Below, piece after piece: positions 1 to 64,000 of a stretch of 64,000 nucleotides of DNA. Made by a program: the position numbers and the translations under genes. Below the pieces are notes generated by a model. That model did not search any database. It was not told the origin of the DNA and saw nothing but the letters and a program-made list of their open reading frames with translations. Position 1 is the stretch's first letter; each line of letters begins with the position of its first letter. Source of the stretch: Dysgonomonas hofstadii (GTDB lineage: Bacteria > Bacteroidota > Bacteroidia > Bacteroidales > Dysgonomonadaceae); NCBI RefSeq assembly GCF_014196915.1, contig NZ_JACIEP010000019.1:1-64000 (forward strand). Reading direction: 5' to 3'.

Positions 1-1
1 A

Positions 2-1279
2 TTCTACACCGGGCTGTACCATACGATGATCGCCCCTTCTGTATTCAGTGACGTGAATGGTGATTACAGGGGAGCGGACGGGAAGTATCACACAAGTGAC
101 GGCTTTACCAATTACACGACATTTTCCCTGTGGGATACTTACCGGGCGGCACATCCGCTGATGACACTGATCCATCCCGAAAAGGTGGACGATATGATAA
201 ATACCATGCTGCACATTTACAAGCAGCAAGGCAAATTGCCTGTCTGGCATCTGATGGGATGCGAAACAGACTGTATGGTGGGTAATCCCGGTATTCCGGT
301 TGTGGCAGACGCCATACTGAAGGGATTCAACGGATTTGACCATGAGCTGGCTTATGAAGCGATGAAAACATCGGCTATGCTCGATGAGCGGGGACTCGGC
401 CTGTATAAGAAATATGGCTATATCCCTTTTGACAAGTATAACGAATCGGTGGCCACATGCCTCGAATACGCCTTGGCAGACTGGGCTCTGGCACAGGTCG
501 CCCTGCAAAACGACAAGAAGATGGATTACCAGTACTTCAATGACAGAAGTAGGGCTTATAAGTATTATTTTGATGCGCAGACACATTTCCTGAGAGGGCT
601 TTCTTCCGACGGGAAATGGCGCGCACCTTTCGATCCTGTCCGGTCTACACACCGTGAAGACGATTACACGGAAGGCAATGCCTGGCAATACACCTGGCTG
701 GTGCCCCACGACATAGAAGGCCTGATGGGACTTTTCGGTTCACGGGAAAGTTTCCATCATAAACTCGATTCGCTGTTTACGGTTGAAGGCAACCTGGGGG
801 AAGAAGCCTCGCCTGATATAAGCGGGTTGATAGGCCAGTATGCCCATGGTAACGAGCCTAGCCATCACGTGCTTTATCTCTACACCATGACCGGGCAGCC
901 CTGGAAAACGGCTGATTTGGTAAGGCAGGTACTTTCGGAGTTGTACCATGACCAACCTGACGGATTATCAGGGAATGAGGATGTGGGACAGATGTCCGCC
1001 TGGTATATCCTTTCGGCGCTTGGTATGTATCAGGTGGAGCCGGCCGGAGGCCGTTACTTCTTCGGGTCACCGGTGGTTGACGAGGCTGTCGTAAACGTAG
1101 GTAATGGGAAATCACTGACCATAAAGGCTGTCAATAATTCGAAGGAAAACAAATATATCCAGGGCATAAGGCTTAACAATAAGCCATACAATAAAGCATA
1201 TATCAGTTTCGCGGATCTATCGGCGGGAGGAATACTCGAATTTGAAATGGGGGCGAAGCATACCGTATGGTTCGAGTAA
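2..1279 (+). CDS. GH92 family alpha-mannosidase, C-terminal part (5' end outside window)
   Basis: The open frame runs in from the window edge, reading FYTGLYHTMIAPS, so an internal ATG at 26 is not the true start. GH92 enzymes are Ca2+-dependent exo-alpha-mannosidases that remove mannose from N-glycans and related glycans. Family hallmarks are visible: the FYTxLYHTM block, WDTYRAAHPL, a GNEDVGQMSAWY block near the C-terminus, and a final GRYFFGSP beta-sandwich section. The visible 425 or so residues correspond to most of the (alpha/alpha)6 catalytic domain. It is followed 130 bp later by two sulfatases on the same strand and belongs to the PUL. Any signal peptide lies outside the window. Exact linkage specificity (alpha-1,2, 1,3 or 1,6) cannot be read from what is visible. 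Confidence 0.93.
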   Translation, partial: FYTGLYHTMIAPSVFSDVNGDYRGADGKYHTSDGFTNYTTFSLWDTYRAAHPLMTLIHPEKVDDMINTMLHIYKQQGKLPVWHLMGCETDCMVGNPGIPVVADAILKGFNGFDHELAYEAMKTSAMLDERGLGLYKKYGYIPFDKYNESVATCLEYALADWALAQVALQNDKKMDYQYFNDRSRAYKYYFDAQTHFLRGLSSDGKWRAPFDPVRSTHREDDYTEGNAWQYTWLVPHDIEGLMGLFGSRESFHHKLDSLFTVEGNLGEEASPDISGLIGQYAHGNEPSHHVLYLYTMTGQPWKTADLVRQVLSELYHDQPDGLSGNEDVGQMSAWYILSALGMYQVEPAGGRYFFGSPVVDEAVVNVGNGKSLTIKAVNNSKENKYIQGIRLNNKPYNKAYISFADLSAGGILEFEMGAKHTVWFE

Positions 1280-1426
1280 GTTATGAATCTTTTTCACTAG
1301 GGTAACAAGCTTCTTATGTGTTTCTATATTATAGGAGTAGGGAGAATATATAAATAATGTGTCCTGCACATATACTTGAATTTAGAAAAGCAGATCTAAT
1401 ATATAAACATGTTAAACTATAATAGA

Positions 1427-2857
1427 ATGGATAAGAAAAAGTTACTCATACTAGGAGCATTAAGTGCTGTTGCAACCGGTAGTTATGCCGGGGAAAAACC
1501 GACAAACATTATTCTCATAAATCTCGATGATGTAGGCTATGGCGATTTCTCCTTCAATGGAGCTTATGGCTATACAACTCCCCATATAGACCGGATGGCT
1601 GCTGAAGGAATGCGTTTTACTCATTTTTTGGCGGCACAGCCTATTAGTGGAGCTTCCAGAGCAGGATTGCTGACAGGATGCTATCCTAACCGGATAGGAT
1701 TCTCCGGTGCGCCCGGACCGGACTCCCCTTATGGAATCCACCCCGACGAAATGACTATGGGAGAATTGTTGAAACAAAAGAATTACAGTACAGCAATTTA
1801 TGGTAAATGGCACTTGGGCGATGCGTTGCCTTTTATGCCTTTGCAAAATGGATTTGACGAATATTATGGCTTACCGTACTCGAATGATATGTGGCCATTT
1901 CATCCACAGCAGGGAGAAATATTCAATTTCCCTGATTTACCTACATTTGACGGGAATAAAATAATTGGCTACAATACCGATCAAACCAAGTTTACGACAG
2001 ACTATACCGAACGTACGGTCAAATTCATCAAGAAGAATAAAAATAAACCGTTCTTTATTTATCTGGCACATTCTATGCCGCACGTTCCACTAGCTGTTTC
2101 CGACAAATTCAAAGGAAAGAGCGAGCAGGGATTGTACGGAGATGTGATGATGGAAATAGACTGGAGTATCGGTCAGGTGTTGCAAACATTGCGCGAACTT
2201 GGACTTGAAGAAAATACACTGGTTATACTGACATCCGATAATGGCCCTTGGGCTAATTATGGTAATCATGCCGGATCGGCAGGAGGATTGCGCGAAGCAA
2301 AAGCGACAACCTTCGATGGAGGAAACCGCGTTCCTTGCATCATGTACTGGAAAGGCAAAATAACTCCGGGTACAACATGCAACAAGTTAGCATCTAATAT
2401 CGACTTGTTCCCAACATTATCTGAAATTGCGGAGGCTCCGCTTCCTAAGCACAAGATAGATGGGATCAGCTTATTGCCGCTGATTGAAAGTAAAGAAAAT
2501 GCTAATCCGCGCGAATCGTTTGTCTATTATTTCAAAAAAAATGATTTAGAAGCAGTAACAGACGGGATGTATAAACTTGTCTTCCCTCACCAATATACTA
2601 CTTATACGGCTTATGTTCCCGGTAATGACGGGCAGCCCGGCAGGTTGAGCGAAGCTACGGAATTGAAAAAGTGTGAGTTGTACGATCTGCGCCGCGATCC
2701 GGGAGAACGTTACGATGTTATCAGCCAATACCCTGAAGTGGCAGTCAGATTGATGAAAGTAGCTGAAGAAATGCGTAAAGACTTAGGGGATAACCTCACG
2801 AGAATACAACCTACCGGAAAACGTGAACACGGGTTGACTAAGGACTTTGTAAAATGA
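1427..2857 (+). CDS. Sulfatase (S1 family, S-type formylglycine site), arylsulfatase A-like
   Basis: This is a secreted or periplasmic sulfatase that hydrolyses sulfate esters from a glycan. I prefer the ATG at 1427 (MDKKKLLILG..., a clean signal peptide ending around SYAG); an in-frame ATG at 1409 is possible. The family signature reads S-G-A-S-R-A-G-L-L-T-G, so the residue converted to formylglycine is a serine and an anaerobic maturase (anSME) is required; none lies in this window. The metal-binding pair in NLDDVGYGD, the GKWHLG motif and TSDNGPW (metal Asp/Asn) are present. Length (476 aa) is normal. Its stop overlaps the start of the next sulfatase by 4 bp (ATGA), implying translational coupling. 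Substrate is not readable from sequence; the PUL context suggests sulfated N-glycan or mucin-like sugars. Confidence 0.92.
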   Translation: MDKKKLLILGALSAVATGSYAGEKPTNIILINLDDVGYGDFSFNGAYGYTTPHIDRMAAEGMRFTHFLAAQPISGASRAGLLTGCYPNRIGFSGAPGPDSPYGIHPDEMTMGELLKQKNYSTAIYGKWHLGDALPFMPLQNGFDEYYGLPYSNDMWPFHPQQGEIFNFPDLPTFDGNKIIGYNTDQTKFTTDYTERTVKFIKKNKNKPFFIYLAHSMPHVPLAVSDKFKGKSEQGLYGDVMMEIDWSIGQVLQTLRELGLEENTLVILTSDNGPWANYGNHAGSAGGLREAKATTFDGGNRVPCIMYWKGKITPGTTCNKLASNIDLFPTLSEIAEAPLPKHKIDGISLLPLIESKENANPRESFVYYFKKNDLEAVTDGMYKLVFPHQYTTYTAYVPGNDGQPGRLSEATELKKCELYDLRRDPGERYDVISQYPEVAVRLMKVAEEMRKDLGDNLTRIQPTGKREHGLTKDFVK

Positions 2858-4437
2858 AACTGAGAAGAAATATATTGCTATCGGTTGGTACAATCAGTGG
2901 GTTTACCCCACTGATAGCCCAATCGGAATTACAGCCTTCCGCCAAAGAGGAAGGACGCCCAAACATACTGTTCATCCTTTCGGACGACCATACGTCGCAG
3001 GCTTGGGGTATTTATGGAGGAGTACTGAGCGATTATGTCAAGAATGATAATATCAGGCGTCTGGCAGCAGAAGGCTGTGTGCTGGATAACGCTTTCTGTA
3101 CAAACTCGATTTCAGTACCCAGCAGGGCGTCTATCCTTACAGGGGCATATAGTCAGGTCAACGGTGTGTACACCCTTGCCGATGCGTTGAGTCCCGAAGA
3201 AGATAATATAGCCAAAGAGCTGCAAGCAAGCGGCTATCAAACAGCTCTCTTTGGTAAATGGCATTTGAAGAAAAGACCGACTGGATTCGATGATTTTTGT
3301 GTGTTCCACGATCAGGGGGAATATCACGACCCGATTATGAAAACTCCGGACAACTGGATTGATGACGATCAGGGAAGGGCAGGAAATGTGATGCACGGTT
3401 TCTCTACCGATATAGTGACCAACATGACAATGGACTGGATAAAGAACCGCGACAAAGACAAACCCTTTATGATGTTTTGTCATTTCAAAGCGACACATGA
3501 ACCTTGGGATTTTCCCGAAAGGCTGAAACATCTGTACGATGACGTAGAATTTCCGGAGCCGGAAAATATGATGGAATTCGGACCTGAGAAATCGGGTCGT
3601 ACATATCCCGGCCAACAACTGGAAAATATGGCCTGGCGGTGGGAAACGGCATCGAAAGACCCTACGGCATGGTGGTGCCTGTACCCCGAATTGCCATTTT
3701 CGACTCAGGGGCTGGATAAAATTGATGCACGGAAAAAGACCTATCAAAAGCTGATAAAAGACTACTTGCGCTGCGGAGCTGCCATAGATGACAATATCGG
3801 ACGATTGCTCGATATGTTGGATAAGGAGGGTTTAACTGAAAATACGATAGTAATCTATGTATCAGACCAAGGCTATTTCTTGGGGGAACATGGATTCTTT
3901 GACAAGCGGATGATGCTGGAAGAATCGTTGCGCATGCCGTTTGTTATTCGTTACCCGAAAGAAATTCCGGCAGGGACACGCAACAAAGATATCATTCTGA
4001 ATATCGATTTTGCAGCCCTATTGGCAGATTATGCACATGCTGACGTTCCGCAAGATTCACAGGGGAAAAGCTTTCGCAAAAACCTGCAAGGAAGCACTCC
4101 GTCCGACTGGCGTCAATCCATGTATTACAGGTACTGGACGCAGCATAAAATTCGTCCTGCCCATATGGGTATACGCAATCACAATTACAAGTTAATGTTC
4201 CTCTATGGCGATCCGTTAGATACAAAAGGCTCGGAAGAAGGGTCAACAGCTCCGACATGGGAATTTTATGATTTAAGGATAGATCCGCATGAAAATCATA
4301 ACCAATACAATAATCCTGAATATCAGGAAATCATCAATCAAATGAAGCAGGAAATGATGCAACTGAAGGTTGATGTGAAAGATACAGATAGTGATAATCC
4401 TGAAATGCAGAAGATCATAGATACTTATTATTGGTAA
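2854..4437 (+). CDS. Sulfatase (S1 family, S-type)
   Basis: Second sulfatase of the locus, 527 aa, translationally coupled to the preceding one by an ATGA overlap. An N-terminal hydrophobic stretch (ILLSVGTISGFTPLIAQS) is a signal peptide. The active-site signature is S87-V-P-S-R91 followed by ASILTG, again serine-type. LSDDHTSQAWG (metal Asp pair), GKWHLK and SDQGYFLGEHG (metal Asp plus active-site region) are intact. The EHGFFDKRMMLEESLRMPFVIRYP block resembles the GlcNAc-6-sulfatase-like branch also seen in the third sulfatase of this locus, so a 6-O-sulfated hexosamine is a plausible substrate; this is inference. Followed by a 140-bp gap with small hairpins before the hexosaminidase. Confidence 0.92.
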   Translation: MKLRRNILLSVGTISGFTPLIAQSELQPSAKEEGRPNILFILSDDHTSQAWGIYGGVLSDYVKNDNIRRLAAEGCVLDNAFCTNSISVPSRASILTGAYSQVNGVYTLADALSPEEDNIAKELQASGYQTALFGKWHLKKRPTGFDDFCVFHDQGEYHDPIMKTPDNWIDDDQGRAGNVMHGFSTDIVTNMTMDWIKNRDKDKPFMMFCHFKATHEPWDFPERLKHLYDDVEFPEPENMMEFGPEKSGRTYPGQQLENMAWRWETASKDPTAWWCLYPELPFSTQGLDKIDARKKTYQKLIKDYLRCGAAIDDNIGRLLDMLDKEGLTENTIVIYVSDQGYFLGEHGFFDKRMMLEESLRMPFVIRYPKEIPAGTRNKDIILNIDFAALLADYAHADVPQDSQGKSFRKNLQGSTPSDWRQSMYYRYWTQHKIRPAHMGIRNHNYKLMFLYGDPLDTKGSEEGSTAPTWEFYDLRIDPHENHNQYNNPEYQEIINQMKQEMMQLKVDVKDTDSDNPEMQKIIDTYYW

Positions 4438-4479
4438 AACTATTATTAGGTAATGAGTAATATTACTTACGTATTTGGA

Positions 4480-4531
4480 GTAATGTAGGGATGCCCCTTG
4501 TGGGTACCCGTAATGTAGCAAACGTGCTACA
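4480..4531. repeat. Tandem 9-bp direct repeats with two small hairpins
   Basis: GTAATGTAG occurs at 4480-4488 and again at 4510-4518, a 30-bp period. The first copy is followed by a hairpin (GGGATGCCC / GGGTACCC, loop CTTGT, one bulge, 4488-4509). The second is followed by a perfect 7-bp hairpin (TGTAGCA AACG TGCTACA, 4514-4531). It lies between the sulfatase pair and the GH20 gene. No T-tract follows, so it is not a classical terminator; it looks like a REP-like remnant or an mRNA processing/stability structure. Confidence 0.5.
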
Positions 4532-4577
4532 ACGAAGAATGTCTATATTTATTTAACTATAAATCTGATAAAATTTT

Positions 4578-6857
4578 ATGAAAAAAATATTGTTAATAAC
4601 CTTTCTACTTGTTGGTAGCATATTCAAGATGCAGGCATCGGGCAGTCCTCAACTCCCAATCATCCCATATCCGACGCATATCCAGATATTAGATGGAAAC
4701 TTTGCTTTGAATGAAAATGTTGCTATCGTAGTGACTGATACCGAAAAATTCAAAGATGAGGCTCTTTATTTACAGACACTGTTACAGGATATTCTGGGTA
4801 AAAAAATTGCTGTATCGAGCAAAGCAGGAAAGAATGTTATAGAGATCAGATACGAGGCGAATTTACCTTCTGTCGAAGCTTATAAATTAGATATCTCATC
4901 AGACAAAGTTATCATTTCGGCAAAAGACGGACATGGTGCTTTTTATGCAATTCAGACATTGCGACAGATAATTCCGCTCGGTTCTAAAGGGACGGTTCAA
5001 TTACCCAATCTCAAGATAGAAGACTCTCCCGCATTTACTTGGAGAGGAATGCATCTGGACATTTCCCGTCATTTTTTCGGTATGGATTACCTCAAAAAAC
5101 ATATCGACAGGCTGTCTTTTTATAAAATGAATAAATTCCATATCCACCTGACGGACGATCAGGGCTGGAGGATAGAGATAAAACAATATCCGAAACTGAC
5201 GGAAATAGGATCATGGCGATCCCTTAAAAACAAACATGACTCTATCTGTATAGAACGTTCGAAAGAAAATCCGAACTTTGAGATCGATCCTCGTTATATC
5301 CACGAAAAAGATGGTAAAACTGTCTATGGCGGATATTATACACAGGAGGAAATGAAGGAAGTGATTGCTTATGCAAAAGAACGGCATGTGGAAATTATAC
5401 CCGAAGTAGACATGCCCGGCCATATGATGGCAGCCATCAGGGCATATCCGTTTTTGCTTGATGGAGAAGCCGGTTGGGGAGAGCTTTTCTCTACTCCTAT
5501 CTGTCCATGCTCGGAAGATGTATATACATTTACCAAAAATGTGCTGGGCGAGATTGCCGACCTGTTTCCGTCCAAATATGTTCACATCGGAGCCGATGAA
5601 GTCGATAAAGAAACATGGGAGAACTCGGAAAATTGCAGGGAATTTATGAAAAAACATAATCTGGAGGACGTGAGCAAATTACAAAGCTACTTTGTGCATG
5701 AAATGCAGGATTTCCTCGAATCGAAGGGTAAAAAAATAATCGCATGGGATGAAATCCTTCAGGGAGGAACAAATTCGAACACTACCGTTATGTATTGGAG
5801 AGGTTGGGTAAAAGATGCTTCGCTAAAGGCCGTGATGAATGGTAACGAGGTGATAATGACACCTACCAATCCTATGTATTTCGACTATGTAAACTCCAAC
5901 AGCAGCACCTACAATGTGTACACCATGAACGTTATATACCCCGACATACCCGAAGATAAGAAACATCTGATACTGGGAGCACAAGCCAATTTGTGGGCAG
6001 AGTATATCCCTACCGAGCAACAAGCCGATTTCCAGATATATCCGCGAATGCTCGCGTTGGCAGAAAGAGTATGGACAAACGATACAAGTAATTTTGACGG
6101 TTTTTATGCCCGTTTATTACAACATTTTCCTCGTTTAGATGCCCTTGGAGTGAAATATCGCTTGCCTGACATTGAAGGTTTTACATTGGAAAATGTCTAT
6201 GTAGGTTCTACTCAGTTTTTACCGCGAAGCCCACTTTCTGAGATGAAAATTCACTATACATTAGATGGTACTGCTCCGGAGCAAACATCGCCGGAATTAT
6301 CGGCTCCGGTATCCATATCTGCTCCTACAACACTGAAGATGGCTCTTTTTAGTTCAGGAGGTGCGCGGGGAGAGATTTATACATTGAATTTCAAACCAAG
6401 CGAAATGAAGGACGCTGTTTCAGTAGAATATCCGAAGCCGGGCTTAATCTGTCATTTCTTTGATAAAGGATTTAAGGATACAAAAGAAATGGCCGGCGAA
6501 ACTCCGCACGAAACATTTTTTGTTTCTAACATTCAGGTGTTGAAGGAGAGTAAAGCATTCGGGCTGATTTTCGATGGGTACATAGATGTGCCGGAAACAG
6601 GTATTTACAGCTTTTTCTTCACATGTGACGATGGAGGGGTACTCTATATCGACAATGAATTGGTTATCGATAATGATGGACGTCACTCTGCCGTTCTGAA
6701 AAGCGGGCAATCTGCAATGAAGAAAGGTCTTCACCCGTTTAAGCTGGACTTTATCGAAGGTGGCGGCGGCTATACATTGAGGCTTCAGTATAGTTTCAAT
6801 GGTAGTGCACCTAAGGATATTCCAGACAGTTGGTTTAAACATTCAGGTAACCAATAG
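4578..6857 (+). CDS. GH20 beta-N-acetylhexosaminidase with C-terminal PA14-like domain
   Basis: Removes terminal beta-linked GlcNAc or GalNAc by substrate-assisted catalysis. A signal peptide (MKKILLITFLLVGSIFKMQASG) is followed by the GH20b N-terminal domain (about 25-150) and the catalytic barrel (about 150-500). Visible motifs are WRGMHLDISRHFF, HIHLTDDQGWR, the VDMPGH block, and the catalytic Asp-Glu pair D340-E341 in HIGADEV. A chitobiase C-terminal-like segment (about 550-610) precedes a PA14-like domain (about 630-755: FSFFFTCDDGG...LYIDNELVIDNDG), a common carbohydrate-binding add-on in Bacteroidota hexosaminidases. Length 759 aa is typical for this architecture. It ends the upstream half of the PUL and is followed directly by a strong terminator. 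The likely role is trimming antenna or chitobiose GlcNAc of imported glycans. Confidence 0.95.
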   Translation: MKKILLITFLLVGSIFKMQASGSPQLPIIPYPTHIQILDGNFALNENVAIVVTDTEKFKDEALYLQTLLQDILGKKIAVSSKAGKNVIEIRYEANLPSVEAYKLDISSDKVIISAKDGHGAFYAIQTLRQIIPLGSKGTVQLPNLKIEDSPAFTWRGMHLDISRHFFGMDYLKKHIDRLSFYKMNKFHIHLTDDQGWRIEIKQYPKLTEIGSWRSLKNKHDSICIERSKENPNFEIDPRYIHEKDGKTVYGGYYTQEEMKEVIAYAKERHVEIIPEVDMPGHMMAAIRAYPFLLDGEAGWGELFSTPICPCSEDVYTFTKNVLGEIADLFPSKYVHIGADEVDKETWENSENCREFMKKHNLEDVSKLQSYFVHEMQDFLESKGKKIIAWDEILQGGTNSNTTVMYWRGWVKDASLKAVMNGNEVIMTPTNPMYFDYVNSNSSTYNVYTMNVIYPDIPEDKKHLILGAQANLWAEYIPTEQQADFQIYPRMLALAERVWTNDTSNFDGFYARLLQHFPRLDALGVKYRLPDIEGFTLENVYVGSTQFLPRSPLSEMKIHYTLDGTAPEQTSPELSAPVSISAPTTLKMALFSSGGARGEIYTLNFKPSEMKDAVSVEYPKPGLICHFFDKGFKDTKEMAGETPHETFFVSNIQVLKESKAFGLIFDGYIDVPETGIYSFFFTCDDGGVLYIDNELVIDNDGRHSAVLKSGQSAMKKGLHPFKLDFIEGGGGYTLRLQYSFNGSAPKDIPDSWFKHSGNQ

Positions 6858-6865
6858 GAAAATTT

Positions 6866-6906
6866 AAAAAGGAGATGCCTATTATTAAAATAGGCACCTC
6901 CTTTTT
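6866..6906 (+). terminator. Rho-independent terminator after GH20 gene
   Basis: A long hairpin begins 9 bp after the GH20 stop: AAAAAGGAG-TGCCTATT pairs with AATAGGCA-CTCCTTTTT around an ATTA-type loop, with a single mismatch. The descending arm ends in a run of T. It separates the enzyme operon from the regulator and transporter operon that follows. Confidence 0.88.
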
Positions 6907-7072
6907 GCTATATACTGGTTTTATTCAAAAAATATTCATACGCATAAAACATTGATTGGCAAATATTTTAATTTAACAGCAAATATTAAAAAAGTTAAGA
7001 ATAATGATCCTTTGAAAATTTATTTCTAAATTTAATTTTACAATATTTCTCCCGGAAGACATACATAGTAAA

Positions 7073-7660
7073 ATGGTTCAAGATTGCTCATTCGACTTAA
7101 AAGCCTTTAATGATTTTTACAGCAAGAATTATCAGAAATTTGTAAGGTTTGCTTATAATTACGTCAAGGATATGCCTGTTGCTGAAGATTTTGTTACAGA
7201 GTCATTTATGTCTTATTGGCTCAATAAAGATTCTTTCAACGAATATTTCAATCTCAACGCTTATATATTAACCAGCGTTAAAAATAAATGTTTGAATCAT
7301 CTTCGTAATATTCAACTCCAAGCGAAAATATTAAAAAAGATATCAGATCATTCCCAATGGGAAATAAATATGCGTATAAACAATCTTGAAGCTTGTAACC
7401 CGGATGAAATATTTTCAGAAGAGCTTCAAATTCTTTTGGATAAAGCTTTGGCTGCTATGCCCGAAAAAACTCTTTCTATATTTATATCCAGTCGTTATCA
7501 GGACAAAACTTATAAACAAATAGCAGATGAAATGACTATTTCAACCAAAGGTGTTGAGTTTCATATGTCTAAGGCTCTCAAAATTTTGCGTAAATACTTA
7601 AAAGACTACATCGTACTGCCACTAATCACTGTTATTTCACTATTTTTTACCAATAATTAA
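7073..7660 (+). CDS. ECF-type RNA polymerase sigma factor
   Basis: 195-aa sigma-70 family factor of the Bacteroidota PUL-regulator (FecI-like) type. Region 2 spans about residues 12-75 (FYSKNYQKFVRFAYNYV...AEDFVTESFMSYW) and region 4 about 125-178 (KTYKQIADEMTISTKGVEFHMSKAL helix-turn-helix). It lacks regions 1 and 3, as expected for ECF factors. The C-terminus carries a short hydrophobic tail (IVLPLITVISLFF), an uncommon touch that might favour membrane proximity. The gene is followed 67 bp later by its FecR-like anti-sigma factor and then an STN-containing SusC, the standard arrangement in which the ligand-loaded transporter relieves anti-sigma inhibition. Predicted targets are the susC promoter downstream and possibly the upstream enzyme operon. 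Confidence 0.93.
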   Translation: MVQDCSFDLKAFNDFYSKNYQKFVRFAYNYVKDMPVAEDFVTESFMSYWLNKDSFNEYFNLNAYILTSVKNKCLNHLRNIQLQAKILKKISDHSQWEINMRINNLEACNPDEIFSEELQILLDKALAAMPEKTLSIFISSRYQDKTYKQIADEMTISTKGVEFHMSKALKILRKYLKDYIVLPLITVISLFFTNN

Positions 7661-7727
7661 AATTTTATTATTTTTTACTAGGGGGTATACTTTTTTATGT
7701 GTTTAAATATAAAAGGGAAAATAAATT

Positions 7728-8693
7728 ATGAATCAAGAAATACTATATAGGTTTTTTGGAGGGCAAACAACCGAAGAAGAGGAAGAGAAACTAAAAGCTT
7801 GGGTTGAGGAGGATGTCGCAAACAAGCAGTTGTTTCTTGAGCAATGGAAATTATACGATTCAATGACATTACTCAAAGATGAAAGCGATCTTCAAAATTT
7901 GTTATCTCATAAAGAGGATACATATACTCCGAAATATAGAATTCCTTTATTCAAGGAGATTTTGAAGATAGCATCAGTTGCTGTAATAGCGTTCTTTATT
8001 TCCTATTTTTTTGTGCATAAGTCTGAAAACATCAAAATTAAATATACAGCTATGCAAACAATAACCGTACCTGCGGGACAACGTATCAATATAACGCTTC
8101 CGGATGGTACAAGTGCATGGTTGAATGCCCGTACAACAATTCAGTATCCGGTTTCATTTAATAATGAGAATCGTTTGGTGAAATTGGATGGGCAAGCCTA
8201 CTTCGATGTGACACATGACGAAGAGATGCCATTCATTGTAGAAACAGATAAAGGAAAGATACAAGTTTTGGGAACAAAGTTTGATGTTTTAGCATATTCT
8301 GAATCCGAAGATTTTGAAACAGCCTTAATGGATGGATCGGTTAAAGTTTCTTTAAACTCGGATCCGGAACAAGAGATAACTTTATCTCCCGACAACAAAG
8401 TATATCTGTCCGAAGGAAAATTACATCTGGCTCCATTAACCGATTACAACTCTTATCGATGGAAAGAAGGTCTGATATCTTTTGTAGACAGCCCTTTCGC
8501 AGATATTATGAAAGAGTTTGAAAAAAGCTATGGAACAAGGATTATTGTTCAAAACAAAACAGTATCCAATTATTCATATACCGGTAAGTTCAGGATAGTA
8601 GACGGAATAGATCATGCATTAAGAGTATTGCAAAAAGATTTGCACTTTACATATACCCGCGATTCTGATAACAGCACATTATACATTAAATAA
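7728..8693 (+). CDS. FecR-family anti-sigma factor
   Basis: Inner-membrane regulator of the preceding sigma factor. Layout: cytoplasmic N-terminal sigma-binding segment (1-75, acidic with EEEEEKLKAWVEED), one membrane helix (about 77-96, ILKIASVAVIAFFISYFFV), periplasmic FecR domain (about 105-205; VPAGQRINITLPDGTSAWLNA, LDGQAYFDVTHDEEMPFIVET), and a C-terminal DUF4974/STN-like domain (about 245-321; SFVDSPFADIMKEFEKSYG). Length 321 aa is normal. The periplasmic part is expected to contact the STN domain of the SusC encoded next. Established for FecR-like systems: binding sequesters or activates the sigma factor depending on transporter state. Confidence 0.93.
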   Translation: MNQEILYRFFGGQTTEEEEEKLKAWVEEDVANKQLFLEQWKLYDSMTLLKDESDLQNLLSHKEDTYTPKYRIPLFKEILKIASVAVIAFFISYFFVHKSENIKIKYTAMQTITVPAGQRINITLPDGTSAWLNARTTIQYPVSFNNENRLVKLDGQAYFDVTHDEEMPFIVETDKGKIQVLGTKFDVLAYSESEDFETALMDGSVKVSLNSDPEQEITLSPDNKVYLSEGKLHLAPLTDYNSYRWKEGLISFVDSPFADIMKEFEKSYGTRIIVQNKTVSNYSYTGKFRIVDGIDHALRVLQKDLHFTYTRDSDNSTLYIK

Positions 8694-8855
8694 ACACATG
8701 TTTATAAGCGAATGTGATACCAAATATTTTAGGAGAGTAATAGGTTTACAAACCGTTAATAAATCCAGACCAAATATTAATCAATAAACTAATTATCATG
8801 AAAATGTCAAAAAAAGAAGGGAAAATGCGTATGAGATGACTAGTAATAACATAAA

Positions 8856-8889
8856 AATGCCAAAAGATGCGGGAACATCTTCTGGCATT
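8856..8889. other. Stem-loop in the susC leader
   Basis: Inverted repeat AATGCC(A)AAAGATG ... CATCTT(C)TGGCATT with a CGGGAA loop, lying about 55 bp before the susC start in the 251-bp anti-sigma/susC gap. On the + strand no T-run follows, so it would persist as a 5' UTR structure. On the - strand it is followed by a T-rich stretch and could act as a terminator for antisense RNA. The rest of the gap shows no gene. Confidence 0.5.
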
Positions 8890-8944
8890 AAGTAAAATCA
8901 ATACAGGTAAAAAATTGTATTAACTTCATTATCATTACAAATCT

Positions 8945-11900
8945 ATGAAAAATAACGATTTGCCAGATGTTTTTCGAGAAAAATATCGTAAGGCTAAACA
9001 ATTCTTTAGAATTATGAGAGCAACAATTTTGTTATTGTTATGCAGCCTACAGTTTATGTATGCAGGGAATTCATATTCTCAGACGGCGAGAGTATCGATA
9101 AAAATGAAGAATGTTCAGTTGGACAAAGTCCTGAGTGAAATAGAAGCTCAGACCGACTATCTGTTCATTTATAACAATAAAGTAAAAGCTAAGCAACCTA
9201 AGTTGTCGGTGGATGTTGTGAATAAACCGGTAAATACACTCTTGTCTGAAATGTTGAATAATACTGATATGACCTACTCTATGGAAGGTAATCATATTAT
9301 ACTCTCTATAAAAGAGGCGAAAGTACAAGCTGTACAACAGGCGAAGACAATTTCGGGAACGATTGTAGATGTAAGTGGTGAACCTCTTATTGGTGTCAGT
9401 GTGGCTATCAAAGGAACTACTACAGGTACAATGACAGATATTGACGGTAAATTTACATTAAGCGCAAACGATGGGGATATTATTGTTATATCATATGTAG
9501 GATATAAATCTCAGGAATTTACAGTAGGGAGCAAGACTGTATTTAACATTGTTCTGCAGGAAGGCGACATTGCTTTAGATGAAGTTGTAGTAACAGCTCT
9601 GGGTATTAAAAGGGCAGAAAAAGCATTGAGCTACAATGTGCAGAAAATCTCATCTGAAGATTTGAATACAGTGAAGGACGCCAATTTTATGAACTCTTTG
9701 ACAGGTAAAGTCGCAGGAGTAAACATTAATTCTTCCGCTACGGGTATCGGTGGAGCTGTGCGTGTGGTTATGCGTGGTACAAAATCGATCACTAAAGATA
9801 ATAACGCATTCTATGTAATAGATGGTGTACCTTTGATGAATATAAATAACGGATCGCTTAATCAAAATGACCAATATGCAGATCAACCCCGCGGAGAAGG
9901 CATTTCAGACATCAATTCAGACGATATCGAAAGTATGACAGTCCTTACAGGTCCCTCGGCTGCCGCTCTTTATGGTTCCGCAGCAGCTAATGGTGCTATC
10001 ATTATTACAACGAAGAAAGGCAAAACCGGAAAACCGCAAATTACCGTTTCTAATCAAACAACATTCTCTGATCCACTGATGATGCATGAGTTCCAGAATA
10101 CTTATGGCAATATGCCGGGAGTTTATTCCAGTTGGGGTGCAAAACAGGAAAATGGGCCGGGATATAACCCGAAAGATTTTTTCAATACGGCTGTAAATTC
10201 ACAAACATCATTAAGTTTGTCGGTAGGTAGCGAAAAAAATCAAACATATGTGTCTATTTCGAATGTAACAGGAGAAGGTCTTCTAGACAATAATACTTTG
10301 GATAAATACACACTTACCTTCAGAAACACGACATCTTTCTTAAACGACAAGATGACACTCGATGCAGGTCTTACATATGTAGATCAGAAAGACAAAAACA
10401 TGCTTGGTTCGGGCAGGTATTTCAATCCATTACTTGCATTGTATACGTATCCGCGCGGCGAGAGTGTTGAAGAATTGAGACTTTACGAAACATACAATTC
10501 GGCAACAGGAATATCACAGCAAAACTGGAAATGGGGGCTTGGAGAACTTGACCTGCAAAACCCATTGTGGCAAATGAACCGTAATATACGTAGCACTAAC
10601 CGCAGGCGTATTATGGCAAATGTAAACCTGGACTATAAAATAAATGAGTGGTTGAGCCTGGCTGGACGTGTAAGAGTAGATGAAACTTCGGGAGACTATT
10701 CTCAAAAATTATATGCGTCAACACCTACCAAATTTGCTGCAAGCGAAAAGGGACACTATACATTCCGGAAAGAAGAGGAAACACAGCGTTATGCAGATAT
10801 TATTGGTACAGTAAATAAACGATGGGATGATTTCTCACTCTTTACCAATGTCGGGGCAAGTATCTTCGATATGAAATATAGCGCAGCCGGAGCGCGTGGC
10901 CCGCTGAAACTTATACCTAATTTCTTCTCGTTGATGGAAGTGGATCCGTTCGGATCTAATGGCTCTATGATACAAGATCGTTGGCGTGAGCAATCACAAT
11001 CAATTTTTGCCAGTGCTGAAACGGGATGGAAAGATATGCTTTATCTGTCACTGACCGGACGTGCCGACTGGGCTTCACAACTTGCTAACACAGAACAAAA
11101 GTCATTCTTTTATCCTTCAGTAGGTCTTTCGGGCTTAGTGCATGAGATGGTAAGTCTTCCAAAAGCTATAAGTTTTCTTAAAGTGAGAGGTTCGTGGGCA
11201 TCCGTAGGTAGCGCTATCCCAAGGAATATATCTATTGAGACCTTGAAATATGCCGCGAATCTAAACAGTTGGAATCCGGATAAAATAAGACCGATAACCA
11301 ATCTGAAACCGGAAAGGACAAATTCATGGGAGGCCGGTATCAGTGCCAAGTTTTTGAGAAATACTATTTCGGTAGATGCAACCTATTATCATTCGAATAC
11401 CAAGAACCAGACATTCCTTATCCCGACTTCTACATCATCAGGGTATAAAGAAATGTATCTGCAATCGGGTAATGTTGAGAATAAAGGTATTGAGCTAACT
11501 GTTGCCTATAATAATAACTGGGGAGGTTTTGCATGGAACTCTAGTTTTACAGCCAGCCACAATAAGAATAAAATTATTGAGTTGATGGATAATTACTATG
11601 ATGCTCAAACAGATGCGTACTATTCTCTCGACAGATATTCAGGCGGAGGATCCACCAATCTTGAATTTATTCTTAAGAAAGGTGGGACAATGGGTGATTT
11701 GTGGAGCAAGAGCCGGTTAGCTCTTGACGAAAACGGATATTATTATGTTGACCCGGCAACAAATAAAGTAAAATCAGAAACGGCTGAAGAAAAAGTCGGA
11801 TCTGTATTACCAAAATGGAATCTTGGTTTCCGCAACGATTTCTCATGGAAAGGAATTAACCTTGGAGTAGTGGTCACAGCCCGTCTTGGCGGAATTGTAT

Positions 11901-12298
11901 CGTCCAATACACAGGCTATCCTTGACGGATATGGCGTTTCCAAAGCTTCGGCAATTGCCCGCGACGCAGGTGGCGTTGCTGTAAACAATGGCATGATGGA
12001 TGCTCAGACGTGGTATCAGGTTGTCGGTCTCGAACAGGTAATGTCATATTATATATACAGTGCAACTAATGTACGCCTGCAAGAACTTAGCTTAGGATAT
12101 TCCCTTCCTTCCGAGTGGTTCAATAATAAAGTGCGTGTTAAAGCATCTTTTGTAGGGCGCAACCTTTGGATGATTTATTGCAAGGCTCCGTTCGATCCGG
12201 AATTAACAGCTTCTACCGGTACTTTTATGCAAGGCATAGACTACTTTATGCAGCCTAGTCTCAGAAGCCTCGGCTTTAATATACAACTTCAATTCTAA
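8945..12298 (+). CDS. SusC/RagA-family TonB-dependent transporter with STN domain
   Basis: Outer-membrane importer of the glycan released at the surface, 1117 aa. Domain order: a 22-residue charged N-terminus and signal helix (MRATILLLLCSLQFMYAG), STN domain (about 48-120, MKNVQLDKVLSEIEAQTDYLFIY), carboxypeptidase-regulatory-like beta domain (about 136-205, GTIVDVSGEPLIGVSVAIKG), a TonB-box-like LDEVVVTALG, plug (about 225-355, ending AALYGSAAANGAIIITTKKG), then the beta-barrel to a terminal aromatic-rich strand (SLGFNIQLQF). The STN domain marks a transducer that signals to FecR-type anti-sigma factors, matching the two genes before it. It is followed 26 bp later by its SusD partner. Energy comes from TonB-ExbBD encoded elsewhere. 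Confidence 0.97.
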   Translation: MKNNDLPDVFREKYRKAKQFFRIMRATILLLLCSLQFMYAGNSYSQTARVSIKMKNVQLDKVLSEIEAQTDYLFIYNNKVKAKQPKLSVDVVNKPVNTLLSEMLNNTDMTYSMEGNHIILSIKEAKVQAVQQAKTISGTIVDVSGEPLIGVSVAIKGTTTGTMTDIDGKFTLSANDGDIIVISYVGYKSQEFTVGSKTVFNIVLQEGDIALDEVVVTALGIKRAEKALSYNVQKISSEDLNTVKDANFMNSLTGKVAGVNINSSATGIGGAVRVVMRGTKSITKDNNAFYVIDGVPLMNINNGSLNQNDQYADQPRGEGISDINSDDIESMTVLTGPSAAALYGSAAANGAIIITTKKGKTGKPQITVSNQTTFSDPLMMHEFQNTYGNMPGVYSSWGAKQENGPGYNPKDFFNTAVNSQTSLSLSVGSEKNQTYVSISNVTGEGLLDNNTLDKYTLTFRNTTSFLNDKMTLDAGLTYVDQKDKNMLGSGRYFNPLLALYTYPRGESVEELRLYETYNSATGISQQNWKWGLGELDLQNPLWQMNRNIRSTNRRRIMANVNLDYKINEWLSLAGRVRVDETSGDYSQKLYASTPTKFAASEKGHYTFRKEEETQRYADIIGTVNKRWDDFSLFTNVGASIFDMKYSAAGARGPLKLIPNFFSLMEVDPFGSNGSMIQDRWREQSQSIFASAETGWKDMLYLSLTGRADWASQLANTEQKSFFYPSVGLSGLVHEMVSLPKAISFLKVRGSWASVGSAIPRNISIETLKYAANLNSWNPDKIRPITNLKPERTNSWEAGISAKFLRNTISVDATYYHSNTKNQTFLIPTSTSSGYKEMYLQSGNVENKGIELTVAYNNNWGGFAWNSSFTASHNKNKIIELMDNYYDAQTDAYYSLDRYSGGGSTNLEFILKKGGTMGDLWSKSRLALDENGYYYVDPATNKVKSETAEEKVGSVLPKWNLGFRNDFSWKGINLGVVVTARLGGIVSSNTQAILDGYGVSKASAIARDAGGVAVNNGMMDAQTWYQVVGLEQVMSYYIYSATNVRLQELSLGYSLPSEWFNNKVRVKASFVGRNLWMIYCKAPFDPELTASTGTFMQGIDYFMQPSLRSLGFNIQLQF

Positions 12299-12324
12299 TA
12301 ATTTGCCCAAAAATTATAAAAATT

Positions 12325-13917
12325 ATGAGAAACATTATAAACAATATAATAACAAAAGTTCTTTTTGTGGCTATCCTGGCTATAACTCCGGGCTGTACAG
12401 ATAACTTTTTGAACTATAACACTCTTCCGGATGAACCCTCAAAGCTTCCCGATGCAGTGGCTTATGGACTTGCGCTAAAAGATATGCAATGCCAGATATT
12501 ACCGGCGGCAAAGAATAAATATCAACGTAGCGAAAACTTACTTGGCGGAGTCTATGGACGCTACTTTGCTACTGCAAATACAAGTTGGACTCAAACGCAT
12601 GCAACCTTTAATGCTCCTGCGGGCTGGATTAGTTCATATTTTGATAATCCGATGGCAGATGTTTATGCCAATTGGATTAAAATAAATCAAATGAGTGGGG
12701 GCGAAGGTGTTAATTATGCATGGGCACAGGTACTTCGTATTGCGGCTATGCACCGTCTTACTGATATCGTAGGCCCGATCCCTTACAGCCAGATGGGTGT
12801 GGGCGGAGGCCTTACAACTGCATATGACTCACAAAAAGATGTGTATATGGCTATGTTTGCCGACCTCGATGCTGCTATTGAAGAACTTGTCGCTTATGTC
12901 ACTTTAGCCCCTGAAGATCGCTCGTATAAGGAATATGATTTGGTTTACCAGGGAGATATTTCCAAATGGGTGAAATTTGCCAATTCACTAAAGCTTCGCA
13001 TGGCTATGCGTATATCGTATGTTGATCCGGCAAATGCGGAGAAATTTGCAACAGCTGCTATTACACACCCTTTTGGAGTAATAACATCGACTGACGAAAG
13101 TGCCGAAATTGATTATACCGGAACAGGAGATAAAAATACCCTTTGGTGGATGGTGGCAAGTTATAACGACGCTACCAGTGCGGCAGATATCGTTACTTAC
13201 ATGAATAGTTATAAAGATCCGCGGATAGGTATATATTTCAACAGGTCGGTTTCGGGACAAGAATATGCCGGTCTTCGGGTTGGGGCTCGCCCGGAAGAAA
13301 CATGGCGTTCTTCCTATTCTATACCGGCTGTAAAACAAGAAGATAAGATGATGTGGCTAAGTGCCTCGGAAGTAGCTTTTCTCAGAGCGGAAATGGCTCT
13401 GAAGGGATGGGCTGCCGGAGGTACCGCCCAGCAATTTTACGAAGAGGGAATTACCTTGTCATTTTTACAAAATAACCTTACAGAGGCTGCTGCCGCCACA
13501 TATTATGCGGATGATACTCTCGTGCCAAAAGATCATGTTGATGCAAGAAATGATGCTTCATTGAACTATAGCCCGCCAACTCCTTACACATTGACTATTG
13601 CATGGGATGAGGCTGCCGGGGAAGAAGTGAAACTGGAGAAGATCATTACACAAAAATGGATAGCTATCTATCCCCTTGGAACTGAAGCATGGTGTGAACA
13701 ACGCCGTACAGGATATCCACGCTTCTTTTCTTCTATCAATAACGGAAGTTCCGAATCTGGTTTGGAACGGGTTGGTGCTTCACGTGGAATGTTTGCAATA
13801 ACAGAAAAAGAAAACAATAAAGAAAATTACGAAAAAGCAGTTCAGTTACTTGGCGGGCAGGACCTGTTGGGAACCAAACTTTGGTGGGATGTTAAGCCTA
13901 ATAAACCTACATGGTAA
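12325..13917 (+). CDS. SusD/RagB-family glycan-binding lipoprotein
   Basis: Surface lipoprotein that forms the lid over the SusC pore and binds the glycan. The signal peptide ends in a lipobox ITPGC (lipidated C24) followed by TDNFLNYN, the usual SusD start. The body is TPR-rich alpha-helical; DVYANWIKINQM, YAWAQVLRIAAMHRLTDIVGPIPYSQMG and WLSASEVAFLRAEMALKGW are typical of the SusD-like_2 branch. The C-terminal region (KIITQKWIAIYPLGTEAWCEQRRTGYPR) is a strongly conserved SusD block. Length 530 aa is normal. The gene is 26 bp downstream of susC and 61 bp upstream of the GH18 endoglycosidase, in one operon. Ligand identity is inferred from the neighbouring endoglycosidase. Confidence 0.96.
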   Translation: MRNIINNIITKVLFVAILAITPGCTDNFLNYNTLPDEPSKLPDAVAYGLALKDMQCQILPAAKNKYQRSENLLGGVYGRYFATANTSWTQTHATFNAPAGWISSYFDNPMADVYANWIKINQMSGGEGVNYAWAQVLRIAAMHRLTDIVGPIPYSQMGVGGGLTTAYDSQKDVYMAMFADLDAAIEELVAYVTLAPEDRSYKEYDLVYQGDISKWVKFANSLKLRMAMRISYVDPANAEKFATAAITHPFGVITSTDESAEIDYTGTGDKNTLWWMVASYNDATSAADIVTYMNSYKDPRIGIYFNRSVSGQEYAGLRVGARPEETWRSSYSIPAVKQEDKMMWLSASEVAFLRAEMALKGWAAGGTAQQFYEEGITLSFLQNNLTEAAAATYYADDTLVPKDHVDARNDASLNYSPPTPYTLTIAWDEAAGEEVKLEKIITQKWIAIYPLGTEAWCEQRRTGYPRFFSSINNGSSESGLERVGASRGMFAITEKENNKENYEKAVQLLGGQDLLGTKLWWDVKPNKPTW

Positions 13918-13978
13918 TAGTGCTTACTTTATATATTAGTTTGTAGCTAATTACATAAACTGAAAAATTATAAAAATC

Positions 13979-15124
13979 ATGAAAAAAATATTGTTGATAG
14001 GTCTGACAACACTGATATGCTTTGCAGGTTTCATTTCGTGTGATGATTGGACCGAAACAGAAGCAAAAGTATTTGAGACAGGAGATGGTAAAAGTGATGA
14101 ATATTACGCAAATCTGAGACAATGGAAAGCCGAAACCCAGCATGATATGGCATTTGGCTGGTATGGTTTCTGGTCGGGAAGCGGTGTTAACTTGAAAAAT
14201 ACCATGAAAGGGTTGCCGGATAGTTTACATATGGTCTCAGTGTGGGGGCCATGGCTGCCAAGCACATTGACAGATGCTAAAAAAGCTGACTTAAAATATG
14301 TGCAAGAAGTGAAAGGGACAAAGGTTCTTGCTTGTTCATTCGCAGCATATGTAGGTAATGGCATCACGTCCAATACACCCGAAAACCTTGCTGCATGGGG
14401 ATGGACATGGGAGCACACCGGAGCTACAGGCGATAATACAAGTTGTACACACTGTGTTGCTACCGACCCTGCCGAGCGTGAATTGCAATTGGAATCTATC
14501 CGGAAATATGCAAGGGCAATGGCCGACAGCACTATCGCCGGAGGTTATGATGGGCTTGATATCGACTTTGAACCTTCATGGAGTAAAGGGGCTATCTCTA
14601 ACCATTTCATCAATATGGAAGAGTTCATTAAAGAATTGGGAAAATATCTCGGACCAAAATCTGCAAATCCACATCTTATACTAGCGATAGATGGAGAATG
14701 CGAATATCTGACAAGGGAGACCGGCCCGTATGTGGATTACTTTATAAAACAAAACTATTGGGGTAATGAAGGTGCAAATGAGACGCAGCTTAACAGTCGT
14801 CTCAAAAGTGTTATTGATGCGCTCGTCTCAAGTGAACTTTCGGCGAAAGATATCGCAAAGAAGTATCTTACCACTGTTAATTTTGAGTCTTACGCTGCAA
14901 ATGGTGGATTCAATAGCACTACCAGCTTTACAAAGCCGGATGGTAGCAAAACGAACCAGCTACAAGGCCATGCCGAATGGCAACCGGTATATGACGGCGT
15001 TACACTGCAAAAAGGAGGGTATGGTTCGTTCCATATCGAAGCCGAATACACGGTAAGTGGCATGAGTGGTTTTTATCCATGGACAAGAGCCGCCATGAAA
15101 GCTGTACATCCTCCACATCAGTAG
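13979..15124 (+). CDS. GH18 endo-beta-N-acetylglucosaminidase, lipoprotein
   Basis: Predicted cell-surface enzyme that cuts between the two core GlcNAc residues of N-glycans. Lipobox FISC gives C21 as the lipidated residue. The GH18 catalytic signature is D191-G-L-D194-I-D196-F-E198, with E198 as acid/base and D196 assisting the substrate N-acetyl group. GPYVDYFIKQNYW matches the later barrel strand of EndoF/EndoH-like enzymes. Length (381 aa) fits a single catalytic domain without the extra N-terminal modules of some homologues. Position after SusCD parallels the high-mannose N-glycan locus of Bacteroides thetaiotaomicron (BT3987 region), from established knowledge. An alternative chitinase role is less likely given GH92 and sulfatase neighbours. 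Confidence 0.93.
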   Translation: MKKILLIGLTTLICFAGFISCDDWTETEAKVFETGDGKSDEYYANLRQWKAETQHDMAFGWYGFWSGSGVNLKNTMKGLPDSLHMVSVWGPWLPSTLTDAKKADLKYVQEVKGTKVLACSFAAYVGNGITSNTPENLAAWGWTWEHTGATGDNTSCTHCVATDPAERELQLESIRKYARAMADSTIAGGYDGLDIDFEPSWSKGAISNHFINMEEFIKELGKYLGPKSANPHLILAIDGECEYLTRETGPYVDYFIKQNYWGNEGANETQLNSRLKSVIDALVSSELSAKDIAKKYLTTVNFESYAANGGFNSTTSFTKPDGSKTNQLQGHAEWQPVYDGVTLQKGGYGSFHIEAEYTVSGMSGFYPWTRAAMKAVHPPHQ

Positions 15125-15157
15125 GAATAAATAATAGTATAATTTATAAATGAAACT

Positions 15158-16483
15158 ATGAGAACAATGATAAATATAAAATATATGTTGCTTGCTGTGG
15201 CGGTTATTTTAGGATTAGCCACATGTAAGGATGCCGAAGATGCTATTTCGAATAGAGTTTTCTTACACGAAGCAAGCGGCCTTGAAGTTTCGTCTGTCTT
15301 TGTAATTCCCGACGAAGGAACGAAGGTTGTTATTACTCCGCGTATCGCTCAGGCACTCGATCATGACCTGGAAGTAGAGATTTATATAAATAAAGACGCG
15401 CTCGACGCATATAATAACAGATATGGCACATCGTATCAGATGATGGATGAGGAACGTTACCAGCTAGCCTCTACCACAGCAGTGATTCCTGCGGGAAAGG
15501 TGCTTGCCGACCCTGTATATATAGCTTTGGAACCGCTTATTCCAACTGAAAATAAGTCAGGTTTCATTTATGCTTTGCCATTGGCGGTAAGATCTGTTGG
15601 CAATGTTCTTCCTGCATTAGAGTCGTCTTCTACTTTTCTCTATGCTGCTCAGCCTGTTCCTATGGCAGACGTTCCTCAGTTGCAAAAGTATTGTATCCTG
15701 CAGCTGCCTTTAAGCCAGGATTATGAGTTTTCAAATTGGACATTCGAAACTCTTTTCAATGCTAGTGCCTTTACTAGTACCAGTCCTACTTATTTGGCTA
15801 CAGCACGGGGATATAACTTCACCAATCCTGCCAATGAAGTAATTGGAGCAGGTCTTATGCTTCGTTTGGGAGATGCTGGTCTTGCCGGTAATTATGTAAA
15901 CGGGCGTATACAATTTGCAGCGAAAGGTACAGGAACTAACGGACTGAAAACGGATGTATGGCACCATATAGCTGTAGTTTCTGCTAACCAGCAGATCACA
16001 GTATATGTGGACGGCATTGTAGATTATACATTGACTGCCCCGGAAAAGCATGAAACGGTGAGATTCATTGCACAACAAGGAATAAGGCTTGCAGGAGAAA
16101 ACAGGACAGGTACTAACATTGCAAGTTCTACCCGTTACCGTTATTCGCAAGTACGCCTTTGGAGTGAAGCCAGAACGTTAGATCAATTGAAAAATAATAT
16201 GTATGGCGTTCCGGAAAATACTCCTAATCTTGTAGGTTATTGGAAATTAGATAGCTATACTACAGGAAAAGCAACAGTGAATGTAGCGGATAATGATATT
16301 TCGCTTACAGGAACAACGAGTGGCAGAATGGAGATCGATACTTATTTCTTTAAAGACTATACAGGGAATAACCCTGATGGGTTTGTAGACCGGAATCCGA
16401 CATCAAATCCTGGAGGATTACTATTTGATGCTGACAAACGTATTGAAGTTGGCTATAAATGGGATGGTACAAAAGGCAATTGA
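15158..16483 (+). CDS. Surface glycan-binding lipoprotein: DUF1735 plus LamG-like lectin domain
   Basis: Lipoprotein of 441 aa with lipobox LATC (C23). Residues about 35-165 resemble DUF1735, the N-terminal Ig-like module of Bacteroidota surface glycan-binding proteins (VFVIPDEGTKVVITPRIAQ...YNNRYGTSYQMM). Residues about 190-400 form a concanavalin/LamG-like lectin fold (WHHIAVVSANQQITVYVDGIVDYT, YRYSQVRLWSEARTLDQL, LVGYWKLD). No catalytic motif is visible. It sits 33 bp after the endoglycosidase and ends the susCD operon before a terminator. Expected job: holding glycoprotein near the endoglycosidase and SusCD. Binding specificity cannot be read from sequence. Confidence 0.88.
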   Translation: MRTMINIKYMLLAVAVILGLATCKDAEDAISNRVFLHEASGLEVSSVFVIPDEGTKVVITPRIAQALDHDLEVEIYINKDALDAYNNRYGTSYQMMDEERYQLASTTAVIPAGKVLADPVYIALEPLIPTENKSGFIYALPLAVRSVGNVLPALESSSTFLYAAQPVPMADVPQLQKYCILQLPLSQDYEFSNWTFETLFNASAFTSTSPTYLATARGYNFTNPANEVIGAGLMLRLGDAGLAGNYVNGRIQFAAKGTGTNGLKTDVWHHIAVVSANQQITVYVDGIVDYTLTAPEKHETVRFIAQQGIRLAGENRTGTNIASSTRYRYSQVRLWSEARTLDQLKNNMYGVPENTPNLVGYWKLDSYTTGKATVNVADNDISLTGTTSGRMEIDTYFFKDYTGNNPDGFVDRNPTSNPGGLLFDADKRIEVGYKWDGTKGN

Positions 16484-16553
16484 TAATCAAGAAACAATGA
16501 TGAATCTTAGAAACCTTAACAAAGTAATATAAGTATTCGACTTTAGGTTGATC

Positions 16554-16600
16554 AGGGGTCCATCTGTCAAAAGAAATAAAAAGATAGATGGACCTTTTCT
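16554..16600 (+). terminator. Terminator at end of susCD operon
   Basis: AGGGGTCCATCTGTC and GATAGATGGACCTTTTCT form a stem of about 11 bp (GGTCCATCT core) around an A-rich loop and end in TTTTCT. It lies 70 bp after the DUF1735/LamG stop and before the third sulfatase, which is probably transcribed from its own promoter in the roughly 290-bp gap. Confidence 0.82.
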
Positions 16601-16775
16601 ATTATGTTCTGTTTGGAAACGATGGAATCATACAGGCAGATTTGCAGTGGAGATCGTGGGGAAATTCATATCAACAGGACAATAACAACTTTAATCTAAA
16701 TTAAGTGAAAACTTTGGGGGACAACCCAATATGAAGTGTTTTATCTTTATAACTTTATCAATTCAAATAAATATC

Positions 16776-18374
16776 ATGAAGAATTTAAACAAATTAAGTT
16801 TACTGGTTATTCCCGCAAGCTTGCTATATAACTGTACCGATAAGAAAGAACAACAAACTGATCATCCGAACATTGTATATATAATGACGGACGATCATGC
16901 TTTTCAGGCTATAAGTGCATATGGCCATCCGATTTCCAAGCTTGCTCCTACACCGAACATTGATCGTTTAGCCGAAAAAGGAATATTATTTGAACAGGCT
17001 TTCGTCGAGAATTCCTTATCTGCTCCAAGCCGGGCATGTTTGATGACAGGGCTCTACAGCCACCAAAATGGACAAAGACGATTGGGAGCCGGTATAGACA
17101 CATCCAAGACCTTTTTCACAGAGCTTCTTCAACAGAATAACTACCAGACGGCAGTTGTCGGGAAATGGCACATGAAGTGTGAGCCTAAAGGATTCGATTA
17201 TTATTCGGTTCTTCGGGATCAGGGGGAATATTACAATCCCGGATTCATGACGAAAGAGACGCATGGTGAATACGTTAAGGAGACAGGTTATGCAACCAAT
17301 CTGATAACTAACAAATCAATAGAGTTCTTAGAACACCGGAATAAAAGTAAGCCATTTTGTCTGTTGGTACATCATAAGGCTCCACACCGGAACTGGATGC
17401 CTGAAGGGAAATATCTGAATCTGTATGAAGATGTAGAGTTTCCCAAACCTTCGACCTTTAACGATGATTATAGCACACGTTGTACACCTGCACAGACACA
17501 GGAAATGAGCATCGATAAAGATATGGCCCTTATTGGTGATCTTAAAGTCGGTGAATTAAGGAATACTCCGCCATATAATACCAAATGGAGTGTAAGCAGG
17601 TTGGATAATGGATTGAACCGGATGACTCCCGAACAATTGGAGAAGTGGAACGCTGCATACAAGATTCGGAATGAAGCTTTTGTAAAACAACTCCCTAAAA
17701 TGTCGCAGGAAGAGCTTTCAGATTGGAAATATCAACATTACCTGAAAGACTATTTACGCTGTATCAAGTCGATAGATGATGAAGTAGGAAGGTTAATTGA
17801 CTATCTTGAAAAAGAAGGATTGATGGATAATACTATCATCGTTTATACCTCCGATCAAGGTTTCTATATGGGTGAACATGGTTGGTTTGATAAACGTTTC
17901 ATGTACGAGGAATCTTTCCGTACACCATTGATAATGTGCTATCCAAAAGCTATCAAGGCAGGAACAAAGAGCGATGTATTGGTTCAAAATATAGATTATG
18001 CACCGACGTTTCTTTCGTTGGCCGGTATTTCTAAACCCGCAGAAATGAGTGGAACATCACTAGAACCATTATTCCAGGGAGAGAAACCGAAGAATTGGAG
18101 AACTGATTTATACTATCATTATTACGATTATCCGGCTGAGCACAAAGCCAATAGGCATGATGGGGTGAGAACAGAACGGTATAAATTGATTCACTTCTAC
18201 GATAAGGATAAAGATGATAATTATACGTTGAATTGTAATGAATTATATGATTTGCAGACAGATCCGGACGAATTGAATAATTTATATGGTCAGACTGGCT
18301 ATGAAAGTATTACAACAGATTTACAAAAACGGTTGGATAATTACCGGCAAAAACTGAAAGTTGATGAATATTAA
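16776..18374 (+). CDS. Sulfatase lipoprotein (S1 family, S-type), GlcNAc-6-sulfatase-like
   Basis: Third PUL sulfatase. I chose the ATG at 16776 because it gives a compact lipoprotein signal peptide (MKNLNKLSLLVIPASLLYNC, C20 lipidated); an upstream in-frame ATG at 16731 only adds an extra hydrophobic run. Catalytic signature S82-A-P-S-R86-ACLMTG is serine-type. TDDHAFQAISAYG, GKWHMK, HHKAPHRNW and SDQGFYMGEHGWFDKRFMYEESFRTPLI are intact. The last block and the HAF start resemble characterised Bacteroides GlcNAc-6-O-sulfatases, suggesting removal of 6-sulfate from GlcNAc in sulfated N- or O-glycans. 532 aa is normal. It is set apart from the operon by a terminator, so it may have a separate promoter. 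Confidence 0.92.
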   Translation: MKNLNKLSLLVIPASLLYNCTDKKEQQTDHPNIVYIMTDDHAFQAISAYGHPISKLAPTPNIDRLAEKGILFEQAFVENSLSAPSRACLMTGLYSHQNGQRRLGAGIDTSKTFFTELLQQNNYQTAVVGKWHMKCEPKGFDYYSVLRDQGEYYNPGFMTKETHGEYVKETGYATNLITNKSIEFLEHRNKSKPFCLLVHHKAPHRNWMPEGKYLNLYEDVEFPKPSTFNDDYSTRCTPAQTQEMSIDKDMALIGDLKVGELRNTPPYNTKWSVSRLDNGLNRMTPEQLEKWNAAYKIRNEAFVKQLPKMSQEELSDWKYQHYLKDYLRCIKSIDDEVGRLIDYLEKEGLMDNTIIVYTSDQGFYMGEHGWFDKRFMYEESFRTPLIMCYPKAIKAGTKSDVLVQNIDYAPTFLSLAGISKPAEMSGTSLEPLFQGEKPKNWRTDLYYHYYDYPAEHKANRHDGVRTERYKLIHFYDKDKDDNYTLNCNELYDLQTDPDELNNLYGQTGYESITTDLQKRLDNYRQKLKVDEY

Positions 18375-18606
18375 GATCAAATCCAATATTTGTAAGCTTT
18401 GCGACACAGTATCACAAGTGGAAAACAGGTATAATTATCCGCAGTATAATCTCTCCGCACAGGGCTGAAGGATGTGTATGTCCTTTCTTGGCACCAGTAA
18501 AGTCAACAATCTATTAAAGTCTGTAGTAAATGATAATCAACTAAACTTCCGACAATAAGAATCATAAATATTTGTTTGGCCAGTAACTTTCCATAAGAAA
18601 ATCAGT

Positions 18607-18615
18607 TACCTTTGT
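18607..18615 (+). promoter_or_regulatory. -7 promoter element (TACCTTTGT) of the BASS transporter gene
   Basis: Matches the Bacteroidota -7 consensus TAnnTTTG and lies 20 bp before the ATG at 18636. It implies a very short leader and argues against the alternative TTG start at 18612, which would overlap the element. No good TTTG -33 box at the usual spacing is visible. The 237-bp gap upstream shows no gene. Confidence 0.55.
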
Positions 18616-18635
18616 CTATATTCTTATGGCTGAAT

Positions 18636-19538
18636 ATGAGTTATAATGTAACAGGTAAGATAAAGTCATATATGATGCCAATCGCTATGATTACAGGCGG
18701 TTTATTACATCAATATGTTGCACCTATGGCGTTCCTCACTCCTTATCTCATTGTTGCCATGCTATTCATCACATATTGCAACATTTCATTAAAGGATATT
18801 AAGTTCTCCCGGCTGCACATGTGGCTCATCCTTATTCAGATAACAGGTAGCATACTGGTCTATTTGCTTCTATTGCCTATAAATCCTGTTATTGCCCAGG
18901 GAGCGATGATATGCGTGCTGGCTCCAACGGCCACATCAGCTCCTGTCATCACAGGTATGCTGGGCGGTAATGTAGCCAGTCTGACTGCTTATAGTCTGTT
19001 ATGCAACATGGCAATTATTGTATTTGCTCCTCTGGCATTTTCATTTACAGGAGAGGTGGATGCAAGTTCGTTCCTCCATTCTTTATGGATAGTCTTTCAA
19101 AAGGTTTTTGCCCTGCTGTTTTTCCCCTTTTTCGGAGCTTTGCTATTGCAAAAGCTGTTACCCAGAGTGCACAATGAGATAAAGAAAGCTAAGAGTATAT
19201 CATTTTACCTTTGGTCTGTAGCCCTTGTTATTGTTACCGGTAAGACAATTAAGTTTGTTCTTGACCAGGAAAACCCCGATTCTATCGTAGAAATAAGTAT
19301 AGCCGTTCTTGCTCTTATTATTTGTGTCAGTCAGTTTATTACCGGACGTCGCTTGGGGCGCATGTATAACGATACTGTTGCGGGAGGTCAGGGGCTAGGC
19401 CAGAAAAACACAGTTTTAGCTATCTGGATGGCACAAACTTATCTCAATCCAATATCGTCTATAGGGCCGGGGGCATATGTTCTCTGGCAGAATATAGTAA
19501 ATTCCTACCAGGTGTGGCGTAATAGGAAAAACTTATAA
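18636..19538 (+). CDS. Bile acid:sodium symporter (BASS/SBF) family membrane protein
   Basis: About 300 aa with eight to ten hydrophobic helices. YLIVAMLFITYCNISLKDIKFSRLHMWLILIQ, ICVLAPTATSAPVITGMLGGNVA (crossover-type helix with small and proline residues) and GQKNTVLAIWMAQTYLNPISSIGPGAYVLWQN are typical of SBF-like transporters. Such proteins carry bile acids, pantoate or other organic anions with Na+; the substrate here is unknown. ATG 18636 is preferred over TTG 18612 on promoter grounds. It ends 3 bp before the convergent gene below, with no terminator visible between them. It is not evidently part of the PUL. Confidence 0.85.
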   Translation: MSYNVTGKIKSYMMPIAMITGGLLHQYVAPMAFLTPYLIVAMLFITYCNISLKDIKFSRLHMWLILIQITGSILVYLLLLPINPVIAQGAMICVLAPTATSAPVITGMLGGNVASLTAYSLLCNMAIIVFAPLAFSFTGEVDASSFLHSLWIVFQKVFALLFFPFFGALLLQKLLPRVHNEIKKAKSISFYLWSVALVIVTGKTIKFVLDQENPDSIVEISIAVLALIICVSQFITGRRLGRMYNDTVAGGQGLGQKNTVLAIWMAQTYLNPISSIGPGAYVLWQNIVNSYQVWRNRKNL

Positions 19539-19541
19539 CTT

Positions 19542-20675
19542 TCAGTTTGCTCCCATAGCGGGTTTCATAATGTCGGAAGGAATGAGTACCATATTCTTCA
19601 GGTACTCAAATTCAAGTTCGAAACATTCGCTGAAAATCTCATCAGCAAAACCTTCTTCCAGTTGTTTTACCGTCCAAAACTTTCCGGTCATCTTACCTCT
19701 TCTTTTTATCATACTTTCGTCTTCGACATTAGCTACAAACAAGAATATCAGTCTTTTAGTATTTTCATTTTCAAAGACATATTTAAGAAGAAACTGTATT
19801 TCAATCTCAGTATCTTCGCCCAGCATTTGTCGGATACTATTGCGGGCAGCAAGATTTATCTCATGGTTGAATAACATATACTTCTCGAAAGGATAATCTA
19901 ATTTGCGGGGGTTAAGTATATCATCGCCGGCTCGCTCCTGAAGGAATACTTTCGAATTGGATATAAGAGCAACCCTTACTACAGGATGAAGAAACTTATT
20001 CTTCATGTTGACAGATACACTTTTGGCAATCCTGCCGGTGACTTCCCCTTTTTCTGTTACAATTGGCAACCATTCTTCTTTTCTCAGCTTCGACACCATA
20101 GTTCTAATTTTCAGTAGCTGGAAAACACCCACAACCCATATCGTAAATAGAGGTAGGCCTATGTATATTACCAGATCTAATATAGGTGTAACCTCATCAC
20201 TTATTGGAAACTGACGGTATATAAGGATGCAGAAAATATGCAGAGTCAACCCATATTGAATAAGCAAAGCAGATTCGAAAAATTCGTTTAACAAAGCCTT
20301 TTGTATCATACTTTTCTGACGGAACAAACGTGCGCTAATACGCATTCTTCCAATACGGATTATCATCAAAAAACATATTATAATAGCCTCAACAACAATG
20401 ATGTACGCGAATGGTTTTGTTATATATTCATAGGTAAACAACCAGAAGAAAAGGGTCAGGAGGACAGATATACCAGAGATATAGAAGATGAGGTTTACAC
20501 TACTGTTTTTATAGAGAATCCGAAACAATAATTCTCCTATTACAGAAATGATAAAAGATGTAGCTAATGCAATTTGTACATCGACATTTATGGCCCTTAA
20601 AATTATAAATACCTCAAAGGGTAATAATCCAATAATTGGATTAGATATATACTTTTTTATACCTCTACTAAGCAT
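19542..20675 (-). CDS. Membrane protein with C-terminal degenerate Nudix-like domain
   Basis: 377 aa. The N-terminal half has about five to six membrane helices (roughly 12-28, 36-53, 61-82, 89-106, 137-153, 166-190). The soluble C-terminal half (about 200-320) has a Nudix/IPP-isomerase-like look: WLPIVTEKGEVTGRIAKS, then HPVVRVALISNSKVFLQERA, then LAARNSIRQMLG. The last block aligns with the Nudix box helix (consensus AAxRELxEELG), but the metal-binding glutamates are replaced by S280, Q283 and M284. Hydrolase activity is therefore doubtful and a sensor or binding role is possible. It follows the GtrA gene by 161 bp on the same strand. I do not recognise a named family; the Nudix assignment is by pattern only. 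Confidence 0.65.
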   Translation of the reverse strand: MLSRGIKKYISNPIIGLLPFEVFIILRAINVDVQIALATSFIISVIGELLFRILYKNSSVNLIFYISGISVLLTLFFWLFTYEYITKPFAYIIVVEAIIICFLMIIRIGRMRISARLFRQKSMIQKALLNEFFESALLIQYGLTLHIFCILIYRQFPISDEVTPILDLVIYIGLPLFTIWVVGVFQLLKIRTMVSKLRKEEWLPIVTEKGEVTGRIAKSVSVNMKNKFLHPVVRVALISNSKVFLQERAGDDILNPRKLDYPFEKYMLFNHEINLAARNSIRQMLGEDTEIEIQFLLKYVFENENTKRLIFLFVANVEDESMIKRRGKMTGKFWTVKQLEEGFADEIFSECFELEFEYLKNMVLIPSDIMKPAMGAN

Positions 20676-20836
20676 TTTGAATTATAAATTTAAAGAGATT
20701 AAGCTATGCGTAGGTTAATGTTGTTTTCATAGGTAAGATTTAATGTTCAAATTGTATGCATACATTTGTTTAATCTCCACTTGTTAAACAAACAATTATC
20801 TGTTTTTGTTTGATTGGTTATGGTAAATCTTTGTTT

Positions 20837-21310
20837 TTAAGTTTCTTTAAATGTAAAAAACTTATTGATAAAGAATTGTACGGCTACTACGATAGCAAGG
20901 GCCAAAGCCTTAGATAACATCTCATCCAGCTGGAATTTCCCAACAAAAACAGTCATCAAAGTAGTACTTATAATTAAACCTACTGCGGCCACACCAATAA
21001 ATGAAAAGAAGCGTTTCAGTTTCTTATCTGTGACTTTAAAAGTGAAATAACTGTTGAGGATAAAGTTATTTATTATTGCCAAGGCCGAACTAATAATATG
21101 TGACACATCTGTGTTGACTACATGAACAGACATCCCTCCTCCAAGCAGGTTACTGATATGCGGAGAAAATGGATATTGTACAGAAAATTTTTTAGTCAGT
21201 AGATAAAACACTGTTATTTCTATGATCAGCCCCCCTATCCCTACAAGGCCATATTTAAATAGTTGTTTTACTCCTTCCTTTTGAATTATACTTTTAAGTC
21301 TGCTCTTCAT
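20837..21310 (-). CDS. GtrA-family membrane protein
   Basis: 157 aa with four predicted helices. The opening LFKYGLVGIGGLIIEITVFYLLT and closing KALALAIVVAVQFFINKFFTF are typical of GtrA-like proteins, which help move undecaprenyl-linked sugars across the inner membrane or assist glycan modification. It lies 27 bp downstream of a GT39-type glycosyltransferase, a frequent pairing in which GtrA may supply the lipid-linked donor. No motif indicates the sugar. Charged ends and length match the family. Confidence 0.88.
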   Translation of the reverse strand: MKSRLKSIIQKEGVKQLFKYGLVGIGGLIIEITVFYLLTKKFSVQYPFSPHISNLLGGGMSVHVVNTDVSHIISSALAIINNFILNSYFTFKVTDKKLKRFFSFIGVAAVGLIISTTLMTVFVGKFQLDEMLSKALALAIVVAVQFFINKFFTFKET

Positions 21311-21337
21311 TGATGTTTCTCAGTTTGTGCTCTTTTC

Positions 21338-23104
21338 TCAGTCTTTTTTCTTTATTCTGTAAAAGCCGATCTCTCCCTTATATTCATTATACTTGTCACT
21401 GGACTCTAACAGGGTGAACTCGTAATCTTTATACTCTTCCTGTATTCTTCCGTATTCATCTTTCAATGCAATAAAGAAACCTGTATCGGGCATTTCCAGA
21501 GCAATGTTTTTGAAATTATTATGAAGATAGAAATTCAATCCGTAGAAGTTGCGGTATTTCAAAAGATCATTGGTTACATATACATTTCCCGTCAGCTCAT
21601 ACTTCTCAGACAGCCTCTTCGCAAATGGACGTACAGAGTAGCCATCCTTAAATCCTTGCAAAAGGTACGCATCCATAAAAATATTGATTGCCAGCATAAC
21701 TCCAAATCCAGCCATAAGTATCTTCACATTCATTTTCTTGCGAAGCAGGTAAATACTGTTTATTATAGCCCAAAGTAATACAGTAATAGCCAGTAAGCCC
21801 CATATTCCGGGCTGAATAAACATATCTGAAAACAACTTGAAATCGCGCAGAGTACGTTCTCTTTTCGATATATGGTAAGATAATTCCTCTACATCGATAA
21901 GACCTGTGTATGCCAGACCGACAATCGCCAAGGCCAATATAGAAATGCCGACCAACATAGATGTTGAGATGCGTACAGCCATTGGCTTCGCATCGGCCAG
22001 ATAGATAAAAAACCTCGCTATAAATATAGCCAGGAACGGATAGACCGGTAGTATATAAACACTTCGTTTCGATAGAGGAATGGAGTAAAATATCAAAGAA
22101 ATAACAACGACTGTCAGGCTGAATAGTAAAACTTTGTCCATAGACATCAGCTTATTGAAGGCATTTGTAATAGTCTCTTTGAGGGAAGATTTGGGTTTGC
22201 TATATTTTATAAAGAACAAGGATATTACCAAAAGAAGTGTCCATGGTAAAAATCCTGATAGTAAATAGACACCATACATCCAGAACGGGTTTTCATGTCC
22301 TAATTCATATCCTGCACCCATTTCTGAAGCTGCCATATGTGAAAATCTGCCTACATTTTCAAACAATACCCTGTCGAGGAATGCATCTCCTCTTATTTGG
22401 TATGCTGCATAGTACCAGATAAAAGGAATAATAATAGCCGGTAGCCCGAGCATAATGCATTTAAGGGTGGCTTTCAGAAAGTTTTCTTTTTGAATTAGCA
22501 AAAAGACTCCAAAAATCATGCATGGAAGCAAAATACCTACAGGTCCTTTCGATAATGTCGCCATACTCAACAGGAACCATACCGATAGAAGCTGGCCTGT
22601 TCGTCGCTTTTTATACCATGTATACATCTGTATGAGACCTGCCACAAAAAAGAAAGTAAGTACCATATCTACCCGTGTAGTCATAGCTGCGCGGTGTACT
22701 TCAAAGCAGGTGATCAGGATCAGGCACGAAACAAAGGCCTCTAGCACAGGTCGCCTGCGGGCAAAGAACATAAAACAAATTCCGATCATCGCGATAAAAG
22801 CCAGAGCTGAAGGCAACCGTGAAGTAAAAGGTGTAACTTCTCCCTTGTTGAGAAGAAGGGAACACCCGGCAATAAGCCAATGATTTAAAGGAGGTTTATA
22901 CGCAAATTCATCTGCATAATTGGAAGGGATAACCCATTCTCCTTTTTCTATCATAGATATGGCTAACACCGCTTCGCGAGGCTCTCCTTTTGTATAAAAA
23001 TCTCCCAGGCCAATCCACGGCAACGTTGATAGAGTGGCTATAAGTAAGATGAGAAGGAGAGGCTTTTGTAAATAGAGTGTTTGCAGAAAATGTGATTTCT
23101 TCAT
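21338..23104 (-). CDS. GT39/ArnT-like glycosyltransferase
   Basis: 588-aa polytopic membrane protein of the PMT/ArnT fold, which transfers a sugar from a polyprenyl-phosphate donor to lipid A, protein or another glycan on the periplasmic side. GDFYTKGEPREAVLA contains the acidic catalytic loop (Glu-Pro-Arg-Glu replacing Asp-Glu-Ala-Arg) and is followed by YKPPLNHWLI, the conserved KPP motif. At least ten further helices and a soluble C-terminal part (about 490-585) follow. It is transcribed with gtrA 27 bp downstream. A -7 element lies just upstream. Acceptor and donor cannot be read from sequence. Confidence 0.88.
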   Translation of the reverse strand: MKKSHFLQTLYLQKPLLLILLIATLSTLPWIGLGDFYTKGEPREAVLAISMIEKGEWVIPSNYADEFAYKPPLNHWLIAGCSLLLNKGEVTPFTSRLPSALAFIAMIGICFMFFARRRPVLEAFVSCLILITCFEVHRAAMTTRVDMVLTFFFVAGLIQMYTWYKKRRTGQLLSVWFLLSMATLSKGPVGILLPCMIFGVFLLIQKENFLKATLKCIMLGLPAIIIPFIWYYAAYQIRGDAFLDRVLFENVGRFSHMAASEMGAGYELGHENPFWMYGVYLLSGFLPWTLLLVISLFFIKYSKPKSSLKETITNAFNKLMSMDKVLLFSLTVVVISLIFYSIPLSKRSVYILPVYPFLAIFIARFFIYLADAKPMAVRISTSMLVGISILALAIVGLAYTGLIDVEELSYHISKRERTLRDFKLFSDMFIQPGIWGLLAITVLLWAIINSIYLLRKKMNVKILMAGFGVMLAINIFMDAYLLQGFKDGYSVRPFAKRLSEKYELTGNVYVTNDLLKYRNFYGLNFYLHNNFKNIALEMPDTGFFIALKDEYGRIQEEYKDYEFTLLESSDKYNEYKGEIGFYRIKKKD

Positions 23105-23126
23105 ATTTCTCTGGTTGAATCTTTGT

Positions 23127-23135
23127 GCAAAGATA
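23127..23135 (-). promoter_or_regulatory. -7 element (TATCTTTGC) of the GT39 gene
   Basis: On the - strand TATCTTTGC matches the Bacteroidota consensus TAnnTTTG with a following pyrimidine and lies 22 bp before the GT39 ATG at 23104. A -33 TTTG is not evident. Confidence 0.55.
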
Positions 23136-23265
23136 TATTTTTATCGCATTTGATGATCATAAATCGATATATATTTAATTGTGAATATTATAAATAAAAT
23201 CAGTTAACCAAAAAGTTACAATCAACAATCGCCGAAGCGAAGGCGAGGCAAATGTTACATTTTTG

Positions 23266-23552
23266 TAATAATTTTCACAGTACATGACAAAAAATATTTT
23301 ACATATATCTAAAAGGCTTATTATGTTTCCCTTACAGGGCGTAACCTCTTGGGCTATAAGTACCCGGGGCGTTGCCCCGGGCTAGAATATATCAGGCTTT
23401 CAGCCTATTTCCTTTCCGGATGGCCTGAAAGGGCTACATAATAAAGCCCAATGGCAACGCCTTGGGTCGGGAAACATAAACCCTGAAAGGACGCCCTGTA
23501 AGGGCAGTATAGGTTTATATTCTATTTTTTGTCATGTACTTATAATAATTTT
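23266..23552. mobile_element. MITE-like non-autonomous element with 18-bp inverted ends and 10-bp flanking duplication
   Basis: AGTACATGACAAAAAATA at 23279-23296 is repeated perfectly inverted at 23523-23540. Outside these, TAATAATTTT occurs directly repeated at 23266-23275 and 23543-23552, a plausible target duplication. The roughly 267-bp interior carries further nested pairs: CCCTTACAGGGCGT at 23329-23342 against its inverse at 23491-23504, and a CCCGGGGC-GTT-GCCCCGGG hairpin at 23363-23381. No transposase frame is present. Structure and size suggest a passenger mobilised by a transposase elsewhere in the genome. Confidence 0.68.
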
Positions 23553-23564
23553 ATCCTTTTCATT

Positions 23565-23612
23565 TTTAACAAAAACCTGACAAACATGACAGATTCAGTT
23601 AACAGTAAACAA
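23565..23612 (-). repeat. 48-nt dispersed repeat, copy 1
   Basis: The reverse complement of this stretch matches 42985-43032 with three mismatches by eye over 48 positions. Both copies lie in gene-free, repeat-rich gaps. Core words include GTTAACTGAATCTGTCA and CAGGTTTTTGTT. No coding potential. Confidence 0.7.
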
Positions 23613-23901
23613 TGCATTTAATTTTTCATTCTTCATTGGAGCATCGGCATATTATCACATTTGCTCATTGTTTATCCTATAGATAAAGAACCTGAATAAT
23701 TATAACAAACACCCAATACCATACACAAAAGTGCCGGGGGTGCCAGTCTTTAAAAATTAACTGCTATATGAGTTGCAACAATTACGATTTAATTATTGAT
23801 AGATTTTCTCTTTTCTTCAACTTCTTCAGATTTTATGCGTCAAAGATCCCTGATGGTTGATATGTCTTTTAAGAACCTCATCTAACGACAGACAGATGCA
23901 C

Positions 23902-23940
23902 AAAAGGCTGCCCAAATTCAATTCCCTTTTGGACAGCCTC
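23902..23940 (-). terminator. Terminator of the outer-membrane barrel gene
   Basis: On the - strand GAGGCTGTCCAAA pairs with TTTGGGCAGCCTTTT (one G-T wobble) around a GGGAATTGAA-type loop and ends in TTTT, about 36 bp after the stop of the gene at 23976. The AGGCTGTCC stem recurs in the much larger structure at 43339-43492. Confidence 0.82.
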
Positions 23941-23975
23941 AGTTATCTGTTTATATAAATCCCGGTAAACTAATA

Positions 23976-24575
23976 TCAGAATTTATATCCTACACTGATA
24001 TACGCTGCACGATTTTTTGTTTTTGTGTCCTTAATTACTTTTGTCAGACCCTGGTCGGCACCAAGGCTTACATTTATTTTGTTTAAGAATTCGACACCTA
24101 CAGCCCCACTAATACCAAAGTCGAAACGGTTGGAATCATCATTAAAGAAATCCGTGTTTTCTATTTCTTTTGCATCCCATTTTATTTTTCCACCTACACC
24201 ATAAGCCAGATACGGCCCCAGATGAACAAAAAGTTTCGTGCCGGGAACCAGGTCGAATTTATATCCGGCATGTATGGGTAATTGCAGGTACATTGCGTTA
24301 TAGGTAGCCTTGCTATCTACTCCCGAAATTAAACTTCCGCTTTTAGCACCTTTAGTTGTAAATTCGACACCTGACAACAGGTAGAAACTGCTTGGCAATG
24401 CCAATTCCGCAGTTAATCCAATATTAAAACCGACCTTAATGTCATCTTCCATTTTTTGTATCTCTGACAAATTCATTCCGGCTTTTACGCCAAACGATAC
24501 AGGAAATTGAGCAGATACATTTACACTTGCTGCCAGAGTGATAAGCAACAAAAAAGAATTTTTGATAATTTTCAT
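23976..24575 (-). CDS. Outer-membrane beta-barrel protein (PorT/OMP_b-brl_2-like)
   Basis: 199 aa with signal peptide MKIIKNSFLLLITLAASVNVSA then QFPVSFGVKAGMNLSEIQ, the classic start of small Bacteroidota eight-stranded barrels. Alternating hydrophobic strands follow (FNIGLTAELAL, FYLLSGVEFTTKG, LQLPIHAGYKF, LFVHLGPYLAYGVGGKI, FGISGAVGVEF), and the protein ends in an aromatic residue (YISVGYKF), the usual assembly signal. Specific function is unknown; many such proteins are structural or adhesin-like. It is monocistronic, with its own terminator downstream. Confidence 0.85.
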   Translation of the reverse strand: MKIIKNSFLLLITLAASVNVSAQFPVSFGVKAGMNLSEIQKMEDDIKVGFNIGLTAELALPSSFYLLSGVEFTTKGAKSGSLISGVDSKATYNAMYLQLPIHAGYKFDLVPGTKLFVHLGPYLAYGVGGKIKWDAKEIENTDFFNDDSNRFDFGISGAVGVEFLNKINVSLGADQGLTKVIKDTKTKNRAAYISVGYKF

Positions 24576-24666
24576 AATATCAGCTTATTAATAGATTATA
24601 TATGCTTTAGAACATTCTAAAATTAAGTAAATAATTCTATTTAACAAAAAAACGTTAATCACCGGA

Positions 24667-24696
24667 TAAAAAAAATGGAGACTTCAGGTCTCCATT
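24667..24696 (-). terminator. Terminator of valS
   Basis: On the - strand AATGGAGAC-CTGAA-GTCTCCATT is a perfect 9-bp stem followed by a run of eight T, starting about 23 bp after the valS stop codon. Confidence 0.93.
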
Positions 24697-24718
24697 CCTA
24701 TATTTGGCCTAGCTAAAC

Positions 24719-27382
24719 TCAATTGCCTGCATTGCTCAGATTAGCAATACTTTCTTTTATGGTTTTTATTTTACTTTCTGCATCAGCTTCTTTCTTGCGC
24801 TCGTTGTCTACGATCTCAGGCTTAGCATTGGCAACGAATTTTTCATTACTTAGCTTTTTTCTTACCGAGTTGATAAAACCTTCGAGGTAAACAAGCTCTT
24901 CATTCAGCTTTTTCAGTTCGGCTTCTATATCTATATTGTTACCCAACGGAACAGAAAACTCTGTCGTACCGACAAGGAATGATGCGGCAGTAGGATCTTT
25001 TTCTGTTGTATAATTAATGCCTGAAAGGTTAGCCATTTTTAAGATAACACTATTGAATTCCGTATTATAATCTCCGACAACTTCCAATGTCAGTTCTTCT
25101 TTATTCGGGATGTTCTTTTGCAAACGGATGGTGCGTACCCCGGCAATAGTTTCCTTTACTTTTTCGAATGAAGCAAGTAATTCGGCATTAAAAGCTAAAT
25201 CCTTCGGCATATCCGATATCATAATGCTTTCCCCGTCTTTTCTTTCACTTAATGCCTGCCAAAGTTCTTCGGTAATAAACGGCATAAACGGATGAAGCAG
25301 ACGAAGTAGCGAATCAAAATAGGCTAGGGTTGCTTCATAAGTATTCCTGTCTATCGGTTGTTGATAAGCAGGTTTTACCATTTCCAGATACCATGAAGAG
25401 AATTCATCCCAGAACAGTTTGTAAACAGTCATCAATGCTTCCGACAATTTATATTTTCCGAATGAGTCATCAAGTTCGGCAACAGTCTTTGCCAATATAT
25501 TTTCGAACCATTTGATCGCTGTTTTTGCCGATTCTGGTTGCTCTATACTATCGTTAACTTCCCAACCTTTTACCAGACGGAAAGCATTCCATATCTTGTT
25601 GTTGAAGTTACGTCCCTGTTCGCAAAGACTTTCGTCAAATGGCAAATCATTACCGGCAGGCGAAGTGAGCAGCATACCCATACGCACGCCGTCGGCACCG
25701 TATTTCTCCATCAGTTCGATAGGATCGGGTGAATTACCAAGCGATTTCGACATCTTACGTCCCTGTTTATCGCGAACGATACCGGTAAAATATACATTGT
25801 GGAAACAGGCTTCACCACGATATTCATATCCTGCCATGATCATACGTGCCACCCAGAAGAAAATAATTTCGGGAGCGGTTACAAGATCATTCGTCGGATA
25901 GTAATAGTTTATATCCTTATTATCAGGGTTATTGATACCATCGAAAACGGAGATAGGCCACAACCACGAAGAGAACCACGTATCAAGGCAATCTTCATCC
26001 TGACGGAGATCGAAGCCTCCCCTAGCCCCTCCGAGGGAGGGGTATTTGGCAATTGCCAATTCTCTTGCTTTCTCTTCGTTTTCGGCTACTACATAGCCCC
26101 AATTTCCCCCTTCGGGGGGACTAAGGGGGGCTTCAATATAGTAAGCAGGTATCTGGTGACCCCACCACAATTGGCGGCTAATATTCCAGTCCTTGATATT
26201 CTCCATCCAGTGACGGTACATATTCTTGAACTTCGCAGGATGGAATTTGATTGTATCATTTTCTACAGCATCCAATGCTGGTTTTGCCAGATGTTCCATT
26301 TTCAGGAACCATTGCATCGACAGTTTCGGCTCGATCGGCACATGCGTACGTTCCGAGTAGCCTACACTATTGGTATATGGTTCAGCTTTTTCGAGCAAGC
26401 CTAAATCCTGTAAATCTTTCTCTATCTTCTTACGCACTTCGAAACGATCCATTCCGGCATATTGAAGCCCGTGCCCGTTGAGCGTGCCATTGTCATTCAG
26501 GATGTCGATACCTTCCAGATTATGTTTTTCACCTAGCATATAGTCGTTCACATCATGCGCAGGTGTTACTTTCAGAAATCCTGTTCCGAATTCCATATCC
26601 ACATAATCATCTTCGATGATCGGCACGACACGATTTGCAACAGGTACAATTACCTTTTTACCTTTCATATGAGCCGTTTTCGGATCATTCGGATTGATAC
26701 ACACGGCAATGTCTCCAAAGATCGTTTCAGGGCGTGTGGTGGCAACAAGAATGTAATCATCTTCTCCCTCTATCTTATACTTCAGATAATACAATTTCCC
26801 GTGTTCTTCTTTATGGATAACCTCTTCATCCGATACGGCGGTTTGTGCCGCAGGATCCCAGTTCACCATGCGAACACCACGGTAGATCAGTCCTTTATTA
26901 TAAAGATCAACAAAGACTTTGATCACACTCTCGGAACGTTTTTCGTCCATAGTAAAACAAGTCCTGTCCCAGTCGCAGGACGCTCCCAGTTTTTTCAACT
27001 GTTCGAGAATGATACCTCCGTGCTTATGCGTCCAGTTCCATGCATGTTTCAGGAACTCCTCACGGGTAAGATCGTTTTTGCTGATCCCTTCGGACGCAAG
27101 TTTAGCTACAACCTTCGCCTCGGTAGCGATAGATGCATGATCAGTACCGGGTACCCAGCATGCATTTTTGCCCATCATGCGGGCACGGCGCACCAGTATA
27201 TCCTGTATGGTATTGTTAAGCATATGCCCCATATGAAGCACTCCGGTGACGTTTGGCGGAGGAATGACTATCGTGAACGGTTCGCGATTGTCTGGCTCGG
27301 AATGAAAATATTTATTCCTAAGCCAATACTGATACCATTTGTCCTCTACTTCAACAGGGTTGTATTTACTTGCAATTTCCAT
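24719..27382 (-). CDS. valS: Valyl-tRNA synthetase
   Basis: Charges tRNA-Val. Start chosen at 27382 ([20 protein letters not shown]); a longer frame from 27499 begins inside an intergenic inverted repeat and adds 39 residues foreign to the family. 887 aa. Class I motifs are intact: [15 protein letters not shown] (HIGH-type) and [11 protein letters not shown] (KMSKS). The editing domain (about 200-350), [23 protein letters not shown] and the C-terminal coiled coil ([18 protein letters not shown]) are present. Odd feature: two peptide inserts, roughly A418-W428 ([11 protein letters not shown]) and P448-G456 (PSLGGARGG), are encoded by G+C-rich palindromes and flank a native [16 protein letters not shown] segment. 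A - strand -7 element lies 30 bp upstream. Confidence 0.97.
26011..26047 (-). repeat. In-frame palindromic repeat inside valS (insert B)
   Basis: CCCCTCC-GAG-GGAGGGG (26026-26042) is a perfect 7-bp stem flanked by further C/G blocks (CCTCCCCTAG). It is translated on the - strand as [11 protein letters not shown]. Local G+C is far above the surrounding gene. Sequences of this type are usually intergenic REP-like palindromes in Bacteroidota. Confidence 0.72.
26099..26134 (-). repeat. In-frame palindromic repeat inside valS (insert A)
   Basis: TCCCCC-TTCG-GGGGGA (a UUCG-type tetraloop hairpin) followed by CTAAGGGGGGC. Translated on the - strand as [12 protein letters not shown]. It sits just after the conserved HQIPAYY of ValRS, where homologues have a short loop, and preserves the frame. 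Confidence 0.72.
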
Positions 27383-27411
27383 GATTAATAGTTGATTATC
27401 ATTTTGAGGGA

Positions 27412-27420
27412 ACAAAAATA
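27412..27420 (-). promoter_or_regulatory. -7 element (TATTTTTGT) of valS
   Basis: Matches TAnnTTTG plus pyrimidine on the - strand, 29 bp before the valS ATG at 27382. It supports that start, because the longer frame would begin upstream of this promoter. Confidence 0.5.
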
Positions 27421-27460
27421 CAAAATAGTTTTGTATAAAATGTCTTAGTTTAAATACGTA

Positions 27461-27492
27461 GTGCACTAAAATATCGAAACATTTTAGTGCAC
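27461..27492. repeat. Perfect 12-bp inverted repeat between mdh and valS
   Basis: GTGCACTAAAAT at 27461-27472 and its exact inverse ATTTTAGTGCAC at 27481-27492, separated by ATCGAAAC. No T-tract follows on either strand. It could end mdh transcription imperfectly, act as an operator upstream of the valS promoter, or stabilise the mdh 3' end. Confidence 0.6.
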
Positions 27493-27525
27493 CATGCAAA
27501 ATATATATAGTATGGAAATACTATA

Positions 27526-28524
27526 TTATAGATTACTGTTAATATTTTTCCACTCACTAATAGGAGGAATAACCTTCGAGCTGATCAAAGAATCTCTCAA
27601 ATCACAAAGATGTTTATAACTTTCTTCCAATTCGCTGAGTTCTTCGGGTGTTCCCTTTATGTCTTTATAGTGAACACCTGTCTTATCTAAAACAGTTTCC
27701 ATAGCCATCATTATATGATTATACGCTCCATCTGACACGTATACACCTACAGGCCAGTTAAATTTCTCTCCTCCCATCGCAGACCGTATCATTCCCAATG
27801 AAAGTACAGAAGGGCTTTGGAAAGAAGAGCGTCCCCGAAGTTCCATAATTGTTCTTCCACCCTGTATTACTTTTTGCTTTATATCGTCCCATTGCCCGGA
27901 AGTCAAAGCCGGTGTACCGATCAATTCATTTAATGGCTTCCCGTCAATTTTAGTTGTAGATGAAAATACGGCCATCTGTTCACCGTGCCCTCCATACGTC
28001 CTGCAATTTTCAACTTTATCGGGATCAACATGGAAATGTTTCGATAATTCATTACGCAATCTCGTACTATCCAAAGCTGCAAGAGTAGTTACCTGCGAAG
28101 GTTTCAACCCTGAATATAAGAGAGCCAGAAGACCTGTTATATCTGCCGGATTAAAAATAACCACAATATGTTTTACCTCAGGACAATAAGCTTTTACATC
28201 TTTTCCGAATTGAATGGCGATCTCGGCATTGCCTTTCAGCAGGTCTTCGCGGGTCATCCCTTCCTTGCGCGCTGCTCCTCCAGAATTCACAATGTATTTA
28301 CTGTCTTTTAGTGCCTCTTCTATATTGCTGGTATAGGTTATGTTCAACCCACTAAATCCGCATTGCAGCAATTCTTCGGCAACTCCTTCCAAACCTTTGG
28401 CATAAGGGTCATATAAACAAATATTTGAAGATAAACCCATTAAAATAGCAGATTGGGCCATATTAGAACCAATCATACCTGCAGCACCCATTATGGTGAG
28501 CTTTTCTGACGTTATAAATTCCAT
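27526..28524 (-). CDS. mdh: Malate dehydrogenase (lactate/malate dehydrogenase family)
   Basis: Interconverts malate and oxaloacetate with NAD(H) in the cytoplasm, in Bacteroidota mainly in the reductive branch to fumarate and succinate. The dinucleotide-binding loop is MGAAGMIGSN (GxxGxxG-type). NSGGAARKEGMTREDLLKGN carries the substrate-binding arginines, VIFNPADITG the conserved Asn, and TRLRNEL and GGHGEQMAVF the catalytic Asp/His region. 332 aa is normal. Proximity to a C4-dicarboxylate (Dcu-type) transporter gene fits fumarate respiration. Confidence 0.93.
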   Translation of the reverse strand: MEFITSEKLTIMGAAGMIGSNMAQSAILMGLSSNICLYDPYAKGLEGVAEELLQCGFSGLNITYTSNIEEALKDSKYIVNSGGAARKEGMTREDLLKGNAEIAIQFGKDVKAYCPEVKHIVVIFNPADITGLLALLYSGLKPSQVTTLAALDSTRLRNELSKHFHVDPDKVENCRTYGGHGEQMAVFSSTTKIDGKPLNELIGTPALTSGQWDDIKQKVIQGGRTIMELRGRSSFQSPSVLSLGMIRSAMGGEKFNWPVGVYVSDGAYNHIMMAMETVLDKTGVHYKDIKGTPEELSELEESYKHLCDLRDSLISSKVIPPISEWKNINSNL

Positions 28525-28603
28525 ATTGTTCTATTCAAATTAGTTTTTAATTATAACAATTATCCGTTTAACAAAGTTTGATATAAAAGAAGACGAGGAT
28601 ATT

Positions 28604-29194
28604 TTATTCGAAATACTTTATCACCTTCGCCGGATTGCCTACTGCCAGACAGTTAGCAGGAATATCTTTAGTTACCACACTGCCCGCCCCGATTGTAGTA
28701 TTGTCGCCGATAGTGACTCCCGCAAAAATTATCGCGCCTCCTCCTATCCACACATTCGAACCGATAACCACAGGTGCCGAATAGGTATTCCAGAAAGACG
28801 GAGCGTCTCTGTCATTGGCCGGATGTGTTAATCTTTCATCCGGCTCAACAGGATGAGTTACCGCATATATCTGTACATTAGGGCCGATACCTGTGTTATC
28901 TCCTATCGTAATCGTATTACAATCGAGAAAAGTACAATTCATGTTAATCTCGCAATTATTACCTATATGTATATTTTCTCCGTAATCGACATATATAGGC
29001 GCAGATATCCAGACATTCTCGCCTCTCGAACCAATGAGCTCGTCCAATATTTTATCGAGCAATCCTTTGTCTGTGGTATCTGCCAGAAAATACTCCTTCA
29101 TCAGTTTCTTCGAAAGATGCCAACGGGTTATCAGCTCCTTATCTGCTGCATTGTAATATTCGCCTGCCAACATTTTTTCTTTTTCTGTCTTCAT
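28604..29194 (-). CDS. Maltose/galactoside O-acetyltransferase-like (left-handed beta-helix)
   Basis: 196 aa. The N-terminal Mac domain (KEKMLAGEYYNAADKELITRWHLSKKLMKEY) and C-terminal hexapeptide repeats (IHIGNNCEINMN, ITIGDNTGIGPNV, VVIGSNVWIGGGAIIFAGVTIGDNTTIGAGSVVT) define the NodL/LacA/Maa group, which moves acetyl from acetyl-CoA to a sugar hydroxyl. The catalytic histidine is in YAVTHPVEPDER. It lies 13 bp after the Dcu transporter gene on the same strand. The sugar acceptor is not identifiable; these enzymes are often promiscuous. Confidence 0.9.
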   Translation of the reverse strand: MKTEKEKMLAGEYYNAADKELITRWHLSKKLMKEYFLADTTDKGLLDKILDELIGSRGENVWISAPIYVDYGENIHIGNNCEINMNCTFLDCNTITIGDNTGIGPNVQIYAVTHPVEPDERLTHPANDRDAPSFWNTYSAPVVIGSNVWIGGGAIIFAGVTIGDNTTIGAGSVVTKDIPANCLAVGNPAKVIKYFE

Positions 29195-29207
29195 CGTATC
29201 TATTTTC

Positions 29208-30512
29208 TCAATGACCTATCAAAGTTATTAACAGCAATCCGGTGCATACTGCCCCGATAGTAGCTATTAACCCGGGAAACATGAATGAATGATTAAGTAT
29301 CCATTTTCCGATACGTGTAGTACCGGTACGGTCGAAGTTGATAGCGGCAACAACAGTAGGATAGTTAGGCAGGAAAAAATATCCGTTGACCGTAGGGAAG
29401 AGTGCGATCAACATCCATGGTGAGATACCGAGGGTTAGCCCCAAAGGCATTAATGCCCGGACTGTGGCCGCCTGGCTGTATAGCAATATTGACATAACAA
29501 ACAACGCTATCCCGAATATCCACGGCATAGACCTGACTACTCCTTCTATTGACTCCTTCAGTTCCTGCATGTTGCCATTGATAAATGTATCGCCCATCCA
29601 GGCAATACCGAATATGGCAACAACAGCCTGCATCCCCGCGACGAATACTGAGCCCTGCGCTGCTTTTATTCCGTTGGTATTTGTCAACAGGAGGATGACC
29701 GCCGCCGCCGAAAGCATCAATATTTCAATAACAACAGGCATGCCGATTTCCTTTCCTCCTATATTCCGTAAATCCTCCACAGACCCGAAAAGAATAATCA
29801 AAATCGTAGCCAGAATGAAAATCAATACAGAGAGCCCTGCTTTACTTTTCAATTTATAGTTCTTTTTTTCTTCCTTATTTTCATCCTCAAACATCCTCTC
29901 TTCAAGCCGTTTCAGATATTCAGGATCTTCATGCAGGTTCTTTCCCATACGCATACTGAATAATGCTCCCAGCAATACACCAATCAGGGTTGCAGGTATG
30001 GTTATCATCAAAATATCGATCAATGAAATTTTAAACCCGGCCAGCATGCTAAGTAATGCGACTGTAGCAGCCGAAATAGGGCTGGCCGTTATTGCCTGCT
30101 GAGAAGCTATAACGGCGATGGAAAGAGGACGTTCGGGGCGTATTTTCGTTTCGTGTGCTACCTCAGCAATAACAGGCAGTACAGAATAAGCCACATGGCC
30201 TGTACCGGCTACGAACGTAAACAGATAAGTTACCATTGGTGCATATAGAGTGATGTGTTGCGGATGTTTACGCAGAAACTTTTCTGCCAGCGACACCATC
30301 AGGTCAAGACCTCCGGCGGCCTGCATACAGCCTGCGGCAGCAATTACGGCAACTATCATCAGCATCACATCTATTGGCGGAGAGGTGGGTTCGAGGCCAA
30401 AGCCAAAGACCAGGATTGCAAGTCCCAAGCCTCCCATTACTCCCAATCCGATACCCTGTATACGGGCACCGACGATGATAGCTGCAAGAATGAATAAGAA
30501 TTGTAATAACAT
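29208..30512 (-). CDS. Anaerobic C4-dicarboxylate transporter (DcuA/DcuB family)
   Basis: 434-aa inner-membrane carrier exchanging fumarate, malate or aspartate for succinate. About ten to twelve helices; family blocks GARIQGIGLGVMGGLGLAI, AAAGCMQAAGGLDLMV, FVAGTGHVAYSVLPVIAEVAHET, IASQQAITASPISAA and FFLPNYPTVVAAINFDRTGTTRIG are clear. The acidic linker (EERMFEDENKEEKK) is cytoplasmic. With mdh close by on the same strand it fits fumarate respiration; dcuA versus dcuB cannot be decided from sequence alone. Confidence 0.93.
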   Translation of the reverse strand: MLLQFLFILAAIIVGARIQGIGLGVMGGLGLAILVFGFGLEPTSPPIDVMLMIVAVIAAAGCMQAAGGLDLMVSLAEKFLRKHPQHITLYAPMVTYLFTFVAGTGHVAYSVLPVIAEVAHETKIRPERPLSIAVIASQQAITASPISAATVALLSMLAGFKISLIDILMITIPATLIGVLLGALFSMRMGKNLHEDPEYLKRLEERMFEDENKEEKKNYKLKSKAGLSVLIFILATILIILFGSVEDLRNIGGKEIGMPVVIEILMLSAAAVILLLTNTNGIKAAQGSVFVAGMQAVVAIFGIAWMGDTFINGNMQELKESIEGVVRSMPWIFGIALFVMSILLYSQAATVRALMPLGLTLGISPWMLIALFPTVNGYFFLPNYPTVVAAINFDRTGTTRIGKWILNHSFMFPGLIATIGAVCTGLLLITLIGH

Positions 30513-30528
30513 AGATTATATCTTTTCA

Positions 30529-30552
30529 AATAAGGTCACAGACCTTTTTATT
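30529..30552. repeat. 24-nt palindromic repeat, copy 1
   Basis: AATAAGGTC-ACA-GACCTTTTTATT, about 17 bp upstream of the Dcu gene start. It matches the copy at 36323-36346 with two mismatches. As a hairpin followed by TTTTT it could stop + strand transcription heading into the dcu promoter. Confidence 0.6.
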
Positions 30553-30648
30553 ACCTTAGTAAGGATTAAATCTAAAGCCAGTTGTAATTAAAAACAAGAT
30601 TATTAAATACATCCTGTTTTTTCAACATTTTTGATCGATATAAAGTTC

Positions 30649-32664
30649 TTATTTTTCCTTCAATACCTCTTCCAATCTTATTATCTGATCACGGAACTGC
30701 GCCGCTTCAAGGAATTCCAGTTTCTTGGCAGCGGCAGTCATTTGTTTTTTCGCTTTTTCAATGGCTTTTTTCAGTTCGTCCTTGCTCATGTATTCTATCT
30801 TATCTTCTGAAGCAATGGCCATATCCTGTGCTTCCTGATGGTACGACTTAACCAAAACCTGCTCCAGTTTACGCAGGCTAAAGACCGATGTATGCCCTTT
30901 CTTTATCTGGCGGGGAATAATACCATGTTCTTTGTTATATGCCATTTGCTTTTCGCGGCGACGATCGGTTTCGTCAATAGTCTTTTGCATACTTTCGGTA
31001 ATCTTGTCTGCATAGAAAATCACTCTCCCGTTCACATTACGGGCAGCACGTCCGACAGTTTGTGTCAGCGAACGGTGTGAACGAAGGAAGCCTTCCTTGT
31101 CAGCATCCAGTATAGCCACCAGCGAAACCTCAGGCAGGTCGAGACCTTCACGTAAGAGGTTAACCCCAACAAGCACATCGAATTGCCCTTTACGCAACTC
31201 ATCCATTATCTGTACACGATCCAGCGTATCCACATCCGAATGGATATAGCTACACTTTATACCGCTGTTTATCAAATAATTTGTCAGCTCTTCTGCCATC
31301 CGCTTGGTCAGTGTGGTTACCAGTGTGCGCTCATTTTTTTCAACCCGGAGCTGTATTTCTTCCATCAGGTCGTCTATCTGGTTCAGGCTCGGTCGTACTT
31401 CTATCGGCGGATCAAGCAGTCCGGTAGGACGGATAAGCTGCTCAACAACCACTCCCTCCGACTTCATCAGCTCATAGTCGGCCGGGGTTGCACTCACATA
31501 TATTGTTTGCGGTACAAGCGCTTCAAATTCCTCAAACTTTAATGGACGGTTATCCAGAGCTGCCGGAAGGCGAAATCCGTACTCCACCAGATTTTCTTTA
31601 CGGGAATGATCACCTCCATACATGGCCCTTATCTGAGGAATGGTTACATGGCTTTCGTCTATTACCATAAGAAAATCATCGGGGAAGAAGTCGAGAAGGC
31701 AGAATGGACGGGTGCCGGGTTTACGATTGTCGAAATAGCGGGAATAATTTTCTATACCCGAACAATGCCCCACCTCACGTATCATTTCCAGATCGTAAGT
31801 AACCCGTTCATACAACCGTTTTGCTTCCAATGGTTTTCCGATGGATTGGAAGAAATCGACCTGCCGTCCCAAATCTATCTCTATCTCGGATATTGCCCTG
31901 ACCATCCTTTCCTTGGTAGTAACAAACAAGTTTGCCGGATAAATACGGAAATCGTCAAAACTCTCCATTTTTACTCCGCTTACCGGATCGAGACATTCGA
32001 TGCTTTCGATCTCGTCTCCCCAGAAAACGACCCTTACCACAGGGTCTCCATAAGCAAGGAATACATCTACCGTGTCGCCTTTCACCCTGAAATTACCAGC
32101 CTGAGGATCGACTTCGTTACGGGAATATAATGCACTTACCAGTGCACGGAGAAACACATCGCGAACCAGTTTTTGTCCTACTTTGATGGAAATCGTAGAG
32201 TTCTCGAAGTCTTCGGGATTACCCATACCATAGAGACAGGAAACTGAGGAAACTACGATAACATCACGTCTGCCCGACAATAATGAGGTTGTAGTGGCAA
32301 GACGTAGTTTTTCTATCTCATCGTTTATCGAGAGGTCTTTTTCAATGTATGTATTTGTCGAAGGAATGTATGCTTCAGGTTGATAATAGTCATAATAAGA
32401 AACAAAATATTCGACTGCATTCTCTGGAAAAAAGGTTTTGAATTCGCTGTATAACTGTGCTGCCAGTGTTTTATTATGGCTCAGTACCAGAGTAGGTTTT
32501 TCGACGTTCTGAATAACATTGGCGACAGTAAAGGTTTTTCCCGATCCTGTCACCCCCAACAAGGTTTGTGAGGGAATATCCTGAACCACGCCTTCGGATA
32601 AAGCGGCTATCGCAGCCGGCTGATCTCCTGTAGGTTTATAATTTGAAGTGAGCTTAAATTTCAT
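30649..32664 (-). CDS. uvrB: UvrABC excinuclease subunit B
   Basis: DNA-damage verification helicase of nucleotide excision repair. Walker A G37-VTGSGKT44, beta-hairpin YYDYYQPEAYIP, the VIDESH DExx box, helicase motif VGVNLLREGLDLPEVSLV and QTVGRAARN are present. The C-terminal UVR domain (about 630-668, KKLEFLEAAQFRDQIIRLEE) binds UvrC. 671 aa is full length. A - strand -7 element (TATCTTTGG) lies about 20 bp before the start. uvrC is also in this window, about 24 kb away. Confidence 0.98.
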   Translation of the reverse strand: MKFKLTSNYKPTGDQPAAIAALSEGVVQDIPSQTLLGVTGSGKTFTVANVIQNVEKPTLVLSHNKTLAAQLYSEFKTFFPENAVEYFVSYYDYYQPEAYIPSTNTYIEKDLSINDEIEKLRLATTTSLLSGRRDVIVVSSVSCLYGMGNPEDFENSTISIKVGQKLVRDVFLRALVSALYSRNEVDPQAGNFRVKGDTVDVFLAYGDPVVRVVFWGDEIESIECLDPVSGVKMESFDDFRIYPANLFVTTKERMVRAISEIEIDLGRQVDFFQSIGKPLEAKRLYERVTYDLEMIREVGHCSGIENYSRYFDNRKPGTRPFCLLDFFPDDFLMVIDESHVTIPQIRAMYGGDHSRKENLVEYGFRLPAALDNRPLKFEEFEALVPQTIYVSATPADYELMKSEGVVVEQLIRPTGLLDPPIEVRPSLNQIDDLMEEIQLRVEKNERTLVTTLTKRMAEELTNYLINSGIKCSYIHSDVDTLDRVQIMDELRKGQFDVLVGVNLLREGLDLPEVSLVAILDADKEGFLRSHRSLTQTVGRAARNVNGRVIFYADKITESMQKTIDETDRRREKQMAYNKEHGIIPRQIKKGHTSVFSLRKLEQVLVKSYHQEAQDMAIASEDKIEYMSKDELKKAIEKAKKQMTAAAKKLEFLEAAQFRDQIIRLEEVLKEK

Positions 32665-32684
32665 TTTGTCTATCCTTTCTTAAT

Positions 32685-32693
32685 CCAAAGATA
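32685..32693 (-). promoter_or_regulatory. -7 element (TATCTTTGG) of uvrB
   Basis: Matches TAnnTTTG on the - strand, 20 bp before the uvrB ATG at 32664. The rest of the 219-bp gap to cdaA shows no gene. Confidence 0.5.
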
Positions 32694-32883
32694 AGAAGAA
32701 GTATATATAAATTATTTACAATTGATATTTATTCTGATAATACAATATTCATACCATAAGTTCCGGATGATTTTTTATAAAAGAGTTGTATGCAAAACAG
32801 AATAAACCGGTAGTTGAAGAATTTTATATTAAAGGTTATAATCAGGCTCTATAAGAAGCAATCCCCAAAAAGGATGAAAGAGA

Positions 32884-33660
32884 CTATCTCTTTTTCTTTC
32901 TCATTGTCCCTATCAATAATTCCTGTAACCGTTCAGGAGTGATATTTGCTTCTATTTTGCCTTCACTGGCAAATGATATCTTCCCCCTTTCCTCGGAAAT
33001 GACGATCACTTTTGCGTCTGTCTCCTGCGAGAGTCCTAATGCCGCTCTGTGCCTCAAACCGAATGCTTTGGGTATATCCTGATTCTGCGATACAGGAAGA
33101 ATGCACCCCGCTGCCTTTATTTTATTTCCGGCAATTATCATCGCGCCATCGTGCAGAGGTGAATTTTTGAAGAAAATATTTTCTATCAGGCGGGTACTGA
33201 TATCAGCTTCTATCATTTCTCCGGTTTCTTCAAAATTACCGAGTTTTATTTCCTGTTCTATCACAATCAGGGCTCCGGTATATGTTTTGGCTAAATTCAT
33301 ACAAGCCAGTACTAAAGAAGTAACGACAGAATCGTTAAGTTCTCCTTTATCTTTCGACCTGAACAGACGGGAAAAGAAACGGAAAGTACGGTTTGATCCC
33401 AAAGAGATCAGAAAACGGCGGATATCGTCCTGAAATATGATGATAAGGACAAACAGCCCGATATTGACAAATTTATCGAGAATAGCTCCCATCAGGCGCA
33501 TCTCGAAAACCTGTGAAACCAATATCCAGATAATGATAAAAGCCAAAACCCCGTTAAAGATAACCCCAGTCCCTGATTTGGAGACAACACGGTATACCTG
33601 ATACATTACTGTTGCTACCAGCAGGATGTCTACAATATCTTTCCAGGTAAAATTATCCAT
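32884..33660 (-). CDS. cdaA: Diadenylate cyclase, CdaA type
   Basis: Makes the second messenger c-di-AMP from two ATP. Three N-terminal membrane helices (about 9-25, 33-52, 65-77) are followed by a DAC domain (about 105-250) with the catalytic motifs D171-G-A173 (SPLHDGAMII) and R203-H-R205 (GLRHRAALG). 258 aa matches the family. A -7 element lies 25 bp upstream, so it can be transcribed apart from the GNAT gene 100 bp before it. A PgpH-like phosphodiesterase for the same messenger is encoded at 44717-46810. Confidence 0.95.
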   Translation of the reverse strand: MDNFTWKDIVDILLVATVMYQVYRVVSKSGTGVIFNGVLAFIIIWILVSQVFEMRLMGAILDKFVNIGLFVLIIIFQDDIRRFLISLGSNRTFRFFSRLFRSKDKGELNDSVVTSLVLACMNLAKTYTGALIVIEQEIKLGNFEETGEMIEADISTRLIENIFFKNSPLHDGAMIIAGNKIKAAGCILPVSQNQDIPKAFGLRHRAALGLSQETDAKVIVISEERGKISFASEGKIEANITPERLQELLIGTMRKKKR

Positions 33661-33684
33661 ATATTATTGTGGGTTTATCGAAGT

Positions 33685-33693
33685 CCAAAGATA
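33685..33693 (-). promoter_or_regulatory. -7 element (TATCTTTGG) of cdaA
   Basis: Matches TAnnTTTG on the - strand, 24 bp before the cdaA ATG at 33660; it is the same nine bases as the uvrB element. Confidence 0.5.
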
Positions 33694-33760
33694 ATTGTTT
33701 TCTTCCAGAGAAAAAGCATATAAAATATGTTATCCTGTCCGAAATAAGATTTTTTATAGC

Positions 33761-34627
33761 TTACTCCAGCATCAGATTCATTATAGGATTATGGTTCCCA
33801 AAAAACTGATGGTATTTACGATCTGTTTCCTCCAGTCTGAACCCGAACAATAAACGGCACAACAGACAAATATCCACTTCCAGATCAGCCTTTTCGTCCG
33901 ACTCCACAATAAGCTCCACTTCTCCTCTATTTATGAGATAAATAAAAGATTCTCCGGTATCATCATTTACTTTTATCCTGAAATGTTGCATGAGGTTATC
34001 TTTTGCATACAAAGTTAACAGTGTCCATGCGTCTATAATCCGGGACATACCCGAGAGGTTCGTTTTTACCGGACAGTTTTCTGCTATAAAATCTTCCTTT
34101 ATCGCCCTGAAATCAGATTCTGTTTTTTGTACACAAAAATTTATTGATCTAAATAACGAATCAAATTCCTTATAGGCAGCCTTTTCACCGGGGTAAGTAT
34201 CTATAATCTCTTTTAATGGGATAGGATTGTCGTCTTTTTCAAACACTTGTTCGTATCCATACTTTTCATAAAAGCCGTAAAGCCAGTCCTCGGCAGGTAT
34301 AAGTATAGCCAAAGGAATATTCCTTTGCAAAATCACTTCATGCGCTTTGTGTATCAATTGAGCCATGAACCCCTTCTTCCTGTATTCGGGAAGCGTGCAC
34401 AATCCTGCCATATAGGCAAACGGGATCTCCTGTTCATAGAAAGTGATTGTATAAGGCAGCATTTGCAGAGATGCCACAACTTTTCCTTCTTCAAAATACA
34501 GCAACGTGTTTTCGGGCTTATACTTATATTTAAAAAAAGTGTCTAAAAACTCTTCTGTGTCACCGAAACAGGTTTTCCACATCTGACGTACAACAGGGGT
34601 AATATGTTCATCTGCAAATTGGATCAT
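33761..34627 (-). CDS. GNAT-family N-acetyltransferase (Eis-like)
   Basis: 288 aa. The N-terminal GNAT fold (about 1-140) shows the acetyl-CoA loop region AYMAGLCTLPEYRKKGFMAQLIHKAHE (R/Q-x-x-G-x-G/A-like KKGFMA) and ILIPAEDWLYGFYEKYGYEQVF. The C-terminal half includes an SCP2-like segment (INRGEVELIVESDEKADLEVDICLLCRLLFG), an arrangement resembling Eis-type acetyltransferases. The acceptor substrate is unknown. It lies 18 bp downstream of the DUF2156 gene on the same strand and is probably cotranscribed with it. Confidence 0.85.
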   Translation of the reverse strand: MIQFADEHITPVVRQMWKTCFGDTEEFLDTFFKYKYKPENTLLYFEEGKVVASLQMLPYTITFYEQEIPFAYMAGLCTLPEYRKKGFMAQLIHKAHEVILQRNIPLAILIPAEDWLYGFYEKYGYEQVFEKDDNPIPLKEIIDTYPGEKAAYKEFDSLFRSINFCVQKTESDFRAIKEDFIAENCPVKTNLSGMSRIIDAWTLLTLYAKDNLMQHFRIKVNDDTGESFIYLINRGEVELIVESDEKADLEVDICLLCRLLFGFRLEETDRKYHQFFGNHNPIMNLMLE

Positions 34628-34645
34628 AGGCTAAAGATACATCCT

Positions 34646-35548
34646 TTATTTGACTAACGGAATCAAAATCGCCTCTTCCAGTAATAAGTCGGGATAGTAA
34701 GACAATTTTGCTTTACGGAGATTTTCCATTCCCATGTCTTCTTCACGGTTGATATAAGTAAATTCCGACGCCTCGTGTTCTATAAATTGCTGGTTAATGA
34801 TTGTATAAGCTCCATTAATTCCTCCGAAGGCTTTTTCCACATGCACAACAAAAGTATCATTGGTAAGCGGCTCGCCAATAGTAAACGCAACTATCCGTCC
34901 ATTCACCCTGACAGCCCCACCCCGAAGCTGTAGTATATCAAAGTCACGGAGTAATATTTTGGTGGCGATGTAATCGTAACGCTGCGAGAAATCTATTTTC
35001 GCAACATTTACTTCTTCCCATTCATCAAGCATCCGGGAACATTCATCCAGTTCTTTCCGGGATGTCAGCGGAAAATACTCCCAGTCTGGGTTATCAGCCT
35101 TGAAACGGTTGATATGGTTACGTTTACTTTGCAGTTTCTTGCCCGAAAGTTTAATCAGCCTCTCAGAAAAATAGAGGTATTCATCGTTGTTTCTGTCAGG
35201 TATGTAGTAAAATGTATCGGGCATTTCATGCTGTATTTGTTCCCACATCTTTTTACTGATCCCTTTCATCTGGAAGGGAATACGGTTTTCCTCCGCATCT
35301 TGCATTATTCTGCCGAATGCTTCCCTGAGAGGCATTTTACCTATAGGCATCATATAGTAAAGCTGCCCGTCAGAATCCTGAAAACGGAGAAAAATAGTCT
35401 TATGCTCTATCGCAAATACCGTTTTAAATTTGGCGTTCCATGCATACAGATTGGCAAAGCAAAAGTCGCATGCACGGTATTGATTTCCGTCAAAACAGGC
35501 ATCTATATCCTTCTTGTCAGATAGTGTAATTTGTTTAAAGTTGATCAT
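34646..35548 (-). CDS. DUF2156 protein (LPG synthase C-terminal-like)
   Basis: 300-aa soluble protein resembling the GNAT-type C-terminal domain of phosphatidylglycerol lysyltransferases (DUF2156). Visible blocks are ACDFCFANLYAWNAKFKT, KLQSKRNHINRFKADNPDWEYFPL and VEKAFGGINGAYTIINQQF...YINREEDMGMENLRKAKLSYYP. It lacks the membrane flippase half of MprF, so a true lipid-modifying role is uncertain; stand-alone versions are widespread in Bacteroidales without an assigned function. It heads a likely two-gene unit with the downstream GNAT gene. Confidence 0.85.
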   Translation of the reverse strand: MINFKQITLSDKKDIDACFDGNQYRACDFCFANLYAWNAKFKTVFAIEHKTIFLRFQDSDGQLYYMMPIGKMPLREAFGRIMQDAEENRIPFQMKGISKKMWEQIQHEMPDTFYYIPDRNNDEYLYFSERLIKLSGKKLQSKRNHINRFKADNPDWEYFPLTSRKELDECSRMLDEWEEVNVAKIDFSQRYDYIATKILLRDFDILQLRGGAVRVNGRIVAFTIGEPLTNDTFVVHVEKAFGGINGAYTIINQQFIEHEASEFTYINREEDMGMENLRKAKLSYYPDLLLEEAILIPLVK

Positions 35549-35718
35549 AAAATGTTAGTATAACTCCGTTATTTTTAACAAAACTAACTAATTATTGTTT
35601 ATATAATATGTGCAATAGATATATATTTATACTTGATAACATTTGTTTATAATATTTTTTATGACGAAATTTGCCTCTTATAAAGAATCATTCCAGATAA
35701 GAAACTGTCATAAGAAAG

Positions 35719-36327
35719 ATGTCGAATACGAAAAAAGTATTGGCTGTTGCCGAAACATCATATATTATCCGTAAGGGCTTGGTCTATGTGCTGTCCCAGC
35801 TGTCGAGCGTAGGGAAGGTCGTGGAACTGAAAGAAATGGAAGATATTAGTTATCAGTTGAGCATATTGCAACCCGATGCCGTGCTTATCAATCCCATGCT
35901 TCTGGGACATTCGGCAAGGCAGGATGTACGCAATCAGCTCAATTTAAATAAAAAAATAGCGGTTATAGCTCTGGTCTACAATCTTATAGATGAACAATTT
36001 TACCGTTCATACGATGCCATAATCAGAATCAATGACTCGGAGTCGAAGATAGAAGAAACATTGCATAACTGCCTGAATAAAGAATTAAATCCACAGTCGG
36101 ATCAGGAAGAACTGAGCGACAGGGAAAAAGAAATACTGATAAGTGTGGTCAAAGGCATGAGTAATAAAGAAATTGCCGAACATCACAACATTTCTATACA
36201 TACGGCTATTACACATCGCAGGAATATAACCCGCAAGTTAAAGGTGCACAGTATATCGGGACTTACTATATATGCGATAATCAATAAGTTAGTAGATATT
36301 TCCGAAATAAAATATCAGGACGAATAA
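35719..36327 (+). CDS. LuxR-type response regulator with degenerate receiver
   Basis: 202 aa. The C-terminal LuxR helix-turn-helix is clear (about 132-188: LSDREKEILISVVKGMSNKEIAEHHNISIHTAITHRRNITRKL). The N-terminal 120 residues have a receiver-like length and alternation (VLAVAETSYIIRKGLVYVLSQL..., LQPDAVLINPML) but lack the usual acidic pocket and phospho-acceptor Asp at the expected place, so phosphorylation is doubtful. The gene precedes a hemerythrin-like protein by about 100 bp, suggesting joint control of a nitrosative or oxygen response. Its stop codon lies within a 24-nt palindromic repeat. Confidence 0.85.
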   Translation: MSNTKKVLAVAETSYIIRKGLVYVLSQLSSVGKVVELKEMEDISYQLSILQPDAVLINPMLLGHSARQDVRNQLNLNKKIAVIALVYNLIDEQFYRSYDAIIRINDSESKIEETLHNCLNKELNPQSDQEELSDREKEILISVVKGMSNKEIAEHHNISIHTAITHRRNITRKLKVHSISGLTIYAIINKLVDISEIKYQDE

Positions 36328-36346
36328 GGTCGCAGACCTCTTTATT
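36323..36346. repeat. 24-nt palindromic repeat, copy 2 (spans a stop codon)
   Basis: AATAAGGTC-GCA-GACCTCTTTATT differs at two positions from the copy at 30529-30552. The TAA of the response-regulator gene (36325-36327) is part of it. It may act as a weak terminator or as a stabilising 3' hairpin. Confidence 0.6.
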
Positions 36347-36431
36347 TCTTTTGTAGGTATAACTGTTTAAGTTGTTTATAACTCTAAAATTATCGTTAAA
36401 TACATACTTTCTATTACTTAAATATAAAGTC

Positions 36432-37133
36432 ATGCAAAATATAACAATCATATTCAAAAAGTCGATGAAAATGTCGGAGCTGATAGATGCCGACTACCGG
36501 CTTCTGCTTCTGCTGAACAAACTGAATATTTCGCTGGGGTTCGGGGAGAAGAATGTAGATACTGTATGCAGGGAAAACGGATTCGATCCTGATTGCTTCA
36601 TCTTTCTGGCAAATTTCCAATCCAACAAATCGATCATAAATGTACAACAAGTCTTTAATACACTTCCATTAGAACCATTCCTGCAATACCTGAAAGGCTC
36701 GCACAGTTATTTTCTGGAGATGAGACTACCCAATATCCGACGCAAGCTGGAACTGGTTTTTGCCGGATCAGACAAAGGCTTGCAGCATGTAGTACTCGAT
36801 TTTTTCGATAACTATACCAAGGAAGTGGAAGAACACATGCAGTATGAAGACGACACTGTATTTCCTTATGTGCGCTGCCTGATGAGCGAATCATGTAAAG
36901 ACAGCTACTCGATCAATATCTTTGAAGAAAGGCATAATGACATTGAAGGAAAGATGAACGACCTGAAACAGATATTGATGAAATACGTTCCGGGAACCAC
37001 CGACCAGATGTTGATGGTAAATATACTGATGGAACTCTATATGGCGGAAGAAGAACTGGAAGCACATACTTACATCGAAGACAGCCTTGTGATACCCCGG
37101 GTAAAGGAAATGGAAAAGAACCGGAAAAAATAA
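36432..37133 (+). CDS. Hemerythrin-domain protein with Cys-less ScdA_N-like start
   Basis: About 233 aa from ATG 36432 (MQNITIIFKKSMKM); a longer frame from 36372 adds an unlikely leader. The body is a hemerythrin/HHE four-helix bundle with a full-looking ligand set: GSHSYF, EEHMQYEDDTVFP, ERHNDIE and EAHTYIEDSLVIP, expected to bind a di-iron centre. Residues about 14-60 (SELIDADYRLLLLLNKLNISLGFGEKNVD) resemble the ScdA_N/RIC N-terminal module, but the CCGG cysteines are replaced by LGFG. RIC/YtfE proteins act in iron-sulfur cluster repair after NO stress; this divergent form may be a sensor instead. It follows a LuxR-type regulator and abuts the convergent flippase gene (1 bp). Confidence 0.85.
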   Translation: MQNITIIFKKSMKMSELIDADYRLLLLLNKLNISLGFGEKNVDTVCRENGFDPDCFIFLANFQSNKSIINVQQVFNTLPLEPFLQYLKGSHSYFLEMRLPNIRRKLELVFAGSDKGLQHVVLDFFDNYTKEVEEHMQYEDDTVFPYVRCLMSESCKDSYSINIFEERHNDIEGKMNDLKQILMKYVPGTTDQMLMVNILMELYMAEEELEAHTYIEDSLVIPRVKEMEKNRKK

Positions 37134-38609
37134 TTACTCTTTTTTTCTAAACCAATTTTTCAGATCATCTATACTAAAGACCTTTCTCAGATTGTAGTAT
37201 GTATATGCTAATGATATACATAATACACTGATACCCAACAACAGACTATCCGGGTAGTAATAAGCTGTGTGAAAAGCAAAGCAGATTAGTGCCAGATTTA
37301 TCAAAGCCATCATCATAACGTCCTTGTTCCAGCGGAATCCTGCAATTTGCATTCCAATCCAGAATACAAAAGGAAAATATACCACATAAGCTATAAAATA
37401 ACCGATACCCGACGCATCCACCCCATATTGAGGGTAAAGGAAGTAAGCAGAAAGAAGATAAACGACATAAAAAGCCACCTCTGTTATCAAAAACATCAGG
37501 CCTTTGTTTTTGGCCAGCATAATAAACGCGACAGGCCAGCTCATTACTTTCAGGAAGGTGCCCAATACCTGCCATTGAAGGATAGTAGCCGCATTCAAAA
37601 ATTCGGACGAATAGAGTAATTTCAACACTAAGCCGGAGAATACCAACATACCTACAATAATAGGAGTCGCTATCAGCAATACAATGTAGCTCTGTTCGTT
37701 TACGAGTTTTTTCACTTCTGTTTTATTCTCAATGATAGCTGACAAGCGGGGGAAAAAGTCCGATCCCATCGATCTTAGTATTAGGCCCAGATACACACTT
37801 GTTATAGCCCACGATGCCTGAAACAATCCTGTGGCTTCTACACCTATATTCTTTGTTATAAATGCACGGATAAGGAACATACTTACTGTTCCCACCAGTC
37901 CCGATACTACAATATAGATTCCTAGCTTTAAAGTATCCATTCCACCGGAAAAAACTTCTTTCAGCGGAATTTTTACTTTTTTGAGATGCTGTTTCCTGTA
38001 ATAATATTCCACACAGAGAAATGAAATAAAACTGCTTACAACAAAAGCCGGAACAATGCCGTCAATTCCCCAGATAAAATAAATAGGTATTGTAAATATC
38101 AAACTTATAAAACTTCCCAAAATAGTAGTTTTTGCCATTTCGGGAATCTTTCGCAACCCCTGTAATATGGACGATCGTCCTGTTGTTATTACTACAAAGA
38201 ATACACAAACCGACAACAAGGCTATATGCAGGGCATACTCCCCATTGCCGAATGCCCAGTTACTTATCGGATAACCTAAGACAATACATGTAAGTAAAGC
38301 AAGTAGGGCTGTTGTCCGGAACCACAAATTAAACCGTGATACCGTCCTTTCGAGGGTGGTTTTATCTCCTTTAGCACTTGTCATTGCTATTTCTTTTACG
38401 CCCGAGGTATCCATACCCAGACTATAAGTCGAACGCATAATATCAATGACAGACTGTAATATCCCGATGAGACCGATCCCCATCGTACCCAGTAACACAG
38501 CAATAATTTTTGTACGTATCAGCCCGATAAGGATAGTGATGACCTGCGACCCGCCGAAGATGGTCGTAGACTTTAGTATCTGGTTATATGACGTATTATC
38601 TTTTTTCAA
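37134..38609 (-). CDS. Polysaccharide flippase (Wzx/O-antigen translocase-like)
   Basis: 491 aa with about twelve to fourteen membrane helices (MOP superfamily). The opening QILKSTTIFGGSQVITILIGLIRTKIIAVLLGTMGIGLIGILQSV and the SLGMDTSGVKEIAMT block match the O-antigen translocase group common in Bacteroidales. It moves undecaprenyl-linked oligosaccharide across the inner membrane. It is isolated here, with no surrounding glycosyltransferase cluster, so it may serve a glycan made elsewhere. It is convergent with the hemerythrin gene, ending 1 bp from it. Confidence 0.9.
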   Translation of the reverse strand: MKKDNTSYNQILKSTTIFGGSQVITILIGLIRTKIIAVLLGTMGIGLIGILQSVIDIMRSTYSLGMDTSGVKEIAMTSAKGDKTTLERTVSRFNLWFRTTALLALLTCIVLGYPISNWAFGNGEYALHIALLSVCVFFVVITTGRSSILQGLRKIPEMAKTTILGSFISLIFTIPIYFIWGIDGIVPAFVVSSFISFLCVEYYYRKQHLKKVKIPLKEVFSGGMDTLKLGIYIVVSGLVGTVSMFLIRAFITKNIGVEATGLFQASWAITSVYLGLILRSMGSDFFPRLSAIIENKTEVKKLVNEQSYIVLLIATPIIVGMLVFSGLVLKLLYSSEFLNAATILQWQVLGTFLKVMSWPVAFIMLAKNKGLMFLITEVAFYVVYLLSAYFLYPQYGVDASGIGYFIAYVVYFPFVFWIGMQIAGFRWNKDVMMMALINLALICFAFHTAYYYPDSLLLGISVLCISLAYTYYNLRKVFSIDDLKNWFRKKE

Positions 38610-38767
38610 CAGACAAGACTTTGAATTTTGCTAAATTAGTCATAAAAATACAGCATTTTCGTGCACAAATATTGTAATAGATAAAAATATGTGAAAAAAT
38701 ATACGAAATAACTATATTCTGATTAATTTAGCAGGACTAAATATTAATACATTAAAAATCAGTACGG

Positions 38768-38965
38768 ATGAGCACACTCTTATTTTTAGGAAACCTTGGT
38801 ACAGGGGAAATTATTATTATCGCAATAGTTGTATTACTTCTTTTCGGAGGTAAAAAAATACCTGAACTGATGAAAGGATTAGGTAAAGGTATTAAACAAT
38901 TCAAAGACGGAGTTAGTGGTATAGAAGACGATATCAAAGGTTCTATCGAAGAAGAAAGAAAATAA
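38768..38965 (+). CDS. tatA: Twin-arginine translocase subunit TatA/E
   Basis: 65 aa. An N-terminal helix ([17 protein letters not shown]) is followed by the family motif [23 protein letters not shown], an amphipathic helix, and an acidic/basic tail. It oligomerises to form the pore of the Tat pathway for folded proteins. tatC is not adjacent. A good terminator follows directly. Confidence 0.95.
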
Positions 38966-38987
38966 TATCAATCAGATACAAATAATT

Positions 38988-39026
38988 GAAAACCCGGACT
39001 TATATTTGTCCGGGTTTTCTTTTTTA
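38988..39026 (+). terminator. Terminator after tatA
   Basis: GAAAACCCGGAC and GTCCGGGTTTTC form a perfect 12-bp stem with an 8-nt loop (TTATATTT), followed by TTTTTT. It begins 22 bp after the tatA stop. Confidence 0.95.
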
Positions 39027-39061
39027 TGCAACAAAACAATTAAAAAAATCATCATAGTAAT

Positions 39062-39484
39062 ATGGATATATGTATAGATTTTGACGGAACATGTGTAACA
39101 CATGATTTTCCCGAGATAGGGAAAGATATAGGAGCAGTCCCTGTTCTGAAAGAATTGGTGGAAAACGGACATCGCCTGATTCTTTTTACAATGCGCAGCG
39201 ACCGTAAAAAGAAAAAAAAAGTGAACGGAGAAGAAGTTATCGTAGAAGAGAACGTGTTGACCGAGGCTGCACAATGGTTCGAAGATAATGAAATAGCATT
39301 ATACGGCATCCAAAAAAATCCCACACAACGTTTCTGGACTTCTTCACCAAAAGCATACGGCCATCTTTATATCGATGACGCCAACCTGGGTTGCCCGCTG
39401 ATCTTAGATGAAGAAATGTCAGACAGGCCTTTTGTAGATTGGGTATCAGTCAGATTAATGCTAAAGGAGAGGGGCATTCTTTAA
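39062..39484 (+). CDS. Small HAD-like hydrolase (BT0820-type)
   Basis: 140 aa. The N-terminus MDICIDFDGTCVTHDFP contains the HAD nucleophile motif DxDGT. FTMRSD provides motif II (Thr or Ser position) and GHLYIDDANLGCP the acidic motif IV. The compact size and the insert KKKKKVNGEEV match the small Bacteroidetes HAD group typified by BT0820, whose substrate is unknown. It starts 35 bp after the tatA terminator. A downstream lipoprotein frame could overlap its end only if an unlikely upstream start were used. Confidence 0.85.
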   Translation: MDICIDFDGTCVTHDFPEIGKDIGAVPVLKELVENGHRLILFTMRSDRKKKKKVNGEEVIVEENVLTEAAQWFEDNEIALYGIQKNPTQRFWTSSPKAYGHLYIDDANLGCPLILDEEMSDRPFVDWVSVRLMLKERGIL

Positions 39485-39552
39485 AATCTATACAAAATTT
39501 CATTTTCGATATTTTCACAATACCCAATATAAATCTTTTATCTATTTTGACA

Positions 39553-40053
39553 ATGAAAATGAAATTCTATTTATTGCCTGTATTGGCATTTATAATTTTT
39601 ACAGCGACATCATGTCCGGAAGAGGATGGTGATGTCTATCTGGTAAATATCGAAGTGGTAAATCTGGATAATTCCGGGGAAGATGCATATATCTCTGAAG
39701 AGCCTGTCAACCGGAACGCTTTTGTTATTGGTGTAAATTATCTTGTAGGATATACCCCGAATGAGAAGAAACCTTTTTCTTTTAACAAGAAATTTTCTTA
39801 CGACAATATAGTAATACTGAACTTTCCGGATAACCCTACGATCATCTGCAATGAGGATTTCGATGAAGATCATCCTGCAAACAGCGATGTTACAAAGTTC
39901 TTTAAAATCTCTACTCACAATGACAGGGATTACGACATGTTACTCCTTTTAATGGAACCTCCGGTTACCGGAACATATTCTTTCCGGGTAGTGTTCAATT
40001 GCCCCAACAATGTTGTGATAAAAAAAGAGACCGAACCTGTAACTTTATTCTGA
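39553..40053 (+). CDS. Hypothetical lipoprotein
   Basis: About 166 aa from ATG 39553 (MKMKFYLLPVLAFIIFTATSC, lipidated Cys followed by PEEDGD). An in-frame upstream start at 39439 would overlap the HAD gene and spoil the signal peptide. The mature part is beta-rich and acidic (VYLVNIEVVNLDNSGEDAYISEEPV, FSYDNIVILNFPDNP). I do not recognise the family. The next gene, an outer-membrane barrel, starts 2 bp later, so the two are likely cotranscribed and may act together at the outer membrane. Confidence 0.75.
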   Translation: MKMKFYLLPVLAFIIFTATSCPEEDGDVYLVNIEVVNLDNSGEDAYISEEPVNRNAFVIGVNYLVGYTPNEKKPFSFNKKFSYDNIVILNFPDNPTIICNEDFDEDHPANSDVTKFFKISTHNDRDYDMLLLLMEPPVTGTYSFRVVFNCPNNVVIKKETEPVTLF

Positions 40054-40055
40054 CT

Positions 40056-40829
40056 ATGAAAAAGATTTTTATATTACTCGTCCTCATTCCAACGTTTTGC
40101 CTGAATATAAATTCCCAGGAACTGAACAGAAAAAAATTCTACATGAGTGCGGCAGTGGAAAACACTTTCAAACTGAATAACTGGTTCAATGATGAAATGT
40201 ATAACGATGCTATGTTCAGTCCCAGTACTTTGGCTTTCTCATTCAGGCTCGATTGGCGAATCTATGATAACTGGGGTATATGGGCATCATACGGATTTGC
40301 CAACCTTCGAAAAGCAAAAGCAATTCCACCGGATATGAATCTTTTCGATAATATCGATCTGAATGATTTCTATATGAAAGACCGGACTATAGTCGACAGA
40401 AAGAATGATATGTACGGCTTTGGAGCAAAAGCTATGATCGGGCCTTTCTATAAACATGAGAGCAATAGATGGATTTTCACAGGCTCTATGGGTTTTGGGA
40501 TGGGTAACACTGGTTCTCCCAGAATGAGTTATACATTGAAGAAGATAGATAGTAATCTTGCTTATGATGTAAAATATAACTGGTTCGGCAATAAAAGAAA
40601 AGATGAATATAAGGTGATGGGAATACTATATGCAGAAGTAAAAGCCGAAAGAAAGATATCACAAAAAATAAGCCTATCACTCGGTATGACTTATACCCAA
40701 CACTTTGCAAGGCCAGAATTTACAGCCAGAATATATGATCATTATGACCAGAGTCTTATCCATGAAATCAGCCAAAAAGGCAACTATGCAAAAGCTTTGG
40801 GAATTGTTTTGGGTGTGGGATTCTGGTAA
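40056..40829 (+). CDS. Predicted outer-membrane beta-barrel protein
   Basis: About 257 aa from ATG 40056 (MKKIFILLVLIPTFCLNINSQ, signal peptide); the longer frame from 39999 overlaps the previous gene. The mature sequence alternates in a beta-strand pattern (KFYMSAAVENTFKL, TLAFSFRLDWRIYDNWGIWASYGFA, WIFTGSMGFGMGN, ISLSLGMTYTQHF) and ends in an aromatic residue (ALGIVLGVGFW), the usual barrel-assembly signal. No named family is recognised. It is directly downstream of the lipoprotein gene. Confidence 0.75.
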   Translation: MKKIFILLVLIPTFCLNINSQELNRKKFYMSAAVENTFKLNNWFNDEMYNDAMFSPSTLAFSFRLDWRIYDNWGIWASYGFANLRKAKAIPPDMNLFDNIDLNDFYMKDRTIVDRKNDMYGFGAKAMIGPFYKHESNRWIFTGSMGFGMGNTGSPRMSYTLKKIDSNLAYDVKYNWFGNKRKDEYKVMGILYAEVKAERKISQKISLSLGMTYTQHFARPEFTARIYDHYDQSLIHEISQKGNYAKALGIVLGVGFW

Positions 40830-40893
40830 AAATGGCGTGTTTCTGAACAAAATAAGGTCAGAAATATGTTATAATAAATAACAAACTTTGATT

Positions 40894-41844
40894 ATGAAAA
40901 AAATACTAATGGGATATGACTTCAGACGGGAAGGCTTTACAGCCCTTGAAGACCGTTTCGAAGTGATTTATCCTGAAAACGGAAATTTCTCACTGGCAGA
41001 AATAATTGAAAAAATATCTGATGCGGATGTACTGGTACCCAGTTTTTCCTACCGCACAGATAAAGATATTATTGAAGCCGGAAAGAATCTGAAAATTATT
41101 GCCAATTTCGGAGTTGGATATAACAATATAGATGTCGATTATGCTACCTCTAAAGGTATAACCGTGACTAATACACCACAAGCTGTACTGGAGCCTACCG
41201 CCGAATTATGTTTTGCCCTTATGCAGGCTACTGCCCGTAGAGTCGGATACTACAATTATAAGCTCCATAATGGAGCCAGACTCGACTGGAGCCTGTATGG
41301 GGAGCTGGGTATGCCATTATACGGGCAAACTCTGGGAATCTATGGCATGGGACGTATCGGGCAGGCAGTCGCACGTCGTGCAGTGGCCTCGGGAATGAAT
41401 ATTATCTACCATAACAGAAACCGGCTGTCTGAAGATATAGAGAGAATATATAACGCCCGGTACGTGGATTTCGATACCCTGCTTACTGAATCGGATATTA
41501 TCAGCCTGAATGCACCTTATACTGAAGAAACTTTTCACCTGATGGGAGAAACCCAGTTCAGGAAGATGAAAAAGACAGCTATACTAGTGAATACTGCCCG
41601 GGGACAACTGGTAGACGATGAAGCATTGATAAACGCGTTGAAAACGGGGGAAATCTATGCTGCCGGACTCGATGTATTTCCGAACGAACCGAAAATACCC
41701 GAAGGATACCTCGCTCTCGACAATGTAGTGCTTTGCCCACACGCCGGAACCAAAACCTTAACCGCCCGCACAGAGATGGCAAAGGAAGTGACTAAAAATA
41801 TTATCAATTTCTTTGAAGGAGGGGAAATAAATAAGGTGAACTGA
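40894..41844 (+). CDS. D-2-hydroxyacid dehydrogenase, NAD(P)-dependent
   Basis: 316 aa from ATG 40894; a TTG at 40888 is an alternative two codons upstream. Nucleotide-binding motif LGIYGMGRIGQAVARR (GxGxxG), the substrate and catalytic set NTARGQLVDDEAL (Arg), DVFPNEPKIP (Glu) and CPHAGTKT (His) define the family of reversible 2-keto-acid reductases (lactate, glycerate, phosphoglycerate or glyoxylate). The exact substrate is not determinable. A terminator overlaps its stop codon. Confidence 0.92.
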   Translation: MKKILMGYDFRREGFTALEDRFEVIYPENGNFSLAEIIEKISDADVLVPSFSYRTDKDIIEAGKNLKIIANFGVGYNNIDVDYATSKGITVTNTPQAVLEPTAELCFALMQATARRVGYYNYKLHNGARLDWSLYGELGMPLYGQTLGIYGMGRIGQAVARRAVASGMNIIYHNRNRLSEDIERIYNARYVDFDTLLTESDIISLNAPYTEETFHLMGETQFRKMKKTAILVNTARGQLVDDEALINALKTGEIYAAGLDVFPNEPKIPEGYLALDNVVLCPHAGTKTLTARTEMAKEVTKNIINFFEGGEINKVN

Positions 41845-41865
41845 TCTAGTCCACCTTTTATTTTA
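41833..41865 (+). terminator. Terminator overlapping the stop of the hydroxyacid dehydrogenase
   Basis: AAGGTGAACT and AGTCCACCTT pair with one mismatch around GATCT and are followed by TTATTTT. The TGA stop (41842-41844) lies in the left arm. It separates the gene from convergent ung. Confidence 0.75.
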
Positions 41866-41884
41866 TAGTTGTGTAGATACTCTA

Positions 41885-42547
41885 TTACCATTGAATAGGC
41901 TCCACCCCTTTCGATTGAAGATATTTATTCGTTTCACTGAAGTGATTGTTCCCGAAGAACCCGTTATGAGCCGATAATGGCGATGGATGCACCGATTTCA
42001 GAATAAGATGTTTTGTGGGATCGATAAATGAAGCCTTTTTCTGTGCATATGATCCCCATAGGATAAATACCAGGCCTTCCCTGTTTTCTGCCAGTTTACG
42101 GATAGCGGCATCGGTGAACTCTTCCCAGCCTTTCCGTTGATGTGAACCTGCCTTATGGGCCTCAACTGTTAGTGTTGCATTTAACAAAAGTACCCCCTGA
42201 TTAGCCCAGCGTGTCAGATCGCCTGAACGTGGTACGGGAATACCAAGATCCCGGTTTATTTCCTTAAAAATATTCACAAGCGATGGTGGCGCCTGAATCC
42301 CTTCGGGAACAGAAAAGCATAAGCCGTGTGCCTGCCCGTCGTTATGGTATGGATCTTGTCCGAGTATGACTACTTTTACCTTATCGAAAGGAGTATGCTC
42401 GAAAGCGTTGAAGATCAATTTCGCCGGAGGAAACGTCTTTTTGGTGCGGTATTCGTCTCTTACAAATCCTGTCAACTTTATAAAATAATCTTTCTCAAAC
42501 TCATCTTTCAGCTGCTCCTTCCAGCTTTCCTCTATTTTTACATCCAT
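41885..42547 (-). CDS. ung: Uracil-DNA glycosylase
   Basis: Removes uracil from DNA to start base-excision repair. 220 aa with the family-1 UDG motifs: water-activating loop [23 protein letters not shown] (catalytic Asp in GQDPYH), [10 protein letters not shown], and the leucine/His loop [13 protein letters not shown]. Monocistronic. Full length. Confidence 0.97.
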
Positions 42548-42735
42548 GGCTAAATAGTTATATTAGTATTAAGTTATTCTATTACAGGTAATGGATATAA
42601 AGATAGTCTTTTTCGATCTATGAGCGAAAAGATTATTTATTAATGAACAAACACAGGAAAATTTCAGATGGTTTTCCGAAGCTTGTGGGAGCGAACCTGC
42701 ATTTTTTTCAGAGTAGTTTATCTATATAGGAATAG

Positions 42736-42930
42736 AGCCCCCTCCGGTTCCCCCGAGGGCAGGGCTGTTAAGTTCTGAAATTTATACTCTCTCTGCCGTG
42801 TTGAACGGAGTGAAACATCTCTTGTAAGATAAGAAATCCTTCGTTTCACTCAGGATGACAGCAGAAAATAACAGAACAAAGCAGAGAACTTAACAGCCCT
42901 GCCTCCGAGGGGGAGGAACAGAGAGAGTAT
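42736..42930. repeat. Composite inverted-repeat block (REP/MITE-like)
   Basis: GGCAGGGCTGTTAAGTTCT (42758-42776) is repeated exactly inverted at 42885-42903, with extra G/C-rich bases outside it. A second exact pair, ATACTCTCTCTG (42784-42795) and its inverse (42919-42930), interleaves rather than nests with the first. Between them GAGTGAAAC (42808-42816) pairs with GTTTCACTC (42843-42851), followed by CAGGATGACAG. No coding capacity. Confidence 0.65.
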
Positions 42931-42984
42931 CGGATAGTTACAAGCTACTTTGCCCTATGGGCAGTTACGAGTTACAAGTAATTT

Positions 42985-43032
42985 TTGTTGACTGTTAACT
43001 GAATCTGTCAGGTGTGTCAGGTTTTTGTTAAA
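42985..43032 (+). repeat. 48-nt dispersed repeat, copy 2
   Basis: Matches the reverse complement of 23565-23612 with three mismatches by eye. It lies just downstream of the composite repeat block. Confidence 0.7.
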
Positions 43033-43338
43033 CCACAGAGTAAACGGAGTCACACGGTGTTTTTATTTATAAATCAAATGTAGGGAATCATTTGTTAGCT
43101 GTTGACTAATATTGGATAAAGGCTAATAAAATGCGATCTTTGAAAATTGATATATTGAAAGGTAAATAAGAGAAATCACATCAATATGAAAAAAGTATGG
43201 ATGAAAAAACTTGAAAAACATATAAAGTTTGTAAAGTTTTCACACTTAGTACTTACAATTTGCTATCGGCAGAGCCAAAAGTAAAATTCATGATTGGCGC
43301 ATCTTCAAATTTTAGCCCCTGCATTATAACTATTAAAA

Positions 43339-43492
43339 AAGAGGCTGTCCCAAAAGTAAGATTACACTATCAAAGTGTTACTTTCTTTTGTCATTCTGAG
43401 TGTAACGAAGAATCTCAACTCTCAAAAGAAGATCCTTCACTCCGTTCAGGATGACAGAAAGAAATCAAAAATTACTTTTGGGACAGCCTCTT
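43339..43492 (-). terminator. Long-stem terminator containing an internal REP-like palindrome
   Basis: A 21-bp perfect inverted repeat (start AAGAGGCTGTCCC, 43339-43359, inverse at 43472-43492) lies about 20 bp after the C1 peptidase stop. On the - strand the closing arm runs into TTTTTTAATAG, as a terminator should. The 112-bp loop holds a REP-like palindrome (43390-43455: TGTCATTCTGAGTG...CAGGATGAC). A 25-nt part of it (43389-43413) recurs inverted near 42836-42860 with three mismatches. Confidence 0.7.
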
Positions 43493-43512
43493 CTCTATGT
43501 GTCATAAAGATA

Positions 43513-44688
43513 TTACTTAAGTCCTAATTTCGAAACTACACCTCCAGGTAAGGATTCCTTATTAATAACAATACTCATGGTTTTGTATTTCACAAAAGCT
43601 TCGGAAGCGTACCAGATACCTTTGTATTTACCTGTTTCGCCCCATGAATTTTTCACCATATAGTATTTATTGCCGTTCTGGTCTTTGGCAATACCATATA
43701 TCTGCATGCCATGGTCATCAGTAGTTTCCTGATTATCATAAGCTATCTGGCGCATTTCCTGGGTGATCACTTTTTCTTTTACCGGACCTTCCTCTAATTT
43801 TTTGCGGATGGCATTATTTCTGTCATTCTGAGATAAGCCTAGCCAGTGCGCCTGATCGGAACCTACATTCTCAGGAGCTTCGTCATCGGGAATCACTGCG
43901 ATACCATTGCGGGTAAAACCATTCTCACTAACGTCTGTTGCCCAAGCTATAGTGTAACCGTTATTCAAAGCATGATCTACTACCTGCATAAATTCGTCGA
44001 TAGGCAGATTATAGGAGTTTGACCAGCGCCAGTTATCTGGAATTTCCAATGCAAACGGAGCATAAAACGGATGATGGGTATATGAAGTAAGAGAAATATA
44101 ATTCTTAGCTTCCAATCCCAGAGATTTGGCAAAGGACTGTGGCGTATAGGATTTTCCCTGATAAGTAAAGTTCTGAGGCACTACTCCGAAAAAGGCATCG
44201 AGGATACCATTCAAACCGTCTTTCCATACCGGAGATATCTTCCTGTTTTTCTTTGCAGCGATTCCTTTCACATAACCTGCCAATCCGGCTTCAACTTCAC
44301 CGTGACGGTGAGAAGTTTCCCCATAATTCAGTCCTGTATAGTCTGTATCAGGGATAACTCCGTATTCATCGAGTGTTTCTACGACATCAGCAAATGAACC
44401 ACCCTGCGCGAAGTTAAGGTTACCACCTACACGCACATATTTATCGGCTTTGTCGGCATAATTGCGACGGACGATGTACATATCCGAAAGATCATGCTCG
44501 CCTTTACCTGTGCGGATAAGTTCGGACTCGAGGAAGGCTACTCCCGAGAAACTCCAGCAGGTTCCGCTGTTAGCCTGGTTCTTAATCGATGTAATAGGAT
44601 TCTCTTTGACTACTGTGAATTCGTAGCCCTGCGCATTTAAGGAAGCTGTTGCAATCATGGCAACGGCTGCTAGAAATAACTTTCTCAT
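43513..44688 (-). CDS. Secreted C1-family cysteine peptidase (bleomycin hydrolase/PepC-like)
   Basis: About 391 aa from ATG 44688 (MRKLFLAAVAMIATASLNAQG, signal peptide); the longer frame from 44742 would hide that signal. The papain-fold catalytic Cys is in QANSGTCWSFSGVAFLE, the His in DDHGMQIYGIA and the Asn in MVKNSWGETG. The oxyanion Gln is in IKNQANSG. Family C1B members are aminopeptidases or endopeptidases; the export signal indicates periplasmic or surface peptide processing. It lies 28 bp downstream of the pgpH-like gene and ends at the long-stem terminator. Confidence 0.92.
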   Translation of the reverse strand: MRKLFLAAVAMIATASLNAQGYEFTVVKENPITSIKNQANSGTCWSFSGVAFLESELIRTGKGEHDLSDMYIVRRNYADKADKYVRVGGNLNFAQGGSFADVVETLDEYGVIPDTDYTGLNYGETSHRHGEVEAGLAGYVKGIAAKKNRKISPVWKDGLNGILDAFFGVVPQNFTYQGKSYTPQSFAKSLGLEAKNYISLTSYTHHPFYAPFALEIPDNWRWSNSYNLPIDEFMQVVDHALNNGYTIAWATDVSENGFTRNGIAVIPDDEAPENVGSDQAHWLGLSQNDRNNAIRKKLEEGPVKEKVITQEMRQIAYDNQETTDDHGMQIYGIAKDQNGNKYYMVKNSWGETGKYKGIWYASEAFVKYKTMSIVINKESLPGGVVSKLGLK

Positions 44689-44716
44689 ATTAAATTCTTG
44701 TTTTGTTATTATGGTA

Positions 44717-46810
44717 TTAAACTGTAATTTCTTCTTCCCCACCCTCTTTCCTTTTTAGTTCGGGATAAGCAACGCGCAAATGACGCATGCTGATCAGCTT
44801 TTCGATGAATGTTTCTTTTACCTGCTCAATATCCCTGAAAGTTATGGGCGCATTTTTCATCAGGCCATCAGCAACCTGTGTGTCTATCAGCCTTTCCACG
44901 AGTTCGGTTATTGCTTCCCTGCTATTATCTTTGAGACTTCTGGAGGCAGCTTCAACGGTATCGGCCATCATCAGTATGGCCATTTCTTTTGTAAACGGAT
45001 TCGGTCCGGGATACATAAAATCGGCTTCATCAACAACCTCTTCAGGATGACTGTTCACATACGAATTATAGAAATATTTAGCTCTTCCTTTTCCATGATG
45101 AGTCTCGATGAAATCGATGATCTGTTGCGGAAGATTATGTTTCTTAGCTATCTTCACACCTTCTGCCACATGACCGATGATAATACGCGCACTTTCTTTT
45201 TCGGTTAGCCCCGCATGCGGGTTCATCCCCTCCGACTGATTCTCGGTAAAGAATATAGGATTCACCATTTTACCTATATCGTGATATAAAGCACCTGTAC
45301 GCACCAGGGTAGCATTTGCCCCGATACGATGTGCCGCCGAAACAACCAGGGTGGATACTTGCATAGAATGCTGGAATGTGCCGGGTGCAACTTCAGACAA
45401 TTGCTGTAAAAGAGGACGGTTGGTATTGGATAGTTCTATCATGGAAACTTCGGAGATAAAACCGAAAACCTTTTCGCACATATATACCAACAGATAGGCA
45501 AATGACACAAATATGAAGTTTATACAGAAGTATATATAAATCCTGTAATTTTCTCTGATAATAGAGATATCTCCCTCTGTGCACAGTACCCATGCGGTAT
45601 ACGTCACAATATAAGTGAGCAGGATAAGCAAAGAGCAATAAACCAGCTGGGAACGCTCCGACAGGTTTCTCAGGCTGAATATGCACATGTAACCTACCAG
45701 TGTCTGTATCACTATAAATTGTGCCATCTGGGCAAGAGGTAGCATCAGGGCGCAGATCACAACTGTGATCATATGAGTGGTCATCGCTGTGCGCGAATCG
45801 ATAAATGTACGGATAAGTATTGTTGGTATGGCAAACGGAATGAGATACATCAGCGTAAACATCTTTGTGTCGGCCATCAATGCTGTTATAATAGGGAAAA
45901 TAATTATCATCAGCAGTATAAAAATGATATTCTTCCTGTTATTATATTCGTGCAACCGGTAGAATTTCAGGTAAACCATCAGCGACATGATCAGCAAAGA
46001 GATCATCACTATTTCACCAAACATCAGCCAGCCGGGTTTTGCCTTGGTGCCAACTTTTCCTGCCAGTTCCCGGTTATAGGAATCGAGGATATTCTTTGTG
46101 CGGGCATCGACAATCTCGCCCCTGTCTATTATCTTCTCGCCGGATTGCACTTCTCCTTCATACAGTGCTACCTGCTTCAGCATATCCTGTTTTATGCTAT
46201 TTGATTTTTTTTCGTCGAAGAATACGTTTACATTCAGGTAATCATTCAGGTTTAAGGCATGTAAATCATTGGTATTTATATAGGCAGGCGCATCACTTAT
46301 TATCTTATCATATGCTTGTTTGGGTGTGTAAAAAGATGCCAGGTGGCGGGTAGAGAAGGCATTGCTGTTTTCGCTGCGTAGCTGCAATTGCTTTTTGGGC
46401 AGTTGCTGCACCTTGTCATAGTCTTCGGCCGAGATGATCCCTGCCTTGTAGACTTCCGTGAATTTTCTGTTCACATAACTGATATAATCGGAAGGAATAC
46501 TTTTTGCCTTTCCATCCTGCCCGAACTGAGCAGCGGCAACCTTCCCTACATCCTGCTTCGATTCGTAATAAGGCATGTAAGAATTAAGTATACTATCATG
46601 CTCTTGTTGTATCTGTACATCAGATTTATGTATGTGAAAATTGAACGGTGCAGTGAGAAGCCCATATTGCCATGGACGATTTTCGGTGTATGAGTATTTA
46701 TATTTGCCCTCACGAGGGAAAAAATAAAAGATAACTACAATCGTTGCTATAAAAAATACAAGGGTAGGAATTTTGAAGTTCCCGTTGAATAACTTATTTA
46801 ATTGTGCCAT
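44717..46810 (-). CDS. pgpH: PgpH-type 7TM-HD c-di-AMP phosphodiesterase
   Basis: 697 aa. One N-terminal helix (about 15-31), an extracytoplasmic 7TMR-HDED domain (about 50-265), seven membrane helices (about 265-465) and a cytoplasmic HD domain (about 480-640) with the metal-binding motif LYHDIGKM plus upstream HSMQVS and downstream GHVAEGVKIA and ETHHGKG histidines. This layout is that of PgpH, which degrades c-di-AMP. The synthase CdaA is encoded in the same window. It is cotranscribed with the C1 peptidase gene (28-bp gap). A -7 element lies 20 bp upstream. Confidence 0.93.
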   Translation of the reverse strand: MAQLNKLFNGNFKIPTLVFFIATIVVIFYFFPREGKYKYSYTENRPWQYGLLTAPFNFHIHKSDVQIQQEHDSILNSYMPYYESKQDVGKVAAAQFGQDGKAKSIPSDYISYVNRKFTEVYKAGIISAEDYDKVQQLPKKQLQLRSENSNAFSTRHLASFYTPKQAYDKIISDAPAYINTNDLHALNLNDYLNVNVFFDEKKSNSIKQDMLKQVALYEGEVQSGEKIIDRGEIVDARTKNILDSYNRELAGKVGTKAKPGWLMFGEIVMISLLIMSLMVYLKFYRLHEYNNRKNIIFILLMIIIFPIITALMADTKMFTLMYLIPFAIPTILIRTFIDSRTAMTTHMITVVICALMLPLAQMAQFIVIQTLVGYMCIFSLRNLSERSQLVYCSLLILLTYIVTYTAWVLCTEGDISIIRENYRIYIYFCINFIFVSFAYLLVYMCEKVFGFISEVSMIELSNTNRPLLQQLSEVAPGTFQHSMQVSTLVVSAAHRIGANATLVRTGALYHDIGKMVNPIFFTENQSEGMNPHAGLTEKESARIIIGHVAEGVKIAKKHNLPQQIIDFIETHHGKGRAKYFYNSYVNSHPEEVVDEADFMYPGPNPFTKEMAILMMADTVEAASRSLKDNSREAITELVERLIDTQVADGLMKNAPITFRDIEQVKETFIEKLISMRHLRVAYPELKRKEGGEEEITV

Positions 46811-46829
46811 AAAACTATGGTTTTAAAGT

Positions 46830-46838
46830 ACAAATCTA
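46830..46838 (-). promoter_or_regulatory. -7 element (TAGATTTGT) of the pgpH-like gene
   Basis: Matches TAnnTTTG plus pyrimidine on the - strand, 19 bp before the ATG at 46810. Confidence 0.5.
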
Positions 46839-46937
46839 CAAGTTTATTTTTTATTATAATAAGAATATAGGAATTAATAGGATAGTTTAAAGTTTTAATA
46901 ATAGGGTAAACGACTGAAACTACATGAATTATACTTA

Positions 46938-49235
46938 TTAGAATGGGTATCCGATCCCGAAATGGAACGCTGTATATTTACGGCGTGGTTTAAAAAGGAC
47001 AAATTTCTTTGAATCTTCTCCCGGATCGTAGGCTCTAAGCCCCACGTCGAACCGGATAAGCAGGAAGCTAAGATCGAGACGGAGACCAACACCATAGGCT
47101 ACAGCTATTTCTTTATAAAACTCTTTAAAGTCGAATTGTCCGCCCGGCTGACTATCATAATTTTTCAGTGTCCATATATTTCCGGCATCGATGAATTGGG
47201 CAAATTCAAACATCGTGGTCAGTTTCATCCTGTTCTCTATATTCAAATCCAACTTCATATCGCCAGTCTGGTTAACAAAGTCACTGGTTGCACCATCGGG
47301 ACGCCGGTATGAGCCCGGCCCCAGAGTCCTGGTACTCCATCCCCTTACACTATTAGCCCCTCCCGAGAAAAAACGTCTCTCGAAAGGCAGCACTGTGGAA
47401 TTTCCATAAGGATGTGCCAGCCCCAGTCCTGCACGATAAGCTACTGAATGCCGTTTGGAAAAATAGAGTGTATGAGAATATTCCAGCGTCCCCTTCACAT
47501 ATTCGGCATAGGCAACACCCAATATTTTCTTCTGTCCCAGCTCATCCTCCTTAGCTCCGTTAATCGCGGTTACAAGACGAGGCAGAGCTCCCGAAACTTC
47601 AATAGAACCACGCAGAGCATAGGTTGGACGCAAAGGGCTTACCCGGCGGCCGTTAACCAAAGTAAAGTTATAAGCAGTACGGGTTACCAGTTGGTCGCGG
47701 TAACTTTCTCGTAGCAACGGATTATTCGGGTTTTGCAGATATGTACTATCAAATACAGGATCTACCCAAGGCATACGTATATAGTTGATATCGAACAAAT
47801 CGAATCCATGTTGCAGGCGTCCCCTCTTGGTAGCCCAGCTATAGTTAACCCCCATATTAAAGAACTGGCGGGTATATTGTTTACGATGCTGATTATTGAG
47901 TCCTATACTAAATTTGGTAGACGACATCGGTTGTTCGCGCCAGCTTTTCTTGAGCCAGGGGAACAGAAACATGGGAAAGGTGAGACTGGTTTCTATACCA
48001 TATTCGTAATAGTTTTCGGTAAGGGCATTATTATCCTTGCTACCCGGGACAAACTCATAAGCACCTTTCAGCCGTATATTCAGGACTTCTCCCCCATTGA
48101 ACAGGTTTTGATGCTGATAAGATACACTGGGCGCAACACCAAGGTCTCCGGCTGAGTTAGTCCCGTCCAACGCAGCTTTAAACCAATGGGCATTGGCAGG
48201 CATCAGCATAATTGTGGCATCGAGCAAAGTACTGTCTTTCGCCGATGGAACAGTGGTTATATTCACCTGCTTTATAGCTCCCATTCTACTGAAAGACTGA
48301 TAAGTCCAGTTTTGTATCATATCAGAATAATAGGCTCCTTTACGGATGAAATTATTACGGGCAATGGCCGAATTAGTCAGGAAGTTGTTTCTACCCCTTA
48401 TTATCTTAATACCTCTGTATTCCGTAGTATCTGCACGTCTGAAAAACCATTGATTTGTATTGATACGTCCTCCCTGTCCTCCCGAGAAGTCGGAAGAACG
48501 TAAACCCGAAATCACGGTCACATCATTCATCTTATATCTCTTGTAAGGCAGGCTGTCAGGTTTCGGATAAACATCCATAAACATATTCACCTGATGAGAG
48601 TTGAGCGTGGAATCTACCTTGAAATAGACAAACTCTTTAGAGAAGTCATAATAGCCGACATTACGCATAATCTCATTTATGCGCAGACGTTCTTCTTCCA
48701 GCATATCGATATCATAGAAATCGCCCTTGTTAAGTAAAGGTGTAGACGGTATTATGCCCATTATACGGGCTATGGTAGTGTCGCTGATTGCATATTCATA
48801 GTCTTTGATGGTATAGGGAGTCCCGCCTTTCAGCACATAGGTCACTTTCATTTTTTTACCACTCTTATCCTCTTGCAGTAAAGTATCACCGACAGCATTC
48901 AGATAGCCCTGATTTTGCAGTTGCTTTACCAGCTGATTCTTCGATTGCTGCGTAAGAGAAGGGCTATAAATAACCGGAGCTTGTCCTATATTCCTTATTG
49001 TACGGTTAATCCAGCTACTGTCTTGCCCGGCCATATTATATATACCCAGACCGATTTTAAAACCGGTATTCGGCTGCTGCCGGACAAAATCTTCAAGATC
49101 GGAAGTTGCATTTTTCGTATCATGTTTTATCTCTATACCATCCAGTAGGAATTGTCCCTCCGGAATGTTCTTTGTTGTATTACAGGCAATAAATACCAGA
49201 ACAGTGGAAAATGTTATAACCAGTTTTTTCTTCAT
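46938..49235 (-). CDS. Omp85/TamA-like outer-membrane assembly protein, lipoprotein
   Basis: 765 aa from ATG 49235. The N-terminus MKKKLVITFSTVLVFIACNTTKNIPEG has a lipobox (FIAC) and the NIPEGQFLLDG start typical of Bacteroidota TamA/BamA-like lipoproteins. POTRA-like repeats fill about 25-330 (YTIKDYEYAISDTTIARIM). The 16-stranded barrel region (about 370-765) shows RRFFSGGANSVRGW (VRGF/Y-type motif), GDMKLDLNIENRMKL, FIDAGNIW and a final aromatic strand (FHFGIGYPF). It is thought to help insert outer-membrane proteins or move lipids; the lipid anchor is typical of this phylum. It lies upstream of pgpH by 128 bp. Confidence 0.92.
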   Translation of the reverse strand: MKKKLVITFSTVLVFIACNTTKNIPEGQFLLDGIEIKHDTKNATSDLEDFVRQQPNTGFKIGLGIYNMAGQDSSWINRTIRNIGQAPVIYSPSLTQQSKNQLVKQLQNQGYLNAVGDTLLQEDKSGKKMKVTYVLKGGTPYTIKDYEYAISDTTIARIMGIIPSTPLLNKGDFYDIDMLEEERLRINEIMRNVGYYDFSKEFVYFKVDSTLNSHQVNMFMDVYPKPDSLPYKRYKMNDVTVISGLRSSDFSGGQGGRINTNQWFFRRADTTEYRGIKIIRGRNNFLTNSAIARNNFIRKGAYYSDMIQNWTYQSFSRMGAIKQVNITTVPSAKDSTLLDATIMLMPANAHWFKAALDGTNSAGDLGVAPSVSYQHQNLFNGGEVLNIRLKGAYEFVPGSKDNNALTENYYEYGIETSLTFPMFLFPWLKKSWREQPMSSTKFSIGLNNQHRKQYTRQFFNMGVNYSWATKRGRLQHGFDLFDINYIRMPWVDPVFDSTYLQNPNNPLLRESYRDQLVTRTAYNFTLVNGRRVSPLRPTYALRGSIEVSGALPRLVTAINGAKEDELGQKKILGVAYAEYVKGTLEYSHTLYFSKRHSVAYRAGLGLAHPYGNSTVLPFERRFFSGGANSVRGWSTRTLGPGSYRRPDGATSDFVNQTGDMKLDLNIENRMKLTTMFEFAQFIDAGNIWTLKNYDSQPGGQFDFKEFYKEIAVAYGVGLRLDLSFLLIRFDVGLRAYDPGEDSKKFVLFKPRRKYTAFHFGIGYPF

Positions 49236-49473
49236 TACAATAATTAACGCCAATCAGTAGTAAGTATTTTATTAGTAGTGATTTTAGTCTCTAGTTTTAT
49301 GTTGCCTCCACTTAAAAGAGGAGAAATATAAAATCGATTTCCGGGAACTATTGAAAATAATCCAACTATTAATTTATAATAATTAACGCTTTACAAATAT
49401 ACAATGTTTAACAATAGGTACATTAAAAGAGTTAAGAATCCTCATATATAAACGGTTAATTTAGAAAAAGAGA

Positions 49474-49482
49474 TAACTTTGC
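49474..49482 (+). promoter_or_regulatory. -7 element (TAACTTTGC) of ygiQ
   Basis: Matches TAnnTTTG plus pyrimidine, only 9 bp before the ygiQ ATG at 49492, so the message would be nearly leaderless. The 250-bp gap to the Omp85-like gene holds no gene and is AT-rich. Confidence 0.5.
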
Positions 49483-49491
49483 ATCCTGATT

Positions 49492-51309
49492 ATGAGAGAA
49501 TATAAGCTTACGGACTGGCAACCGACCACAAAAAAGGAAGTGGAACTGAAAGGATGGGATGAACTGGATGTTATCCTGTTCACAGGAGACGCATATATCG
49601 ATCATCCATCTTTTGGAGCAGCAGTTATCGGGCGTCTATTGGAATCCCAGGGCCTGAAAGTAGCAATAGTTCCACAGCCCAATTGGAGAGACGACCTCCG
49701 TGATTTCAAAAAACTGGGAAAACCCCGTTTATTTTTTGGTGTAACAGCCGGAGCAATGGATTCGATGATCAACCATTACACGGCAAACAAGCGCCTGCGC
49801 TCCGATGATGCTTATACTCCCGATGAAAGGGCTGGAATGCGCCCCGACAGAACATCTGTGGTCTATACCAATATACTGAAAAATCTGTTCCCCGATGTTC
49901 CCGTATTGCTGGGAGGAATTGAAGCCTCGTTGCGCCGGGTTACCCATTACGATTATTGGGACGATAAGCTTCGTAAGTCAATTCTTATCGATTCGAAAGC
50001 AGATTTACTTGTGTACGGGATGGGAGAAATGCCGCTGAAAAGGATTATTTCTGAATTACAATCAGGGAAAAAACTGGATCAACTCACCAATGTGCCACAA
50101 ACAGCTTTTTTTAGCGATAAAAAGGATATTTCACAACAAGAAATAGATATCTGGTTGTACTCTCATGAAGAATGTGAATCGGATAAACTGAAACAGGCCA
50201 AGAATTTCAAGGTGGTAGAAGAGCAGTCGAATATGATGAACGCATCGCGCATCATACAAACATACGGAGATAAGGCTGTTGTCATCAATCCGCCATATCC
50301 ACCGATGGAAGAAAAGGAGATAGACTCATCTTTCGATCTGCCATATACCCGTCTGCCCCACCCTAAGTATAAAGGTAAGACGATCCCTGCATTCGAGATG
50401 ATAAAATTCTCGGTCAATATGCATCGAGGGTGCTTTGGAGGCTGTGCTTTCTGTACAATTTCTGCTCATCAGGGTAAATTTATTGCATCACGGTCGAAAG
50501 AATCGATACTGAAAGAAGTGAAACAAGTTATTGAAATGCCCGATTTTAAGGGATATATCAGCGATTTGGGAGGACCATCGGCCAATATGTATAAGATGAA
50601 AGGCCGGGACAAAAATATTTGTGCCAAATGCAAACGTCCGTCCTGCATTCATCCTAAAATTTGTAAGAATCTGGATGTGGATCATTCCCATTTACTAGAT
50701 ATATACAAGGCTGTGGATTCTTTACCTAAGATCAAAAAGTCTTTTATTGGCAGCGGAGTACGCTACGATATGCTGCTCCACAGGAATGAGGACAACCGGT
50801 TGAACAAAATATCCGATGAATACACAAAAGAACTGATATTAAATCATGTTTCGGGACGACTGAAAGTCGCGCCCGAACATACTTCGGACAAAGTCCTGAA
50901 TTATATGCGAAAACCCTCTTTTGATCAGTTTTACGCATTTAAAAAGACTTTCGACAGATTGAATAAAGAACATGGAATGAAGCAGCAGCTTATCCCCTAC
51001 TTCATTTCTTCACACCCCGGTTGCAGCGAAATGGATATGGCTGAGCTAGCAGTAGCTACCAAGCCGTTAGGTTTTAAGCTGGAACAGATACAGGATTTTA
51101 CACCATCGCCAATGACACTGGCGACTGAAATTTATTATACAGGCTATCATCCGTATACATTGGAAAAAGTATATACAGCCCGCACAAAAGAACAAAAACT
51201 GGCACAACGGCAATATTTCTTCTGGTATGATAAGAATTACCACCCGCAGATCGTTAAGTCATTGAAAAAGCTTAAACGTGAGGATTTATTGAAAAAATTG
51301 TATATTTAG
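49492..51309 (+). CDS. YgiQ-family radical SAM protein
   Basis: 605 aa. N-terminal cobalamin-binding-like region (GDAYIDHPSFGAAVIGRLLESQG, GVTAGAMDSMINHY), then the radical SAM core with the 4Fe-4S motif C314-x3-C318-x2-C321 (HRGCFGGCAFCTIS) and later a CAKCKRPSCIHPKIC cysteine cluster that may hold an extra cluster. Family function is not established; it is widespread in anaerobes. Followed 56 bp later by a thioredoxin-like gene. Full length. Confidence 0.93.
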   Translation: MREYKLTDWQPTTKKEVELKGWDELDVILFTGDAYIDHPSFGAAVIGRLLESQGLKVAIVPQPNWRDDLRDFKKLGKPRLFFGVTAGAMDSMINHYTANKRLRSDDAYTPDERAGMRPDRTSVVYTNILKNLFPDVPVLLGGIEASLRRVTHYDYWDDKLRKSILIDSKADLLVYGMGEMPLKRIISELQSGKKLDQLTNVPQTAFFSDKKDISQQEIDIWLYSHEECESDKLKQAKNFKVVEEQSNMMNASRIIQTYGDKAVVINPPYPPMEEKEIDSSFDLPYTRLPHPKYKGKTIPAFEMIKFSVNMHRGCFGGCAFCTISAHQGKFIASRSKESILKEVKQVIEMPDFKGYISDLGGPSANMYKMKGRDKNICAKCKRPSCIHPKICKNLDVDHSHLLDIYKAVDSLPKIKKSFIGSGVRYDMLLHRNEDNRLNKISDEYTKELILNHVSGRLKVAPEHTSDKVLNYMRKPSFDQFYAFKKTFDRLNKEHGMKQQLIPYFISSHPGCSEMDMAELAVATKPLGFKLEQIQDFTPSPMTLATEIYYTGYHPYTLEKVYTARTKEQKLAQRQYFFWYDKNYHPQIVKSLKKLKREDLLKKLYI

Positions 51310-51365
51310 CGAATAAATTTTATATATAGCAAACAAGGAATCAAAGAATTATAAAACTTACGGAA

Positions 51366-51875
51366 ATGAAAAAGATAATTATTTTACTAAGTATATTTAT
51401 TATTACTTCAACACTGTCGGCGCAAGATGCTGACGATCTGGTAAAAACGGGTGACATTATGCCCGAGTTCAAGTTAACATCTACTGTAAACGGTAATATA
51501 GATTCAAAGGAACTAAAAGGTAAGATCATATTAATCAATATATTCGCCACATGGTGCCCTCCCTGCCAGCTCGAACTGGCCGAAATAAAAAACGACCTGT
51601 GGCCGAAATACAAAGACAATCCGAAATTTGTAATGCTAACTGTTGGTCGTGAACATTCAGATGAAGAACTGACTAAATATAATGAGAAAAAAGGATTTAC
51701 TTTCCCGTTATATCCTGATCAGAAACGTGATTTCACATCTAAATTCGCAACAAAAAGCATTCCCCGCTCCTACATTGTAGACGAAACAGGTAAAATTATA
51801 TATACATCTTTGGGTTTTCAGAAAAAGGAATTTGAGAGTTTAATGAAAATTCTTGATGAAAAATTAAGTAAATAA
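51366..51875 (+). CDS. Secreted TlpA/thioredoxin-like redoxin
   Basis: 169 aa. Signal peptide MKKIIILLSIFIITSTLSAQ then the thioredoxin fold, with active-site C64-P-P-C67 in FATWCPPCQLELAEIK and the cis-proline region KSIPRSYIVDETGKIIYTSLG. Expected to reduce or oxidise periplasmic disulfides or act in cytochrome or peroxide metabolism. 56 bp after ygiQ, same strand. Confidence 0.9.
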   Translation: MKKIIILLSIFIITSTLSAQDADDLVKTGDIMPEFKLTSTVNGNIDSKELKGKIILINIFATWCPPCQLELAEIKNDLWPKYKDNPKFVMLTVGREHSDEELTKYNEKKGFTFPLYPDQKRDFTSKFATKSIPRSYIVDETGKIIYTSLGFQKKEFESLMKILDEKLSK

Positions 51876-51998
51876 TGCCGATTAGTCGTTAAAGGAGTCA
51901 TCACTCATTTTACTAATTAGTAGTCAATGAATTAGAAGTATCAAACGCATATTTGGTTCTACCGATTTACATTCTATGCAAATTCTACTTAACTACTA

Positions 51999-52013
51999 AG
52001 TTGCTTAGCAACT
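51999..52013. repeat. Small hairpin amid ACTACTT-type repeats
   Basis: AGTTGC-TTA-GCAACT is a perfect 6-bp hairpin. Around it (51985-52050) short words AACTACT, GACTACTT and AACTACTT recur. The 180-bp gap between the thioredoxin-like gene and cutC has no coding frame. Probably a decayed repeat; a minor regulatory role cannot be excluded. Confidence 0.4.
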
Positions 52014-52055
52014 GATAACTACTTGACTACTTTAACTACTTATAATTAAAATAAA

Positions 52056-52787
52056 ATGATATCATTAGAAGTCTGTGCAAATTCCACTAAGTCGGCTATC
52101 GAAGGACAAAAAGGCGGAGCCATCAGGATAGAATTGTGTGATAACCTGGCTGAAGGGGGTACGACTCCTTCCCTGTCACAAATAGAAAAAACAAGACAAC
52201 TGGTTGATATACAATTAAATATATTAATACGCCCACGTGAAGGAGATTTCCTATACAGTGATCTGGAATTCGAGATAATGAAGCAAGACATACATTATTG
52301 CGGACATGCAGGTTGCGATGGTGTAGTCTTTGGGATTCTGAATAATGATGGTTCCATCGATAAAAAAAGGAATAAAGAATTACTCAAAATCGCTAAAGAA
52401 TATGACATGAATGCAACTTTTCACCGGGCTTTCGACCGCTGTAAAGACTTATTCTCATCTCTGGAAGATATTATTGAGCTTGGATTCGATCATATACTCA
52501 CATCAGGAGGGGAAAAAACGGCTCCTGAAGGAAAAGACACTTTAAAGAAACTGATAGAACAGGCTGATAACAAGATTGTTATAATGCCTGGAGGAGGAAT
52601 TACAGAAGAGAATATCAATGAACTTGCAAAATATACAGGATTAAAAGAGTTTCACGGTTCATTCAGAAGTCGAATACAAAGCCAGATGGAATATTTCGCT
52701 CCTATAGACGATACAGGAGAGTATACAATTTTACAAACAGACGTCAATAAAGTAAAAGAAGCAATACTAAATGCCAATAAGATTTGA
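52056..52787 (+). CDS. cutC: CutC family copper homeostasis protein
   Basis: 243 aa, TIM-barrel. The start SLEVCANSTKSAIEGQKGGAIRIELCDNLAEGGTTPS, the HRAFDRC block, LTSGGEKTAPEG and MPGGGITEENINEL are family hallmarks. Linked historically to copper tolerance, but its biochemical role remains unclear. It ends just before a terminator that also carries a promoter-like element for mnmG. Confidence 0.94.
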   Translation: MISLEVCANSTKSAIEGQKGGAIRIELCDNLAEGGTTPSLSQIEKTRQLVDIQLNILIRPREGDFLYSDLEFEIMKQDIHYCGHAGCDGVVFGILNNDGSIDKKRNKELLKIAKEYDMNATFHRAFDRCKDLFSSLEDIIELGFDHILTSGGEKTAPEGKDTLKKLIEQADNKIVIMPGGGITEENINELAKYTGLKEFHGSFRSRIQSQMEYFAPIDDTGEYTILQTDVNKVKEAILNANKI

Positions 52788-52802
52788 AAAGAATAAAACA
52801 GG

Positions 52803-52839
52803 AAGACGATAAAACATTAACTTTGCATCGTCTTTTTTA
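52803..52839 (+). terminator. Terminator after cutC
   Basis: AAGACGAT (52803-52810) and ATCGTCTT (52827-52834) form an 8-bp stem followed by TTTTAT. The loop contains TAACTTTGC, a -7-like element. Confidence 0.75.
52818..52826 (+). promoter_or_regulatory. -7 element (TAACTTTGC) upstream of mnmG, inside terminator loop
   Basis: The same nine bases as the ygiQ element. It lies about 64 bp before the mnmG ATG and is entirely inside the loop of the cutC terminator. Confidence 0.45.
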
Positions 52840-52890
52840 TTTTAAAGACATACTTTTTTTATTACTTAATTATTCCAACAAAAAAATAAA

Positions 52891-54765
52891 ATGAATTTCA
52901 AATATGATGTGATTGTTGTCGGGGCAGGCCATGCCGGTTGCGAAGCAGCAACAGCAGCAGCCAACATGGGCTCGAAAACTCTGCTGATAACGATGGACAT
53001 GAACAAAATAGCCCAAATGAGTTGCAACCCTGCCGTGGGAGGAATTGCAAAAGGACAGATCGTCCGCGAGATAGATGCGCTGGGTGGACAAATGGGAATA
53101 GTGACTGACACCACAGCTATTCAATTCCGTATGCTCAACAAATCAAAAGGTCCGGCCATGTGGAGTCCGAGAGCACAAAGCGACAGAGCACATTTTATAA
53201 TGAAATGGCGTCAGATTATAGAGAATACAAATAACCTTTTTATTTGGCAGGATACTGTTACTTCATTGATCATTGAGGACAAAACAGTGACCGGAGTGAA
53301 GACAGCTTTAGGCGTAAATTTCTCGGCTAAATCGGTTGTTTTGACTAATGGTACTTTCCTGAATGGATTGATGCATATAGGCAAAACACAACTTGGCGGA
53401 GGCCGTGTTTCCGAACCGGCTTCGTTCGGAATTACCGAACAATTGAGAGAAACCGGATTCACTACCGACAGAATGAAAACCGGAACACCGGCCCGAATCG
53501 ATGGACGTAGCGTTGACTTCAGTCTGATGGAAGAACAAAAAGGTGAAGATGATTTTCATAAATTCTCTTACCTGGATTTCAAGCCGAGAACGCTGAAACA
53601 ACTTAGTTGCTGGATCACCTATACCAACGAAGATACACATGCAACTTTGCGCGATGGATTGGACGATTCTCCGTTATATAATGGCCAGATAAAAAGTATT
53701 GGTCCACGCTATTGCCCGAGTATAGAAACTAAGATAGTAACCTTTGCCGACAAAACATCACACCAGTTATTCTTAGAACCGGAAGGAGAAAACACTCAGG
53801 AATATTACCTGAATGGATTCTCATCCTCTCTCCCACTCCATATACAGATCGAAGCGCTACAAAGAATTCCGGCATTCAGAAACATACATATATACAGACC
53901 GGGTTATGCTATCGAATATGATTTCTTCGATCCTACCCAATTAACCCATACGCTGGAAACAAAGCTTATAAAAAACCTATTCTTCGCCGGGCAGATCAAT
54001 GGAACAACCGGTTATGAAGAAGCCGGAGGACAAGGCCTGATGGCAGGAATAAATGCGCATATAAATACACATGGAGGCAATCAATTTATCCTGAAAAGAG
54101 ATGAAGCCTATATCGGCGTATTAATCGACGATTTGGTTACCAAAGGGGTGGATGAACCCTACCGTATGTTTACATCAAGGGCTGAATATCGCATCCTCCT
54201 CAGACAAGATGACGCCGACATGCGCCTAACGGAAAAAGGATATACTATAGGACTGGCCACAAAAGAACGCATCGATTTATTAAACGAGAAAAAAGAAGAG
54301 ATAGACAGAGTCACCGATTTTGCATCTAACTATTCTTTAAAGCCAGAATACATAAACCCAGGACTGGAAAAACTAGGAACAAGCCCATTAAAGCAAGGTA
54401 TAAAACTGAAAGATGTGATCACACGTCCGCAAATAACAATAGATGGCATCGCGGAATATATTCCAGCTTTCAAAACAGAGCTAGATAAAATACCAAACAG
54501 AAAAGAGGAAATAAAAGAAGCTGCTGAAATAAAAATAAAATACGACGGCTATATAAAAAGAGAACAATTAATAGCAGACAAGATTACACGGCTCGAAAAC
54601 ATCCGGATAAAAGGAAAGTTTAATTATGAAAACATTCTTTCCTTATCTACTGAAGCTCGTCAAAAATTATCGAAAATAGATCCCGAAACATTAGCACAGG
54701 CAAGCCGAATACCTGGGATTTCACCCAACGACATATCCATATTATTAGTACTTTTAGGAAGATAA
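52891..54765 (+). CDS. mnmG: tRNA uridine-5-carboxymethylaminomethyl modification enzyme MnmG
   Basis: With MnmE, MnmG (GidA) installs cmnm5 at U34 of several tRNAs, using FAD and methylene-THF. N-terminal FAD motif VVGAGHAGCEAA (GxGxxG), NPAVGGIAKGQIVREIDALGG, ATLRDGLDDSPLYNG-type and GTTGYEEAGGQGLMAGINAH blocks are intact, and the C-terminal helical domain ends in IPGISPNDISILLVLLGR. 624 aa is full length. It is directly followed by two parS-like sites and apt; gidA is classically found near replication origins. Confidence 0.98.
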   Translation: MNFKYDVIVVGAGHAGCEAATAAANMGSKTLLITMDMNKIAQMSCNPAVGGIAKGQIVREIDALGGQMGIVTDTTAIQFRMLNKSKGPAMWSPRAQSDRAHFIMKWRQIIENTNNLFIWQDTVTSLIIEDKTVTGVKTALGVNFSAKSVVLTNGTFLNGLMHIGKTQLGGGRVSEPASFGITEQLRETGFTTDRMKTGTPARIDGRSVDFSLMEEQKGEDDFHKFSYLDFKPRTLKQLSCWITYTNEDTHATLRDGLDDSPLYNGQIKSIGPRYCPSIETKIVTFADKTSHQLFLEPEGENTQEYYLNGFSSSLPLHIQIEALQRIPAFRNIHIYRPGYAIEYDFFDPTQLTHTLETKLIKNLFFAGQINGTTGYEEAGGQGLMAGINAHINTHGGNQFILKRDEAYIGVLIDDLVTKGVDEPYRMFTSRAEYRILLRQDDADMRLTEKGYTIGLATKERIDLLNEKKEEIDRVTDFASNYSLKPEYINPGLEKLGTSPLKQGIKLKDVITRPQITIDGIAEYIPAFKTELDKIPNRKEEIKEAAEIKIKYDGYIKREQLIADKITRLENIRIKGKFNYENILSLSTEARQKLSKIDPETLAQASRIPGISPNDISILLVLLGR

Positions 54766-54772
54766 AAATAAT

Positions 54773-54788
54773 TGTTCCACGTGGAACG
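54773..54788. promoter_or_regulatory. parS-like site 1 (TGTTCCACGTGGAACG)
   Basis: The core GTTCCACGTGGAAC (54774-54787) is a perfect 14-bp palindrome and differs little from the ParB-binding consensus TGTTNCACGTGAAACA. It begins 7 bp after the mnmG stop. Confidence 0.75.
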
Positions 54789-54806
54789 CAAACAAAAAAA
54801 ACGAAT

Positions 54807-54822
54807 TGTTCCACGTGAAACA
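54807..54822. promoter_or_regulatory. parS-like site 2 (TGTTCCACGTGAAACA)
   Basis: Fits the published parS consensus TGTTNCACGTGAAACA at all specified positions. It starts 34 bp after site 1 and 19 bp before the apt ATG, so bound ParB could also affect apt transcription. Confidence 0.85.
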
Positions 54823-54840
54823 TTAAAAAATAAAACAAAA

Positions 54841-55392
54841 ATGAATCAAATTTCAAGAGAAGAAAAATTAGAAATTTTAAAACAAACAGTAAGAAATATT
54901 CCCGATTTTCCAATTCCGGGAATACAGTTTAAAGACGTGACTCCCCTATTCAAAACAAAAGAATCTTTATCAATATTGACAGATGTTCTTTTGGATGAAT
55001 ATAGAAATAAGGGAATAACAAAAGTAGTTGGTATAGAATCTCGTGGATTTATCATGGGCCCAATCATGGCACTCAAACTTGAAGCCGGATTCGTTCCTAT
55101 AAGAAAACCCGGAAAACTTCCGGCTGAAACGTTCGAGGAAGAATATGAAAAAGAATATGGCGCAGATAAAATACAAATTCATAAAGACGCTCTCTCTTCT
55201 GAAGATGTTGTGTTAATTCATGATGATCTGCTAGCAACAGGAGGAACAATGCTCGCCGCCTACAAACTCGTAAAGAAAATGGGAGTAAAGAAAGTTTATA
55301 TAAATTTCATCATAGAGCTTGAAGAGTTAGAAGGAAGAAAACTTTTCCCTGAAGATATAGATGTAAGTGCCCTTATTAAATTTGAAATATAG
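54841..55392 (+). CDS. apt: Adenine phosphoribosyltransferase
   Basis: Salvages adenine to AMP using PRPP. 183 aa from ATG 54841; an upstream in-frame TTG at 54772 would translate the parS sites and is rejected. PRPP-binding motif VVLIHDDLLATGGTML and VVGIESRGFIMGPIMAL are diagnostic, and RKPGKLPAETFEEEYEKEYG is the flexible loop region. Normal length. It sits between mnmG and uvrC. Confidence 0.96.
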   Translation: MNQISREEKLEILKQTVRNIPDFPIPGIQFKDVTPLFKTKESLSILTDVLLDEYRNKGITKVVGIESRGFIMGPIMALKLEAGFVPIRKPGKLPAETFEEEYEKEYGADKIQIHKDALSSEDVVLIHDDLLATGGTMLAAYKLVKKMGVKKVYINFIIELEELEGRKLFPEDIDVSALIKFEI

Positions 55393-55444
55393 GATTCATA
55401 TTTACAGGGCGCAAAATTTCTGTTAATTTATAAAAAGACAAATA

Positions 55445-57271
55445 ATGGATAATATTAATGATTATCTGAAAAATATAATACAGAATATTCCTGACAAGCC
55501 GGGGTGTTATGAATACTTCGACGAGAAAGGTGTGATCATATATGTAGGAAAAGCAAAGAATCTAAAAAAACGCGTTTCTTCTTATTTTTCCAAAACTCAT
55601 AATGACAGCCCGAAAACACGGATACTCGTAAGCAAAATCAGAGATATCAAATATATTATTGTTGATACCGAGGCCGATACTCTTCTATTAGAAAACAATC
55701 TGATAAAAGAATTTCAACCCCGCTACAATGTCATGCTCAAGGATGACAAAACATATCCATCTATTGTAATAAGGAATGAATATTTTCCAAGAGTAGAATT
55801 AACAAGAAAAATAGAAAAAAATAAATCTCAATATTTTGGTCCTTATTCAAATGTACCAAGTGTAAAAGCTTTGTTAGAATTTTTACACAAAATCTACCCT
55901 ATCCGCACCTGCTCTTTAAATCTTACACCTGAAAATGTAGCAGAAGGAAAATATAAAGTATGCCTGGAATATCATATCAAAAGATGCCTAGGTCCATGCG
56001 TCGGATTACAGCCCCTGGAAGATTACAATAAAAATATTGAGTCTATAAAAGAGATTTTGAAAGGCAACACAAACATTGTGAGCGACGAAGTATATGCAAA
56101 AATGCTTGAAATGGCTGAAAAACAAGAGTTTGAGGATGCCAATATCCTGAAAAACAAATACTTGTTGATAGAAAACTTCAAAAATAAATCGACTGTTGTC
56201 AGCAGCATAAAATATAATATAGATGTATACAGCTACGATGAAGATGAAAACTCTGCATATATCAATTATTTGAATGTACACAATGGTGCTATCATACAGG
56301 TATATACATTCGAGTATAAAAAACGGATGGATGAATCTAAGGAAGAACTCCTCGGCCTGGGCATAGTAGAAATGCGCGAGCGTTTTGGATCGAAAGCAAA
56401 AGAAATAGTTGTGCCATTCTATCCTGATGTCACAATTGATGACGCTGAATTTGCAATTCCTCTACGGGGAGATAAAAAAAAGCTCCTCTTACTTTCTATA
56501 CAAAATGTAAGGCAATATAAGATAGATAAACTGAAAAAATCAGAAAGCCTGAATCCAGAACAGCGAAGTGTAAGGATACTCAAGGAAATTCAAAAAGACC
56601 TGAACCTCAAAGAATTACCTGTACATATAGAATGTTTCGACAACTCGAATATACAAGGAACCAATCCTGTATCGGCCTGTGTGGTTTTCAAAATGGGAAA
56701 ACCTTCGAAAAGAGATTATCGTCATTTCAATGTAAAAACTGTAGAAGGCCCTGATGACTTTTCCACCATGCGCGAAGTAGTTTACCGCCGATATCACAGA
56801 CTAATGGAAGAAGAGTCTCCCCTACCCCAACTCATCGTTATAGACGGAGGTAAAGGACAACTGAGCGCCGCCTGCGAATCCCTTAAAGCATTGGGAATAT
56901 ATGGTAAAGTAGCCATTGTTGGCATAGCTAAACGGCTCGAAGAAATATATTATCCCGAAGATTCAATTCCTTTATACCTGGATAAGAATTCCGATTCGCT
57001 GAAAGTATTACAACACCTTCGGGATGAAGCGCACAGATTTGGTATCACCTTCCATCGGAATCAACGGAGTAAAAAACAGATCAAGTCGGAACTGGATAAT
57101 ATTAAAGGTATAGGTGACGAAACCAAAAGACTGTTACTCAGAGAGTTCAGAAGTGTAAAGAGAATAAGACAGGCCGAAGACTCTGAACTACACAAGATTG
57201 TAGGTAAACATAAAACTGCCCTCATCAGAAAATACTTCGAAGATAAAGACAATAAGGATCAGGAAGATTAG
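55445..57271 (+). CDS. uvrC: UvrABC excinuclease subunit C
   Basis: Makes both incisions in nucleotide excision repair. 608 aa. GIY-YIG nuclease domain at the N-terminus (DKPGCYEYFDEKGVIIYVGKAKNLKKRV, about 17-45), a Cys-rich segment (VCLEYHIKRCLGPCVG), a UVR-like segment (about 205-240), the RNase H-like nuclease with IECFDNSN and LIVIDGGKGQL aspartates, and C-terminal helix-hairpin-helix pairs (LDNIKGIGDETKRLLLREF). Start at 55445, 52 bp after apt. Confidence 0.98.
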   Translation: MDNINDYLKNIIQNIPDKPGCYEYFDEKGVIIYVGKAKNLKKRVSSYFSKTHNDSPKTRILVSKIRDIKYIIVDTEADTLLLENNLIKEFQPRYNVMLKDDKTYPSIVIRNEYFPRVELTRKIEKNKSQYFGPYSNVPSVKALLEFLHKIYPIRTCSLNLTPENVAEGKYKVCLEYHIKRCLGPCVGLQPLEDYNKNIESIKEILKGNTNIVSDEVYAKMLEMAEKQEFEDANILKNKYLLIENFKNKSTVVSSIKYNIDVYSYDEDENSAYINYLNVHNGAIIQVYTFEYKKRMDESKEELLGLGIVEMRERFGSKAKEIVVPFYPDVTIDDAEFAIPLRGDKKKLLLLSIQNVRQYKIDKLKKSESLNPEQRSVRILKEIQKDLNLKELPVHIECFDNSNIQGTNPVSACVVFKMGKPSKRDYRHFNVKTVEGPDDFSTMREVVYRRYHRLMEEESPLPQLIVIDGGKGQLSAACESLKALGIYGKVAIVGIAKRLEEIYYPEDSIPLYLDKNSDSLKVLQHLRDEAHRFGITFHRNQRSKKQIKSELDNIKGIGDETKRLLLREFRSVKRIRQAEDSELHKIVGKHKTALIRKYFEDKDNKDQED

Positions 57272-57501
57272 ATAATTCTTATTATTCAATAATAACTTTT
57301 CTCATATTTTCCCGTTTCCGTAAATTCTTTATGAAATATAAATGTACTGTACAGATTATCAATTGTTTATATTTTCATTCCACCATCAAGATGTTTATAC
57401 AAAAATGGACGATATTCCAGATGAGCACAAATGTAACTCACTCAGTAATAATTACCAGAATATTGAAGTAGATAATAATCACAAGACTATTTTCACTACT
57501 A

Positions 57502-58470
57502 TCAATAATCAGAGTTATTCACAATTTCCGTCTTTATTATATTACTACTGCTCATGGTCATTTTTCCATCATTATTAATATTCATATCAGTAATATACAT
57601 CAACCGGGGATGTACATCCGACGTACTGAAATGAGCATGGAAAACATACTTGCTTTTGCCATCTTTATCCAGAAACATAGCGCCATGCCCTACCCCAACC
57701 AAATTTGGCTTTGGCTGTTGCAATAACGGATTTTCTCCCGCTTTCTTCCATTCACCCAATGGTGAAGAAGAAGTAGCATATCCCACTCCGTAATTCTGGC
57801 TTTGATAATGATTAGCAGAATATATGAGGTAATAAATACCATTCTTTTTAACTAGAGACGGGCCTTCTGCCACCTTCCCCATCGAAGTTTCCCAAGGTTC
57901 GGAAGCTTCGATACATCTGGTAAGAGTTTCTTCCTTTATGGTTACCAAATCATCCTCCAGTTGAGCTGCCCAAATAACATTACCATTAGTAAATCGTACA
58001 AAATATAAATAAGGTGTATTGTCATCATCGACAAACAAAGAAGAATCTATAGATTTTTCTTCTCTCATAGGCTTTTTTTCATCCTGAATAAAAGGTCCTA
58101 AGGGAGAATCGGAAACAGCCACACATATATGTTCCTCAGCTGAGTAGTACATATAAAATTTATTATTCGACTTGTTATAATAAACCTCAGGAGCCCAGAA
58201 ACCCCATTCTCCATAAGAGTTTTTCTTATCTAAAGCCAATATAAAATGCTTTTTCCACAAATTTAGTGAATTAGAATAATATACTTCTATTCCGTCTTTT
58301 GAATGTGTGCCATAAGCATAATATGTGCCATCGTGATAGAGTATGAAAGGATCAGCTAAAGCCACAGGAGAAGACACTACTTCCGTTTTCAATTCACAAA
58401 CATTCCCTTCGTCACTATTTCCATAACAGATAAATGAAAAGCAGGAAATCAAGCACAAAATAAGATTCAT
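57502..58470 (-). CDS. GH43-family glycoside hydrolase, exported
   Basis: 322 aa. An N-terminal signal (MNLILCLISCFSFICYG), possibly lipoprotein-like, precedes a five-bladed beta-propeller. Catalytic residues are recognisable: Asp in ALADPFILYHDGTYY (general base), Asp in KSIDSSLFVDDD (pKa modulator) and Glu in GKVAEGPSLVKKNG (general acid). The family includes arabinanases, arabinofuranosidases, xylosidases and galactosidases; the exact activity is uncertain. It stands alone, without SusCD neighbours. A terminator-like hairpin lies between its start and sppA. Confidence 0.9.
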   Translation of the reverse strand: MNLILCLISCFSFICYGNSDEGNVCELKTEVVSSPVALADPFILYHDGTYYAYGTHSKDGIEVYYSNSLNLWKKHFILALDKKNSYGEWGFWAPEVYYNKSNNKFYMYYSAEEHICVAVSDSPLGPFIQDEKKPMREEKSIDSSLFVDDDNTPYLYFVRFTNGNVIWAAQLEDDLVTIKEETLTRCIEASEPWETSMGKVAEGPSLVKKNGIYYLIYSANHYQSQNYGVGYATSSSPLGEWKKAGENPLLQQPKPNLVGVGHGAMFLDKDGKSKYVFHAHFSTSDVHPRLMYITDMNINNDGKMTMSSSNIIKTEIVNNSDY

Positions 58471-58491
58471 AGTAATAAATTTTATAAACTA

Positions 58492-58521
58492 AAAAGCCTG
58501 TTTAGATTAAAACAGGCTTTT
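58492..58521 (-). terminator. Terminator of sppA
   Basis: AAAAGCCTGTTT and AAACAGGCTTTT form a perfect 12-bp stem. It lies 8 bp beyond the sppA stop on the - strand, ends in TTTTT, and could also work on the + strand. It separates sppA from the GH43 gene downstream. Confidence 0.88.
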
Positions 58522-58528
58522 ATTTATT

Positions 58529-60286
58529 TTATTTAATTATCATATCGTAAGGCATACGTGCCTGAACAAAATCCTGTTCTTTTATCTCTTTTAATATCTT
58601 AAAGTATTCGTAGTCAGCTCCCAGATAATCTTTCAAAGCCTTAGTAGTCAATTCTTCTTTCTGATTAGACAGGAAAGCTTCGAAGAAATCAACTTTACGA
58701 GGAAAATCACGTAATGAATAGTTTTCCAGTTCAGCCAATTTAGCCGCTTCTTTTATAGCTGTCTCAATACCACCTATTTCGTCCACAAGCCCGATTTCCA
58801 AAGCCTTGTTACCTGTCCACACACGTCCCTGAGCTATCATATCAAGTGAATCTTTCGGTATGCCACGACCATCAGAACAACGTGTAAGGAATAAATCATA
58901 TCCACGCTCTATATAACTCTGAAGTATCACTTTTTCATCGTCCCTCATCGGACGGGTCATATTACCAAAGTCGGAATATTTATTTGTCTTAACCACATCG
59001 ACGCTAACGCCTATTTTTTTTGTCAAACCCTCAATATTAGGAAACATACCGAATATGCCTATCGATCCTGTCAGTGTATTCGGCTGTGCAATGATTTTAT
59101 TTGCGTTACATGAGATATAGTAACCACCCGAAGCGGCATAGTCACCCATAGACACCACCACTGGTTTTTTAGCTTTCAAAAGTCCCACAGCTTCCCATAT
59201 TTCTTCCGAAGCATAAGCACTACCTCCACCTGAGTTAACGCGGAATACAACGGCTTTTACTTTGTCATTATCCCTTAGTTTTTCTATTTCCTTCACATAA
59301 CGCTTACTGGTAATACCTTCCCTACCCGATCCGTCTGTAATAGAACCTTCTGCATATAATACGGCTATTATATCTTCCGATTTATCTCCTTTTACAGCAG
59401 GAACAGTCGTTATATCATTTACTGACGCCAGATGTACATCTTTTACTTTTTCTACTTCAAGCAGGTTTTTCAGATATTCTTTTACACCCGTTTCATACAT
59501 AAGAGTGTCTACCATACCGTTTGCCAACATTACCGATGCTTCTCTGAAAGTAGGAAGAGAATCGGTAAGCACATTCAATTTTTCGGGAGATATATTACGC
59601 GATGATGATATATCGGTAATAATTGTGTTCCAAGCGTCATTTATATACGCCGAAAGCTGTTCGCGGTTAGCATCACTCATTTTATCCAGCATGAATGGCT
59701 CAACAGCCGACTTAAAGGTTCCTACCTTGAATATCTGCATCTCCACTCCTATTTTATCAAGCAATCCTTTGTAGAACATAGGCGTAGCTGCCAATCCGTG
59801 CAAATCTAAATTCCCTTGTGGATTCAATATCACTTTATCGGCTACCGAAGAAAGATAATAACATCCCTGAGTATATATGTCGGCATACGAAATTATAAAT
59901 TTGCCGCTTTCTTTAAAATCCAGCAACTGATTTCTAATTTCTTTTATAGATGCTCCACCGGCAGAAAAAGCTCCGGCATGAATATAAATACCCTTTATTT
60001 TATCATTTTCTTTTGCTTTCTTTATAGACGATAAAACATCATCCAGACCGATTTGTGGTTCCTGATCCTGTCCCAAAAGAGCAAGAAACGGATTCCCATC
60101 TTCTACCCTTTCCGATAATACACCTTCCAGTTTCAGTGTAAGCACGGTATTATCCTTCAGTGTATACTTATCCGAAGAACTGAATGACATTGAAGCTATT
60201 GAAATGAAAAGTATAAGAAAAAACAATCCTAAAACTATAAAGCAGCCGACTATTGAGCCCAGCATACCCTTAAAAAAATCTTTCAT
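58529..60286 (-). CDS. sppA: Signal peptide peptidase SppA (long type)
   Basis: 585 aa membrane-anchored serine protease that degrades cleaved signal peptides. One N-terminal helix (about 9-32) and two tandem ClpP/crotonase-like domains. The nucleophile Ser is in SMGDYAASGGYYIS (second half) and the general-base Lys is expected in the first half (IISYADIYTQGCYYLSSVADKVI). Length matches the 67-kDa E. coli-like class. A -7 element (TATTTTTGT, 60321-60313) lies about 27 bp upstream. Confidence 0.95.
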   Translation of the reverse strand: MKDFFKGMLGSIVGCFIVLGLFFLILFISIASMSFSSSDKYTLKDNTVLTLKLEGVLSERVEDGNPFLALLGQDQEPQIGLDDVLSSIKKAKENDKIKGIYIHAGAFSAGGASIKEIRNQLLDFKESGKFIISYADIYTQGCYYLSSVADKVILNPQGNLDLHGLAATPMFYKGLLDKIGVEMQIFKVGTFKSAVEPFMLDKMSDANREQLSAYINDAWNTIITDISSSRNISPEKLNVLTDSLPTFREASVMLANGMVDTLMYETGVKEYLKNLLEVEKVKDVHLASVNDITTVPAVKGDKSEDIIAVLYAEGSITDGSGREGITSKRYVKEIEKLRDNDKVKAVVFRVNSGGGSAYASEEIWEAVGLLKAKKPVVVSMGDYAASGGYYISCNANKIIAQPNTLTGSIGIFGMFPNIEGLTKKIGVSVDVVKTNKYSDFGNMTRPMRDDEKVILQSYIERGYDLFLTRCSDGRGIPKDSLDMIAQGRVWTGNKALEIGLVDEIGGIETAIKEAAKLAELENYSLRDFPRKVDFFEAFLSNQKEELTTKALKDYLGADYEYFKILKEIKEQDFVQARMPYDMIIK

Positions 60287-60312
60287 CTTTCTATTATTTA
60301 TATTTATAAGTT

Positions 60313-60321
60313 ACAAAAATA
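60313..60321 (-). promoter_or_regulatory. -7 element (TATTTTTGT) of sppA
   Basis: Matches TAnnTTTG plus pyrimidine on the - strand, 26 bp before the sppA ATG at 60286. Confidence 0.5.
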
Positions 60322-60387
60322 CATATTTATCTGATAAAAAGCTATTTATACAGCATTATCATCTCTTATTTAATTCAATATATAATA

Positions 60388-60417
60388 TGTTGATATAATG
60401 TTGAAAACTGTTGAAAT
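60388..60417 (+). repeat. Three tandem DnaA-box-like 9-mers
   Basis: TGTTGATAT, TGTTGAAAA and TGTTGAAAT start at 60388, 60399 and 60409, about one helical turn apart, so bound proteins would sit on the same face of the DNA. They lie next to a very AT-rich run. Confidence 0.5.
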
Positions 60418-60811
60418 ATTTTTTAATAAAAATTTAATGGTTTCTAAACAAAAACATCATATATGAAATAAGTCGCAACAAACAATTAAAAATCACAGAA
60501 AATTATAAGACTTATTTCAAACCTTTATTAACAACAAATCAAAGAAAATAAAAAATAAGTTTTTAACAATAATAGTTATCAACAGCTTTTTAATAAAGTT
60601 CACAAAACGCTTTATATAAATAATTTGACTATTTTTACTCCGTTTAATAACTTTCTTTGTACATACAACAAACTTTTAATATCAAAATATACAAGTATTC
60701 ATACAAAAAAGAATAAACAGTATTAACAGTCAATAATCATAACCATGATTTTTTTTAAGTTTTAAATAAAAAGAATATATATTAATATCATTTGATAACT
60801 ACTATCATTAT

Positions 60812-63475
60812 ATGAAAATCTCTTACATAAAAACACTTATAACTTCATTTATCATCGGTTCAACAATACCGGTGGAAGCTCAAAATGAAATTGATCCTCT
60901 ACCCGACTCCATTATTGCAAATATCGCAGATAATTTTCAGAAACAAGTGAGAATTTATCCTCAGGAAAAAATATATGCACAAACCGATAAACCTTATTAT
61001 ATTACAGGAGAAGACATCTGGTTCAGAATATACCTTGTGGATGCTTATTCCAATCTGGTAGATACTACGAGTCGCTATGTGTACGCCGAGCTCATCGATC
61101 CTGTGGATTCTGTTGCAAGCAGGGTGAAAATAAGACCTGTGAACGGAGCTTATCACGGATATATTAAACTGCAAGAAGATATGCCCGAGGGGGAATATAT
61201 GTTGCGGTTCTATACCAAGTTTATGGAAAGCCTGGGTGATAATTATTTTTTTAAACGATCGGTACGTATAGGTGATCCACTATCAGCTCTTTACAGAACA
61301 GAATCTAAATTTGAATACGAAGATAAAGGAAAGGTCAACATAGAGCTGAAGTTTATCGACATAAAAAATAATAGTCCGATAAAGCCTGATAATCTTGAAA
61401 TAATAGATAATAAAGGCGAATTGAGGACAATAAAGATAAAAGACGACTATACAGCTAACATATCGCTAAAATTTTCGGATAGGGAAAACAACAACAGGCA
61501 GCTGTATATAAAGTATGACTACGATGGTAAATTTCACAAACAGTTTATTTCTATTCCTAACAATCCCGATTTTGATGTTTCTTTTTTACCTGAGGGTGGG
61601 CATAATATTGCCGGAGTTGTTAACAGGATTGCTTTTAAAACGCTAAATTCGGATGGATATGGTGAAGATATAGAAGGTATAATAGTTAATACAAAAGGAG
61701 ATACTGTAGGCGATTTCAATTCCAATCATCTGGGCATGGGATTGCTCCTGTTTCAACCAGAGGTCGATAGTATGTTTTATGCTATTTGTAAAAATAAGGC
61801 GGGGCTGGTTAAAAAATATAAGTTGCCTGATGCTGTAACTGGCCATATAGCCTTGCAGGTAAATAACAGGCCCGACAGGTATGTTATCTCGCTTCGTAAC
61901 CCGTACGATGCTCCTGTAGATAACGCATCGTCCTTGTATGTGGCAATACAATGCCGGGGACAAATACTGAATGTGTTTCAGTGGGATAATACCAAGCCCT
62001 TCATGTTTTTACCAAAAGAGCAATTACCTTCAGGGGTTATTCAGTTTCTATTGATTGATTCAGATAAGAATCCGATTAGCGAAAGGCTCGTTTTTAATAT
62101 TAGTGAGACTGATACAACCAAGGTGGATTTTTTTACAAATAAAAGTAATTACGGACAGAGAGAACAAGTAAAAGGTTCTATAAAATTATCCAATTATGAA
62201 AATAATCCCGTAATGGCCAGTTTTTCGGTTTCGGTGACCGACGATAAGGATATAAAGCCTGATACTTGTGTAAATATACTATCCACATTGTTATTGACAT
62301 CAGAGGTGAAAGGATACATAGAATCGCCGGTTTATTACTTTTCAGATATGAATGTTGATAAAGCAGGTAAACTCGATTTACTGATGATGACTCAGGGCTG
62401 GAGCAGGTATGACGTAGAAAAAGTACTTAAAGGAGACTTTGAAAGACCTAAAAATTATCTTGAACTGGGACAGTATATATCGGGTTCGGTGAAGGGTGGT
62501 TTGTTTATGAATAAAAAATCGGGTGGATATCCTGTTACCCTGATTTCATCAAAGGGAGGTGTGTTTAACCAGACATTGACAGATGAAGAAGGAAAATTTC
62601 ATTTTCTGGGCTTTGAAGCGCCTGACAGTACTTCATTTATTATACAGGGATTGACGAAAAAAGGTGGTGATCGTGTGGAATTACTTATAGATAATGAGAC
62701 TTTTCCTCAAAGTAAATTTACTTTACCTCATACCTATACAGATAGTCCTTCTTTTGAAAAATACATGGAAAAAGCCGATCAGAATTTTATAGTGACTAAT
62801 GGTATGCGTATGATCTATCTGAAGGATATAGAAATTATAGGAAAAAAGAATTCACTGTCAGAGAGAGGGAAATCCACATTTTCTTCGGGTATGAATCCAC
62901 GTGTATCGTATAAAGATTTTGAAAAATATCATCCAAACGATATATTTCAGGTTCTCAGAAATTTTGGAGGAGTCGTAGTGACAGGTGACAAAGTATCTAT
63001 CCGTGGTGGTGGCGATCCTTTGGTATTAGTTGATGATATACAGTATGAAGCGGAATTTTTATCTTCTATACCTATACAGGATGTAGACGAAGTGGAAGTA
63101 ATAAAAGATGGTACTGCCGCTATTTTCGGAATGCGCGGAGCTAATGGAGTTATTATGATAACGACAAAAAGAGGTGAAATAACCAGTGCAAGGGATATAA
63201 AATTCAATATAAAATATATTACACCTCTTGGTTATCAGGTTACCAAAGAATTTTATTCACCCAGGTACGAAACCGAAGACAAAAAATCAAACCCGAATCC
63301 CGATCTGCGTACTACCATCCATTGGGCTCCTTCTCTTAAAACTGATAATAGTGGAAGTGCTGCCATTGATTTTTACACATCCGACGGATCTACTTCTTAT
63401 TCGGTAGTTGTAGAAGGTATTACAACTAATGGGTCATTGATTCACTCTGTTCATAAAATATCACGTAAAGACTAA
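60812..63475 (+). CDS. Large exported protein: MG2-like domains plus isolated TonB-plug domain
   Basis: 887 aa with signal peptide (MKISYIKTLITSFIIGSTIPVEAQ). Residues about 45-150 look like a macroglobulin MG2-type beta-sandwich (QEKIYAQTDKPYYITGEDIWFRIYLVDAYSN). Further beta-sandwich repeats fill about 165-640, including a carboxypeptidase-regulatory-like stretch (SGSVKGGLFMNKKSGGYPVTLISSKGG). Near the C-terminus (about 715-790) is a TonB-receptor plug-like domain (VRNFGGVVVTG...DPLVLVDDIQYEAE...IPIQDVDEVEVIKDGTAAIFGMRGANGVIMITTKRG) with no beta-barrel after it. Such proteins occur across Bacteroidota but their role is not established. It is followed by a separate outer-membrane barrel gene. 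Confidence 0.85.
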   Translation: MKISYIKTLITSFIIGSTIPVEAQNEIDPLPDSIIANIADNFQKQVRIYPQEKIYAQTDKPYYITGEDIWFRIYLVDAYSNLVDTTSRYVYAELIDPVDSVASRVKIRPVNGAYHGYIKLQEDMPEGEYMLRFYTKFMESLGDNYFFKRSVRIGDPLSALYRTESKFEYEDKGKVNIELKFIDIKNNSPIKPDNLEIIDNKGELRTIKIKDDYTANISLKFSDRENNNRQLYIKYDYDGKFHKQFISIPNNPDFDVSFLPEGGHNIAGVVNRIAFKTLNSDGYGEDIEGIIVNTKGDTVGDFNSNHLGMGLLLFQPEVDSMFYAICKNKAGLVKKYKLPDAVTGHIALQVNNRPDRYVISLRNPYDAPVDNASSLYVAIQCRGQILNVFQWDNTKPFMFLPKEQLPSGVIQFLLIDSDKNPISERLVFNISETDTTKVDFFTNKSNYGQREQVKGSIKLSNYENNPVMASFSVSVTDDKDIKPDTCVNILSTLLLTSEVKGYIESPVYYFSDMNVDKAGKLDLLMMTQGWSRYDVEKVLKGDFERPKNYLELGQYISGSVKGGLFMNKKSGGYPVTLISSKGGVFNQTLTDEEGKFHFLGFEAPDSTSFIIQGLTKKGGDRVELLIDNETFPQSKFTLPHTYTDSPSFEKYMEKADQNFIVTNGMRMIYLKDIEIIGKKNSLSERGKSTFSSGMNPRVSYKDFEKYHPNDIFQVLRNFGGVVVTGDKVSIRGGGDPLVLVDDIQYEAEFLSSIPIQDVDEVEVIKDGTAAIFGMRGANGVIMITTKRGEITSARDIKFNIKYITPLGYQVTKEFYSPRYETEDKKSNPNPDLRTTIHWAPSLKTDNSGSAAIDFYTSDGSTSYSVVVEGITTNGSLIHSVHKISRKD

Positions 63476-63553
63476 AATATATGCGAACAACCTTAATAAT
63501 ATCCGATTTATACGTTTGTTTGTTATAATTATAAATAATAAATTTTATCAGAT

Positions 63554-64000
63554 ATGAAAAAGATGATTTTTATGGCTCTGCTATTTAGTATGACTATTGC
63601 TTTACAGGCACAGATTTATGTTGATAATAAAGGAAATGTATATGATCAGCGTAAAAGTTCGACAACAACGGCCACCTCTGCAAAATCGAATAATAGAAGT
63701 TCTTCGGGTTCATCGTTTGATATGTCGAAACTTTCTTTCGGAGGTAATTTAAGTTTACAATTTGGAGACTATACAGTGGTAGGTATTTCCCCGCAGGTAG
63801 GATACGATTTCAATAAATATTTAACGGCAGGGGCAGGACTTGGATATACGTATTTTAAGGATAAGACGTATGACTATAAATGGAGTAGCAGTTACGTTAG
63901 TTTCGATCTCTTTGGCAGGTTTTATCCTATCGAATATATTGTGATCGGTATTCAGCCCGAAATAAGCCGTATGTGGCAAAGTGTAAAATGGAATGACGGC
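63554..64000 (+). CDS. Predicted outer-membrane beta-barrel protein, truncated by window end
   Basis: Open from ATG 63554 to the last base (149 codons visible). Signal peptide MKKMIFMALLFSMTIALQAQ; a Ser/Thr-rich linker (SSTTTATSAKSNNRSSSGSS) precedes alternating strands (LSFGGNLSLQFGDYTVVGISPQVGY, LTAGAGLGYTYF, SFDLFGRFYPIEYIVIGIQPEISR). Typical of small Bacteroidota barrels. It lies about 80 bp after the plug-protein gene and may be cotranscribed with it. The 3' end is outside the window. Confidence 0.8.
   Translation, partial: MKKMIFMALLFSMTIALQAQIYVDNKGNVYDQRKSSTTTATSAKSNNRSSSGSSFDMSKLSFGGNLSLQFGDYTVVGISPQVGYDFNKYLTAGAGLGYTYFKDKTYDYKWSSSYVSFDLFGRFYPIEYIVIGIQPEISRMWQSVKWNDG

Follow-up and report, generated by a model that had tools for sequence, protein, structure and literature searches.

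Replication origins that are linked to dnaA, such as those of E. coli and B. subtilis, combine clusters of DnaA boxes with an AT-rich unwinding region and a skew minimum, and in B. subtilis parS sites lie nearby. In the Bacteroidales, a dominant order of the gut, origins are to our knowledge remote from dnaA and have for the most part been predicted by software. For Prevotella intermedia OMA14, the accessible part of the report describes a predicted oriC of chromosome 1 that has DnaA boxes and a GC-skew transition and is not near dnaA (PMC4755523), and a P. gingivalis paper, as far as its accessible text goes, sets oriC at base 1 of dnaA (PMC5771137), which we count against the reading presented here. 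The basal unwinding system is described, in the excerpts available, as tandem boxes, a spacer and trios with a conserved middle adenine, the DnaA-trio consensus being 3'-GAT-5' (PMC8287927).

We describe here an intergenic gap of a Dysgonomonas genome, situated in a window of 64,000 bp that comprises bases 1-64000 of contig C19 (84,470 bp) in a 5.04-Mb draft assembly of 44 contigs. The original prediction that this gap may be oriC is strongly supported, and on computational evidence we regard positions 60287-60811 as very probably the chromosomal replication origin, on the grounds of a cluster of DnaA-box-like sites, flips of the replication skew here and at homologous blocks in other genera, near-single copy, nearby parS-like sites and a core conserved in relatives. 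It resembles the dnaA-linked origins in its box clusters, AT-rich region, skew minimum and nearby parS-like sites, but its boxes are like TTATCAACA and not TTATCCACA, and dnaA is distant, being on contig C31 in this genome and, in the complete congener G003, at 1,420,245, which is 1.1 Mb off the block. Adjacency to dnaA is typical in many lineages and is no defining feature of oriC, and the distance does not speak against an origin, because oriC commonly lies far from dnaA in Bacteroidetes according to the accessible text of PMC4755523. The P. intermedia oriC is alike in its boxes, skew transition and separation from dnaA, and unlike in that the available part of its description gives no conserved core and no nadA-type neighbour.

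The gap is exactly as it was first delimited, a gene-free 525 bp between the starts of two divergent genes, and its high AT content, also pointed out at the outset, makes it the most AT-rich place of the window (525-bp windows in 25-bp steps). The 64-kb window has no tRNA gene that we could find. The features discussed below are collected in Table 1.

Table 1. Positions, strands and basis of the features in and around the gap
Feature	Position in window	Strand	Basis or remark
mnmG (gidA)	52891..54765	+	about 6 kb left of gap
parS-like site	54773..54788	+	3 mismatches to TGTTTCACGTGAAACA
parS-like site	54807..54822	+	1 mismatch to TGTTTCACGTGAAACA
sppA (Peptidase_S49), left neighbour	58529..60286	-	domain match
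Intergenic gap with predicted oriC	60287..60811		81.7% AT
DnaA-box-like 9-mer R1 (TGTTGATAT), opens left direct array	60388..60396	+	pattern search, aligned block
DnaA-box-like 9-mer R2 (TGTTGAAAA)	60399..60407	+	pattern search, aligned block
DnaA-box-like 9-mer R3 (TGTTGAAAT)	60409..60417	+	pattern search, aligned block
DnaA-box-like 9-mer R4, opposite orientation (TTATTAACA on +)	60525..60533	-	near-match search, aligned block
Weak DnaA-box-like 9-mer R5 (TTTTTAACA on +; several relatives TTTTCAACA)	60560..60568	-	aligned block
DnaA-box-like 9-mer R6 (TTATCAACA on +)	60576..60584	-	pattern search
Box-like 9-mer R7 (GTTTAATAA; several relatives TGTTRATAA)	60642..60650	+	alignments
Weak boxes R8 and R9, abutting (GAATAAACA, GTATTAACA on +)	60711..60728	-	alignments
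DnaA-trio-like element, five A (60733, 60736, 60739, 60742, 60745)	60733..60745	+	3-bp steps
AT-rich run, proposed DNA unwinding element	60746..60811		composition (88% AT)
182-bp core, sequence model R1	60575..60756	+	nearly without indels across genus
Stretch matching order-wide origin model R2	60525..60758	+	E 8e-28; window among model's 14 source sequences
TonB plug domain gene, right neighbour	60812..63475	+	plus sub-cut-off MG2 match; place not conserved in genus

The box cluster exceeds chance expectation. The three direct copies of the 9-mer TGTTGAWAW from which the prediction started (R1, R2 and R3) and the inverted copy (R6) were all confirmed, and the whole window holds 13 copies against 5.0 expected, a number that none of 100 shuffles reached. 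When the gap was shuffled 20,000 times with its dinucleotides preserved, four copies never arose, nor did three same-strand copies inside 25 bp; the remainder of the window has no second same-strand triplet of this kind within 25 bp. With up to one mismatch allowed, TTATCAACA is often matched outside the gap too (43 times in the window versus 29 expected), and single boxes therefore carry little weight.

The arrangement of these sites is ordered. Boxes R1-R3 form a left array in direct orientation spaced at 10-11 bp, the middle boxes R4, R5 and R6 have the opposite orientation, and in the right part the abutting R8 and R9 are followed by a short spacer, the array of five adenines and the AT-rich run. 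In alignment A2, which contains 20 sequences (19 of the genus, and one from G029, a genome of another genus), every base of box R6 is invariant except the third and fifth, and the five adenines (columns 159, 162, 165, 168 and 171) are invariant in all 20. Across the order, these positions are A in 0.86, 1.00, 0.94, 0.89 and 1.00 of 35-36 sequences, of which 11 of 36 come from genomes that trained model R2 (one of 37 aligned matches was left out as too short). The repeat unit of this 3-bp-periodic array is mostly YAT, on the strand reading TTATCAACA. The right part is laid out like the basal unwinding system of the B. subtilis oriC as the accessible texts present it, with tandem boxes, a short spacer, a 3-bp-periodic A array and AT-rich DNA; the boxes here are weak and the YAT unit is not clearly the 3'-GAT-5' of that system (PMC8287927, PMC6669920, PMC8235120). 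Such a system would comprise at least three NAN trios behind tandem boxes and a spacer, and the five adenines may be a candidate for it.

Raw GC skew in 10-kb stretches is noisy and dominated by gene direction, and we therefore used fourfold-degenerate sites corrected for gene strand, subtracting a strand-of-gene term estimated per genome (C19 took the term of G003); for change points, G minus C and T minus A were taken together, and the whole-chromosome fits use GC only. A skew switch across the gap had been proposed from the base counts of four 60-base lines, all of which are exact; single lines however prove little, and it is the single best minus-to-plus change point of the 84.5-kb contig, at 61035 (support 59716-62487; block permutation p 0.0005), that bears the switch out. 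The chromosome of G003 (5,219,467 bp) was sampled in 47 stretches covering about 10% of it, and a two-arm fit gives 2.51-2.54 Mb for the origin and 4.82-4.94 Mb for the terminus, with the caveats that some stretches are wrong-signed in either arm (e.g. at 2.34 and 2.99 Mb) and that the fitted terminus makes the arms unequal. Within a contiguous stretch of 140 kb the G003 switch falls at 2,518,156 (support 2,517,463-2,526,606), and the orthologous core lies at 2,518,607-2,518,787. A skew minimum located elsewhere, named beforehand as an outcome that would tell against an origin, was looked for on C19 and in the sampled G003 and was not found, the minimum lying at the block in both.

Absence of the repeats from close relatives, the other such outcome, is not what we see either, since the core is present in 21 of 25 genus genomes as matches to model R1, one each (G011 has an additional weak second match), and relatives mostly carry one conserved copy per chromosome. 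The core is 182 bp long in 16 of the 20 sequences of A2, and 180, 181, 183 and 183 bp in the others. Model R1 is unmatched in G004, G009 and G020, which are 71, 55 and 82% complete, and in G019, which is 99% complete but may have an assembly that lacks the origin region. We note that G019, besides the block, also lacks a full-length sppA and parS. The block adjoins sppA in 20 of the 21 matched genomes, and in G010 block and sppA are on separate contigs, each at a contig end.

In the comparison of sppA-flanking gaps among related genomes that had been proposed as a check, the block aligns in 19 loci, window included, after removal of same-locus duplicates and of loci in which the contig ends at sppA (G008, G010 and G020). 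The measured gap is 507-1185 bp long with 72-83% AT in 18 of these; in the remaining locus (L037) a spurious ORF reduced the measurement to 39 bp, in place of which 1,081 bp was used. The right-hand neighbour is far less constant, the plug-protein gene being found there by tblastn only in the window and L033, and its place being taken in nine other loci by an SGNH/GDSL-hydrolase-like gene (6/9, one of the six confirmed as Lipase_GDSL_2) or another gene (3/9). On the left, extra DNA separates sppA from the block in L037 and L042. These observations bear on the simplest alternative, that the gap is an ordinary double promoter of divergent genes whose box-like words arise from AT richness or serve a regulator. 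Its position between divergent genes and its very high AT content would suit such a promoter, but the boxes were seen in none of the 20,000 composition-matched shuffles, the block stays in place when the right neighbour changes and when DNA intervenes before sppA, elsewhere it adjoins nadA or a phosphatase gene, and both the skew and parS would be left unexplained, and we consider this reading highly unlikely. The use of sppA as an origin marker was dropped, since its homologues at 62% identity or less mostly have short gaps with at most one box-like word; L050, with a gap of 1,698 bp, is an exception to the short gaps.

The tandem arrangement of boxes R2 and R3 speaks further for an origin. 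It occurs once in the 5.0-Mb genome, at the gap, and the corresponding pattern TGTTRAWAACTGTTRAWAW is present in 10 of 61 genomes, once in each, and read backwards in none of the 61. Nine of these ten are among the 25 genus genomes (own genome included), all with the pattern in the sppA gap; the exact pattern is absent from the other 16. The tenth is G029, where it lies at 1,652,489, near neither of the two sppA genes of that genome.

Beyond the genus, 9 of 11 distant matches to model R1 that were compared with their flanks adjoin nadA (weak matches inside ORFs, in G057 and G037, and the second weak match of G011 were dropped). A second model, R2, built from 14 sequences, matches 79 of 148 order genomes, 74 once and five twice, with five of the 79 having supplied training sequences, and finds no match in the other 69; G057 re-entered through this model with a match that still overlaps the same ORF and is doubtful. 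Among the 30 best order matches, nadA lies within the 1.5-kb flank on the right side of the block in 27, the three exceptions being two genus members and G029, and it is present in 24 of 24 of these best matches that come from outside both the training set and the genus. In Dysgonomonas nadA is parted from the block, lying on contig C5 in the present genome and at 387,058 in G003 (2.13 Mb off). In G029 nadA is 0.19 Mb from the block, which adjoins a tyrosine-phosphatase gene, and some nadA-linked genomes carry a similar gene at the block's opposite side. The origin has apparently moved from nadA to sppA, changing its neighbours while its sequence was kept.

The frequency with which nadA adjoins the best matches might itself suggest that the block serves nadA as a cis-regulatory element or RNA leader and is no origin. 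However, the Dysgonomonas and G029 blocks are away from nadA and yet keep their sequence, at a skew flip, and no Rfam family matches window positions 60000-61200 up to E 1, a result on which the RNA leader reading was dropped; we regard such an element as vanishingly improbable. The reading that we favour for the family of blocks is that the origins of the Bacteroidales probably have in common a single homologous core, about 180-240 bp long, that can be identified from its sequence alone, was ancestrally fixed beside nadA and moved as a unit to sppA in Dysgonomonas and elsewhere in sister genera with its box spacing and 3-bp-periodic adenine array kept, a relocatable module.

At the level of the phylum, model R2 matches the present genome and weakly (E 8e-6 to 1e-3) five of the 117 others among 118 genomes; the 25 of those 117 that are listed belong to other orders or classes. 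One of the weak matches, L343 (G260:C1:2363156), is outside the class and falls precisely into the gap between rnpA and dnaA, where oriC classically resides, which suggests a shared box architecture. Another, L342 (G253:C7:920264), outside the order, adjoins an rpiB gene, which may mark an old neighbour on that side of the block. We note that rpiB flanks the block both in L342 and in L265 (G043, an order genome).

The skew was also followed in other genera. In G029 a coarse fit missed the block, giving 1.32-1.50 Mb as against the box pair at 1,652,489, and the region was refined by 14 further stretches in addition to the earlier ones. The combined skew is -0.12 to -0.21 over 1.53-1.63 Mb, +0.01 at 1.635-1.652 Mb and +0.35 at 1.653-1.670 Mb, so that the switch at about 1.65 Mb predicted from the box pair came true, with the blemish that four of five stretches in G029:C1:1350000-1520000 are positive, the wrong sign left of the block; these would need a rearrangement and look like the trace of a local inversion. 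Among five more genomes, four have a combined change point no more than 1.2 kb away from the block, at 1,011,809 in G183 (block 1,012,481), 314,708 in G033 (block 315,393), 366,756 in G096 (block 367,864) and 763,348 in G166 (block 764,471); in the fifth, G159, it is off by 40 kb (282,526; block 322,518). These figures come from stretches centred symmetrically on the block, a layout that is biased towards change points near its centre, and the sampling skips 1.0-1.5 kb right at the block. The GC term reverses sign cleanly in every 20-kb stretch of G183 and G096; taken alone, it puts the change point 5 kb off in G183 (1,017,882) and elsewhere in G033 (292,742) and G166 (791,219); in these last two genomes the match is due to the AT term.

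DnaA also binds clusters outside origins, and skew resolution in the genus is only about 3-9 kb; the true origin could accordingly be at the skew switch but in another gap within a few kb, with the block as an accessory DnaA-binding site (datA-like or concerned with timing). Against this, what is conserved at the flip in several genera is the block, which marks the most AT-rich place of the window, and model R2 also matches the rnpA-dnaA gap of a genome outside the class. We judge an accessory site very improbable.

Candidate parS sites near the gap would fit an origin that is segregated by ParABS. The parS-like pair is situated between mnmG and a phosphoribosyltransferase gene, 5.8 kb from the gap, and is scored against TGTTTCACGTGAAACA, which we take to be the parS consensus. 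Two sites at three or fewer mismatches are weak alone (0.36 expected; 7 of 100 window shuffles give two), and what counts is the place of the pair in the genome and in relatives. The present genome has one further parS-like site, on C1, and none in the reversed control, which gives 0 to 4 per strand in other genomes. The contig of the block also carries a parS-like site in 13 of 21 genomes from the genus, 4 of 6 from the remaining genera of the family and 31 of 51 from other families, at 3.2-71.2 kb from the block; the remaining 30 block-bearing genomes have their parS-like sites on other draft contigs, which says little either way. These counts used 38 of the 58 parS-bearing R2-positive genomes, those with listed sites, and omit five R2-positive genomes without parS, G028 (a weak R1 match, with parS on another contig) and G025 (block, no parS). 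In G075 the same-contig site has one mismatch, and two exact sites are on other contigs. We also note that an ORF across the pair (54773-54822) reads MFHVER and VPRET.

The layout of the block suggests a plausible sequence of events. We infer that DnaA binds the boxes and that the right end melts: DnaA-ATP would bind the left direct array R1-R3, whose members are spaced by one helical turn, together with the inverted boxes R4-R6, would extend from the abutting R8/R9 onto the 3-bp-periodic adenine array (60733-60745), and would then open the AT-rich run up to 60811. Two helicases would load and forks depart both ways, and ParB on the parS pair 5.8 kb away would begin segregation. Over evolutionary time the block would act as one unit, next to nadA in a large part of the order and next to sppA in Dysgonomonas.

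The element itself is of a known kind, and what is new is the conserved, movable core. If true, a relocatable conserved origin contrasts with the common picture of origins that are tied to their neighbours and variable in sequence, and the natural relocation in Dysgonomonas, which parted the origin from the genes around it, reveals the bases that are retained. We found no account of this origin, the nadA link or the order-wide core in the open-licence literature that we consulted, although DoriC entries or the lineage indicator genes of Ori-Finder 2022 could already hold a nadA rule. An origin model applicable to drafts and MAGs would permit coverage-based growth rates, correct assembly rotation and the design of footprinting experiments.

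Two minor observations concern the sppA side of the locus. Among the named matches listed for the sppA product, the nearest is from Dysgonomonas sp. PF1-14, at 80% identity, which points to a Dysgonomonas-like host. In L042, a palindrome-like repeat word is apparent by eye in the insert between sppA and the block.
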